Virus record (IMG/VR): IMGVR_UViG_3300042890_000202 | Coordinates: 1-30,565 of that record | Strand: one strand, 5' to 3' | Source: a virus | Length of the DNA: 30,565 nucleotides | Shown here: in pieces, positions 1 to 30,565 of the stretch | Layout: each line of letters begins with the position of its first letter | Numbering within the stretch: the first letter of the stretch is position 1 | The notes under the pieces: generated by a model | Seen by the model: the letters and a program-made list of their open reading frames with translations, nothing else | The model's database searches: none | Told to the model about the DNA's origin: nothing | Made by a program: the position numbers and the translations under genes

Positions 1-354
1 GATGAAGTAATCCACGAAGTTCGTAGGCAAAGTATCGAATGCAGAGTAACCCATCTGGATGGCTTCCCAATCAGACTCGAAGTTACTTTTGCAAAGCTGA
101 AGGTTTACCTGCAGGAACTCTGGCTGAAGGATAGCCTCGTTCAAAGTCAAAGTAGAAGTGTCTGTGAAGTCACAGGTCTGGTCTTTAACGATATCGTTCA
201 AAGCAACCCTCTTGAGGACTTGCTTGAATTTTACGTTGGGGATTACCTCGATTCCACCCTTAGCGATAGTATCGCCAGATAAAAGGGCAGCAGAGATATA
301 ACGTCCGGCAAATTCACCGGCATACGTTGTGGTCATTGAAGTAGTTGTGGCCAT
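1..354 (-). CDS. Major capsid protein, N-terminal 118 codons (gene continues across the window ends)
   Basis: The ATG at 354-352 opens a frame that runs without a stop to base 1, giving 118 codons beginning MATTTSMTTTYAGEFAGRYI and ending in DYFI. The other end of the window carries the rest of the same protein: if the shared 8 bases GATGAAGT are overlapped, DYFI continues in frame into GYNAAKVSEW and on to a stop at 29979, for 310 aa in total. The size, the position after protease and scaffold, and the G/A-rich central part fit an HK97-fold capsid protein. The leader is A-rich (AAATAAATAAAGCGAA) with no clear Shine-Dalgarno. Assignment as capsid rests on context and length rather than a signature motif. 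Confidence 0.85.
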   Translation of the reverse strand, partial: MATTTSMTTTYAGEFAGRYISAALLSGDTIAKGGIEVIPNVKFKQVLKRVALNDIVKDQTCDFTDTSTLTLNEAILQPEFLQVNLQLCKSNFESDWEAIQMGYSAFDTLPTNFVDYFI

Positions 355-364
355 TTCGCTTTAT

Positions 365-913
365 TTATTTGAAAAGTTTAGAAAACACTCGGTCTTGGGT
401 ATTAACAACACGCTCTGCACCGATGTGAAATTTCAGTTCGTGTTTTTTCTCTACGGGTGCAGCAACGATAGGCTTCTGAGCAGCCATTGTTACCTCTACC
501 GCCTTGGGCTCTTCAATGACCTCAGCCATCTCTTGCTTTTTGCCCATCTCTTGTTTCATCATTTCGACCTCTTCCCGAAGGGCAGATACCATCTCCATAA
601 CTTCAGTCATAGTCATCTCCTTCTCTTCCTCGGCAGCAGCCTCGATCTCGACTTCGATTGTAGGCTCTTCAGCCTTTAGCTCTTTGATAATGCCCTCTTC
701 CTCGATTACGAGGATGCGACCATCTTCCAGCTTATGCTCACCAACGGGTGCAGCGATTTGCTCGCCATCCCCTCCGATAAGGAATACATTTGCACCAGCC
801 TCAAATACTTCGGCTTCCACCTTAGTACCATCGACCAGCAACATAGAAGCAAGCTCTACTCTTTCGGGAGTAAGAGCGAGCTCGATTTTCTTGAAAACAT
901 CTTGCAGATTCAT
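365..913 (-). CDS. Probable capsid scaffold protein, 182 aa
   Basis: Acidic protein encoded directly before the capsid gene (10-nt gap) and after the prohead protease, the usual place for a scaffold. Residues about 1-85 look like a small beta-rich domain (MNLQDVFKKIEL, then KVEAEVFEAGANVFLIGGDG). Residues about 85-140 are very rich in E, M and K and should form a long helix or coiled coil (EEEKEMTMTEVMEMVSALRE). The tail is basic and may be the capsid-binding end. Scaffolds assemble with capsid subunits into the procapsid and are then removed, here probably by the XkdF-like protease two genes upstream. No catalytic motif is visible. Confidence 0.7.
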   Translation of the reverse strand: MNLQDVFKKIELALTPERVELASMLLVDGTKVEAEVFEAGANVFLIGGDGEQIAAPVGEHKLEDGRILVIEEEGIIKELKAEEPTIEVEIEAAAEEEKEMTMTEVMEMVSALREEVEMMKQEMGKKQEMAEVIEEPKAVEVTMAAQKPIVAAPVEKKHELKFHIGAERVVNTQDRVFSKLFK

Positions 914-953
914 AAGTAAATAATTGTTTTAGTTAAAATTGGGTATTTTACTC

Positions 954-1106
954 TTACCCTTTGCCACCGATAAACCCTATGCCTTGTGCTTGCATATCGT
1001 TCTTATCGCAGCATTTGCGAGAGTAAGTCTTACCATCGGGGCATAAACACGCCCGGTTGGAGTTTTGTGGTACTGGGGGCTTTGGCCCTTGGTTAAATCC
1101 TTTCAT
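954..1106 (-). CDS. Small cysteine-rich protein, 50 aa
   Basis: Short frame starting MKGFNQGPKPPVPQNSNRAC, with a compact cysteine motif CLCPDGKTYSRKCC and ending QAQGIGFIGGKG. Its ATG shares one base with the stop of the protease gene (TAATG), so it is probably translated by coupling. The C-x-C plus CC pattern suggests a metal-binding or disulfide-linked mini-domain. Small proteins of this pattern occur near head genes of Bacteroidota phages; their function is unknown. A head-associated role is inference from position. Confidence 0.65.
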   Translation of the reverse strand: MKGFNQGPKPPVPQNSNRACLCPDGKTYSRKCCDKNDMQAQGIGFIGGKG

Positions 1107-2062
1107 TATTTATTAAGTTCTTTAAGTTTAGATTCTGCCCACCGCTTTCCTGCAAGGCCTCCCCATAGCAGGAAGGATATTGTACCGCAGGCTTCGGGGT
1201 TTTTCTCATCGTAGTATTCCTCGGCTCTCGATAAGTACGAATACATCCGTGTGATTGTCTCTACCGATAGGGGCTTGCCTTGTGCCAACTGCTGCGCCCG
1301 TACCTTGCCTACCGGAGTAGCGCACTTATTGTTCACCTTTTCATTGGCCTCAATCCCACGCTTTGCGTTATTCTTTACCGCATCCGGATAGTCAGCGTAG
1401 GATTCCATCTCTAAGCGTTTGCCACCAGACCTGCGCTTGTCGTTTTTTATGATAGCATTTACGCTTCCGAAGATATACTGCTCTGCGATATGCTCGGCCT
1501 CTGCCATCTCGATCTGAGCAAGAGCCTCCTGCAGATCTTCGCCCCGGAGTTTCTCACGCTGGGCAAACCATCCCTCAATGCTGAATCCTTTTACCTTGCC
1601 CTCCTTGACGTACTCAGTCCAGATAGCATCGTTATTTACTTTCATCATTACAACCCAAGTGCCAGCAGGATACTCCAGCCCGTAGGTCTTGGACTTATCC
1701 ATCGATTCATCTTCGATAATCCACGACTCCACAACAGACAAGCCCGATAAGCCCTCTGAGTGCTCCAGCGTTGCGTTGTTCTGGTTGCCCTTGATCATAT
1801 ACAATTCCGCTGCTTGACGGATCGTGTCGGCAGAAAAATAGACGTAGTACTCTTCCCCGGTCTTGTCATCGTATCGGTAGATAGGCTTGTTTGGAACCAG
1901 AGCAGCCCCGATCAAGATTCGCTTGTCTTCATCCTGTACCTTAAACTGCACGTGCTTGGATAGAGCGATAAACTGCTCATCGATAGCCGGGTTCTCCACT
2001 ATGCTGATGGCATCGACTCCCATCAGTTGGTCATCCTCTAAAATTAGTTCGTAAATCTTCAT
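1106..2062 (-). CDS. Prohead serine protease, XkdF-like, 318 aa
   Basis: N-terminal half resembles the XkdF family of phage maturation proteases: MKIYELILEDDQ, VENPAID, a beta stretch, then His101 in NATLEHSEG and Ser161 in KGFSIEGWF, the likely catalytic His and Ser. It would cleave scaffold and possibly capsid during head maturation. A separate C-terminal domain from about residue 218 (SYADYPDAVKNNAKRGIEAN ... FLLWGGLAGKRWAE) is a module I recognise from other phage head proteins, where it is fused to portal or protease; its job is unknown. The start overlaps the tape-measure stop by 4 nt (ATGA). It lies directly upstream of scaffold and capsid. Confidence 0.8.
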   Translation of the reverse strand: MKIYELILEDDQLMGVDAISIVENPAIDEQFIALSKHVQFKVQDEDKRILIGAALVPNKPIYRYDDKTGEEYYVYFSADTIRQAAELYMIKGNQNNATLEHSEGLSGLSVVESWIIEDESMDKSKTYGLEYPAGTWVVMMKVNNDAIWTEYVKEGKVKGFSIEGWFAQREKLRGEDLQEALAQIEMAEAEHIAEQYIFGSVNAIIKNDKRRSGGKRLEMESYADYPDAVKNNAKRGIEANEKVNNKCATPVGKVRAQQLAQGKPLSVETITRMYSYLSRAEEYYDEKNPEACGTISFLLWGGLAGKRWAESKLKELNK

Positions 2063-3792
2063 CCTCCGATTGTTGCGCTGGAGCGTATTCTGCGTTCCAA
2101 CTGATTAGCATTTGTAATGTCTTGGTTTATGACATATGCCCTCATAGGCCTACCGAGCATCCCAGCGAGCTGGTTCTCCGTATTACTGAAGGATATGTTT
2201 GGTGTCATAGGTTGTGCCGAGGGCGAAGACGTAGGTATCGAGGGAGCTGAGGTAGAGCCTTGCACTCCCCCGGAAGGTTGGAACTTAGCAGAGGCGATTG
2301 TCGCTATCTGTGCTACTCCAGTCGCTGCCACGATTCCAGCCTTTACGAAGTTAGCCCCCGTGAGAGCATCTTGCGGTACTGCGAGCTGAGTCATAATAGC
2401 AGCAGCGGTACTTGCGACTGCCTCACCTATCCGGAGGGCTTTTGTTATCTTAAAGGTTTTCTCCGCATTCTTTTCGTTACCCTTACCCAACGCCTCCGAT
2501 AGCTGCGCTAACGCACCAAAGGCTTGCCCTGCAAGCTGAACAGATGCAGCAGCATTAGCCAGTTCATTGGCTCGGTCTTGCTTTGCGTACTTCTCTTTTA
2601 TCTCCCTCTTTTTGGACTCATACAACTGCGTAGCTTCTACGCCACTCTTGCCAGCCTTAATCGCTAAAGTCGTAAGGGCAAGGTACTGCTGCTCTGCTGC
2701 CGCAAGTTCCTGCTCCTGCGCAGTTCCTCCAGCATTACGCATCTGCGTAAGCATATCGTTATATGCCGAGATGTTCTGCCCTTGTGCGAGTTTACGAGCG
2801 TCTGCTGCTTTCTTTTCGATTTCCGCTACTTCCTTCTCGACCTTAATGCGTTCGGTTGCTGCATCGTAGGCTTTCTTTTCACGTTCCTCGATAGCCTTTA
2901 CCTCTTCCTCTGCTGCGGTTTTCGCTTCAGTACGTAGTCCTTTAAGTTCTGTTTCGAGCCTACGCTGCCTGCGTAACGACTCGGTGCGGAGTTCATTAAC
3001 CCTTGCCTCAGCTTCGGCCTGTTTTAGTAGGTCTTCATCGGTTGATTCCCCGATGGCTTTTTTCTCCTTTAGGTATTTGACGTACGCTTGTGCATTTGCT
3101 TGCTCTGCTTTCGCTACGTTGTTCTCCAGATCAAAGGCCTTCCGGACTGCCTTCTGCCTTTCCTCGATACTCTTGGTTTCGTCATCAGCAATAATACGAG
3201 CCTTTGCAATCTCTCGGTTTGCCTCTGCTCGCATCTTAATTAGATCCCTCTCCCGGTCTTCGATATTGTCAAGCTGCTCCGCTAACGCTGCACCTTTTTT
3301 TGTCTCGTTAACAATCTCATCGCCCAAGCCCTTAAACGCATTTTTAACGCTATCGACTGCTCCCTTAAAATCACCAGTAAAGAACTTTACCAGACCCTCG
3401 CCTAAAACCACGAATCGGTCGATTACGACCTTAACCGCAGCACCGACTCCACCCATAATCTTCGCAAACTCATCCGCACCTCTGGAGGTCTGCGTGAAGT
3501 AAGCGAACAAAGAGCCAAGCACCACTACAAAGGCACCGAGGCCTGTGGATATAAGCGCACCCTTCACGGTATTCATACCCACGACAAAGCTCTTCACTCC
3601 ACCGACCAATGCCTTAAACCCAGAAGCTGCACCGCCCGTGTACTTATCGATAGCCTCCGATGCAGAAGCCATTGTGCTGTTTAATCCATCGGTTTGCTTA
3701 TTGGTGTCGCTCAAAGCCTTGTTAAGCTCCTGCACGTTTAGAATAGCCTCGCCATTCTCAACCTTTAGCTTTATAACTTTCTCGACTGCCAT
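2059..3792 (-). CDS. Tape measure protein, 577 aa
   Basis: Long helical protein. A small N-terminal domain leads to a hydrophobic segment around residues 79-100 (ISTGLGAFVVVLGSLFAYFT), then a charged, alanine/glutamate/lysine-rich coiled-coil region (about 170-340) and an alanine-rich hydrophobic C-terminal third (ALRIGEAVASTAAAIMTQLA). This is the usual build of tape measure proteins, which set tail length and form the DNA-injection channel. At about 1.5 angstrom per residue the tail would be near 85 nm, and no sheath gene is seen, so a siphovirus is expected. It is unusual in lying after the tail-tip genes rather than directly after the chaperone gene. Confidence 0.85.
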   Translation of the reverse strand: MAVEKVIKLKVENGEAILNVQELNKALSDTNKQTDGLNSTMASASEAIDKYTGGAASGFKALVGGVKSFVVGMNTVKGALISTGLGAFVVVLGSLFAYFTQTSRGADEFAKIMGGVGAAVKVVIDRFVVLGEGLVKFFTGDFKGAVDSVKNAFKGLGDEIVNETKKGAALAEQLDNIEDRERDLIKMRAEANREIAKARIIADDETKSIEERQKAVRKAFDLENNVAKAEQANAQAYVKYLKEKKAIGESTDEDLLKQAEAEARVNELRTESLRRQRRLETELKGLRTEAKTAAEEEVKAIEEREKKAYDAATERIKVEKEVAEIEKKAADARKLAQGQNISAYNDMLTQMRNAGGTAQEQELAAAEQQYLALTTLAIKAGKSGVEATQLYESKKREIKEKYAKQDRANELANAAASVQLAGQAFGALAQLSEALGKGNEKNAEKTFKITKALRIGEAVASTAAAIMTQLAVPQDALTGANFVKAGIVAATGVAQIATIASAKFQPSGGVQGSTSAPSIPTSSPSAQPMTPNISFSNTENQLAGMLGRPMRAYVINQDITNANQLERRIRSSATIGG

Positions 3793-3923
3793 TGCCTCTT
3801 TATTTGTTGCTTCGCCTCTGACCAGCTTTCAACTATCTCCCATTTGCCTTTCGATATCTCTATCTCGTTGCAGATGCCATAGTGATCCCCTTTAAGCGCA
3901 GTAATTAAAAAACCTATATTCAT
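3771..3923 (-). CDS. Small hypothetical protein, 50 aa, in the tail operon
   Basis: Begins MNIGFLITALKGDHYGICNE and ends QQIKRQWQSRKL. I chose the ATG at 3923-3921 because it overlaps the stop of the preceding 855-aa tail gene as ATGA; an upstream in-frame start at 3956 would lie deep inside that gene. Its 3' end overlaps the tape-measure start by 22 nt. It has a basic C-terminus and no recognised motif. Small proteins between baseplate genes and the tape measure are common in this phage type; no function can be given. Confidence 0.6.
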   Translation of the reverse strand: MNIGFLITALKGDHYGICNEIEISKGKWEIVESWSEAKQQIKRQWQSRKL

Positions 3924-6487
3924 AATAGTTGCGTTCTTTCCGCTACCACACTCCACGTTTCTGCGACCTCCGTACCTCCGTGGTGCTCAAGTTGCAAATA
4001 CGAAGCGAAGCCGTTAGCCGTTTGGATAGTTATTCGATACCTATCGCTCGTTACATTATGAAGCCCGTGGATTGTATCGCCTGCTGCTCCCCGTACTATC
4101 GTGTAGTCCGTCTGATAGGAATACGTCTCACAAGTGAAAGTGATTCTCACGATCTGGTGATCCCCCTCCGCAAGGTCAAACAAAGGCGTAGCGTAATTGT
4201 GCAATGCCACACACCGGAAGTTCGTAGCCTCTAAGTCCGAAGTCACGGTGTACCAATACATCGTGTTCGTAGGTCGTGAGGTATTGGTGCTGACATTAGC
4301 GATTGCTGATTTCTCCAGACCTACAAGCCCTGCGCTTTTTGACTTCACAAACTTACTCGTACGCCAGTAGCACTTATTGTCGCTCCACTTATACCCATAG
4401 AACTCGCAGCATTGCTGCGTAGGGCTGCCGCTAAAGCTCACGGTTCCATCATTATTCAAAGCCGATACGCTGCTCGCACAGATCGAGGAGTTCACAAACG
4501 AAGCCCGGAATAGCTCGACCCTTGCAGTCATCTTATCCAGATCGTAGCCGTTTATCTTATTGATCCTCCAGTAGTCCCCATCGTAGTAGATCTGATCGTT
4601 AAGGTTCAGCAGAAATAACTCCGCAGGCTCCAGCACTATCGATACCTCAAGCATCACCGCATCCGTAGCATATAGCTCCAAAAGATACGTGGCGTAGAAG
4701 TCAGTCAGTAGGTTATTCTTTGGAGGCTTGGTGCCTTCTAATTGTGGTATTCCGAATGTTGCGGTAAACGTGCCCCCGTAGTTTACGTTGAATACCGGAT
4801 ACTCGTTCTGGACTTGAAAACTTCCATCCGCACTACGGAAGATATAATAGTTCGATGTCCCATTAAGGCCATTGAAATATAGCAGCCTTGGTGGGGAGTC
4901 GATAGGCTTCCCCTCCGCATCGAACATCTGAATAACGTCAAACGTAGTATTTGAATTTATCCGATTGGTAATTGTCGCAGCAAAGGGAGCCTCGATTGTG
5001 ATCTCACCTTCCGCAAATTGATTGCCCGTGTCCTCGACCTCTACGCTGCCGTGGGGTATTCCAAAGGAGGATACGTAAGCGTTGTCGATAATAGCGTTGC
5101 CATTAGCCATTAGCATTTTTATGGTCTTGCCCTGCAGTTCCGTAGTGGGTTTTATCGTGATGGGTTGGCTTACATCCACGACCTCCTGCCAGTTCCTTAC
5201 TGCGCCCGATCCTATCCAAGCATCGTAAGCAAAAATGCTTATCATATTCGGGATCTCCTTACTCGGAACGAATACGAGGTTAAACATCTTAGCGATTCCA
5301 GCGATAAAGTCCTTCTGCTTCATCTTAGGCAAGAACATCGAAGGATCTACATCCGACCCCGTAGGGTAGTCCGGTGCGCTGATCACGGTTAATTGGCAAC
5401 TGGATGCAAGCGTACCCCCGGATTCAATCCCCCCTATCCGGAACGATACAAGATTGCTCGTGGTTAAGTCCCTAAAGAAATGCACGAAATCAATCGAGAA
5501 CGCACTCTCCGTTACGACATCCTTGCTCTGGATTGCAGTATTGCCCAAGTACATCGTAATTTGGTACATATAGTTTCCCGATGGCGAACTTATCACGCCC
5601 TGCACGTTAAACTTATACTCCCCGATAATAGGCACCTCATACCGCCAAGTGCTGGTATTATAGTTGTTCCCGTTGTCATAGACCTCCGTGTTAAATCGGA
5701 TTATGCTTGGTGCTATGGTCGTGAGTTCTGGGATTGACAAACTCGCACTCGAGTACACTTGAGCCAGCCTGCTATTAAAGGATGCCTCCAAAGGCACAAG
5801 CCCCTCTTTGTTATACCCGAGCAATAGCATATCCGTGAACTTAGCATTGTTGAAGATCCCGGTTGCTGCTTCTATCGTGTACCCTGCCTCCGCAAATATC
5901 TGTTCGAAGATAATCGTGGCTTTTATCGCTGGGTAAAAGTCCGTTTCACGAAGTGGGGTAAACGCCTGCTGCGGAGAGAATAGCGTATCGCTTGCAAAGA
6001 CCCTCGTATCTACCGGTACATATACTATATCCCCATCGAATAGATCTCCATTCCAACTGCCTACGATATTCTCGTAGTTGAAAATATGCATATATGATTC
6101 CAGATCCAGCTCACTTATTTCCTTTTCGCCTACGTTACGGGCGAACCTTGCGTTCTCCCCAGCGACCAGAACTTGGTACTGCTTCGCCATTGTGTTCTCC
6201 AGCGTTACATCGAGCAACTGAAGGTAGCCGCTGATCATAATAAGGTCATCGCTGTAAAGCGTTACGTCCTGCTTCGCATACGCATTAAACCCTCCGCTGA
6301 TACTTACATCGTAGTAATGCTTAAAGAACTGATTATTTACATCCGTTGCGGGAAGCGAGAAGCTCTTCGATATCGGGCTGAAGATAGCAGCAGGATCTCT
6401 GAGGTCAGCGAGGTTATAATCTACGCTGATACTTTCATCGCTGAATAGATCCAGATACCCCGTGGTGGTTTGCAGCGTTAGAGCCAT
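3920..6487 (-). CDS. Large tail-tip/baseplate structural protein, 855 aa
   Basis: N-terminal part (residues about 1-130) has the pattern LRDPAAIFSPISKSFSLPAT ... NNQFFKHYYDVSIS ... SGYLQLLDV, which I recognise from large tail proteins of Bacteroidota siphophages. The middle is beta-rich with a likely hub-like domain, and the C-terminal third carries a cysteine motif (QQCCEFYGYKWSDNKCYWR, about residues 668-690) followed by a beta domain. It probably builds the tail tip or adsorption device. Its start overlaps the stop of the 423-aa gene by 10 nt. Family membership is from pattern recognition only. Confidence 0.7.
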   Translation of the reverse strand: MALTLQTTTGYLDLFSDESISVDYNLADLRDPAAIFSPISKSFSLPATDVNNQFFKHYYDVSISGGFNAYAKQDVTLYSDDLIMISGYLQLLDVTLENTMAKQYQVLVAGENARFARNVGEKEISELDLESYMHIFNYENIVGSWNGDLFDGDIVYVPVDTRVFASDTLFSPQQAFTPLRETDFYPAIKATIIFEQIFAEAGYTIEAATGIFNNAKFTDMLLLGYNKEGLVPLEASFNSRLAQVYSSASLSIPELTTIAPSIIRFNTEVYDNGNNYNTSTWRYEVPIIGEYKFNVQGVISSPSGNYMYQITMYLGNTAIQSKDVVTESAFSIDFVHFFRDLTTSNLVSFRIGGIESGGTLASSCQLTVISAPDYPTGSDVDPSMFLPKMKQKDFIAGIAKMFNLVFVPSKEIPNMISIFAYDAWIGSGAVRNWQEVVDVSQPITIKPTTELQGKTIKMLMANGNAIIDNAYVSSFGIPHGSVEVEDTGNQFAEGEITIEAPFAATITNRINSNTTFDVIQMFDAEGKPIDSPPRLLYFNGLNGTSNYYIFRSADGSFQVQNEYPVFNVNYGGTFTATFGIPQLEGTKPPKNNLLTDFYATYLLELYATDAVMLEVSIVLEPAELFLLNLNDQIYYDGDYWRINKINGYDLDKMTARVELFRASFVNSSICASSVSALNNDGTVSFSGSPTQQCCEFYGYKWSDNKCYWRTSKFVKSKSAGLVGLEKSAIANVSTNTSRPTNTMYWYTVTSDLEATNFRCVALHNYATPLFDLAEGDHQIVRITFTCETYSYQTDYTIVRGAAGDTIHGLHNVTSDRYRITIQTANGFASYLQLEHHGGTEVAETWSVVAERTQLL

Positions 6488-7749
6488 ACTCTGTTTTTAA
6501 CTTGTGCTGCGTATTCGAAATTGAAGGTGTACTGCACGAGGTTATCGTTAAGGCTTGTCTTGTACTCCTGCGAAGTATTTTTAAGCGTAACGTACCTCTC
6601 CTCCTCCACGAAATAAAGGATGTTTGATAGTAGCATCTCTTTTACCATTTGATTGTAGCCATCGTTTAAGAATCCCGTGTTAACGCTAATGCTATCCCTT
6701 CCGAAATTGTTAAAGGTCTTGGTAGGGGATGCGGTCGCAGGATTATAGGTAAAGGTACTCGAACCGATCGTGCCTACGTTGGTCTCATACTGCTCCTTGC
6801 TGGTGGATGTAGAGTTTGTTGATTTCTTAAATGCCACGATATAGTCCCACGCTCCGTACTTATTCTGGTAAGCGATTGTGATCGGGTCATACGTTACCTC
6901 GCACTCCGGGGTGAAGCGAGTGGTGTATGCAGCGTCATCCTCTCCGAGTTCCTGCAGCGCAGCCTCCAGACAAGCCAATGCCTCGCATACTCCACCATCG
7001 GTCTCTACCCTCCGGCTATACGCCACACTCTGGAATACTCCAAGGGATAAGTCGTAGTATAAGAGGTCTGCTACATCTTGGGGCTTGGGATCGATTACTG
7101 AATCGTTAAGGTTAGCAACGCCAGCAGGAAGGTAAAATAGTTTATTGGTAGAGTTTACCGAATCCACCGCACCGAAGTCCGCTATGTCAATCATAGCAGA
7201 TTGTCCATCGCTATAATCTACCCGCATCCCATTTACCAGAGCAGGCACTACCCCTATCGTAAGGGCTTGGTCGAGTTGGATATATTGGATGCTGCTTCCG
7301 CTTGTCATTACTCCCGTGGTGGTCGTAGCATTTACCCCATCCACGAACTCCGTATAGCCATCGTAAGCGTTTATCGTGTTGGATGTGGCAGTAACTGAAG
7401 CGATGCCTCCTGCGGTGGTGTACTCCCGAAACTTGATCTGTACATTGCATACGGTCTGATCGTTATCCGTAGCCGTTCCAGCAGCGTGGTCGATATTGGT
7501 CTGCGATAGGTACGAGCTTACGATATTGCTGATATCAAAGTATCCGTATAGATTGCTGATGCTTTCCTTCGGTTTGATAAGGCGATAGACATAGGATCCC
7601 GGAACGGAACTGCTTGCTCCAAACCAGATAAATACATCCGCAACGTACTTGAATCCTGCGTTACCGGAATTGTTACTGCTCACAGAATAGACCATAGGGC
7701 TGCCAGCGAAGGAGCGAGTCGGTGCCTGCTGCGTTATAGTGATTGCCAT
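6478..7749 (-). CDS. Tail structural protein, 423 aa (distal tail/baseplate candidate)
   Basis: Begins MAITITQQAPTRSFAGSPMV and is beta-rich throughout. Around 6940-7013 it carries the motif RRVETDGGVCEALACLEAAL, a short Asp-Gly/Glu/Cys segment that recurs in two other virion-region proteins of this genome (28764-29276 and twice in 25847-26167). The C-terminal part (RDSISVNTGFLNDGYNQMVK ... FVEEERYVTLKNTSQEYKTS) resembles tail proteins placed just before the large tip protein in related phages. The start codon touches the stop of the gp10-like gene. A distal-tail or baseplate role is inferred from order. Confidence 0.65.
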   Translation of the reverse strand: MAITITQQAPTRSFAGSPMVYSVSSNNSGNAGFKYVADVFIWFGASSSVPGSYVYRLIKPKESISNLYGYFDISNIVSSYLSQTNIDHAAGTATDNDQTVCNVQIKFREYTTAGGIASVTATSNTINAYDGYTEFVDGVNATTTTGVMTSGSSIQYIQLDQALTIGVVPALVNGMRVDYSDGQSAMIDIADFGAVDSVNSTNKLFYLPAGVANLNDSVIDPKPQDVADLLYYDLSLGVFQSVAYSRRVETDGGVCEALACLEAALQELGEDDAAYTTRFTPECEVTYDPITIAYQNKYGAWDYIVAFKKSTNSTSTSKEQYETNVGTIGSSTFTYNPATASPTKTFNNFGRDSISVNTGFLNDGYNQMVKEMLLSNILYFVEEERYVTLKNTSQEYKTSLNDNLVQYTFNFEYAAQVKNRVWL

Positions 7750-8258
7750 TACTTATATTTTAGATTCAATTTCTTTATGGTGAACTCGATAAAGTTCTCA
7801 ACGTCAATGCCATACGCTTCGACTATCTCGTTTGGCAGTTTGGCGAAGCCCAAGTTAAAAGGCCTCGTGTAAAAGTCAGAGGGCTCGATTCCCTTGGCTT
7901 TGATCTTAATCATTACGAGCCGAGCCGTATCTGCATAGCTTAGGAACTTCCCCTTGCCATCCTTAAACTGCAACCGCCTACGTGCAGCCCACGCATAGAT
8001 GGGCCCAAAGGGTGGCATCTTGCCCTTTTTTCTACCCTTATCCACCCATTCGCCATACTCAGCCATTAAGAAGTCGAACTCGAGGCTATTCGGCCCCGTG
8101 GTGATTTCATAGTCGAGGGAGTTGTATAACGTATTTGTTACATTCTTTTTTTTACGGGTGAGATTCTTACGGCTTTCCGCAACCAGATACTTCCCGAACT
8201 TATCAAGAGCCAGCCGGGTGTTCTCCGCTTTCTTTAGATCTGGATTACCGGAAGCCAT
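7749..8258 (-). CDS. HK97 gp10-like tail completion/neck protein, 169 aa
   Basis: Pattern matches the gp10-like family in Bacteroidota phages: an N-terminal helix (KFGKYLVAESRKNLTRKKKN), NTLYNSLDYEIT, then the beta hairpin AEYGEWVDKGRKKGKMPPFG, and a basic C-terminus. Such proteins sit at the head-tail joint or close the tail. I chose the ATG at 8258-8256 (MASGNPDLKK), which overlaps the stop of the preceding gene by one base (TAATG); a longer start at 8315 would overlap that gene by 58 nt. It is followed immediately by the 423-aa tail gene. Confidence 0.7.
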   Translation of the reverse strand: MASGNPDLKKAENTRLALDKFGKYLVAESRKNLTRKKKNVTNTLYNSLDYEITTGPNSLEFDFLMAEYGEWVDKGRKKGKMPPFGPIYAWAARRRLQFKDGKGKFLSYADTARLVMIKIKAKGIEPSDFYTRPFNLGFAKLPNEIVEAYGIDVENFIEFTIKKLNLKYK

Positions 8259-8725
8259 TAGCAGATAATAGTCGGGTTCGGAGTCTCTATCTGGAGCGTT
8301 GCCTTCCATCCGCACACGGTGGACTCGAAGTCCTCATCGAAGGGCTCGCATAGAGGGTCGTTAACGAGCCTAAATCCATCCGTGTATAGATCACCCCTGC
8401 GGAGGCTTGCGATCATCTCCTGCATCGAGAATAGGCTCCTATGGTATATGTCTTGCTTCTGCGCTACCCCCTCAAAGGAATAGGGTACGACATTCGGATC
8501 TTGCTTGGAATAGTCCATCGCATCCATTACCAGAACATCGATTGAATAGATCACCGTTCGCTCCAGTACCTCAGCCGTTCCAGTAAGGATATGGCACAAA
8601 GGGAAGAGGGTCATCTTCCGCATATCGACATCAAAGATGTTGCCCCACGTTACGGAGTTCACATAGGAGGAATTGTCGGCTGCTGATTGCAAAGCCTCGC
8701 AGATTTGATAGTATCCGTACTTCAT
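8258..8725 (-). CDS. Tail terminator-like protein, 155 aa
   Basis: Starts MKYGYYQICEALQSAADNSS and ends in a beta strand LQIETPNPTIIC. The composition, a helix followed by strands with an AEVLERTVIYSIDVLVMDAM core, and the position between chaperone and gp10-like gene fit a tail terminator or minor neck protein. It starts 14 nt after the end of the frameshifted chaperone frame. No specific motif proves the role. Confidence 0.6.
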   Translation of the reverse strand: MKYGYYQICEALQSAADNSSYVNSVTWGNIFDVDMRKMTLFPLCHILTGTAEVLERTVIYSIDVLVMDAMDYSKQDPNVVPYSFEGVAQKQDIYHRSLFSMQEMIASLRRGDLYTDGFRLVNDPLCEPFDEDFESTVCGWKATLQIETPNPTIIC

Positions 8726-8739
8726 AAATAAAGAACCCT

Positions 8740-9482
8740 TTATCGGGTATTCTGCCGAGCCACCTGCGCCTCAAGGCGTGACTTGTCAGCCTCGTACGTT
8801 ACCCACATCAAACATTGGTAAAGCGGTAGCTCCGTTATCTGGTCAAGGTTTTGTAGAGATCCTGCAGCAAGTTGATGGAGGATTGCATACCATCCCCATC
8901 GTTTACCGAAGGCAGTTCGGGAGTCGAGGATTTCCCTTGTTTCGCCACTTGCTTCAAATAAGTCAGCGAAGACATCTGCAGTCCGAGTTCTAAACGATAA
9001 AAAAAAAGCAGCGCACCCTGCACTACGTCCATCGTGATGGCCTCAAATGCTGATCCATCGTGCTTATCCGGATGGTATTTTTCTATCTCGTGCCTTCCGT
9101 ATGCCTCCTTAATCACGGGGCGGTATAGCACCCCCATCCACTTCTGAGCATTCTTGATAGGCTCCTTCATATACTCTTCAAGATCCACGAACTCCCCGAG
9201 CGATATGTCCTCCAGCTTAGGGTGGAATCCATACTTTACGCCATTGATATGCACGAAGCGATGTAAGGGTGGGTTCTCCGTGAATACCCCAGCGATTATT
9301 GTCTTGATATCCTCCAGCTCTTTTACCGGGAACGAGTCCTGCTCATCCTTATCGATGCCACAGAATATCGATAGAGCTAAGTCCTCAGCCGTTTCATCCG
9401 TGGGGTTAGCCCCCATAAACCTCTGGAAGTCCTTTAGGCTGAGGTCAGCCCAGATCGTGGGTACTTTTATTGTGCGAAGCAT
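8740..9482 (-). CDS. Tail assembly chaperone with -1 frameshift extension (215-aa short and 247-aa long forms)
   Basis: The zero frame from 9482 gives 215 aa ending at 8835 (LLQDLYKTLTR). It has chaperone-like features (FHPKLEDISLGEFVDLEEYM, KWMGVLYRPVIKE). The -1 frame is open across the last third and encodes RWGWYAILHQLAAG ... ITELPLYQCLMWVTYEADKS, the type of C-terminal domain made by frameshifting in tail chaperones (lambda G/GT type). That frame has no ATG, GTG or TTG before the WGWY segment, so it needs a shift. The run of nine T at 9007-8999, read CTT TTT TTT TAT, gives a T TTT TTT slip site. A shift there yields 161 + 86 = 247 aa, ending at 8740. The chaperone binds the tape measure during tail assembly. 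Confidence 0.85.
8999..9007 (-). promoter_or_regulatory. Probable -1 ribosomal frameshift site (T9 run)
   Basis: On the coding strand the sequence is GC followed by nine T and then ATCG. In the zero frame the codons are CTT TTT TTT TAT, so the P- and A-site phenylalanine codons can both re-pair after a -1 step. The -1 frame is open from about 20 codons upstream to the stop at 8742-8740. I did not find an obvious pseudoknot by eye. Confidence 0.7.
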
Positions 9483-10387
9483 TGCTGGCGTGTGTCGTTG
9501 ATATTGGTAATGTGGTAGAATTGTACATCCTCATAGAGCCTTTCCGCAAGGTCAGCGCATCTTTGAGGGTCGAGGTTCCGCAATTCCTCTTCCCAATGCC
9601 CCGGCCCTTTGCATAGGATTGCATTGCTCTTATTCAGAAACGGAGTATAAGGGTGCATATCCTGCGCTATTATGCACGTCTTAGTAAACCCAGCCTCGAT
9701 AGCCTTAAGGTTTGACTTGCATTTGTTAAAGGTGCTTGGTGAAAGTGGGGCGATACTGACGTGGATGTTCTTATATAGTTTACCATAGTCGGAGTAGTCA
9801 GCCCTCTCAAACGCATTAGAAGCCCTTAGCGACTCTTTATAGTACTCAATGGTATAAGCATTCAGCCCCTCTAAATTGATGCGGTTATACGCCAAGTCAT
9901 CATCGTGATGCAAGGCGCCCATATATCCTACGTTGAAGCCCTCTACCTTTTCTATGTTCTCCCATTGGGATCTGCGAGGGTCTATCGCATTCGGTAGAAC
10001 CCAGATAGGGATGTAAGGGTTTTCTTTTTGGATCTTGCTCGCAAGGAATTCGTTAGTCGTATGGACTTCATCCGCTATTTTAATAGTCATTAGGATGTCC
10101 TGCGTTTTCTGATTGCTATGGTTAGCGTGATGCCTTGGTAGCATCCACCAGTCATCTAAGTCAATTATCAGTTTGATATTGTTCTGATCCAGCATATACC
10201 GGAACGCCTTGTGATTCGTGGTACTCAGCCCTCGGTTGACAACGAGGTGCGTGATTGCACCCTTATACTTATCGAGTTCTTGGATGGTTCCAAACTTTAC
10301 CAAGTAGCCTCGCATAAGCAAGTCCTCGTATGGTATCTGGAGGCGGTGGTAGTAAACTCCACCCGGTTGTCCTGCTACGTATATCAT
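9467..10387 (-). CDS. GT4-like (GT-B fold) glycosyltransferase, 306 aa
   Basis: N-terminal region MIYVAGQPGGVYYHRLQIPY, then KLIIDLDDWWMLPRHHANHS, ADEVHTTNEFLASKI and IWVLPNAIDP, followed by NVGYMGALHHDDD and a C-terminal SNLKAIEAGFTKTCIIAQDM. This is the order of motifs of single-domain glycosyltransferases of the GT4 type, with the acidic KAIEAG segment near the sugar-nucleotide site. Its ATG overlaps the large terminase stop (ATGA) and its end overlaps the chaperone start by 16 nt, so it is co-translated with late morphogenesis genes. Targets could be virion proteins, modified DNA or host surface sugars; sequence does not decide. Confidence 0.75.
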   Translation of the reverse strand: MIYVAGQPGGVYYHRLQIPYEDLLMRGYLVKFGTIQELDKYKGAITHLVVNRGLSTTNHKAFRYMLDQNNIKLIIDLDDWWMLPRHHANHSNQKTQDILMTIKIADEVHTTNEFLASKIQKENPYIPIWVLPNAIDPRRSQWENIEKVEGFNVGYMGALHHDDDLAYNRINLEGLNAYTIEYYKESLRASNAFERADYSDYGKLYKNIHVSIAPLSPSTFNKCKSNLKAIEAGFTKTCIIAQDMHPYTPFLNKSNAILCKGPGHWEEELRNLDPQRCADLAERLYEDVQFYHITNINDTRQQCFAQ

Positions 10388-11541
10388 CTTACAGAGTATC
10401 TGCCAAAGTTAGGGTTATTTTTCTTGCTGAAAATAGCATACCTCGCAGCATCGATTGCGTGGTTAAAAGCATCGATTGGCTTATTAAGTAGGTTGCCGTT
10501 CTTATCCTCTGTCCATTTGTAGTTACGCATCTCCTTCTCCAGATTGATGCTCCGGGGAGTGATGAATAGCTTGTAGCGTTTCATTATATCGATTCCTGCG
10601 TTCACCGAATCCGGCCCCTTAGTCGTGGGCTTTACATTGTAGCCCCTGCGATATAGTTCCTCGATTGACTTAGGCTCTGCCGAGTCAGCATATACCTCAG
10701 TGCGCCTATCGATACCGATCGAGGTAAGGATGTTTGCGATATCGTTATTAGTCATCCCCGTGCGGTAAAGCAGTTCATCAAAGTAAAAGCTGCCATTTGA
10801 TTCATAGACTGCAACGAGAGCCGTAGGATCATTTGTGAACCCGAAGTCCATCCCATAGGATAGAAGCTTTGCATCTGTTGGGATCTCCGACTGCCCGTAC
10901 TGGAATATCGTAGCCCTACTCATACCACGTTCCCCCAGACCATAGATACGCCAGTAGTCATTGTCCGTATCCTTTAACCGGAGGATTTCATCCTTGATGC
11001 TCTGATCTAAAAACATATTGTCGAGGTAGGTCGTTTGAAAAAAGTCGCAGTCGTCTCTCGGTACGACCTTATCGTATATCCAGTGAAACGCATCCGAAGG
11101 ATTATAGTCAAGTATCGCCCGATCCTCTGTCCGCATTATCAACTGCTGCCAGTCCTCATACGTCAACTCATTGGCTTCGTTAATGTAAAGTAGGTTACGC
11201 TTGCGCCCTCTTATCTTCTGGGGTTGGTCGAGGCTTATGAACTCGACAAGGTTGCCATTGAGGTAGTACTCGCTATTCGATCTGTTATGGTAGATCTCAT
11301 TGTATAGATCGTGGTTCCGGAGGATTTCAAAGAAGTCCCTCATAACAGATGCCCGGAGCGCAGGGAACGTCTTACGGCAGATCGTGATGGTCTTGCCTTC
11401 GTTCTTATCCGTGTAATAGAATATGATCCATAGCAGGATGTTGTATGTCTTTCCGCTACGGGTACCTCCCTGCTCGACTACTATCTTTTTAGTGCTTCGC
11501 TTTAGGTGGCCATATACCTTATTGGTACTAATCTTCGCCAA
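10384..11541 (-). CDS. terL: Terminase large subunit, 385 aa
   Basis: ATP-driven DNA packaging motor and nuclease. Walker A is GGTRSGKT at residues 25-32, Walker B is LLYINEAN at 117-124, and the RNase H-like nuclease shows SYGMDFGFTNDPTALVAVY (Asp232), VYADSAEPK (Asp285) and DAFNHAIDAARYAI (Asp357/Asp363). At 385 aa it is short but complete, of the Terminase_3 type. It overlaps the small subunit by 14 nt. The circularly permuted window is what headful packaging would give, but the packaging mode is not shown by sequence alone. Confidence 0.95.
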   Translation of the reverse strand: MAKISTNKVYGHLKRSTKKIVVEQGGTRSGKTYNILLWIIFYYTDKNEGKTITICRKTFPALRASVMRDFFEILRNHDLYNEIYHNRSNSEYYLNGNLVEFISLDQPQKIRGRKRNLLYINEANELTYEDWQQLIMRTEDRAILDYNPSDAFHWIYDKVVPRDDCDFFQTTYLDNMFLDQSIKDEILRLKDTDNDYWRIYGLGERGMSRATIFQYGQSEIPTDAKLLSYGMDFGFTNDPTALVAVYESNGSFYFDELLYRTGMTNNDIANILTSIGIDRRTEVYADSAEPKSIEELYRRGYNVKPTTKGPDSVNAGIDIMKRYKLFITPRSINLEKEMRNYKWTEDKNGNLLNKPIDAFNHAIDAARYAIFSKKNNPNFGRYSVR

Positions 11542-11866
11542 GCACCTCTATCTGAAATAATTTCGGGGTCTGGATATCTACCTCTTGCCTCTCTATGTAT
11601 CCCCTCTTCTTGCCCTTGGTCTTTAGAAAAAAGATAGTAGCGGTGGAGTTGCCCTCCCTTATCTGCTTATGCAGTTGGCTCTCTGCGAAGTCTATCGCTA
11701 CGTCTGATAGTTCATCGACTGCTGCTTTGTAATCAGCATCCTCCTTCATCCACTCATAATGAGTCTGTCGGGCGATGCCCACGCTTTTACAAGCAGAAGT
11801 AACTACTCCCAGAGATTTCTCCAACGCATCAAGCATTGCCTTTTTATGGATGTCAGTTTTTGTCAT
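11528..11866 (-). CDS. terS: Terminase small subunit, 112 aa
   Basis: N-terminal helix-turn-helix of the phBC6A51 type: ALEKSLGVVTSACKSVGIAR followed by QTHYEWMKEDADYKAAVDEL, then an oligomerisation helix (DFAESQLHKQIREGNSTATI) and FFLKTKGKKRGYIERQE, a segment typical of small terminases. It recognises phage DNA and hands it to the large subunit encoded next. The start overlaps the stop of the upstream glycosyltransferase (ATGA). Confidence 0.9.
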   Translation of the reverse strand: MTKTDIHKKAMLDALEKSLGVVTSACKSVGIARQTHYEWMKEDADYKAAVDELSDVAIDFAESQLHKQIREGNSTATIFFLKTKGKKRGYIERQEVDIQTPKLFQIEVLGED

Positions 11867-12603
11867 ACCCCTTTATTTGGAACTTTTATAATAGGATTGA
11901 AATCAAAGGATCTCTTGCTTCCCTTATCCCTTGTAATAATATCCTTCCCCCATTTATTTTGTAAGAGAAAAAATTGTTCCTTTTCCCTCTTCAGATTTCG
12001 GTATGTAGCGCATCCTCCAGTCTGGGATGCTTGCTTTACCTCATAGTGGGCATAGTTGATCCGTAAGCATCCTCCGTGAGTTCTAATATGCTCTAATGAA
12101 ATATCATAGTCTTCCTTTAGTGGAAGATTTTCATCGTATCGGATCTTGCTCGTACTGAGGTGCGCTTGAAACGGCCCACCGATATACTGGATTGTGCCAA
12201 ATGGCGTGTACTCACGATAAGCACCCTTGTCCGTTACGCAATTCAATCCCCAGAAGTGGAATCCAAAGTCCGCACACAGAAGAGCAGCGGACTCGCAGAA
12301 CTCTTCTAATTCCTGTGGGTTGAACTTTATATTGGTCTGTTCCTCCCACCGTCCTATGTAAGAGCAGTCATCGTCCAAGATTACAATGCAGTCAGCATCC
12401 TCATATAGGTTATCCAAGATCCAGTTGCATACACGAGAGATATTCCCTTGTGCCGAGTCTGGACATACCACGATGTTATTGCCGTTCTTTTGATATTCCT
12501 CCGCTTCCGACTCCCGGACTACGAGAGTGACATTCGGATAGGTGATCTGTGTAATTGACTTTTGAGGTCTTTTATACGAAGGGGCAAAGAATTTAATTTT
12601 CAC
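11863..12603 (-). CDS. GT-A glycosyltransferase resembling TET-associated glycosyltransferases, 246 aa
   Basis: Begins MKIKFFAPSYKRPQKSITQI, followed by VVRESEAEEY, DSAQGNISRVCNWILDN and the metal-binding ILDDDCSYIG (Asp77-79), then YIGGPFQAHL, LPLKEDYDISLEHI and GGCATYRNLKREKEQF. This matches my recollection of the phage family called TAGT, which in some phages adds sugars to oxidised 5-methylcytosine in DNA. No TET/JBP dioxygenase is present here, so the acceptor is open. It lies between the ParB-like gene (11-nt overlap) and the small terminase (ATGA), in a cluster with a C5-methyltransferase. Confidence 0.7.
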   Translation of the reverse strand: MKIKFFAPSYKRPQKSITQITYPNVTLVVRESEAEEYQKNGNNIVVCPDSAQGNISRVCNWILDNLYEDADCIVILDDDCSYIGRWEEQTNIKFNPQELEEFCESAALLCADFGFHFWGLNCVTDKGAYREYTPFGTIQYIGGPFQAHLSTSKIRYDENLPLKEDYDISLEHIRTHGGCLRINYAHYEVKQASQTGGCATYRNLKREKEQFFLLQNKWGKDIITRDKGSKRSFDFNPIIKVPNKGV

Positions 12604-13204
12604 CTTGAATCCGCTTGATTGCTTCTACCCCATCAATTACACGGCCGATGCCGATAGACCAAGCCTTGCCGTTTGCCCTCTTCGATGCAACGCTCTCCAA
12701 TTCAAAGATGGTCTTCGCTTGAATCCAGTCTATGTCCGTATTGAATTTTAGCACCAAGTAGTTGGACTCTGAATCCAGTTCCAAAGAAAATGGTTTCTCT
12801 GAGTTATCATTTACCGGATTGCCCATCTCTTCGATTTCATCTTCCGTGTAGGGTACATCCATTCCCCACTCGCTTAAAAGCTCCATATCCCATTGGTTCG
12901 CTAACTGATCCCAATCCCATTCGCCAAAGCCTACGTTATCCTTAATGATAAACTCATTCTTTTGGATATCAGTCAGTTGGTCTGCTATGATAATCGGCAC
13001 CTCTTTAAGCCCTGCAGCAATGCAAGCTCTTAATCGCATATTGCCTCCAAGCACGACCATATTGCTATCGACTACGATAGGCCTTAGCTCAAGCATCTGG
13101 GGAAAGTCCTCGATAGACTTTACAAGCTTCTTAAACTTATAGTCTTTTATTATTCTCGGGTTACTGGGGTTTGGTAGTATTGTACCGATTGCTGCTCTTT
13201 GCAT
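12593..13204 (-). CDS. ParB/Sulfiredoxin-fold nuclease-like protein, 203 aa
   Basis: ParB N-terminal fold: IGTILPNPSNPRIIKDYKFK, VKSIEDFPQMLELRPIVVDS, then VVLGGNMRLRACIAAGLKEV with the GGNMR box at residues 53-57, and TDIQKNEFIIKDNVGFGEWD. Phage proteins of this type are usually DNA-binding or NTP-using enzymes linked to methyltransferases and terminases rather than partition proteins. The C-terminal 80 residues (EKPFSLELDSESNYLVLKFN ... IGIGRVIDG) form a separate domain. It starts 2 nt after the HNH gene and overlaps the next glycosyltransferase. Confidence 0.8.
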   Translation of the reverse strand: MQRAAIGTILPNPSNPRIIKDYKFKKLVKSIEDFPQMLELRPIVVDSNMVVLGGNMRLRACIAAGLKEVPIIIADQLTDIQKNEFIIKDNVGFGEWDWDQLANQWDMELLSEWGMDVPYTEDEIEEMGNPVNDNSEKPFSLELDSESNYLVLKFNTDIDWIQAKTIFELESVASKRANGKAWSIGIGRVIDGVEAIKRIQGEN

Positions 13205-13206
13205 AT

Positions 13207-13491
13207 CTAAATAACTCTTTTTGATAGGTGATGGTTGTGAACCTCGTAAAGGTAGTCCTTCTTTAGATTAGTTCCGAAGTCAGCCTCGTGGTGGCAAGTC
13301 CTGCATAATGCCATAAGGTTTTCGATATTATCCCGGATCTTGCTCCCTCCCATTCCTCGGGGTTCTATATGGTGGATGTCTATCGCTTGGGAACCGCATA
13401 CCTCGCAGGGGATGAAGTCAGTAGTGGCATATCCCATCCCTTTGAGATAGACCTTCGTATGTTTTTTCAAGCCAAAGCATTGTAGTAACAA
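13207..13491 (-). CDS. HNH endonuclease, 94 aa
   Basis: Zinc ribbon CEVC, the catalytic DIHHIEPRGMGG and the second half NLMALCRTCHHEADFG give a full HNH fold. Small HNH proteins near terminases often help headful packaging by nicking DNA at the motor; a free-standing mobile nuclease is the alternative. I keep the ATG at 13491, which overlaps the upstream gene by 25 nt; an internal ATG (MGYATTDFIP) would still keep the whole domain. Confidence 0.85.
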   Translation of the reverse strand: MLLQCFGLKKHTKVYLKGMGYATTDFIPCEVCGSQAIDIHHIEPRGMGGSKIRDNIENLMALCRTCHHEADFGTNLKKDYLYEVHNHHLSKRVI

Positions 13492-13994
13492 AGGGGCTGA
13501 TCTACGCAGATAAGCGATCCCTGCCTTGCGGCTTCGCCTGCAAAAATGCCATCGGCCTCGTAGCTTGTTTCAAAGCGGAGGTCTGGAAGGTCATAAGGTT
13601 TGAACATATAGCAGGCCGTATCTATGTTCCCGACTCGGGGTTGGTCGGTAGGGCGTAGCCTTCCCACCTGTCCCCACGTTACGATTGAGCAATCGAGGGA
13701 ATTTAGATTGTTCCATTCCTCTATGAATTTTGGATGTAGGATGTTGTCATCGTCCAGATAGTACACCCAATCCTCTTTCGTGAAGGACTCCCTATGTAAT
13801 TCAAGGAACTCATTGCGTAAAGGGTGTCCCCAAGATCCAGAACGGGTAGAGTAGTGGGTTATGGATGCGCCTGTTGCTCCCTTGAAGTCGGTAGCAGCAT
13901 CCATCATCACTACCCACGTTGCGTACTCTGGGATGCATCGCCTTATCCTCACAAGGTTTTGAGGCCTTGAGCAGGGAGTTACGATATAGAGCAC
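13467..13994 (-). CDS. GT-A (GT2-like) glycosyltransferase, 175 aa
   Basis: Short nucleotide-sugar transferase: LYIVTPCSRPQNLVRIRRCI at the N-terminus, then VYYLDDDNILHPKFIEEW with the metal-binding DDD at residues 81-83, and ETSYEADGIFAGEAARQG near the C-terminus. I chose the GTG at 13994-13992, which places LYIVTPCSRP at the start as expected for the fold; an in-frame ATG at 14018 is possible but overlaps the methyltransferase by 40 nt. It is the second of three glycosyltransferases in the genome and sits directly after the C5-methyltransferase. Confidence 0.75.
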   Translation of the reverse strand: MLYIVTPCSRPQNLVRIRRCIPEYATWVVMMDAATDFKGATGASITHYSTRSGSWGHPLRNEFLELHRESFTKEDWVYYLDDDNILHPKFIEEWNNLNSLDCSIVTWGQVGRLRPTDQPRVGNIDTACYMFKPYDLPDLRFETSYEADGIFAGEAARQGSLICVDQPLCYYNALA

Positions 13995-14743
13995 TTGCGC
14001 TCCAGATACTTTACCCACATCCGAGCAGCTACTGCCCTGCGTTGGGGTTTGAACGGGTAGGTGCTACGGAGCTGCGCCATAGCAATCCTCATAAATTGAT
14101 CTTGCATTTTATTTGTTATTAAATGTTTCGTTGTTGACTTTAATAATTCTAAACATAATTCATTTGGAATTTTGCTTCTTTCGTAATCTCCTTTTAATCC
14201 TTGGGTTCCGGTGCGACTACCTCTTGGTGCGCTTACGTGGCAAGGGTCACCATTTTTACACATAGGTTTTGGTTTCCAATATGGATTGTTTGTCCAGATG
14301 TCTGTTGGCTTCATCCTTTCATCCCCATATTGACAATAAGTTACGGTATGACGTATAGGCAAGGATTGCATAAAAGGCATCTTTCTTAACATACCTCGTG
14401 GATTTTCAATAAACCAATACTTAGGCTTGAGTTCTTTTATTATTTCAAGTGTGCGCAATACAAGTTGTTGTCCAAGTATAGCAGATTCGGTTTTCGGAAT
14501 ATACGCACCAGCTCCACCAGTCCAATGGTGACCAATGGATGCAACGCTAAAGCTGGTACAAGGCGGTGAAGCCCATATTATATCCGGACTAAATGGTATT
14601 TTTCTTATATCAAAATCTAAAATGTTTACGATGTAATTTATATTATCGAAGTTATTTATGTCTGAAGAAAAAACTTGCATCCCAAGTTCTTCGCTTGCTT
14701 TTCCGATTGATCGACTTCCGGCAAATAATTCTAAAACTCTCAT
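13979..14743 (-). CDS. Orphan C5-cytosine DNA methyltransferase, 254 aa
   Basis: Starts MRVLELFAGSRSIGKASEEL (AdoMet-binding motif I), has the catalytic ASPPCTSFSVAS with PPC at residues 60-62 and the IENPRGMLRK motif at 112-121, then YCQYGDERMKPTDIW and PRGSRTGTQGLKG. No restriction partner is seen, so it probably protects or marks phage DNA. The start at 14743 overlaps the small upstream gene as ATGA; a longer frame to 14872 is the shadow of that gene. The body (about 14110-14743) is clearly richer in A/T than its neighbours, while the last 42 residues (from MQDQFMRIAM) return to the usual composition, suggesting insertion and fusion to an older small gene. Confidence 0.88.
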   Translation of the reverse strand: MRVLELFAGSRSIGKASEELGMQVFSSDINNFDNINYIVNILDFDIRKIPFSPDIIWASPPCTSFSVASIGHHWTGGAGAYIPKTESAILGQQLVLRTLEIIKELKPKYWFIENPRGMLRKMPFMQSLPIRHTVTYCQYGDERMKPTDIWTNNPYWKPKPMCKNGDPCHVSAPRGSRTGTQGLKGDYERSKIPNELCLELLKSTTKHLITNKMQDQFMRIAMAQLRSTYPFKPQRRAVAARMWVKYLERKCSIS

Positions 14744-14889
14744 TTGTTTTGCCAATAGTATTCGCACTTCCCGTTCTTGATAGGTACTCCAAAGAAAAAC
14801 GACTGATACATCTCCCGAGGGGCGGTGTAGCGATAGCACGTTTCTTTTAATGGGCAGCCTTCGCCTGTGCATTTAGTGATGTCGGTCAT
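14740..14889 (-). CDS. Small cysteine protein, 49 aa
   Basis: MTDITKCTGEGCPLKETCYR then a C-terminal GVPIKNGKCEYYWQNK. The C-x4-C-x5-C plus GKCEYYW pattern is one I recognise as a widespread phage mini-protein and suggests metal binding. It is framed by ATGA overlaps on both sides (stop of the nuclease gene at 14886, start of the methyltransferase at 14743), which is strong evidence that it is translated. Function unknown. Confidence 0.75.
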   Translation of the reverse strand: MTDITKCTGEGCPLKETCYRYTAPREMYQSFFFGVPIKNGKCEYYWQNK

Positions 14890-15656
14890 AACGTGCCTAC
14901 TATTGTGTATGAGTCTAAGTCCTCCCCTAAGATAAAGAATTGCTTGTATAATTCAATAGCCTCTAAAGTCTTACGCTCACCCTCTGCAACGAACTCCGGA
15001 CTCACCGAGTAGATGCCTATGTCAAGGCTCGCCTTGTCAATAGCGATAAAGTAGAACTTATCAATCGGCACTCCAAAGAGTCGGGTGTAGATAAATGCCT
15101 GCACATCGTAGCCATATTTCTTTGCAGAGTAAGGGAATGCTCGGAGGTCGGTTGTTGTTTTTAAGTCAGCCAAGAAGCCATCTGCATAGATGTCAGCCTT
15201 CGCCCGGAACGGAAGGCCTCCAATCGTACCGATCTTCGGCACCTCAAACTCGCAGCCCGTGATAAGCCCCAGCACGTTCTCGTTACGAAGCAGGGCATCG
15301 GATATCCTCTGAGCCTCATTGTACTCCTTCCGGGTGCAGAGATTACGCTTGCCTTTCGCATCCTGCCAAGCCTTGGCGTTCTTGCTCTGGACTTCGATCA
15401 CCTCATAGTCCGCTACCTTGTGAGGCTCTAAAGCCATAAGGTGAACCAGCCTACCTACTGCAAAAGCATCGGAGTCCTCACTTCCATACTTCGTAACGTA
15501 GTGGTACGTCTTTGGTGATGTCAGCAGCAGCTTACAAGCAGAAGATGACAGGGCGTTCTTGCCGAGTACCCCGTAGTAAAAGTCATCATCGTGCATCTTC
15601 TCAAGGATTGTGTCCATATCCCAAGTGCTTCCGTCAAGTAGTTCTATAATTTTCAT
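14886..15656 (-). CDS. PD-(D/E)XK exonuclease, RecE/exonuclease VIII-like, 256 aa
   Basis: N-terminal LSSSACKLLLTSPKTYHYVT is typical of RecE-like nucleases. The nuclease core is FRAKADIYADGFLADLKTTT (Asp and Asp-Leu-Lys), followed by YGYDVQAFIYTRLF with the conserved Gln. It would resect double-stranded DNA for recombination or replication with the SSB encoded further upstream; no annealase was recognised. It overlaps its neighbours as ATGA at both ends. Confidence 0.8.
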   Translation of the reverse strand: MKIIELLDGSTWDMDTILEKMHDDDFYYGVLGKNALSSSACKLLLTSPKTYHYVTKYGSEDSDAFAVGRLVHLMALEPHKVADYEVIEVQSKNAKAWQDAKGKRNLCTRKEYNEAQRISDALLRNENVLGLITGCEFEVPKIGTIGGLPFRAKADIYADGFLADLKTTTDLRAFPYSAKKYGYDVQAFIYTRLFGVPIDKFYFIAIDKASLDIGIYSVSPEFVAEGERKTLEAIELYKQFFILGEDLDSYTIVGTL

Positions 15657-15835
15657 TTTGATTCTGTTTTAAATGTTGCTTCATACCATTGGTCAAAGGG
15701 AACACGAAGCAGGGCATCGTGGTAAGCCATACGCAAGGTAACCTTTTCAATGGTCTCGATGTCTTTGAGGATTGATTCGGATATGTCTGCCGACTTCAGT
15801 TGTCGGAGTAGTTGGGAGATAGTTTCGTATTTCAT
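15653..15835 (-). CDS. Hypothetical protein, 60 aa
   Basis: MKYETISQLLRQLKSADISE ... FDQWYEATFKTESK. Predicted to be helical. Overlaps both neighbours by 4 nt (ATGA), so it belongs to the early co-translated string. No family recognised. Confidence 0.65.
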   Translation of the reverse strand: MKYETISQLLRQLKSADISESILKDIETIEKVTLRMAYHDALLRVPFDQWYEATFKTESK

Positions 15836-16056
15836 TTTTCAGCAAATTTTTTAATCATATACTCTTCGTACCGACTGCAATAGTATTTCATCGCATCGTA
15901 ATAGTCTTCGTGCATCGGGAAGTCAATCATAAACTCCTCTACGCCATCTGCACCGGGGCGAAAGCCATCAAAGTGCATTAGTACTGCAAGGTGATCTGCA
16001 TTATAACCGTATGAGAATATGTCTCCGGGCTCAATGTATACTATTTCTTTGCTCAT
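15832..16056 (-). CDS. Acidic hypothetical protein, 74 aa
   Basis: MSKEIVYIEPGDIFSYGYNA ... DYYDAMKYYCSRYEEYMIKK. Rich in Asp, Glu and Tyr with a short basic end. It overlaps both neighbours by 4 nt. No family recognised; a small regulatory or host-interacting role is possible but unproven. Confidence 0.65.
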   Translation of the reverse strand: MSKEIVYIEPGDIFSYGYNADHLAVLMHFDGFRPGADGVEEFMIDFPMHEDYYDAMKYYCSRYEEYMIKKFAEK

Positions 16057-16379
16057 TCCTCAGAAGCTACGCTGGTTGCCCAGTTCATCCACTTGATGTA
16101 GATGTCTTTGTTAAGATACGGCACCTCGCCTTGAATGCGGGTTATAGGATAAGCGGTGGTATTGGTGTATCCATCCTCATTATACGATTCCTCTATGTAG
16201 GTAATATCCATCTCATAGTTATATAAGTCAGCAACGTGGACATATCCAAGCCACTTAGCGAGGATCTCATCCGAGTTCTTTTGATCTGGATCATAATCTT
16301 CCAGAGCATCCCAATAAGACTTCGGCAGTAAATCGGCATCTTCAAGCCAGAACTTTAGGTCGTTGTAAGTAAAGATCAT
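16053..16379 (-). CDS. Strongly acidic hypothetical protein, 108 aa
   Basis: Contains about 22 Asp/Glu against 7 Lys/Arg, for a net charge near -15, and many aromatic residues (FWLEDADLLPKSYWDALEDY). Small, highly acidic early phage proteins include DNA mimics that block restriction or host DNA-binding proteins, but no specific family pattern is visible here. It is encoded in a coupled string with the next two genes. Confidence 0.65.
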   Translation of the reverse strand: MIFTYNDLKFWLEDADLLPKSYWDALEDYDPDQKNSDEILAKWLGYVHVADLYNYEMDITYIEESYNEDGYTNTTAYPITRIQGEVPYLNKDIYIKWMNWATSVASEE

Positions 16380-16380
16380 T

Positions 16381-16485
16381 TTATAGGTTAATTAGAAATT
16401 CAACAAAGGCGAGACTGCCGATAAGGCAAAAGATAATCGCAGCAGAAGCGATTGTCTTGGCGAGGTAAACTTTGAGTTGGTACAT
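16381..16485 (-). CDS. Single-span membrane microprotein, 34 aa
   Basis: MYQLKVYLAKTIASAAIIFC then LIGSLAFVEFLINL. One hydrophobic segment of about 20 residues follows a short N-terminus with two lysines. It ends 1 nt before the next gene starts. The start codon directly abuts a copy of the leader element AAACCAATCAG (16496-16486), also found before four other early genes, which supports real translation. Confidence 0.6.
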   Translation of the reverse strand: MYQLKVYLAKTIASAAIIFCLIGSLAFVEFLINL

Positions 16486-16496
16486 CTGATTGGTTT
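16486..16496 (-). promoter_or_regulatory. Leader element AAACCAATCAG, copy 1
   Basis: Perfect copy of the 11-base element, abutting the ATG of the 34-aa membrane protein with no gap. There is no TAnnTTTG box next to it, so here it works, if at all, at the RNA level or as an operator inside an operon. Confidence 0.5.
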
Positions 16497-16503
16497 TTGT
16501 TAC

Positions 16504-16716
16504 TTACTTAATTACTCCGTTCGGTAGTTTTACCATCAAAGTTATATTTGACTCGTGGCAAAGATTTTCGTAATACGCTGATTCCGACCGATTATCGTTG
16601 ACTATCGTTTCTATTCTGTATGACTCTAAAAACTTGTCTCTTTTGTCAGCCCCATTAGGAAAGTAAGACGCTATCATTACTTTGGGGTACATTTTCTGTT
16701 CTTCAATAGTTAGCAT
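16504..16716 (-). CDS. Hypothetical protein, 70 aa
   Basis: MLTIEEQKMYPKVMIASYFP ... NITLMVKLPNGVIK. I chose the ATG at 16716; an upstream TTG at 16785 would place the promoter and the leader element inside the coding region. It is the first gene after the promoter at 16753-16782 and ends just before the 34-aa membrane protein. No family recognised. Confidence 0.6.
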   Translation of the reverse strand: MLTIEEQKMYPKVMIASYFPNGADKRDKFLESYRIETIVNDNRSESAYYENLCHESNITLMVKLPNGVIK

Positions 16717-16731
16717 AGTGCGTGGTATTTG

Positions 16732-16742
16732 TGATTGGTTTT
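16732..16742 (-). promoter_or_regulatory. Leader element AAAACCAATCA, copy 2
   Basis: Located between the promoter box at 16753-16760 and the ATG at 16716, 15 nt upstream of the start codon. By position it should lie close to the 5' end of the transcript. Confidence 0.5.
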
Positions 16743-16752
16743 TAATTATACC

Positions 16753-16782
16753 CAAATATAACACAACTTTTTGAATTACCAA
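16753..16782 (-). promoter_or_regulatory. Bacteroidota-type promoter
   Basis: On the minus strand, TTG (16782-16780), 19 nt, then TATATTTG (16760-16753). This fits the Bacteroidota consensus (-33 TTTG/TTG, -7 TAnnTTTG). It follows an intrinsic terminator by about 20 nt and precedes the 70-aa gene, so it starts a new transcription unit for the second half of the early region. Confidence 0.75.
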
Positions 16783-16803
16783 CAATCCAAGAAAAAAATA
16801 AAT

Positions 16804-16828
16804 AAAAAAAAGAGGGCTACTTGCCCTC
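16804..16828 (-). terminator. Intrinsic terminator
   Basis: Stem GAGGGC/GCCCTC (6 bp) with a 5-nt loop followed on the minus strand by eight T. The stem overlaps the stop codon of the 45-aa gene. Further T-rich sequence follows before the next promoter. Confidence 0.85.
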
Positions 16829-16954
16829 CTTCCATTTAGCGTAGCATATTGCTAACGCTTGTTCTGCTGATTCAGATTCGCCTAATGTTATCTCCATACA
16901 ACGCTGGATGTAGTCGGCTTGTTTTTCACTTGTTTTGGGTTCTGGGATTGGCAT
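16817..16954 (-). CDS. Conserved small phage protein (MPIP-type), 45 aa
   Basis: MPIPEPKTSEKQADYIQRCM, then ITLGESESAEQALAICYAKW. The pattern MPIP-x-P ... F/YIQRCM ... QA-x-AIC-x-x-W is common among small phage proteins, often found near head genes. I chose the ATG at 16954, which overlaps the previous gene by 29 nt; the longer frame to 17002 lacks family support. Its stop is inside the terminator stem. Confidence 0.7.
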   Translation of the reverse strand: MPIPEPKTSEKQADYIQRCMEITLGESESAEQALAICYAKWKEGK

Positions 16955-17396
16955 AAAAAATACATTTAGATTTAGGGACACGATAGAACTCATCCAAGCC
17001 ATTACGCTCAGTTGTTACTATTGTTTTAATTTCACGATACTCTTCCTTGTAGATCTCAAAGCTATGCGCCAGAAGTAGGGCTTCGGTCTCTCCGCATACG
17101 ATCACGTACCAGAAGTCCCCGTATTTCTTTTTTCTACCCAAGAAGCTCACGGTATCAAACTTAAAAGACTCTGCATCCGTGAACGGGTATTTGTGCTTTA
17201 CCTCTACCTCGAACCCTACCTGCTTATCCGCTTTGCTATCATAAGCAACTATGTCAACCTTGTAATCCTCGATCACCTTATCCACTATCGTGAACCTATT
17301 GCCGTGGGAGGTAAGCCATCTCATAACGACCTCTTTGCCCCAGTCATCGTTACGATCGTAGGATGCTTGGACAAACTTCCGGGCGTTATACTTCAT
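16926..17396 (-). CDS. PD-(D/E)XK-type nuclease-like protein, 156 aa
   Basis: Starts MKYNARKFVQASYDRNDDWG. The centre has DIVAYDSKADKQVGFEVEVK, a D-(x)n-E-x-K arrangement typical of PD-(D/E)XK nucleases, followed by KHKYPFTDAESFKFDTVSFL and a long strand-rich tail. The ATG at 17396 overlaps the stop of the upstream gene by 11 nt; the longer frame to 17471 runs inside that gene. It could process phage or host DNA; the exact family is not recognised. Confidence 0.65.
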   Translation of the reverse strand: MKYNARKFVQASYDRNDDWGKEVVMRWLTSHGNRFTIVDKVIEDYKVDIVAYDSKADKQVGFEVEVKHKYPFTDAESFKFDTVSFLGRKKKYGDFWYVIVCGETEALLLAHSFEIYKEEYREIKTIVTTERNGLDEFYRVPKSKCIFYANPRTQNK

Positions 17397-17787
17397 AAGC
17401 CGTATGTAGGTCGGTGAGGTTCTTGATCCATTTAGCCCATAGTCTGGGACTGCAGGTGCAGGGCAGGTCATACTTATGCCTAAAAACCCGTGCGTGGATC
17501 TCTGCTATGCGTACCCTCTGAACGTGCGTAAGCTGATTTGTGCCGATAAAGGATCCGATCAGATCATACTCTTCCTTAGTCAAGCACTCCGGATTGTTGA
17601 TCGGGAACATTTTATTGAACTTTGCCTTCCGAGCATCGCATCCGCAGTCCACCCCCGTGGCTTCGCTGAACCAATCGACCGCAGCTTTGATTCCCGTAGC
17701 GGTAGTGATTGACTCCACTACGTCACCCAAGCCCTTCGGCTTCCTTCCACGCTTTGTAGCTGGGCTCTGTTCGTTGCTTGATTTCAT
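17386..17787 (-). CDS. Conserved hypothetical protein with Cys cluster, 133 aa
   Basis: A basic N-terminus (KRGRKPKGLGDVVESITTAT) leads to WFSEATGVDCGCDARKAKFN, LTKEEYDLIGSF and a C-terminal CTCSPRLWAKWIKNL. The CGCD and CTC pairs could bind a metal ion. Proteins of this pattern are frequent in flavobacterial phages and mobile DNA, without assigned function. Its start overlaps the sigma-factor gene by 65 nt, so expression is likely coupled to it. Confidence 0.65.
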   Translation of the reverse strand: MKSSNEQSPATKRGRKPKGLGDVVESITTATGIKAAVDWFSEATGVDCGCDARKAKFNKMFPINNPECLTKEEYDLIGSFIGTNQLTHVQRVRIAEIHARVFRHKYDLPCTCSPRLWAKWIKNLTDLHTAYEV

Positions 17788-18268
17788 CTTTTGCTATTTT
17801 TAGGGTGTTGCGGAGTGAGTCTCTGGATATAGTGGTGCCTCGAGCGAGGCTGCTCACGGAATGCTCAAGGCTTAGTTTTAGCACTTCCTTGTCATACCAT
17901 CTGAGGGTCTCGACTTGATCGTTTAAGGTAGTGAGTAATTCCTCGTATCGGGCATCCAATTCGTAGGGGTATTGCTCGTCTGTTGCTTGCAGCCATTCAT
18001 CGAGTTCCGTGATATCGCCAAAGCTGATCTTTTGGAATTTCTTTTTAGCCGTGGATAGTTTGATGCATAGGTTAACGCAAGCCCGGTAAACAAAAAAAAA
18101 GTTAACCTTCCCATCTTGTGCGAAGTGAGTCTTGCCATCTGCCTCCAGAAGCAGGAGCCTCAAAAATACTTCCTGCACGACATCCTCTGCCAGCTCAAAA
18201 TCGCCAGCGTAGCCTTTAATAAAGTTCGCTAACTTGTAGCGGTTCTCTATGTAAAAGGCTGCGATCAC
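17723..18268 (-). CDS. ECF-like RNA polymerase sigma factor, 181 aa
   Basis: Region 2 is seen in NRYKLANFIKGYAGDFELAE followed by DVVQEVFLRLLLLE, the core-binding and -10 recognition helix. Region 4 is seen in YDKEVLKLSLEHSVSSLARG then TTISRDSLRNTLKIAKDEIK, the -35 helix-turn-helix. It should redirect host RNA polymerase to phage promoters, probably late ones. The start codon is GTG and overlaps the preceding stop as GTGA. The spacer between regions is long and acidic. Confidence 0.8.
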   Translation of the reverse strand: MIAAFYIENRYKLANFIKGYAGDFELAEDVVQEVFLRLLLLEADGKTHFAQDGKVNFFFVYRACVNLCIKLSTAKKKFQKISFGDITELDEWLQATDEQYPYELDARYEELLTTLNDQVETLRWYDKEVLKLSLEHSVSSLARGTTISRDSLRNTLKIAKDEIKQRTEPSYKAWKEAEGLG

Positions 18269-18408
18269 CAGACTACCTCAATGATAATCACAAACAATGC
18301 AAACTGCAGCTCCTGTTGTAGGTCATCGCCATCCATATCCGTGGTCGAGGCATAGTTTACTCCAAGTAATAATCCAGTGATCGGCCAAATGTTTACGTTA
18401 AAACTCAT
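18265..18408 (-). CDS. Small hydrophobic protein, 47 aa
   Basis: MSFNVNIWPITGLLLGVNYA, then an acidic turn TTDMDGDDLQQELQ and a hydrophobic end FALFVIIIEVVW. The pattern WPITGLLLGVNY ... ALF is one I recognise in small proteins placed before sigma-factor genes of flavobacterial phages. It overlaps the sigma GTG start by 4 nt and the upstream gene by 11 nt. A role as an anti-sigma or membrane partner is speculation from position. Confidence 0.7.
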   Translation of the reverse strand: MSFNVNIWPITGLLLGVNYASTTDMDGDDLQQELQFALFVIIIEVVW

Positions 18409-18817
18409 TAAATGTTTTCTTTAAGGTTAAGTATAGTTCTTTATACTTAGATAACTCTACTACGACCTCATTGAGTTTATTTAGTTCCTGCATCAGCCCT
18501 TCAAAGTCGGGCTTGTCGATTGTTGCCATAGGGTTTTCCTCCAGAACGCAACACGCTACATTGTAGTAATGCAGATAGTCCCCATAGATTAACCGAGATT
18601 GGTGCATCCTAACGGCATACGCTACGCTGCTATGGTCTTTGTTTATGGCCTCTCCTAATTCGTGGAGGCTTGCGTGGCTCCGGAATGCTGAAACGAATGC
18701 TGCACGGGCGGTGCTCTCTTTATGCGCTCGGCTTCCGTTGTCTTGGAATCCCAGACGGGCATAGTATTGTTCTTTAGATACTTTTAATTGGCGTATTTCG
18801 AATGGTCTCATTTGCAT
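18398..18817 (-). CDS. DnaA domain IV-like DNA-binding protein, 139 aa
   Basis: Central helix-turn-helix ASLHELGEAINKDHSSVAYA then VRMHQSRLIYGDYLHYYNVA. The DHSSVAYAVR segment mirrors the D-H-(S/T)-(T/S)-V box of the DnaA C-terminal domain that reads DnaA boxes. A C-terminal helix (QELNKLNEVVVELSKYKELY) may dimerise. There is no AAA+ domain, so it is a binding module only; it could mark the phage origin or act as a regulator. Confidence 0.7.
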   Translation of the reverse strand: MQMRPFEIRQLKVSKEQYYARLGFQDNGSRAHKESTARAAFVSAFRSHASLHELGEAINKDHSSVAYAVRMHQSRLIYGDYLHYYNVACCVLEENPMATIDKPDFEGLMQELNKLNEVVVELSKYKELYLTLKKTFNEF

Positions 18818-19038
18818 TTGCAGTGTTTAGCCCTGCCCTCTTTATGATTGGTTATTATTTTGGTCATTGGCATAGTGTAGTGCTTGTGATCCGAAAGTCT
18901 TTTGAACTTTATTTCGCTCGCCCACTCCACTAAATTGTCATCCTTGTCTTGGATTATTGTATAATCTGTCACCAGATAGTCCACCCCATCGACTGCAAAG
19001 CATTCGTATTTCTGGAACGGACTGAGTATCTGTTTCAC
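18808..19038 (-). CDS. Hypothetical protein, 76 aa
   Basis: MKQILSPFQKYECFAVDGVD ... HYTMPMTKIITNHKEGRAKH ending CKCK. Beta-rich with a basic tail. Overlaps both neighbours (ATGA with the 5' gene). No family recognised. Confidence 0.65.
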   Translation of the reverse strand: MKQILSPFQKYECFAVDGVDYLVTDYTIIQDKDDNLVEWASEIKFKRLSDHKHYTMPMTKIITNHKEGRAKHCKCK

Positions 19039-19346
19039 AACTGATCCTCTATTATGCCCTGCAGCCTCTGGATCTCATATATCATTTGCTCACTATCGAC
19101 CCGGAGCTTTGAGTTCGCCAAGTACATCTCGTTCATCTTCCCCTCCGTGAACTGGCGGTAGTCGATAAACTGCTGAAGCAGGAGGTCTGCATAGTGGCAG
19201 CTCATAACGTGATGGAGCAGGTCATCCTGTACTTCCCTGCCGTTTGCTTTGTCTGCTGCTTGCTTCGCTAACCACATCGCAGTACCGGCAAGCATTAGCT
19301 GCTTCTCCCTTATGTATAGATCGTGGGTGTCGTCAGAAGGGTACAT
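19035..19346 (-). CDS. Hypothetical helical protein, 103 aa
   Basis: MYPSDDTHDLYIREKQLMLA ... MIYEIQRLQGIIEDQL. Almost entirely helical, with a likely C-terminal coiled coil. An ATG at 19364 would extend it by six residues but increases the overlap with the helicase to 32 nt; I prefer 19346. It might serve as a helicase partner given the overlap, but nothing in the sequence proves this. Confidence 0.6.
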   Translation of the reverse strand: MYPSDDTHDLYIREKQLMLAGTAMWLAKQAADKANGREVQDDLLHHVMSCHYADLLLQQFIDYRQFTEGKMNEMYLANSKLRVDSEQMIYEIQRLQGIIEDQL

Positions 19347-20265
19347 CGCTCGCAGGTGTTTCATCTAATTTTATCGGCAGCAAGTTACGTCCATTTATTA
19401 TAAACCCCACGTTACCTAAAACGCTCTGTAAGATTAAGGGAGTTTCGAGTGGCGTGATGCGCCCTCCGGACTCCATCTCTTTGACTTTGCGAACGTGGAT
19501 ATGCGTGTAGATCCAGTCTGTCTCGTGAGCAGCGAAGCGGTGGATCACGATCACGCAATCGCTTCTGTTGCCCCACTTGCCCCCACCCTCAATGTCTGAT
19601 GTGTTTGGAGGCATAGCCATCCCTTCGTACTTGTGTCCTTTGTAAAAAGTCTTCCGCATTGCCTCCGTTACGGGGTGGGCGTTTACGATTGTCGTGACGT
19701 TATTCTTGTGAGCGAATACCCGAAGGGCAGATGCTACCTCATAATGGTATTCGTGCATCCCAGTCTTCCCTAATTTCTTTTGGTCGGTGGATAGGGAGTT
19801 ATATGGATCGATAAGGCACCCGGTGTAGTTCCATTCGTTTTTAATAGAGTCCATAACCTCCAGAAGTTCAAAGGCGGTGAATAGCCTGTTGCCGTCTATG
19901 AACTGGAAGTACTCGTTGATAAAGTCCAGCTTCCTAAACATTATGCCTTCATCTATGCCTTGAATAGGTTTACATACGAGGAACTCAATCAGCTTGCGTT
20001 TAAGGCTTGGCACTTCATTCTCTGCGGAATAGATCAGCCACTTCTTGCCAAAGTTATACGACTGAAGCAGCATAAGGTAAAGCAGGGTGTGTGTCTTGCC
20101 CACGTTAGCGTGGCCGACCACGACTACGAACTCCCCATCTTTGAGTCGTAAGTACTGATCTACTTCATAGACTCCGAGCTTTCCGGTGTCATAGTATTTG
20201 CCTTTGAGGGCTCTCTGGAGGTATGGTAACGAAGATTCGTTAGATAGTAGGTCTGGATGTATCAT
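19333..20265 (-). CDS. DnaB-type replicative helicase (RecA-fold domain), 310 aa
   Basis: Walker A GHANVGKT at residues 51-58, Walker B CLIDPYNSL with Asp153, then HEYHYEVASALRVFAHKNNV and TTIVNAHPVTEA. A KWGNRSDCVIVIHRF segment near residue 240 and the HIHVRKVKEMESGG loop complete the ring-helicase fold. It lacks an N-terminal primase or DnaB N-domain. The last residues ETPASDVPF resemble the acidic SSB tail. The gene has its own promoter and leader element behind a terminator. Confidence 0.85.
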   Translation of the reverse strand: MIHPDLLSNESSLPYLQRALKGKYYDTGKLGVYEVDQYLRLKDGEFVVVVGHANVGKTHTLLYLMLLQSYNFGKKWLIYSAENEVPSLKRKLIEFLVCKPIQGIDEGIMFRKLDFINEYFQFIDGNRLFTAFELLEVMDSIKNEWNYTGCLIDPYNSLSTDQKKLGKTGMHEYHYEVASALRVFAHKNNVTTIVNAHPVTEAMRKTFYKGHKYEGMAMPPNTSDIEGGGKWGNRSDCVIVIHRFAAHETDWIYTHIHVRKVKEMESGGRITPLETPLILQSVLGNVGFIINGRNLLPIKLDETPASDVPF

Positions 20266-20270
20266 TTATT

Positions 20271-20281
20271 CTGATTGGTTT
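20271..20281 (-). promoter_or_regulatory. Leader element AAACCAATCAG, copy 3
   Basis: Perfect 11-base copy lying 5 nt upstream of the helicase ATG and 1 nt after the TATATTTG box. A second perfect copy in the opposite orientation lies at 20351-20361, so the two flank the terminator and promoter. Confidence 0.55.
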
Positions 20282-20282
20282 A

Positions 20283-20290
20283 CAAATATA
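20283..20290 (-). promoter_or_regulatory. Promoter -7 box TATATTTG before the helicase
   Basis: Matches TAnnTTTG exactly. No good TTG lies at the expected distance upstream, because the terminator T-tract is there, so activity may be weak or depend on another factor such as the phage sigma. Confidence 0.55.
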
Positions 20291-20306
20291 GAAAAATAAT
20301 TGACAT

Positions 20307-20330
20307 AAAAAAACCCCTCCTAAGAGGGGC
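20307..20330 (-). terminator. Intrinsic terminator after the SSB gene
   Basis: Stem GAGGGG/CCCCTC (6 bp, 4-nt loop) followed on the minus strand by seven T. It lies between the SSB stop and the helicase promoter. Confidence 0.85.
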
Positions 20331-20350
20331 TTCACGTAACGGCCATTAAA

Positions 20351-20361
20351 AAACCAATCAG
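20351..20361 (+). promoter_or_regulatory. Leader element AAACCAATCAG, inverted copy
   Basis: Same 11 bases read on the plus strand, overlapping the SSB stop codon. With the copy at 20271-20281 it makes a perfect 11-bp inverted repeat separated by 69 nt. Confidence 0.5.
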
Positions 20362-20789
20362 AAAGGGTCGTTACGATTTGCGAAATGCTCAGTATGTGAG
20401 GCTGGAGCTGCGCTCTGCCCTGTCATCCAAGCGTTAAAGGTCTCTGCGTTAGCGAGGATCGTGTTGACATCGTGTTGCGCAGCACAGGCATACTCGACTG
20501 CTGCTTTCAAAGCAACCTGTCGGATAATTGAAAGTGAGCGCTCATCGTTATTTTTAGGCGCAGATGGAGCTGATTGGTTATAGCCTCCACCACCACCAAA
20601 AGCATTGGCTCGTTGGATTTTCACCGTACCCTTTTCATTCTTGGTGTACTCCACCTCTTCGCCTACGGCATAGGGTGGGGTTTGGGATTTAGCAAAGGCA
20701 GTACCGAAGTCGCCATTGTCGAAGCGAACCTCTAATTTGAAGAGATCCTGCCATTGCCCTGTCGGGGTGATTGAAATAATTTTTGACAT
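20358..20789 (-). CDS. ssb: Single-stranded DNA-binding protein, 143 aa
   Basis: Begins MSKIISITPTGQWQDLFKLE, an OB-fold-like strand pattern (VRFDNGDFGTAFAKSQTPPY, EEVEYTKNEKGTVKIQRANA), then a glycine linker, a helical region and an end in HFANRNDPF, similar to the DIPF tip of SSB proteins that recruits repair enzymes. I chose the ATG at 20789 because a leader element lies 6 nt upstream; the long frame to 20993 would swallow the 46-aa gene and a promoter. Confidence 0.75.
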   Translation of the reverse strand: MSKIISITPTGQWQDLFKLEVRFDNGDFGTAFAKSQTPPYAVGEEVEYTKNEKGTVKIQRANAFGGGGGYNQSAPSAPKNNDERSLSIIRQVALKAAVEYACAAQHDVNTILANAETFNAWMTGQSAAPASHTEHFANRNDPF

Positions 20790-20795
20790 AGTATA

Positions 20796-20805
20796 GATTG
20801 GTTTT
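20796..20805 (-). promoter_or_regulatory. Leader element AAAACCAATC (variant), copy 4
   Basis: Ten of the element's bases, 6 nt upstream of the SSB start and overlapping the stop codon of the 46-aa gene. It lacks the final A-G found in other copies. Confidence 0.45.
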
Positions 20806-20944
20806 AGATAAATAGAATTGATTGCTGCTCTAAAATCTCGATACGAGCTTGAAGCTCTTGTATCTTGTTTTGTAGTGCTTGGATTTGTGCTTGTTGCACT
20901 TGCACCATCTCGGTGTAAACGTCTGAGGAAAATGATAAAGTCAT
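20804..20944 (-). CDS. Coiled-coil microprotein, 46 aa
   Basis: MTLSFSSDVYTEMVQVQQAQ then IQALQNKIQELQARIEILEQ. After a short N-terminus it is a glutamine-rich heptad repeat with I/L at the a and d positions, ideal for a short coiled coil. It is the first gene after the promoter at 20967-20993, with a leader element 2 nt before its ATG, and sits directly before SSB. Confidence 0.65.
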   Translation of the reverse strand: MTLSFSSDVYTEMVQVQQAQIQALQNKIQELQARIEILEQQSILFI

Positions 20945-20946
20945 AA

Positions 20947-20957
20947 CTGATTGGTTT
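20947..20957 (-). promoter_or_regulatory. Leader element AAAACCAATCAG, copy 5
   Basis: Perfect copy 2 nt upstream of the ATG of the 46-aa gene and 9 nt downstream of the TATATTTG box. Confidence 0.55.
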
Positions 20958-20966
20958 TAAGTTATA

Positions 20967-20993
20967 CAAATATACAAAACTATTCCGATACAA
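20967..20993 (-). promoter_or_regulatory. Bacteroidota-type promoter before the 46-aa gene and SSB
   Basis: TATATTTG at 20974-20967 with a TTG at 20993-20991, 16 nt upstream, shorter than the usual 19-21. The box lies in the 35-nt gap after the RusA-like gene. Confidence 0.6.
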
Positions 20994-21360
20994 CCATACC
21001 CGTGAAGGTGATTTCTGCCGTGTCTTTTGGAATTGTTTTATCGTGAACCATCTTCAGCGACTGGACATAGGTTCGTGAGTCATCTTTTACTCCACCCCAA
21101 GTCTTAAATGCATCCAGAGCAAACTTAACCGCCATTATTGCATTGTCAATATCGTAGCGGTAGTTGACCTTGCATAAGATTTGTACATCCGTGATCTGCT
21201 CCAGATCATACTCCGCAAGCTGAAGCGTGACCTCTTGGCAATGCTTGGTCTTTGCCTTTGCCCGGACAGTCCAATGCTTAGATGCATAAAATGCATTGAG
21301 GCTTGGCACTTTGCCGACTACGACCTTGTAGCTCAGTTGTCTGGGATCAAGTATCCGCAT
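20980..21360 (-). CDS. RusA-like Holliday junction resolvase, 126 aa
   Basis: PSLNAFYASKHWTVRAKAKT near the N-terminus, then YRYDIDNAIMAVKFALDAFK and GGVKDDSRTYVQSLKMVHDK. The D-x-D-N ... K ... D-x(n)-DD order gives the acidic catalytic set of RusA. It would cut branched DNA before packaging. Its start overlaps the upstream gene by 28 nt, and its 3' end holds part of the promoter for the next unit. Confidence 0.8.
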   Translation of the reverse strand: MRILDPRQLSYKVVVGKVPSLNAFYASKHWTVRAKAKTKHCQEVTLQLAEYDLEQITDVQILCKVNYRYDIDNAIMAVKFALDAFKTWGGVKDDSRTYVQSLKMVHDKTIPKDTAEITFTGMVVSE

Positions 21361-21581
21361 TGAATGGCGAAATGCAGGTCGATCTTAGCAATCTCACCGA
21401 GTAGCTCTTGTTCTTTGTACTTCGCTTGTTGGCGAGCGTTGTATGAGGCTTCGCAGTTAGACATCAGCGTAGCGCATTCCTCAAGGATGAAGTCTATCTT
21501 CCGTCTTTTAGCAGGGTTAGTATAGTACTGCATACTTAGCTGTTGTTGTTTGGCTTCCTTCGCTTGTTGGTCGTTGCTCAT
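21333..21581 (-). CDS. Hypothetical protein, 82 aa
   Basis: MSNDQQAKEAKQQQLSMQYY ... DLHFAIQCGYLIPDN, mainly helical and charged. I chose the ATG at 21581; a frame start at 21635 gives a longer overlap with the upstream gene. No family recognised. Confidence 0.55.
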   Translation of the reverse strand: MSNDQQAKEAKQQQLSMQYYTNPAKRRKIDFILEECATLMSNCEASYNARQQAKYKEQELLGEIAKIDLHFAIQCGYLIPDN

Positions 21582-21777
21582 TCTGTCGTTCAAGTTCAAA
21601 TTTAAGGTGAGCGATTGCCTTCCGGATATCGTCACAGATGGGGTTGTGAGGCTTCTTGCCTGCTCTCATTAGGTACGTGAGAGCCGTTCCCAGATTATAA
21701 TTGTCCGGCTGGAAGTCCATTACAACATCCTTTGCCTCGATCTTCAACGTCTTGCCGATGTAGTACTTTGGTGTCAT
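21517..21777 (-). CDS. DUF3310-like protein, 86 aa
   Basis: The core DFQPDNYNLGTALTYLMRAG followed by KKPHNPICDDIRKAIAHLKF is typical of DUF3310 proteins, small phage proteins of unknown function linked to nucleotide metabolism. It is the first gene after the large non-coding region and thus probably the first early gene. Confidence 0.7.
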   Translation of the reverse strand: MTPKYYIGKTLKIEAKDVVMDFQPDNYNLGTALTYLMRAGKKPHNPICDDIRKAIAHLKFELERQNEQRPTSEGSQTTTAKYAVLY

Positions 21778-21880
21778 TGGTCAAAGGTACATCGTCCCAG
21801 TAAATAAAAATATGGTCATTCATAGAATTATTTATTAACAAAAGTTGCGTATGTCAATTTTATTTCTTTTTTTATACAAG

Positions 21881-21964
21881 TTAAGTTAGTTAGTTAACTT
21901 AATCAACTTACAAGTTAACTTATGTTGGTAGTTAGTCAACTTACAACTTAACCAACTAACTTAA
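21881..21964. repeat. Cluster of direct and inverted repeats (iteron-like)
   Basis: TCAACTTACAAGTTAAC at 21903-21919 recurs at 21936-21952 with one change (C for G), 33 bp apart. TTAAGTTAGTTAGTTA at 21881-21896 pairs with 21949-21964 as an inverted repeat with one mismatch. GTTAACTT occurs at 21893-21900 and 21914-21921. Confidence 0.75.
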
Positions 21965-22029
21965 AAGAAAAAGAAAGTAAATAAAGAAAAAGAATAGAAT
22001 CTTTGATTTGCGGGCTTCAAATGCCTCAA

Positions 22030-22045
22030 GGTATAGAACTATACC
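22030..22045. promoter_or_regulatory. Perfect dyad GGTATAG-AA-CTATACC
   Basis: Seven-base arms with a 2-nt centre; operator-like. Two copies of CCTTAAA(A/G)CG follow at 22063-22072 and 22084-22093, 21 bp (two helical turns) apart. Confidence 0.5.
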
Positions 22046-22101
22046 CATTTAGATATAAAGTTCCTTAAAACGGATGTAATGCCCCTTAAAGCGTATAATT
22101 A

Positions 22102-22506
22102 CTACGTCAGTCTGTCTATCCAACGCTTAACGATGTAAGCACCCAGCAAAATAAGCCCGAGCATCGTAAGCCCTCCCTCCAGAGTCCAACCTCTCTGCTT
22201 CCGTTCCTTCGTTAGGATCTTGGTCTGCGTTACCCGGATGGTATCGGGCAAGCACGTTGCCTCAACGAAGACCTTTCGGTCGATGTACTGGAACTGAAGC
22301 CTTACCTTGTCTTGGTAGATGGTCGTGTCCTTGTAGAGTTCCAGCGTGTCGGTTAGGTACTTTGTCTTTGTTACAATCACCGTGTCCCTTACAATCACAC
22401 TCTGCAGGACTGGTTTCACAGAAGCGCAACTGCTAAGAGCCGCAAGAGTCGCAGTCAGCAGGATTGTCCATATTGCAAGTCGGTTGGGGTTTAGTTTCGA
22501 GTTCAT
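22102..22506 (-). CDS. Unimolecular spanin candidate (lipoprotein with C-terminal membrane anchor), 134 aa
   Basis: N-terminal signal with a lipobox ALSSC (Cys27), a periplasmic beta-rich stretch of about 80 residues, and a C-terminal transmembrane segment LTMLGLILLGAYIVKRWIDR. A lipid anchor at one end and a membrane span at the other is the build of one-piece spanins, which join inner and outer membrane and fuse them in the last step of lysis. I chose the ATG at 22506; the TTG at 22521 is less likely. It follows the endolysin by 11 nt. Confidence 0.7.
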   Translation of the reverse strand: MNSKLNPNRLAIWTILLTATLAALSSCASVKPVLQSVIVRDTVIVTKTKYLTDTLELYKDTTIYQDKVRLQFQYIDRKVFVEATCLPDTIRVTQTKILTKERKQRGWTLEGGLTMLGLILLGAYIVKRWIDRLT

Positions 22507-22517
22507 TGAGCCAGTTA

Positions 22518-22943
22518 TCAAAAGTTAAGGTACTTGGTTTTGCCATTATGTTTTACTGCTTTGAGGATTTGTTTGCGATTCTTGGTATTAGAATAACTCA
22601 CGTGCACCCAACTTGGCGCTTTGTCCGTGCCAAACTCCCAGATAAGCTGATCAAAGTCTAAATTCTCCCGGATCCAATTAAAAAGAACCTCGTTACCTCC
22701 ATCATACTTTATATCAGCAGCTTGAGCCTGCACGTGCTGCGAGGTCTTTGCTCCCCCCACTTTGCTATTCACCGCAGGGCTGCGGTATGCACTCGTTACT
22801 TTCACCGCACCTAAGGCATCTCTCGTGGGCTGTAAGACGTTTTCTGCAAGGCTGCGGAGGTTTCCCTCAAGATGCTTGGGTAAAGCGTTAGGAAGGCCTG
22901 TTTTTGTAGCAGTTAGTTCTGCGAGGGTGAAGTTCTTGGTCAC
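22518..22943 (-). CDS. Peptidase M15-like endolysin, 141 aa
   Basis: M15_3-type zinc peptidase: TSAYRSPAVNSKVGGAKTSQ, then His70, Asp77 (HVQAQAADIKY) and His114 (SWVHVSY) as zinc ligands. It should cut peptide crosslinks of peptidoglycan. No signal peptide is seen, so export depends on the holins encoded upstream. A 161-nt repeat-rich non-coding segment precedes it. Confidence 0.85.
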   Translation of the reverse strand: MTKNFTLAELTATKTGLPNALPKHLEGNLRSLAENVLQPTRDALGAVKVTSAYRSPAVNSKVGGAKTSQHVQAQAADIKYDGGNEVLFNWIRENLDFDQLIWEFGTDKAPSWVHVSYSNTKNRKQILKAVKHNGKTKYLNF

Positions 22944-23104
22944 GTTTTTAATATCAAAAGTTGTCTGTTTTACACATTATGCTCATTTGAGTTTACACTT
23001 TGCATTTTTTGCATAGTGCTTAATGTGCCTTTAATTGCACAATTTGTAGTCATAATGTACATTAAAACGTACATTAACAGGTAAAGTGCGCCTTAATGCA
23101 CATT
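22944..23104. repeat. Repeat-rich intergenic segment before the endolysin
   Basis: Four copies of a GYACATTAA-like 9-mer: 23020-23028 (reverse), 23057-23065, 23069-23077 and 23092-23100 (reverse), of which 23057 and 23069 are identical and 12 bp apart. AATGTACATT is a self-complementary 10-mer at the third site. No gene seen; operator or RNA-level control of lysis is possible. Confidence 0.55.
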
Positions 23105-23287
23105 TTAACGCCCCTGCGGTTTGTATTCATCCCACCACATATTGTAAAGGCTTTTGTTGGTGTCATCAAGAATACGACCTAAAAAGGCGTTGTTAGACTC
23201 TAATGCCTTAACCACATAATCGTGATGCGAATTCCCTTTAGGGTAGGCAGCAAGTACCTGCTCTTTGAATTCTTTTGAGTAAATCAT
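23105..23287 (-). CDS. Hypothetical protein, 60 aa
   Basis: MIYSKEFKEQVLAAYPKGNS ... NMWWDEYKPQGR. Helical with a helix-turn-like KEFKEQVLAAYPKG start. It overlaps the preceding 42-aa gene as ATGA and sits in the lysis cassette. Unknown function. Confidence 0.65.
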   Translation of the reverse strand: MIYSKEFKEQVLAAYPKGNSHHDYVVKALESNNAFLGRILDDTNKSLYNMWWDEYKPQGR

Positions 23288-23412
23288 CGCCCTTGACTCT
23301 TGTAAGGCTTAGAGTAGTTCTTACTCGCCTTATTGCTGCTTGCACTCTTGGAGTGCTTGCCTCGTTTCTTGCTTTTACTGATCCTTTGGCTTACCGCCTG
23401 CTGCTTTGCCAT
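23284..23412 (-). CDS. Highly basic microprotein, 42 aa
   Basis: MAKQQAVSQRISKSKKRGKH then SKSASSNKASKNYSKPYKSQ and GR. About a third of the residues are Lys/Arg and another large share Ser. The ending NYSKPYKSQGR is of a type recurring in Bacteroidota phages. It overlaps the holin 3' end by 38 nt and the next gene as ATGA. It may bind nucleic acid or membrane; unproven. Confidence 0.65.
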   Translation of the reverse strand: MAKQQAVSQRISKSKKRGKHSKSASSNKASKNYSKPYKSQGR

Positions 23413-23575
23413 CTTGAGGGTCTTTGAAAAACATAAGTGCAAAAGCACCGACCATAAAAGTCGAGACCTCCGTTAAAGTTGCACGGCCTCCCCAAACGAG
23501 TGTGAAGCATAGTGCTATAATAAGAAGCCCCAAGATGGTGGTCTTGGGGTTCTTGAAGATACGCTCAATTAGCAT
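23375..23575 (-). CDS. Holin-like protein, 66 aa
   Basis: Two hydrophobic segments, TTILGLLIIALCFTLVWG and TFMVGAFALMFFK, separated by a short turn (GRATLTEVS), and a charged C-terminus DPQDGKAAGGKPKDQ. This is a small class II-type holin build. A perfect 8-bp hairpin (CCCCAAGA/TCTTGGGG, 23528-23549) lies in codons 9-16. It follows another membrane protein with an 11-nt overlap. Confidence 0.65.
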   Translation of the reverse strand: MLIERIFKNPKTTILGLLIIALCFTLVWGGRATLTEVSTFMVGAFALMFFKDPQDGKAAGGKPKDQ

Positions 23576-23738
23576 CGCTCTTTAGTTTGAGGTAGTCCCT
23601 TCGCCACTTCCAAAGAGTGTACGCAAGTGAGGTTACCAGAACCAAAAGACCCAACGCTTGATGGGCGTAGCTTACGAGAAGCCCTGCTCCCGTTAAAGAC
23701 CAAGACGTTAGAACGCTATCGGCTGACTCCTTTGTCAT
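23565..23738 (-). CDS. Second holin-like membrane protein, 57 aa
   Basis: MTKESADSVLTSWSLTGAGL, then LVSYAHQALGLLVLVTSLAY and a basic end WKWRRDYLKLKSDAN. One or two short membrane spans. It follows the 130-aa gene by 2 nt and overlaps the 66-aa holin-like gene by 11 nt. Such pairs may act as holin and antiholin. Confidence 0.65.
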   Translation of the reverse strand: MTKESADSVLTSWSLTGAGLLVSYAHQALGLLVLVTSLAYTLWKWRRDYLKLKSDAN

Positions 23739-23740
23739 CG

Positions 23741-24133
23741 TTACTCAATTACTGGAGGAACCGGAGGTTGGCAGTATGCTGCATCGGGGTTAGCAACGCA
23801 GTACTCTGACTCGTATGCTGATTCCCAACCAGCGAAGATATGAACTCCGCAAGGCGAAGGCCATACGACATAAGGCGCAAACGAAGTTGTCATTGGTTCG
23901 GCAGTCCACAAAATGTCAACTGCGTACTTTGGTGACGTTACCTCACAAACTTGGTTGCCTTCGGCATCCGTTCCCCATTGGGTGCAAAGATGCCCGAGTT
24001 CCACTACCGCAGTAACTAATTCGGGGTTGTAGTATTGGTAGGTTTCGCCTTCGGGGTCGGTACCCGTTAACTCAATCTTTGCTTTAGCCGTTGCCCATTG
24101 GGTAGGCGTGAACTCGTATTTAAGTGGTTTCAT
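23741..24133 (-). CDS. Conserved hypothetical protein, 130 aa
   Basis: MKPLKYEFTPTQWATAKAKI ... YAVDILWTAEP ... VVWPSPCGVHIFAGWESAYE. The WP-x-PxGVH-x-FAGWE segment is one I recognise from small proteins between tail fibre and holin genes in Bacteroidota phages. Possibly a virion or fibre-associated protein; unknown function. Confidence 0.65.
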   Translation of the reverse strand: MKPLKYEFTPTQWATAKAKIELTGTDPEGETYQYYNPELVTAVVELGHLCTQWGTDAEGNQVCEVTSPKYAVDILWTAEPMTTSFAPYVVWPSPCGVHIFAGWESAYESEYCVANPDAAYCQPPVPPVIE

Positions 24134-24144
24134 CGTTTGTTGAA

Positions 24145-25845
24145 TTATGCGGTTAGTTCGGCAAGTTGGGCGTTAGTTAAACGGGTCTTGAATAGTAGGG
24201 CTTGCGAGTAAGCCATATTTGCTCCAACTACATCGTACAAATTAATGACACTTGTCGCTGGTACGGATGCTGAAATATCGCTGCCAACTTGAACGCCATC
24301 AACATAAAAAACGTAATCGTTTAATTTGTACGATAAAGCAAATTTATGATTTCCAGTAGTTAAACCAAAAATGGGTAAGTCTATATTTACTTGCAATGAA
24401 CCGCCTACAAATGCTACGGCTTGAATACGCCCATTTTGGTAATATCCAATCGCTAAAATATTTGAACTTGTCCCGTCATTAAGAGCAATTCCCGCATAAT
24501 TTCCTGCATTACCAGTTATAGTGGTATTAACCTCCATAAAAATAGTCCCCTCCGTCTGCCCAATCAAAGAACTAATGCCCGTCTTTGAAGCAGCATCCGC
24601 AACCCTTGTAACTGATGCCCCTAATGTGGGGATGTACGAGGTGGCGTAGGCTCCCGTTTCAAGTTGTAATCCATAAGCATAGAAGTTACCCGAACCAAAA
24701 CCAACCTCGCTAATTGTGCTTGCGGTTGTAGCGGTTAAAATGCACCGATACCAGCCGTTGCCGTAGTTAACCATTGACACACTTGGCGAACCCGTTGAAG
24801 TTGTGGCGACACCCGTTTGTAAATTAAACGAACCTGTATAGTATGCGCCATCGTATATGTAAAACAAAAACGAAGCGGTGCTTTGGTATTTAGCGAACAC
24901 CGATAAGGTATAAGTGCCAGCCGCTTGGGAAGTTGTTTTACTCCAAAAACCCGTACCAATCGTATCAGCGTTTACATATCCATCGGGACTTGCGATAGTG
25001 TTTGCAGTTACTACGGATGTCCCACCGCTGCTCGTGTTTAGTTGCTCCGAGTACGTCACCAAATTACTCCGCTGCGGCTCCAAAATCAAGCGAGGGCAAG
25101 TAGACCCCAAATAATCCAAACGGGGTAAACCGCTAACGGGGCCAACTGATACCGATGCGGTGGTGGTGGCGATGTAGTCGGTTGCTCCGAAGTCGGAAAC
25201 CTCAACTTGCGCTCCCCAAACAAAGATGCCGCTTGTTCCATCGCCAGTATAAGAGTTGGTACCATTTGCAGTTGCTGGTGCAACTCGCATACGAACCAAA
25301 GTGCCGCTTGCGGTGTAAGTAACAGAGCAGCGATACCAGCCATTTCCTACTGATGTAATTGATGCCGTAGCCGAACCCCCAAGAGTTCCTATGGTTCCGT
25401 TTGATAAATCAAAATAAGCATTCCGACCGCCAGCCGAATCTTCAAACAAAAACAAGAAAGAACGCTCAGCCGCTTTTGCGTAAACCGAAATGGTATGACC
25501 AACGCTATTTATTGAGGTCGGGGTTTGACCAATAATATGCTGCGATGTGGCAGTATCCTCTACAATCTTATCTGCCGTAGTCGTTCCGTTCGGTGCGGTT
25601 GTAGCGTTAGCGGTTACGCTTGCATTAACAGCAACAGACCACGAAGCATCGTTAAATTGCTCACTATACAAAATAAGATTAGTCCGCACCTTTTCAATTA
25701 GGCCGTTGCTTGCCACTCGGGTGGCGCTTGAGGCACGGCTGAAGGTTAGGTCGCCCGTACCATCGGTCGGCTTAACCGAGTAAACCTTTTGGTCTTTGTA
25801 TCCCGAAGGAATCATTACCAGACTTGCGTCATCAAAAAAACTCAT
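24145..25845 (-). CDS. Receptor-binding/tail fibre protein with two carbohydrate-binding repeats and a LamG-like domain, 566 aa
   Basis: After an N-terminal DLTFSRASSATRVASNGLIE segment come two related beta-sandwich units: residues about 56-225 (NLILYSEQFNDASW ... SVGNGWYRCSVTYTA ... VWGAQVEVS) and about 262-412 (NLVTYSEQLN ... NYGNGWYRCILTATT ... AYGLQLETGAYATSYIPT). A C-terminal concanavalin/LamG-like domain follows (TIFMEVNTTI ... GNHKFALSYKLNDYVFYVDG). Such domains bind surface glycans, so this is the likely adsorption protein. The duplicated unit may be a site of host-range change. Confidence 0.75.
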   Translation of the reverse strand: MSFFDDASLVMIPSGYKDQKVYSVKPTDGTGDLTFSRASSATRVASNGLIEKVRTNLILYSEQFNDASWSVAVNASVTANATTAPNGTTTADKIVEDTATSQHIIGQTPTSINSVGHTISVYAKAAERSFLFLFEDSAGGRNAYFDLSNGTIGTLGGSATASITSVGNGWYRCSVTYTASGTLVRMRVAPATANGTNSYTGDGTSGIFVWGAQVEVSDFGATDYIATTTASVSVGPVSGLPRLDYLGSTCPRLILEPQRSNLVTYSEQLNTSSGGTSVVTANTIASPDGYVNADTIGTGFWSKTTSQAAGTYTLSVFAKYQSTASFLFYIYDGAYYTGSFNLQTGVATTSTGSPSVSMVNYGNGWYRCILTATTASTISEVGFGSGNFYAYGLQLETGAYATSYIPTLGASVTRVADAASKTGISSLIGQTEGTIFMEVNTTITGNAGNYAGIALNDGTSSNILAIGYYQNGRIQAVAFVGGSLQVNIDLPIFGLTTGNHKFALSYKLNDYVFYVDGVQVGSDISASVPATSVINLYDVVGANMAYSQALLFKTRLTNAQLAELTA

Positions 25846-25846
25846 A

Positions 25847-26167
25847 TCAATTCAAAATAAATAGTTGGTCAATTAAGCAGTCCTCTCCCTCCAATGTTGC
25901 TCCGTCATCGGTCATACGCTGTATATACGTATCAAAAATATCATAGTAGGTGTCCTCACCCAAGTCCTGCAAGGCAGCAGTCAAGCAATCATAGCCCTCA
26001 AACGTGCCTCCATCATTCAGCACCCGAGTCTCAAACTGCTCCACAATCTCATTAGCAGGAGCGAAGCACGGAGGGGCTGACTGATTCTGAATAGACAAAG
26101 TAGTCTCGTCCACTTGGCCAAACCAAGTAGAGCAGTACACTACTCCCCACGATATAAAATTGCTCAC
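25847..26167 (-). CDS. Virion-region protein with two copies of a D-G-x-x-E-x-x-x-C motif, 106 aa
   Basis: Half of this short protein is made of two copies of one motif: TRVLNDGGTFEGYDCLTAAL and QRMTDDGATLEGEDCLIDQL. The same motif is found in the 423-aa tail protein and the 170-aa protein. It starts with GTG, overlapping the stop of the 22-aa gene as GTGA, and is followed by the fibre gene with a 1-nt gap. Likely a virion component that shares a binding partner with the others. Confidence 0.65.
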   Translation of the reverse strand: MSNFISWGVVYCSTWFGQVDETTLSIQNQSAPPCFAPANEIVEQFETRVLNDGGTFEGYDCLTAALQDLGEDTYYDIFDTYIQRMTDDGATLEGEDCLIDQLFILN

Positions 26168-26232
26168 TTTTTCTTGCTTAAAAATACCCGGAGCTTCTGG
26201 ATGTTGCTCCTCTTGATTCCGTACCTATTCAT
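26164..26232 (-). CDS. Basic microprotein, 22 aa
   Basis: MNRYGIKRSNIQKLRVFLSK then KK. Nine of 22 residues are Lys/Arg. The start overlaps the connector stop (ATGA) and the stop overlaps the next start (GTGA), so ribosomes almost certainly pass through it. It may simply be a coupling leader, or a true small protein. Confidence 0.5.
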   Translation of the reverse strand: MNRYGIKRSNIQKLRVFLSKKK

Positions 26233-26729
26233 AAATACCATCCGTGAAATGATTGACCATCCGTGGGATACATCTCCCCGTTCTGGTTAGCGTAGTACTC
26301 CGGAGTAAGGCTGCCGTAAAATGTCAAGTAATTGACTAAACGCCTGCCGTAATGCTCTGCCGTGTCTCTCTCCTTCTGGATCAAATACTCCAGCTCGCTC
26401 TTATCGATGCTCTCGCTATTCTCGCTCTGTTTCTTAAATACTCCCCCGTTGCTGACCTTATACGTCAAGAACGGAAGCAGCTCCACCATCGTGTAATGCA
26501 CCAGTACATCCTGCACATAGTCATTCATCAAGGTTAGGTAGTTGCCCGTAAGGGTATTTGCCAGCACATCGTTCTTGAGTTTATCGTACAACGCAGTCCC
26601 GAGCAACGCTTGGATATGTATGTCCTGCGAGGTCTTGATATACTGCACCATCTGATCACGATCCACGTTACCGGATATAGCGGTACGCTTTACGATATCA
26701 TCGGGTGAAACAAAGAGAGCGTATGCCAT
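26229..26729 (-). CDS. Head-tail connector (DUF6712-like), 166 aa
   Basis: MAYALFVSPDDIVKRTAISG then DRDQMVQYIKTSQDIHIQAL and LLGTALYDKL, followed by HYTMVELLPFLTYKVSNGGV. This helical pattern belongs to the connector/adaptor proteins of Bacteroidota phages, which bind below the portal. It follows the portal after 32 nt. Confidence 0.8.
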   Translation of the reverse strand: MAYALFVSPDDIVKRTAISGNVDRDQMVQYIKTSQDIHIQALLGTALYDKLKNDVLANTLTGNYLTLMNDYVQDVLVHYTMVELLPFLTYKVSNGGVFKKQSENSESIDKSELEYLIQKERDTAEHYGRRLVNYLTFYGSLTPEYYANQNGEMYPTDGQSFHGWYL

Positions 26730-26761
26730 ATTTAATAAACCCGATTGCTCGGATATTGCGA

Positions 26762-28774
26762 CTATTTGGGTATGCCTTTGCTCTGAGCGTAAGCAGGAGT
26801 ATAGCCTTGGTAGTCCGAATCGATAGGTGCGATAGCGACCTCCTTTGGGTTCTTGGGTAGCTTGAATCCTTGACGTACCGCTTCATTTACGTTAATGATA
26901 GTCGTGCCATTCAAAGTGCCCCCTCCATAGATCTCGCCATCCTTCGTGAGTTTCTTGCGATATACCCTACGTTCCCAGCGATGGTAGCAGTTAGCCCCAC
27001 CCTTGTACAACCAAACGCTGTAAGAGGCTCCCTGCGCTTCTGCGCCCCCGTTAGAGCTTAGTTCCTTGATGTCCTCCATCCGATATACTCTCTTAGCAGC
27101 GATAAGGCTACGGCAGAGGGTTCTGCTTGGCCCGGAGGGGCTTGCACTTGTACCCTTCGCATAGAAGTAGCGTACCTTGTATCTCTTCGAATCTTGCTCG
27201 CTGGGATCCTGCGCTACAAGTTCAGTCCGGGAGTTTAGGTATGCCTCGACATCGTATTCATCTTCCTCGCTATCGACTATCTCAGAATCGACCATATCAT
27301 AGTCGCTAAGTAGTTCCTCTTCGCTCTCTCCGATATTTTGAAGCTTTGCTACCAGTTCAGCAGCAAGCTCCTCCATCAGAAAAGGGAGGCCATCCCTTCC
27401 CCCCTTTTGCGATTTCATCTGTGTAATAACGGCAGAGGAGTTACCCACGAAAAGAGCCTGCGCTACTTGTGGGTCAAATTGTAGCATCTGTACGAGGAAC
27501 GTGATCGCTTGGTCTTGCGTAAGTATCCCTTCCGTAACGGCTCTCATAATATCCAGAGAGCTGGCAATCTGTGCACCATTGTAGGATGCATCTTTTTTGA
27601 TAAGATCCTCCGTTGCCTCACTTACATCTGCAACCGGAGCCCCTTCGACCACGACCTCATCGCTTACCTCTTTGACATCAGCAAACTCCGCAGGAGTCAA
27701 TGTCCTAAAGTATAGGTCGAGGCTTACGTTATTGTAAGCAAGAATCATATCCAAGCCAGCAGCGATCTGCTCCTGCTTCGGGCGGATCACCGTGTTATCT
27801 AACAGATTAAAAGCATTCTTAATTTCATCGGCATTGCTACCCAATCCAGCAGTACCATCCTTTACCCCGAAGAGCATAGGCGAGGTGATGCGATGTGATA
27901 CCAGAATCTTGCTCGTGCTCTCACTACTGAGGAACTCATACTGAAGGTGAGCCTCCGATAAAGTAACGGGCTCGATAGTAGCAGCTTTTTGGCTATCATC
28001 GTTGAAGGCGAGGATATACTTGCCTGCGTTATTGCTACCGCTCCACTTCTGTTTAATTGCAAAGTCGATATTGTCCTGCTCTTCCTGCGGTGGGATGCCG
28101 TTATTAAAGTTGATGATCATAGAAGGAGCCAGTCCGTTCTTGATATTGTTGATATGGTAGTTGGCGATCTCTTCCTCCATCTCAGCGTATGGAAGCCCGC
28201 CTTGGTAATCCACAGGTGAATAGTAGTAAGAGCCACTCCGGTACGGGCGTATGTAAAGGATCTCTGCCTTATCGGATGCTGCTCCGTATCCAAACGCTGG
28301 GATGCGCTCCGCTTGGTTCTTATTTCGAACCTTACTCCAATCGTAAGCCATATAGTAGGCCTCGATCTCTCCCTCTTCGTTGCACTTTTCTGCCCTTAAC
28401 GTCTCGACTGGGATGTGATATACCTCCGCTATCTTGCTCTTGTCCGCAGTATAGATAATCTGGAACGCTCCATTGCCAAGCATATAGTAGTCATTTACTA
28501 CCCTCTTCAGTTGTTCGGGCTGGATAAGCCTACGCAGCTCCAGATACCCGGATGGGTTAGCATCAGAGTTAGAAGCATCGATTCCCTTGCCGTAGATAAT
28601 ATCCACGATTCCCGTGATCACCGCATTATTCGTAGGTGACCCGTTAGCCCTATCGATAAGGTAGTTGAAAAACTGATTGTCATCGCCATACTCCACCCAG
28701 CTCAAACGAGGGTTCTCGCTGATTTGTGGCGTGGTATAAGATGCCAGATTGATTAGTCGGATATTATTCGCCAT
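26762..28774 (-). CDS. Portal protein with C-terminal extension, 670 aa
   Basis: Residues about 1-360 form a HK97/PBSX-type portal: AVITGIVDIIYGKGIDASNS, VNDYYMLGNGAFQIIYTADK, YHINNIKNGLAPSMIINFNN and RITSPMLFGVKDGTAGLGSN. The portal ring is the DNA gate of the head. The last 140 residues are a separate domain (RYKVRYFYAKGTSASPSGPS ... YSVWLYKGGANCYHRWERRV ... GYTPAYAQSKGIPK), a type of module often seen at the ends of phage head proteins. It overlaps the 170-aa gene by 11 nt. Confidence 0.88.
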   Translation of the reverse strand: MANNIRLINLASYTTPQISENPRLSWVEYGDDNQFFNYLIDRANGSPTNNAVITGIVDIIYGKGIDASNSDANPSGYLELRRLIQPEQLKRVVNDYYMLGNGAFQIIYTADKSKIAEVYHIPVETLRAEKCNEEGEIEAYYMAYDWSKVRNKNQAERIPAFGYGAASDKAEILYIRPYRSGSYYYSPVDYQGGLPYAEMEEEIANYHINNIKNGLAPSMIINFNNGIPPQEEQDNIDFAIKQKWSGSNNAGKYILAFNDDSQKAATIEPVTLSEAHLQYEFLSSESTSKILVSHRITSPMLFGVKDGTAGLGSNADEIKNAFNLLDNTVIRPKQEQIAAGLDMILAYNNVSLDLYFRTLTPAEFADVKEVSDEVVVEGAPVADVSEATEDLIKKDASYNGAQIASSLDIMRAVTEGILTQDQAITFLVQMLQFDPQVAQALFVGNSSAVITQMKSQKGGRDGLPFLMEELAAELVAKLQNIGESEEELLSDYDMVDSEIVDSEEDEYDVEAYLNSRTELVAQDPSEQDSKRYKVRYFYAKGTSASPSGPSRTLCRSLIAAKRVYRMEDIKELSSNGGAEAQGASYSVWLYKGGANCYHRWERRVYRKKLTKDGEIYGGGTLNGTTIINVNEAVRQGFKLPKNPKEVAIAPIDSDYQGYTPAYAQSKGIPK

Positions 28775-29276
28775 AGATCACAAAGTCATTGTTCATAGTG
28801 CGCTCAGTTGTCTGCAGCACAGGTTGATAGTTATCGATCGTGCCACCACTCGGCAGCATATAAATTTTGTCAATGGTCAGCACCTTAGCATCGTCCACCC
28901 CTAAACCCGTGAGCTCAGTCGTAACGCAAGCCAGAGCCTCGATTGTCCCTGCATCTGCTATCACCCTATCCTCATATTGGTTAGCGACTCCTGCTGCGTA
29001 CCTCTGGTCTTCAAGGCGTAAAATGTAGGGTACTTCCGGATCAAGTGTTGCGCTATTATACGCAAATGTAAGCTCCCTTGTGTCTTCATCAAAAGATGGG
29101 CTTACCAGAGTATAGGTAATTACCTCTCTCGTGTCCTTATTTACGAACTTGGCCTGTATGCGCCAGTAGTCTCCGTAGTTCGTGAGGTCATCGTTTCCGT
29201 ACTTCCAGTCACGGATTGGCAAGGTGATATCCTGCTGGGCATTATATGATAAGAAAATCATACCTAAATAACCCAA
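28764..29276 (-). CDS. Virion-region protein, 170 aa
   Basis: Beta-rich N-terminal domain (FLSYNAQQDITLPIRDWKYG ... VPYILRLEDQ) followed by the shared motif DRVIADAGTIEALACVTTEL (28905-28964) and a tail ending NNDFVIYGE. Similar in build to small tail or neck proteins of this phage group. It lies between a terminator and the portal gene. Specific role unknown. Confidence 0.6.
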   Translation of the reverse strand: MGYLGMIFLSYNAQQDITLPIRDWKYGNDDLTNYGDYWRIQAKFVNKDTREVITYTLVSPSFDEDTRELTFAYNSATLDPEVPYILRLEDQRYAAGVANQYEDRVIADAGTIEALACVTTELTGLGVDDAKVLTIDKIYMLPSGGTIDNYQPVLQTTERTMNNDFVIYGE

Positions 29277-29304
29277 AGTCGGTACAAAGTGGGATATGCC
29301 TCAA

Positions 29305-29329
29305 TAAAAAAGGAGGCCGAAGCCTCCCC
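29305..29329 (-). terminator. Intrinsic terminator with UUCG loop
   Basis: On the minus strand GGAGGC-TTCG-GCCTCC followed by TTTTTT: a perfect 6-bp stem with an extra-stable tetraloop. It lies after the 184-aa gene and before the 170-aa gene. Confidence 0.92.
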
Positions 29330-29351
29330 TTTATCTTTATCCATTGGATAA

Positions 29352-29906
29352 TTATGCTCCGAATACCATCGTAGGCTTCGTTCCAGATAATCCAGCGAAT
29401 GGATCATTTGCAATCGCACCCTTTAGGAAGTTAGCAGGCACACGCTCTTGGCCTGTGAAGGTTACGTTGTATCCCGTTAGGTCTGCATAAGCAGCGCCCG
29501 TTACGATAGATCCACCCGTTACCTCTGCTCCGTGCTCCAATCCCATAAGGAAGGCATTGCCGTTGTTATCCTCGACTACGATAATAGGGCGAGCCCAAGC
29601 CAATAGCTTGATCTGCTTATGCGTGTCGATAGTCTGCTTCTTTAGAACAATGTTCAGAACCTGCTCAAAGAACGTGGTGCCGTTGTCACGGCTGGAAGTG
29701 ATTGCCTGCTCAAAGTTAGAAGTTCCTTTGAGGTCATATACGTAAGCAGAAACTGCTGCAGTAGCAAGCTGAGAAATGACATCCGTGTTAGCGGTATCAT
29801 AAGCAACGTTTGCGAGGTTAATCGAGTTGATGAAATAAACTTTGTTCAGACCACCTACTTGGTCTTTACACGGCTCTATGCGACCGAGGGTGAAGGTACA
29901 AGACAT
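29352..29906 (-). CDS. Abundant virion protein, probable major tail (tube) protein, 184 aa
   Basis: MSCTFTLGRIEPCKDQVGGL then KVYFINSINL, NFEQAITSSRDNGTTFFEQV, KLLAWARPIIVVEDNNGNAF and TGGSIVTGAAYADLTGYNVT. The single beta domain and the flanking terminators suggest a protein made in large amounts, as expected for a tail tube. It could instead be a head decoration protein, since it follows the capsid gene. I recognise the pattern as a common structural protein of Bacteroidota phages, without a proven role. Confidence 0.6.
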   Translation of the reverse strand: MSCTFTLGRIEPCKDQVGGLNKVYFINSINLANVAYDTANTDVISQLATAAVSAYVYDLKGTSNFEQAITSSRDNGTTFFEQVLNIVLKKQTIDTHKQIKLLAWARPIIVVEDNNGNAFLMGLEHGAEVTGGSIVTGAAYADLTGYNVTFTGQERVPANFLKGAIANDPFAGLSGTKPTMVFGA

Positions 29907-29920
29907 TTTTTTATTGAATT

Positions 29921-29954
29921 AAAAAAGGGGGCGAGGGCAATGCCCGGCCCCCCT
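29921..29954 (-). terminator. Intrinsic terminator after the capsid gene
   Basis: On the minus strand GGGGGC pairs with GCCCCC around an inner GGGCA/TGCCC stem, followed by TTTTTT. It lies 25 nt after the capsid stop and should limit read-through to downstream genes. Confidence 0.88.
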
Positions 29955-29978
29955 TATTGTTTATTTATTAAACTTAGA

Positions 29979-30565
29979 TTAAGCGTAAAGAACCACGTCA
30001 GCACCGAAACCTACTTGCACTCCTGCAGTAAATCGCATTACGAAACGTACGTTTTTGCTACCATCAAGGTCGCCCATGTCCAAAACCTTCACTTCGTTGG
30101 TATCGTTCAAAAGACCGCAACCGAAGTATAGGTTTGACTTCTGAGCCAATACCATCTTGTTAGATCCCATACCGGGAGCGTGGAACAAACGAACACCATC
30201 AAAGAACAGATCTTGTCCAGCGAACCAAGTGGTGCCCTTGTTGTCAACACCATTTGCTCCAAGACCAGAAGCACCGAAACCGCCAAGGGCACGGACATAA
30301 GCCTTAAATACATTGGTAGGAACGTACAAGTAAAGGTCATCCTTTCCGTATACTGCGTTTGGTGCTGCATCAAGTACACGACCCATCTCTGTGATGACGT
30401 TGGCGGAAGTAATGCCACCAGTAACGGCAGTTACATCGATAACGGTTGTATCAGCAGCGAGGATAGTTTGGAATCCGTTGAACTCACCAGCACTTGCAGT
30501 TGCTCCAGTCCAGATCTTAGACTCGATCCACTCAGATACTTTAGCAGCGTTGTAGCCGATGAAGT
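29979..30565 (-). CDS. Major capsid protein, C-terminal part (continues from 354..1)
   Basis: Open from the window edge in the frame FIGYNAAKVSEWIESKIWTG to the stop at 29979-29981. The segment includes DDLYLYVPTNVFKAYVRALG and ends with MRFTAGVQVGFGADVVLYA, a strand pattern typical of HK97-fold capsid ends in this group. An internal ATG at 30386 (MGRVLDAAPN) is not the true start, because coding sequence runs on to the edge and joins the 118 codons at the other end. After overlapping the 8-base terminal repeat, the part specific to this end contributes 192 residues. Confidence 0.85.
   Translation of the reverse strand, partial: FIGYNAAKVSEWIESKIWTGATASAGEFNGFQTILAADTTVIDVTAVTGGITSANVITEMGRVLDAAPNAVYGKDDLYLYVPTNVFKAYVRALGGFGASGLGANGVDNKGTTWFAGQDLFFDGVRLFHAPGMGSNKMVLAQKSNLYFGCGLLNDTNEVKVLDMGDLDGSKNVRFVMRFTAGVQVGFGADVVLYA

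Follow-up and report, generated by a model that had tools for sequence, protein, structure and literature searches.

A ParB-like protein with a dedicated C-terminal domain is paired with a TAGT-family glycosyltransferase at phage terminase genes, a putative DNA-glycosylation module

On the minus strand of the window (the whole stretch of viral DNA that was analysed, 30,565 nucleotides long), five consecutive genes encode a C5-cytosine methyltransferase (C5-MTase), a small glycosyltransferase-like protein, an HNH endonuclease-type protein, a ParB-like protein and a TAGT-family glycosyltransferase, followed by the small (TerS) and large (TerL) terminase subunits (Table 1). An earlier note had placed the five genes at these positions, and Pfam and PHROG matches bear out its assignments, with a weak match for the second glycosyltransferase. 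A third glycosyltransferase gene, of PHROG category 'moron', is located on the other side of TerL from the five-gene set.

Table 1. Features of the locus, with their positions in the window and the evidence for each
Feature	Position	Strand	Evidence
C5-cytosine methyltransferase, short SPPC type, accessory	13979..14743	-	PF00145 39.2 bits (cut-off 22); phrog_757 6e-37
Small glycosyltransferase-like protein, DDD motif, accessory	13467..14018	-	Glyco_tranf_2_3 E 0.008, below cut-off
HNH endonuclease-type protein, accessory	13207..13491	-	PF01844 34.2 bits
ParB-like protein, 203 aa, core component	12593..13204	-	PF02195; adjoins TAGT in nearly all relatives
ParB_N domain (CTP-binding fold)	12941..13198	-	Pfam residues 3-88; Foldseek to 7bnr E 3e-6
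C-terminal domain (CTD) of ParB-like protein, proposed TAGT-docking domain	12596..12802	-	Conserved motif and TAGT pairing
TAGT-family GT-A glycosyltransferase, 246 aa, GTG start, core component	11863..12603	-	PF20691, phrog_842
Terminase small subunit (TerS)	11528..11866	-	phrog_309 1.1e-9
Terminase large subunit (TerL)	10384..11541	-	PF04466 80.7 bits, PF17288 72.3 bits
Third glycosyltransferase, possible accessory	9467..10387	-	phrog_7162 8.6e-38; downstream of TerL

The two contig ends have 8 bp in common, and merging them restores the reading frame of the major capsid protein, yielding a product of 310 aa that can be aligned over its full length with relatives (identity up to 70%). This in-frame closure and full-length alignment show that the window holds the entire genome, which is circularly permuted and about 30.56 kb long.

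The membership of the 11863-12603 product in the TAGT family, as suggested by the earlier note, was confirmed by HMM search, with a score of 42.8 bits against PF20691 (curated Pfam cut-off 27.5) and a match of 6.8e-16 to phrog_842 ('beta-glucosyl-HMC-alpha-glucosyltransferase'). Its AF2 model (pLDDT 93.9) has a GT-A fold whose closest viral fold models are TAGT-domain proteins (TM 0.75-0.85), and the acidic DDD metal motif at residues 77-79 is unvarying across the family. General fold neighbours in the PDB were cell-wall and protein glycosyltransferases, with TM values of only about 0.5, and no solved structure related by sequence was found there; since the PDB fold search returned generic GT-A structures only, it offers no acceptor-site template for this enzyme. 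The TAGT is under purifying selection, its dN (0.08-0.26) being lower than that of TerL (0.21-0.35), and recent spread as the cause of its similarity among phages was ruled out by the saturation of synonymous sites. PADLOC yielded no match for the TAGT, and for the ParB-like protein it matched only the ParB_N part of a methyltransferase model.

The ParB-like protein scored 27.1 bits against PF02195, just over the cut-off of 26.3. Its AF2 model, of moderate global confidence (pTM 0.58), matches CTP-bound ParB N-domains, with 7bnr covering about residues 1-100. As regards the central parS-binding helix-turn-helix of ParB partition proteins, the PDB fold match stops near residue 100, and Pfam revealed no further domain. 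The protein ends in a CTD of 65 residues that is more conserved than the ParB_N domain, carries the motif F..E.....NYvvLkF..DIDWiqAkT...L.....R.NGK.WS.GiGRV..G, and was found neither in other proteins nor among solved structures. Scans for this domain used a subset alignment (A5), as the fuller alignment (A3) was too diverse for scanning. A weak match in Rhodococcus phage Dorin (E 0.8) was dropped for its unrelated neighbourhood.

The gene for the ParB-like protein lies just upstream of that for the TAGT, and the two reading frames overlap by 11 nt in the window; of 77 loci, 65 have an overlap of 11 or 4 nt. Four scans, which overlap in loci, located a ParB-CTD gene directly before the TAGT gene in 76/81, 9/9, 58/61 and 73/79 loci, respectively. 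Nearly all exceptions were truncated contigs or carried one inserted gene, and among the TAGT loci with sufficient upstream sequence a single one lacked the ParB-CTD. Conversely, searching from the CTD revealed a TAGT gene adjacent or one gene away in each of the 80 loci fetched. The conserved unit is thus the TAGT together with the CTD-bearing ParB-like protein, in an obligate pairing. Moreover, CTD divergence follows TAGT divergence (partial Spearman 0.31) whereas ParB_N divergence does not (-0.02), although this co-divergence may stem from genetic linkage, since the CTD is encoded nearest to the TAGT. The pair was found at terminase genes in phages of Bacteroidota, Firmicutes, Spirochaetes, Planctomycetes, Verrucomicrobia and Lentisphaerae, and a divergent version was found in 56 cultured Microbacterium phage records. 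The terminases next to it are very diverse, with TerL identities down to 26% and several unrelated clusters.

These data change the composition of the unit. The earlier note had treated the five genes as one cluster, with the C5-MTase as part of its function and the ParB-like protein as a bystander; the latter in fact proved to be the invariant partner, and the C5-MTase, the second glycosyltransferase and the HNH protein are optional. PF00145 was detected in 2 of 18 and in none of 48 further TAGT-bearing records, and about 4 of 149 non-redundant TAGT neighbourhoods had a member of the C5-MTase family (relatives lie near the module in loci L115, L025, L049 and L341). Because the methyltransferase is rare near the module, we rejected C5-MTase plus TAGT as a unit, and their occurrence without TET, put forward as a new arrangement, is a local combination. 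What holds generally is a pair of ParB-CTD and TAGT located at the terminase in genomes without TET.

Among the optional genes, that for the HNH protein is present in a minority of related loci. The note's count of two GT-A glycosyltransferases holds for the TAGT and is doubtful for the small protein, given its sub-threshold Pfam match; relatives of the latter (near-identical to 72%) occur only in the closely related loci L002-L007, and none was detected among 50,697 phage records. The C5-MTase has the SPPC motif expected of CmoX DNA carboxymethyltransferases, as ASPPC at residues 58-62 (family alignment A10), and an unvarying R189 in a motif-X-like RSKIP segment. This residue is at most a candidate counterpart of R350, the arginine that binds the carboxymethyl group in SpCmoX, and a CmoX test of the window's C5-MTase via the PDB gave no match. 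Genes inserted at the module in other phages encode second TAGTs (32 of 46) and also class I or FkbM methyltransferases, which are of sugar-modifying type, and in Metamorphoovirus a UDP-glucose dehydrogenase gene adjoins the module.

In agreement with the earlier note, searches of the window detected neither a TET/JBP protein nor a thymidylate-synthase-type hydroxymethylase, nor any other oxygenase. As the genome is complete and closes on itself, a fragment artefact is ruled out and TET and hydroxymethylase therefore count as missing from the whole genome. Pfam scans of 20 further proteins in the window revealed no hidden oxygenase, and the larger unannotated proteins resemble a PD-(D/E)XK nuclease and further proteins of replication or recombination. 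Among module-bearing records, about 70 in all, TET was found in 0 of 18 at E<=10 and in 0 of 50 at E<=0.01, the latter scan having by itself no scoring control. Phage Nigel served as positive control (4.2e-8); Cyanophage PSS2, which we take to be a TET carrier, gave no match and was replaced by Nigel in this role. Likewise, no hydroxymethylase of the thymidylate-synthase superfamily exceeded the cut-off in the 18 module-bearing records. To our knowledge, every characterised TAGT-type DNA enzyme requires a hydroxyl-bearing base; the lack of an acceptor-making enzyme speaks against the DNA-glycosylation module proposed below.

We propose, with a probability of roughly 60%, that ParB and TAGT constitute a two-gene, ParB-delivered DNA-glycosylation module that marks or protects phage DNA. 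DNA is the predicted substrate in view of the enzyme's family and partner. DNA modification, the role suggested by the earlier note, still appears the likeliest one, though with the C5-MTase left out. As the pair recurs without a known enzyme that makes an acceptor base, the route is probably one not yet described. The ParB-like protein would load on or slide along phage DNA via its CTP-binding N domain, while the CTD, to judge from obligate pairing and co-divergence, would dock the TAGT enzyme. The latter would then move a sugar from a nucleotide-sugar donor onto the phage DNA, presumably late in infection and around packaging, as family, partner and gene position suggest. Packaged genomes glycosylated in this way might resist host nucleases or carry a packaging mark. 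The sugar could be extended by further glycosyltransferases, such as a second TAGT, and methyltransferases of FkbM type or class I may add a cap to it; UDP-glucose dehydrogenase may change the donor. As the module would use no TET oxidation and no nucleotide hydroxymethylase, the sugar would go onto a position of a canonical base or onto a hydroxyl supplied by an unrecognised or host enzyme. More tentatively, and with odds clearly against it, the sugar could be put directly on a canonical base without prior hydroxylation or hydroxymethylation, the ParB-like protein clamping DNA in a CTP-dependent manner and taking the enzyme along it or to chosen sites; if true, this would constitute both a new chemistry and a new mode of delivery, in phages of many bacterial phyla.

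The same pair might instead glycosylate a protein (terminase, portal, a capsid subunit or the ParB-like protein itself) or another non-DNA acceptor, with ParB as scaffold or regulator. GT-A enzymes often modify proteins or glycans, the PDB neighbours of the TAGT include protein glycosyltransferases, and the lack of acceptor-base-making enzymes in the module-bearing genomes scanned would fit such a function. The module genes also abut TerS and TerL of several unrelated families, a position that could reflect glycosylation of packaging proteins, but these terminases are too diverse to serve an enzyme this conserved as its common, specific acceptor. Moreover, by fold and by profile its closest counterparts are phage TAGTs, one of them a DNA enzyme, and the ParB_N partner elsewhere accompanies DNA methyltransferases and TET, so that we regard a protein acceptor as rather unlikely. 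A pathway in which 5mC from the C5-MTase is converted into 5hmC by a host or unrecognised oxygenase and then receives sugars from the TAGT and second glycosyltransferase has all its parts except the oxygenase side by side in this genome and its closest relatives, and draws further support from the four loci with a related C5-MTase. Most module-bearing genomes lack this methyltransferase, however, and no oxygenase emerged from the complete genome among the proteins scanned with Pfam, leaving this pathway quite improbable. Finally, an alteration of host surface polysaccharide (for superinfection exclusion or serotype conversion), for which such enzymes are frequent in phages and prophages and to which the nearby 'moron' glycosyltransferase might point, seems very improbable given the obligate ParB partner, the terminase position, a TAGT fold closest to TAGTs instead of surface enzymes, and module neighbourhoods in which no polysaccharide-type neighbour was noted.

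The proposed ParB-TAGT module can be compared with several known systems. The TAGT family, reportedly named in a 2013 survey by Iyer and colleagues, also occurs in the TET/JBP phage pathways (C5-MTase, TET, TAGT), from which the module differs in that the genomes tested have no TET and the C5-MTase is optional. Phage T6 makes 5-hydroxymethyl-dCMP and has an alpha-GT that adds the first glucose, whereas the module genome has neither a hydroxymethylase nor this first glucosyltransferase. The Ggt enzyme of T2 and T6 (beta-glucosyl-HMC-alpha-glucosyltransferase; TAGT, PF20691) has the GT-A fold and the DDD, YRE, ED and GGCxxxR motifs in common with the module TAGT, and T6 Ggt scored 38.8 bits against the family profile; unlike the module TAGT with its obligate partner, however, T6 Ggt has no ParB neighbour. 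T6 Ggt is a proven phage DNA glucosyltransferase (DNA activity in PMC13216743 and PMC13390438).

In Mycobacteriophage Nigel, the order of ParB-like protein, TET, nucleotide kinase and terminase occupies the same slot as ParB-TAGT, and in phage NatCom_991 an N6/N4 DNA methyltransferase carries a fused ParB_N domain of the module's family. The ParB partner therefore accompanies DNA-modifying enzymes whose chemistries are unrelated. ParBc neighbours are also known for CmoX DNA carboxymethyltransferases (PMC12783734). In contrast to these fusions and neighbours, the ParB-like protein of the module is separate and has a dedicated CTD, and its enzyme is a glycosyltransferase.

The module also resembles the 'solitary' phage TAGTs, which likewise lack an alpha-GT or beta-GT. 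They were reported in 288 of 753 phages, so that more than a third of the GT-bearing phages surveyed have a TAGT without a known partner enzyme, and their function was stated to be open (PMC13216743). ParB is not mentioned in that study. The TAGTs of the present clade are not solitary, as a ParB-like protein with its own dedicated domain is their constant companion. One large 'solitary' clade thereby gains a ParB partner, a fixed terminase position, recurring sugar-tailoring neighbours and cultured representatives (the 56 Microbacterium phage records), which together make the solitary-TAGT question directly testable. Together, these comparisons point to a general rule in which DNA-modifying enzymes of phages, of several different chemistries, would have a ParB-like protein as their delivery subunit.

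Five consecutive genes near the terminase, as claimed in the earlier note, are present on the minus strand and are followed by the genes for the small and large terminase subunits (TerS and TerL). An HMM search upheld the proposed TET-associated glycosyltransferase (TAGT; PF20691, 42.8 bits against a cut-off of 27.5; phrog_842, 6.8e-16), making this assignment firm. The identities of the C5-methyltransferase, HNH and ParB-like (ParB_N) proteins also stood, each exceeding its Pfam cut-off, whereas the second glycosyltransferase was weakly supported. Since relatives of the C5-methyltransferase measure ~204-209 aa, its last ~50 residues are an extension into the overlapping next gene. This short enzyme carries SPPC, a motif by which candidate CmoX carboxymethyltransferases have been defined, and its motif-X-like end contains an invariant Arg; the cofactor may be SAM or carboxy-SAM.

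Genes of the window discussed in the text
Feature	Position	Strand	Remarks
Third glycosyltransferase	9467-10387		phrog_7162; immediately downstream of TerL
TAGT	11863-12603	-	PF20691
ParB-like protein	12593-13204	-	ParB_N and C-terminal domain
Second glycosyltransferase	13467-14018	-	weak support, E 0.008
C5-methyltransferase	13979-14743	-	start best placed at 14743
Small Cys-containing ORF (MTDITKCTGEGCPLKETCYRYTAP...)	14743-14886		between exonuclease gene and methyltransferase; no match in Pfam search

Scanning IMG/VR with the TAGT protein yielded 143 relatives, and mapping of the window genes onto the best 80 of these revealed ParB-TAGT-TerS-TerL as a constant block. The C5-methyltransferase, second glycosyltransferase and HNH genes occurred in a minority of the mapped relatives; the five-gene cluster of the earlier note is not the conserved unit. 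Recurrent genes in 149 non-redundant neighbourhoods were limited to ParB, TAGT and terminases from several unrelated families, with the C5-methyltransferase family in 4 (and PF00145 in 2/18 and 0/48 records). In 65 of 77 loci, the ParB and TAGT reading frames shared 11 or 4 nt. Mean pairwise identity was 75% for TAGT versus 51% for TerL, and their identity patterns were nearly unrelated (Spearman 0.22), while those of TerS and TerL were concordant (0.83). Synonymous sites were saturated and dN was lower for TAGT than for TerL, indicating long-term purifying selection together with exchange among phages; a recent spread of TAGT is thereby ruled out.

Within the ParB-like protein, the 65-residue C-terminal domain (CTD) was conserved more strongly than ParB_N. 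In four scans with overlapping content, this ParB-CTD preceded TAGT at 76/81, 9/9, 58/61 and 73/79 loci. The remaining loci were cut off at contig ends or had one gene inserted, apart from locus L253. In L253, the TAGT (347-1093) is the sole one found with upstream sequence (346 nt) but without a recognisable CTD. Conversely, searching by CTD alone gave 80/80 loci with a TAGT adjoining or one gene off. The bond is nearly exclusive from both sides, in scans ordered by similarity, from which remote exceptions could hence escape. Among 144 non-redundant pairs, CTD divergence tracked that of TAGT (partial Spearman 0.31) and ParB_N divergence did not (-0.02; the two correlations with TAGT differ with a bootstrap interval of 0.17-0.33), indicating that N domains were swapped while CTD and TAGT were kept together. 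DNA linkage could contribute to this co-divergence, because the CTD coding sequence adjoins TAGT.

The pair was also found in Streptococcus phage Javan291 and in bacterial genomes, among them Bacteroides, Chitinophagaceae, Lentisphaerae and Phycisphaerae, and further Phascolarctobacterium, Treponema, Victivallaceae and Roseibacillus. In a divergent version present in 56 Microbacterium phage records, ParB overlaps a TAGT-like enzyme (80.6 bits) that is followed by a UDP-glucose dehydrogenase; since these are cultured phages, a laboratory model exists. Phage Metamorphoo (MH271304, 3941-6137) consecutively encodes ParB, the TAGT-like glycosyltransferase and a UDP-glucose dehydrogenase, and within the stretch read its module was not adjacent to the terminase. 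In phage Gingerbug, a PF20691 protein adjoins ParB. The CTD match was weak in Metamorphoovirus (15 bits) and not significant in Gingerbug.

At 46 loci a gene was inserted between ParB and TAGT. In 32 of these it was a second TAGT (a divergent one of ~238 aa at L288:1845-2561, L308:4197-4907, L310:4197-4910 and ~30 others), suggesting two-step sugar addition. The remainder were mostly class I or FkbM methyltransferases, possibly for sugar O-methylation; those at L050:9324-10001, L165:3254-3919 and L331:4195-4755 overlap ParB/TAGT start or stop codons. Both kinds of insertion match the expectation for enzymes that extend a sugar or cap it. T6 is known to have di-glycosylated bases, and Mosigvirus arabinobiose (PMC13390438).

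The contig ends have 8 bp in common (GATGAAGT) and split the major capsid gene, which is in frame once this repeat is collapsed; the joined protein of 310 aa aligns over its full length to relatives (<=70% identity). The record is thus a complete circularly permuted genome, so that absences apply to all 30.56 kb. The absences reported in the earlier note now hold at this scale: the genome gave no TET/JBP match at E<=10 and no hydroxymethylase of thymidylate-synthase type. Pfam scans of most remaining window genes revealed no oxygenase. TET was likewise not found in 50 further records, nor in Javan291, Metamorphoo or Gingerbug, while the same search matched in phage Nigel as a positive control.

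T6 Ggt, the enzyme that puts another glucose onto glucosylated hmC in DNA (PMC13216743, PMC13390438), falls by profile into the TAGT family and has its key motifs in common with the window TAGT family. The TAGT model (pLDDT 93.9) has TAGT-domain proteins as its nearest folds, including a Klebsiella phage beta-glucosyl-HMC-alpha-glucosyltransferase, and bears only a distant likeness to cell-wall enzymes. The type of ParB_N to which the partner belongs also occurs in fusion with DNA methyltransferases (phage NatCom_991); ParBc proteins also accompany CmoX (PMC12783734), and a ParB-like gene precedes TET at the terminase of Nigel. In this Mycobacterium phage (EU770221, 1-4129), gp1 is ParB-like (profile 21.7 bits), gp2 TET/JBP, gp3 a P-loop nucleotide kinase 3 (PF18751) and gp4 the terminase; the slot is that of ParB-TAGT-terminase, but holds another enzyme. 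The main rival reading is that the pair glycosylates protein. Because the ParB partner is common to DNA enzymes of differing chemistry, DNA would be the likeliest substrate. ParB would then bring TAGT onto phage DNA via its CTP-binding fold and CTD, and TAGT would add a sugar shortly before packaging. As 5mC has no hydroxyl and no hydroxyl-making enzyme was found, the acceptor would be either a canonical base position, which if true is new chemistry, or a hydroxyl from an unrecognised or host enzyme.

A 2026 survey reported solitary TAGTs in 288 of 753 phages, leaving their function open and making no mention of ParB (PMC13216743); earlier work naming TAGT lies outside this comparison. The ParB-CTD and TAGT module belongs to the TAGT family, but is a member of neither the TET-TAGT nor the T-even pathway.
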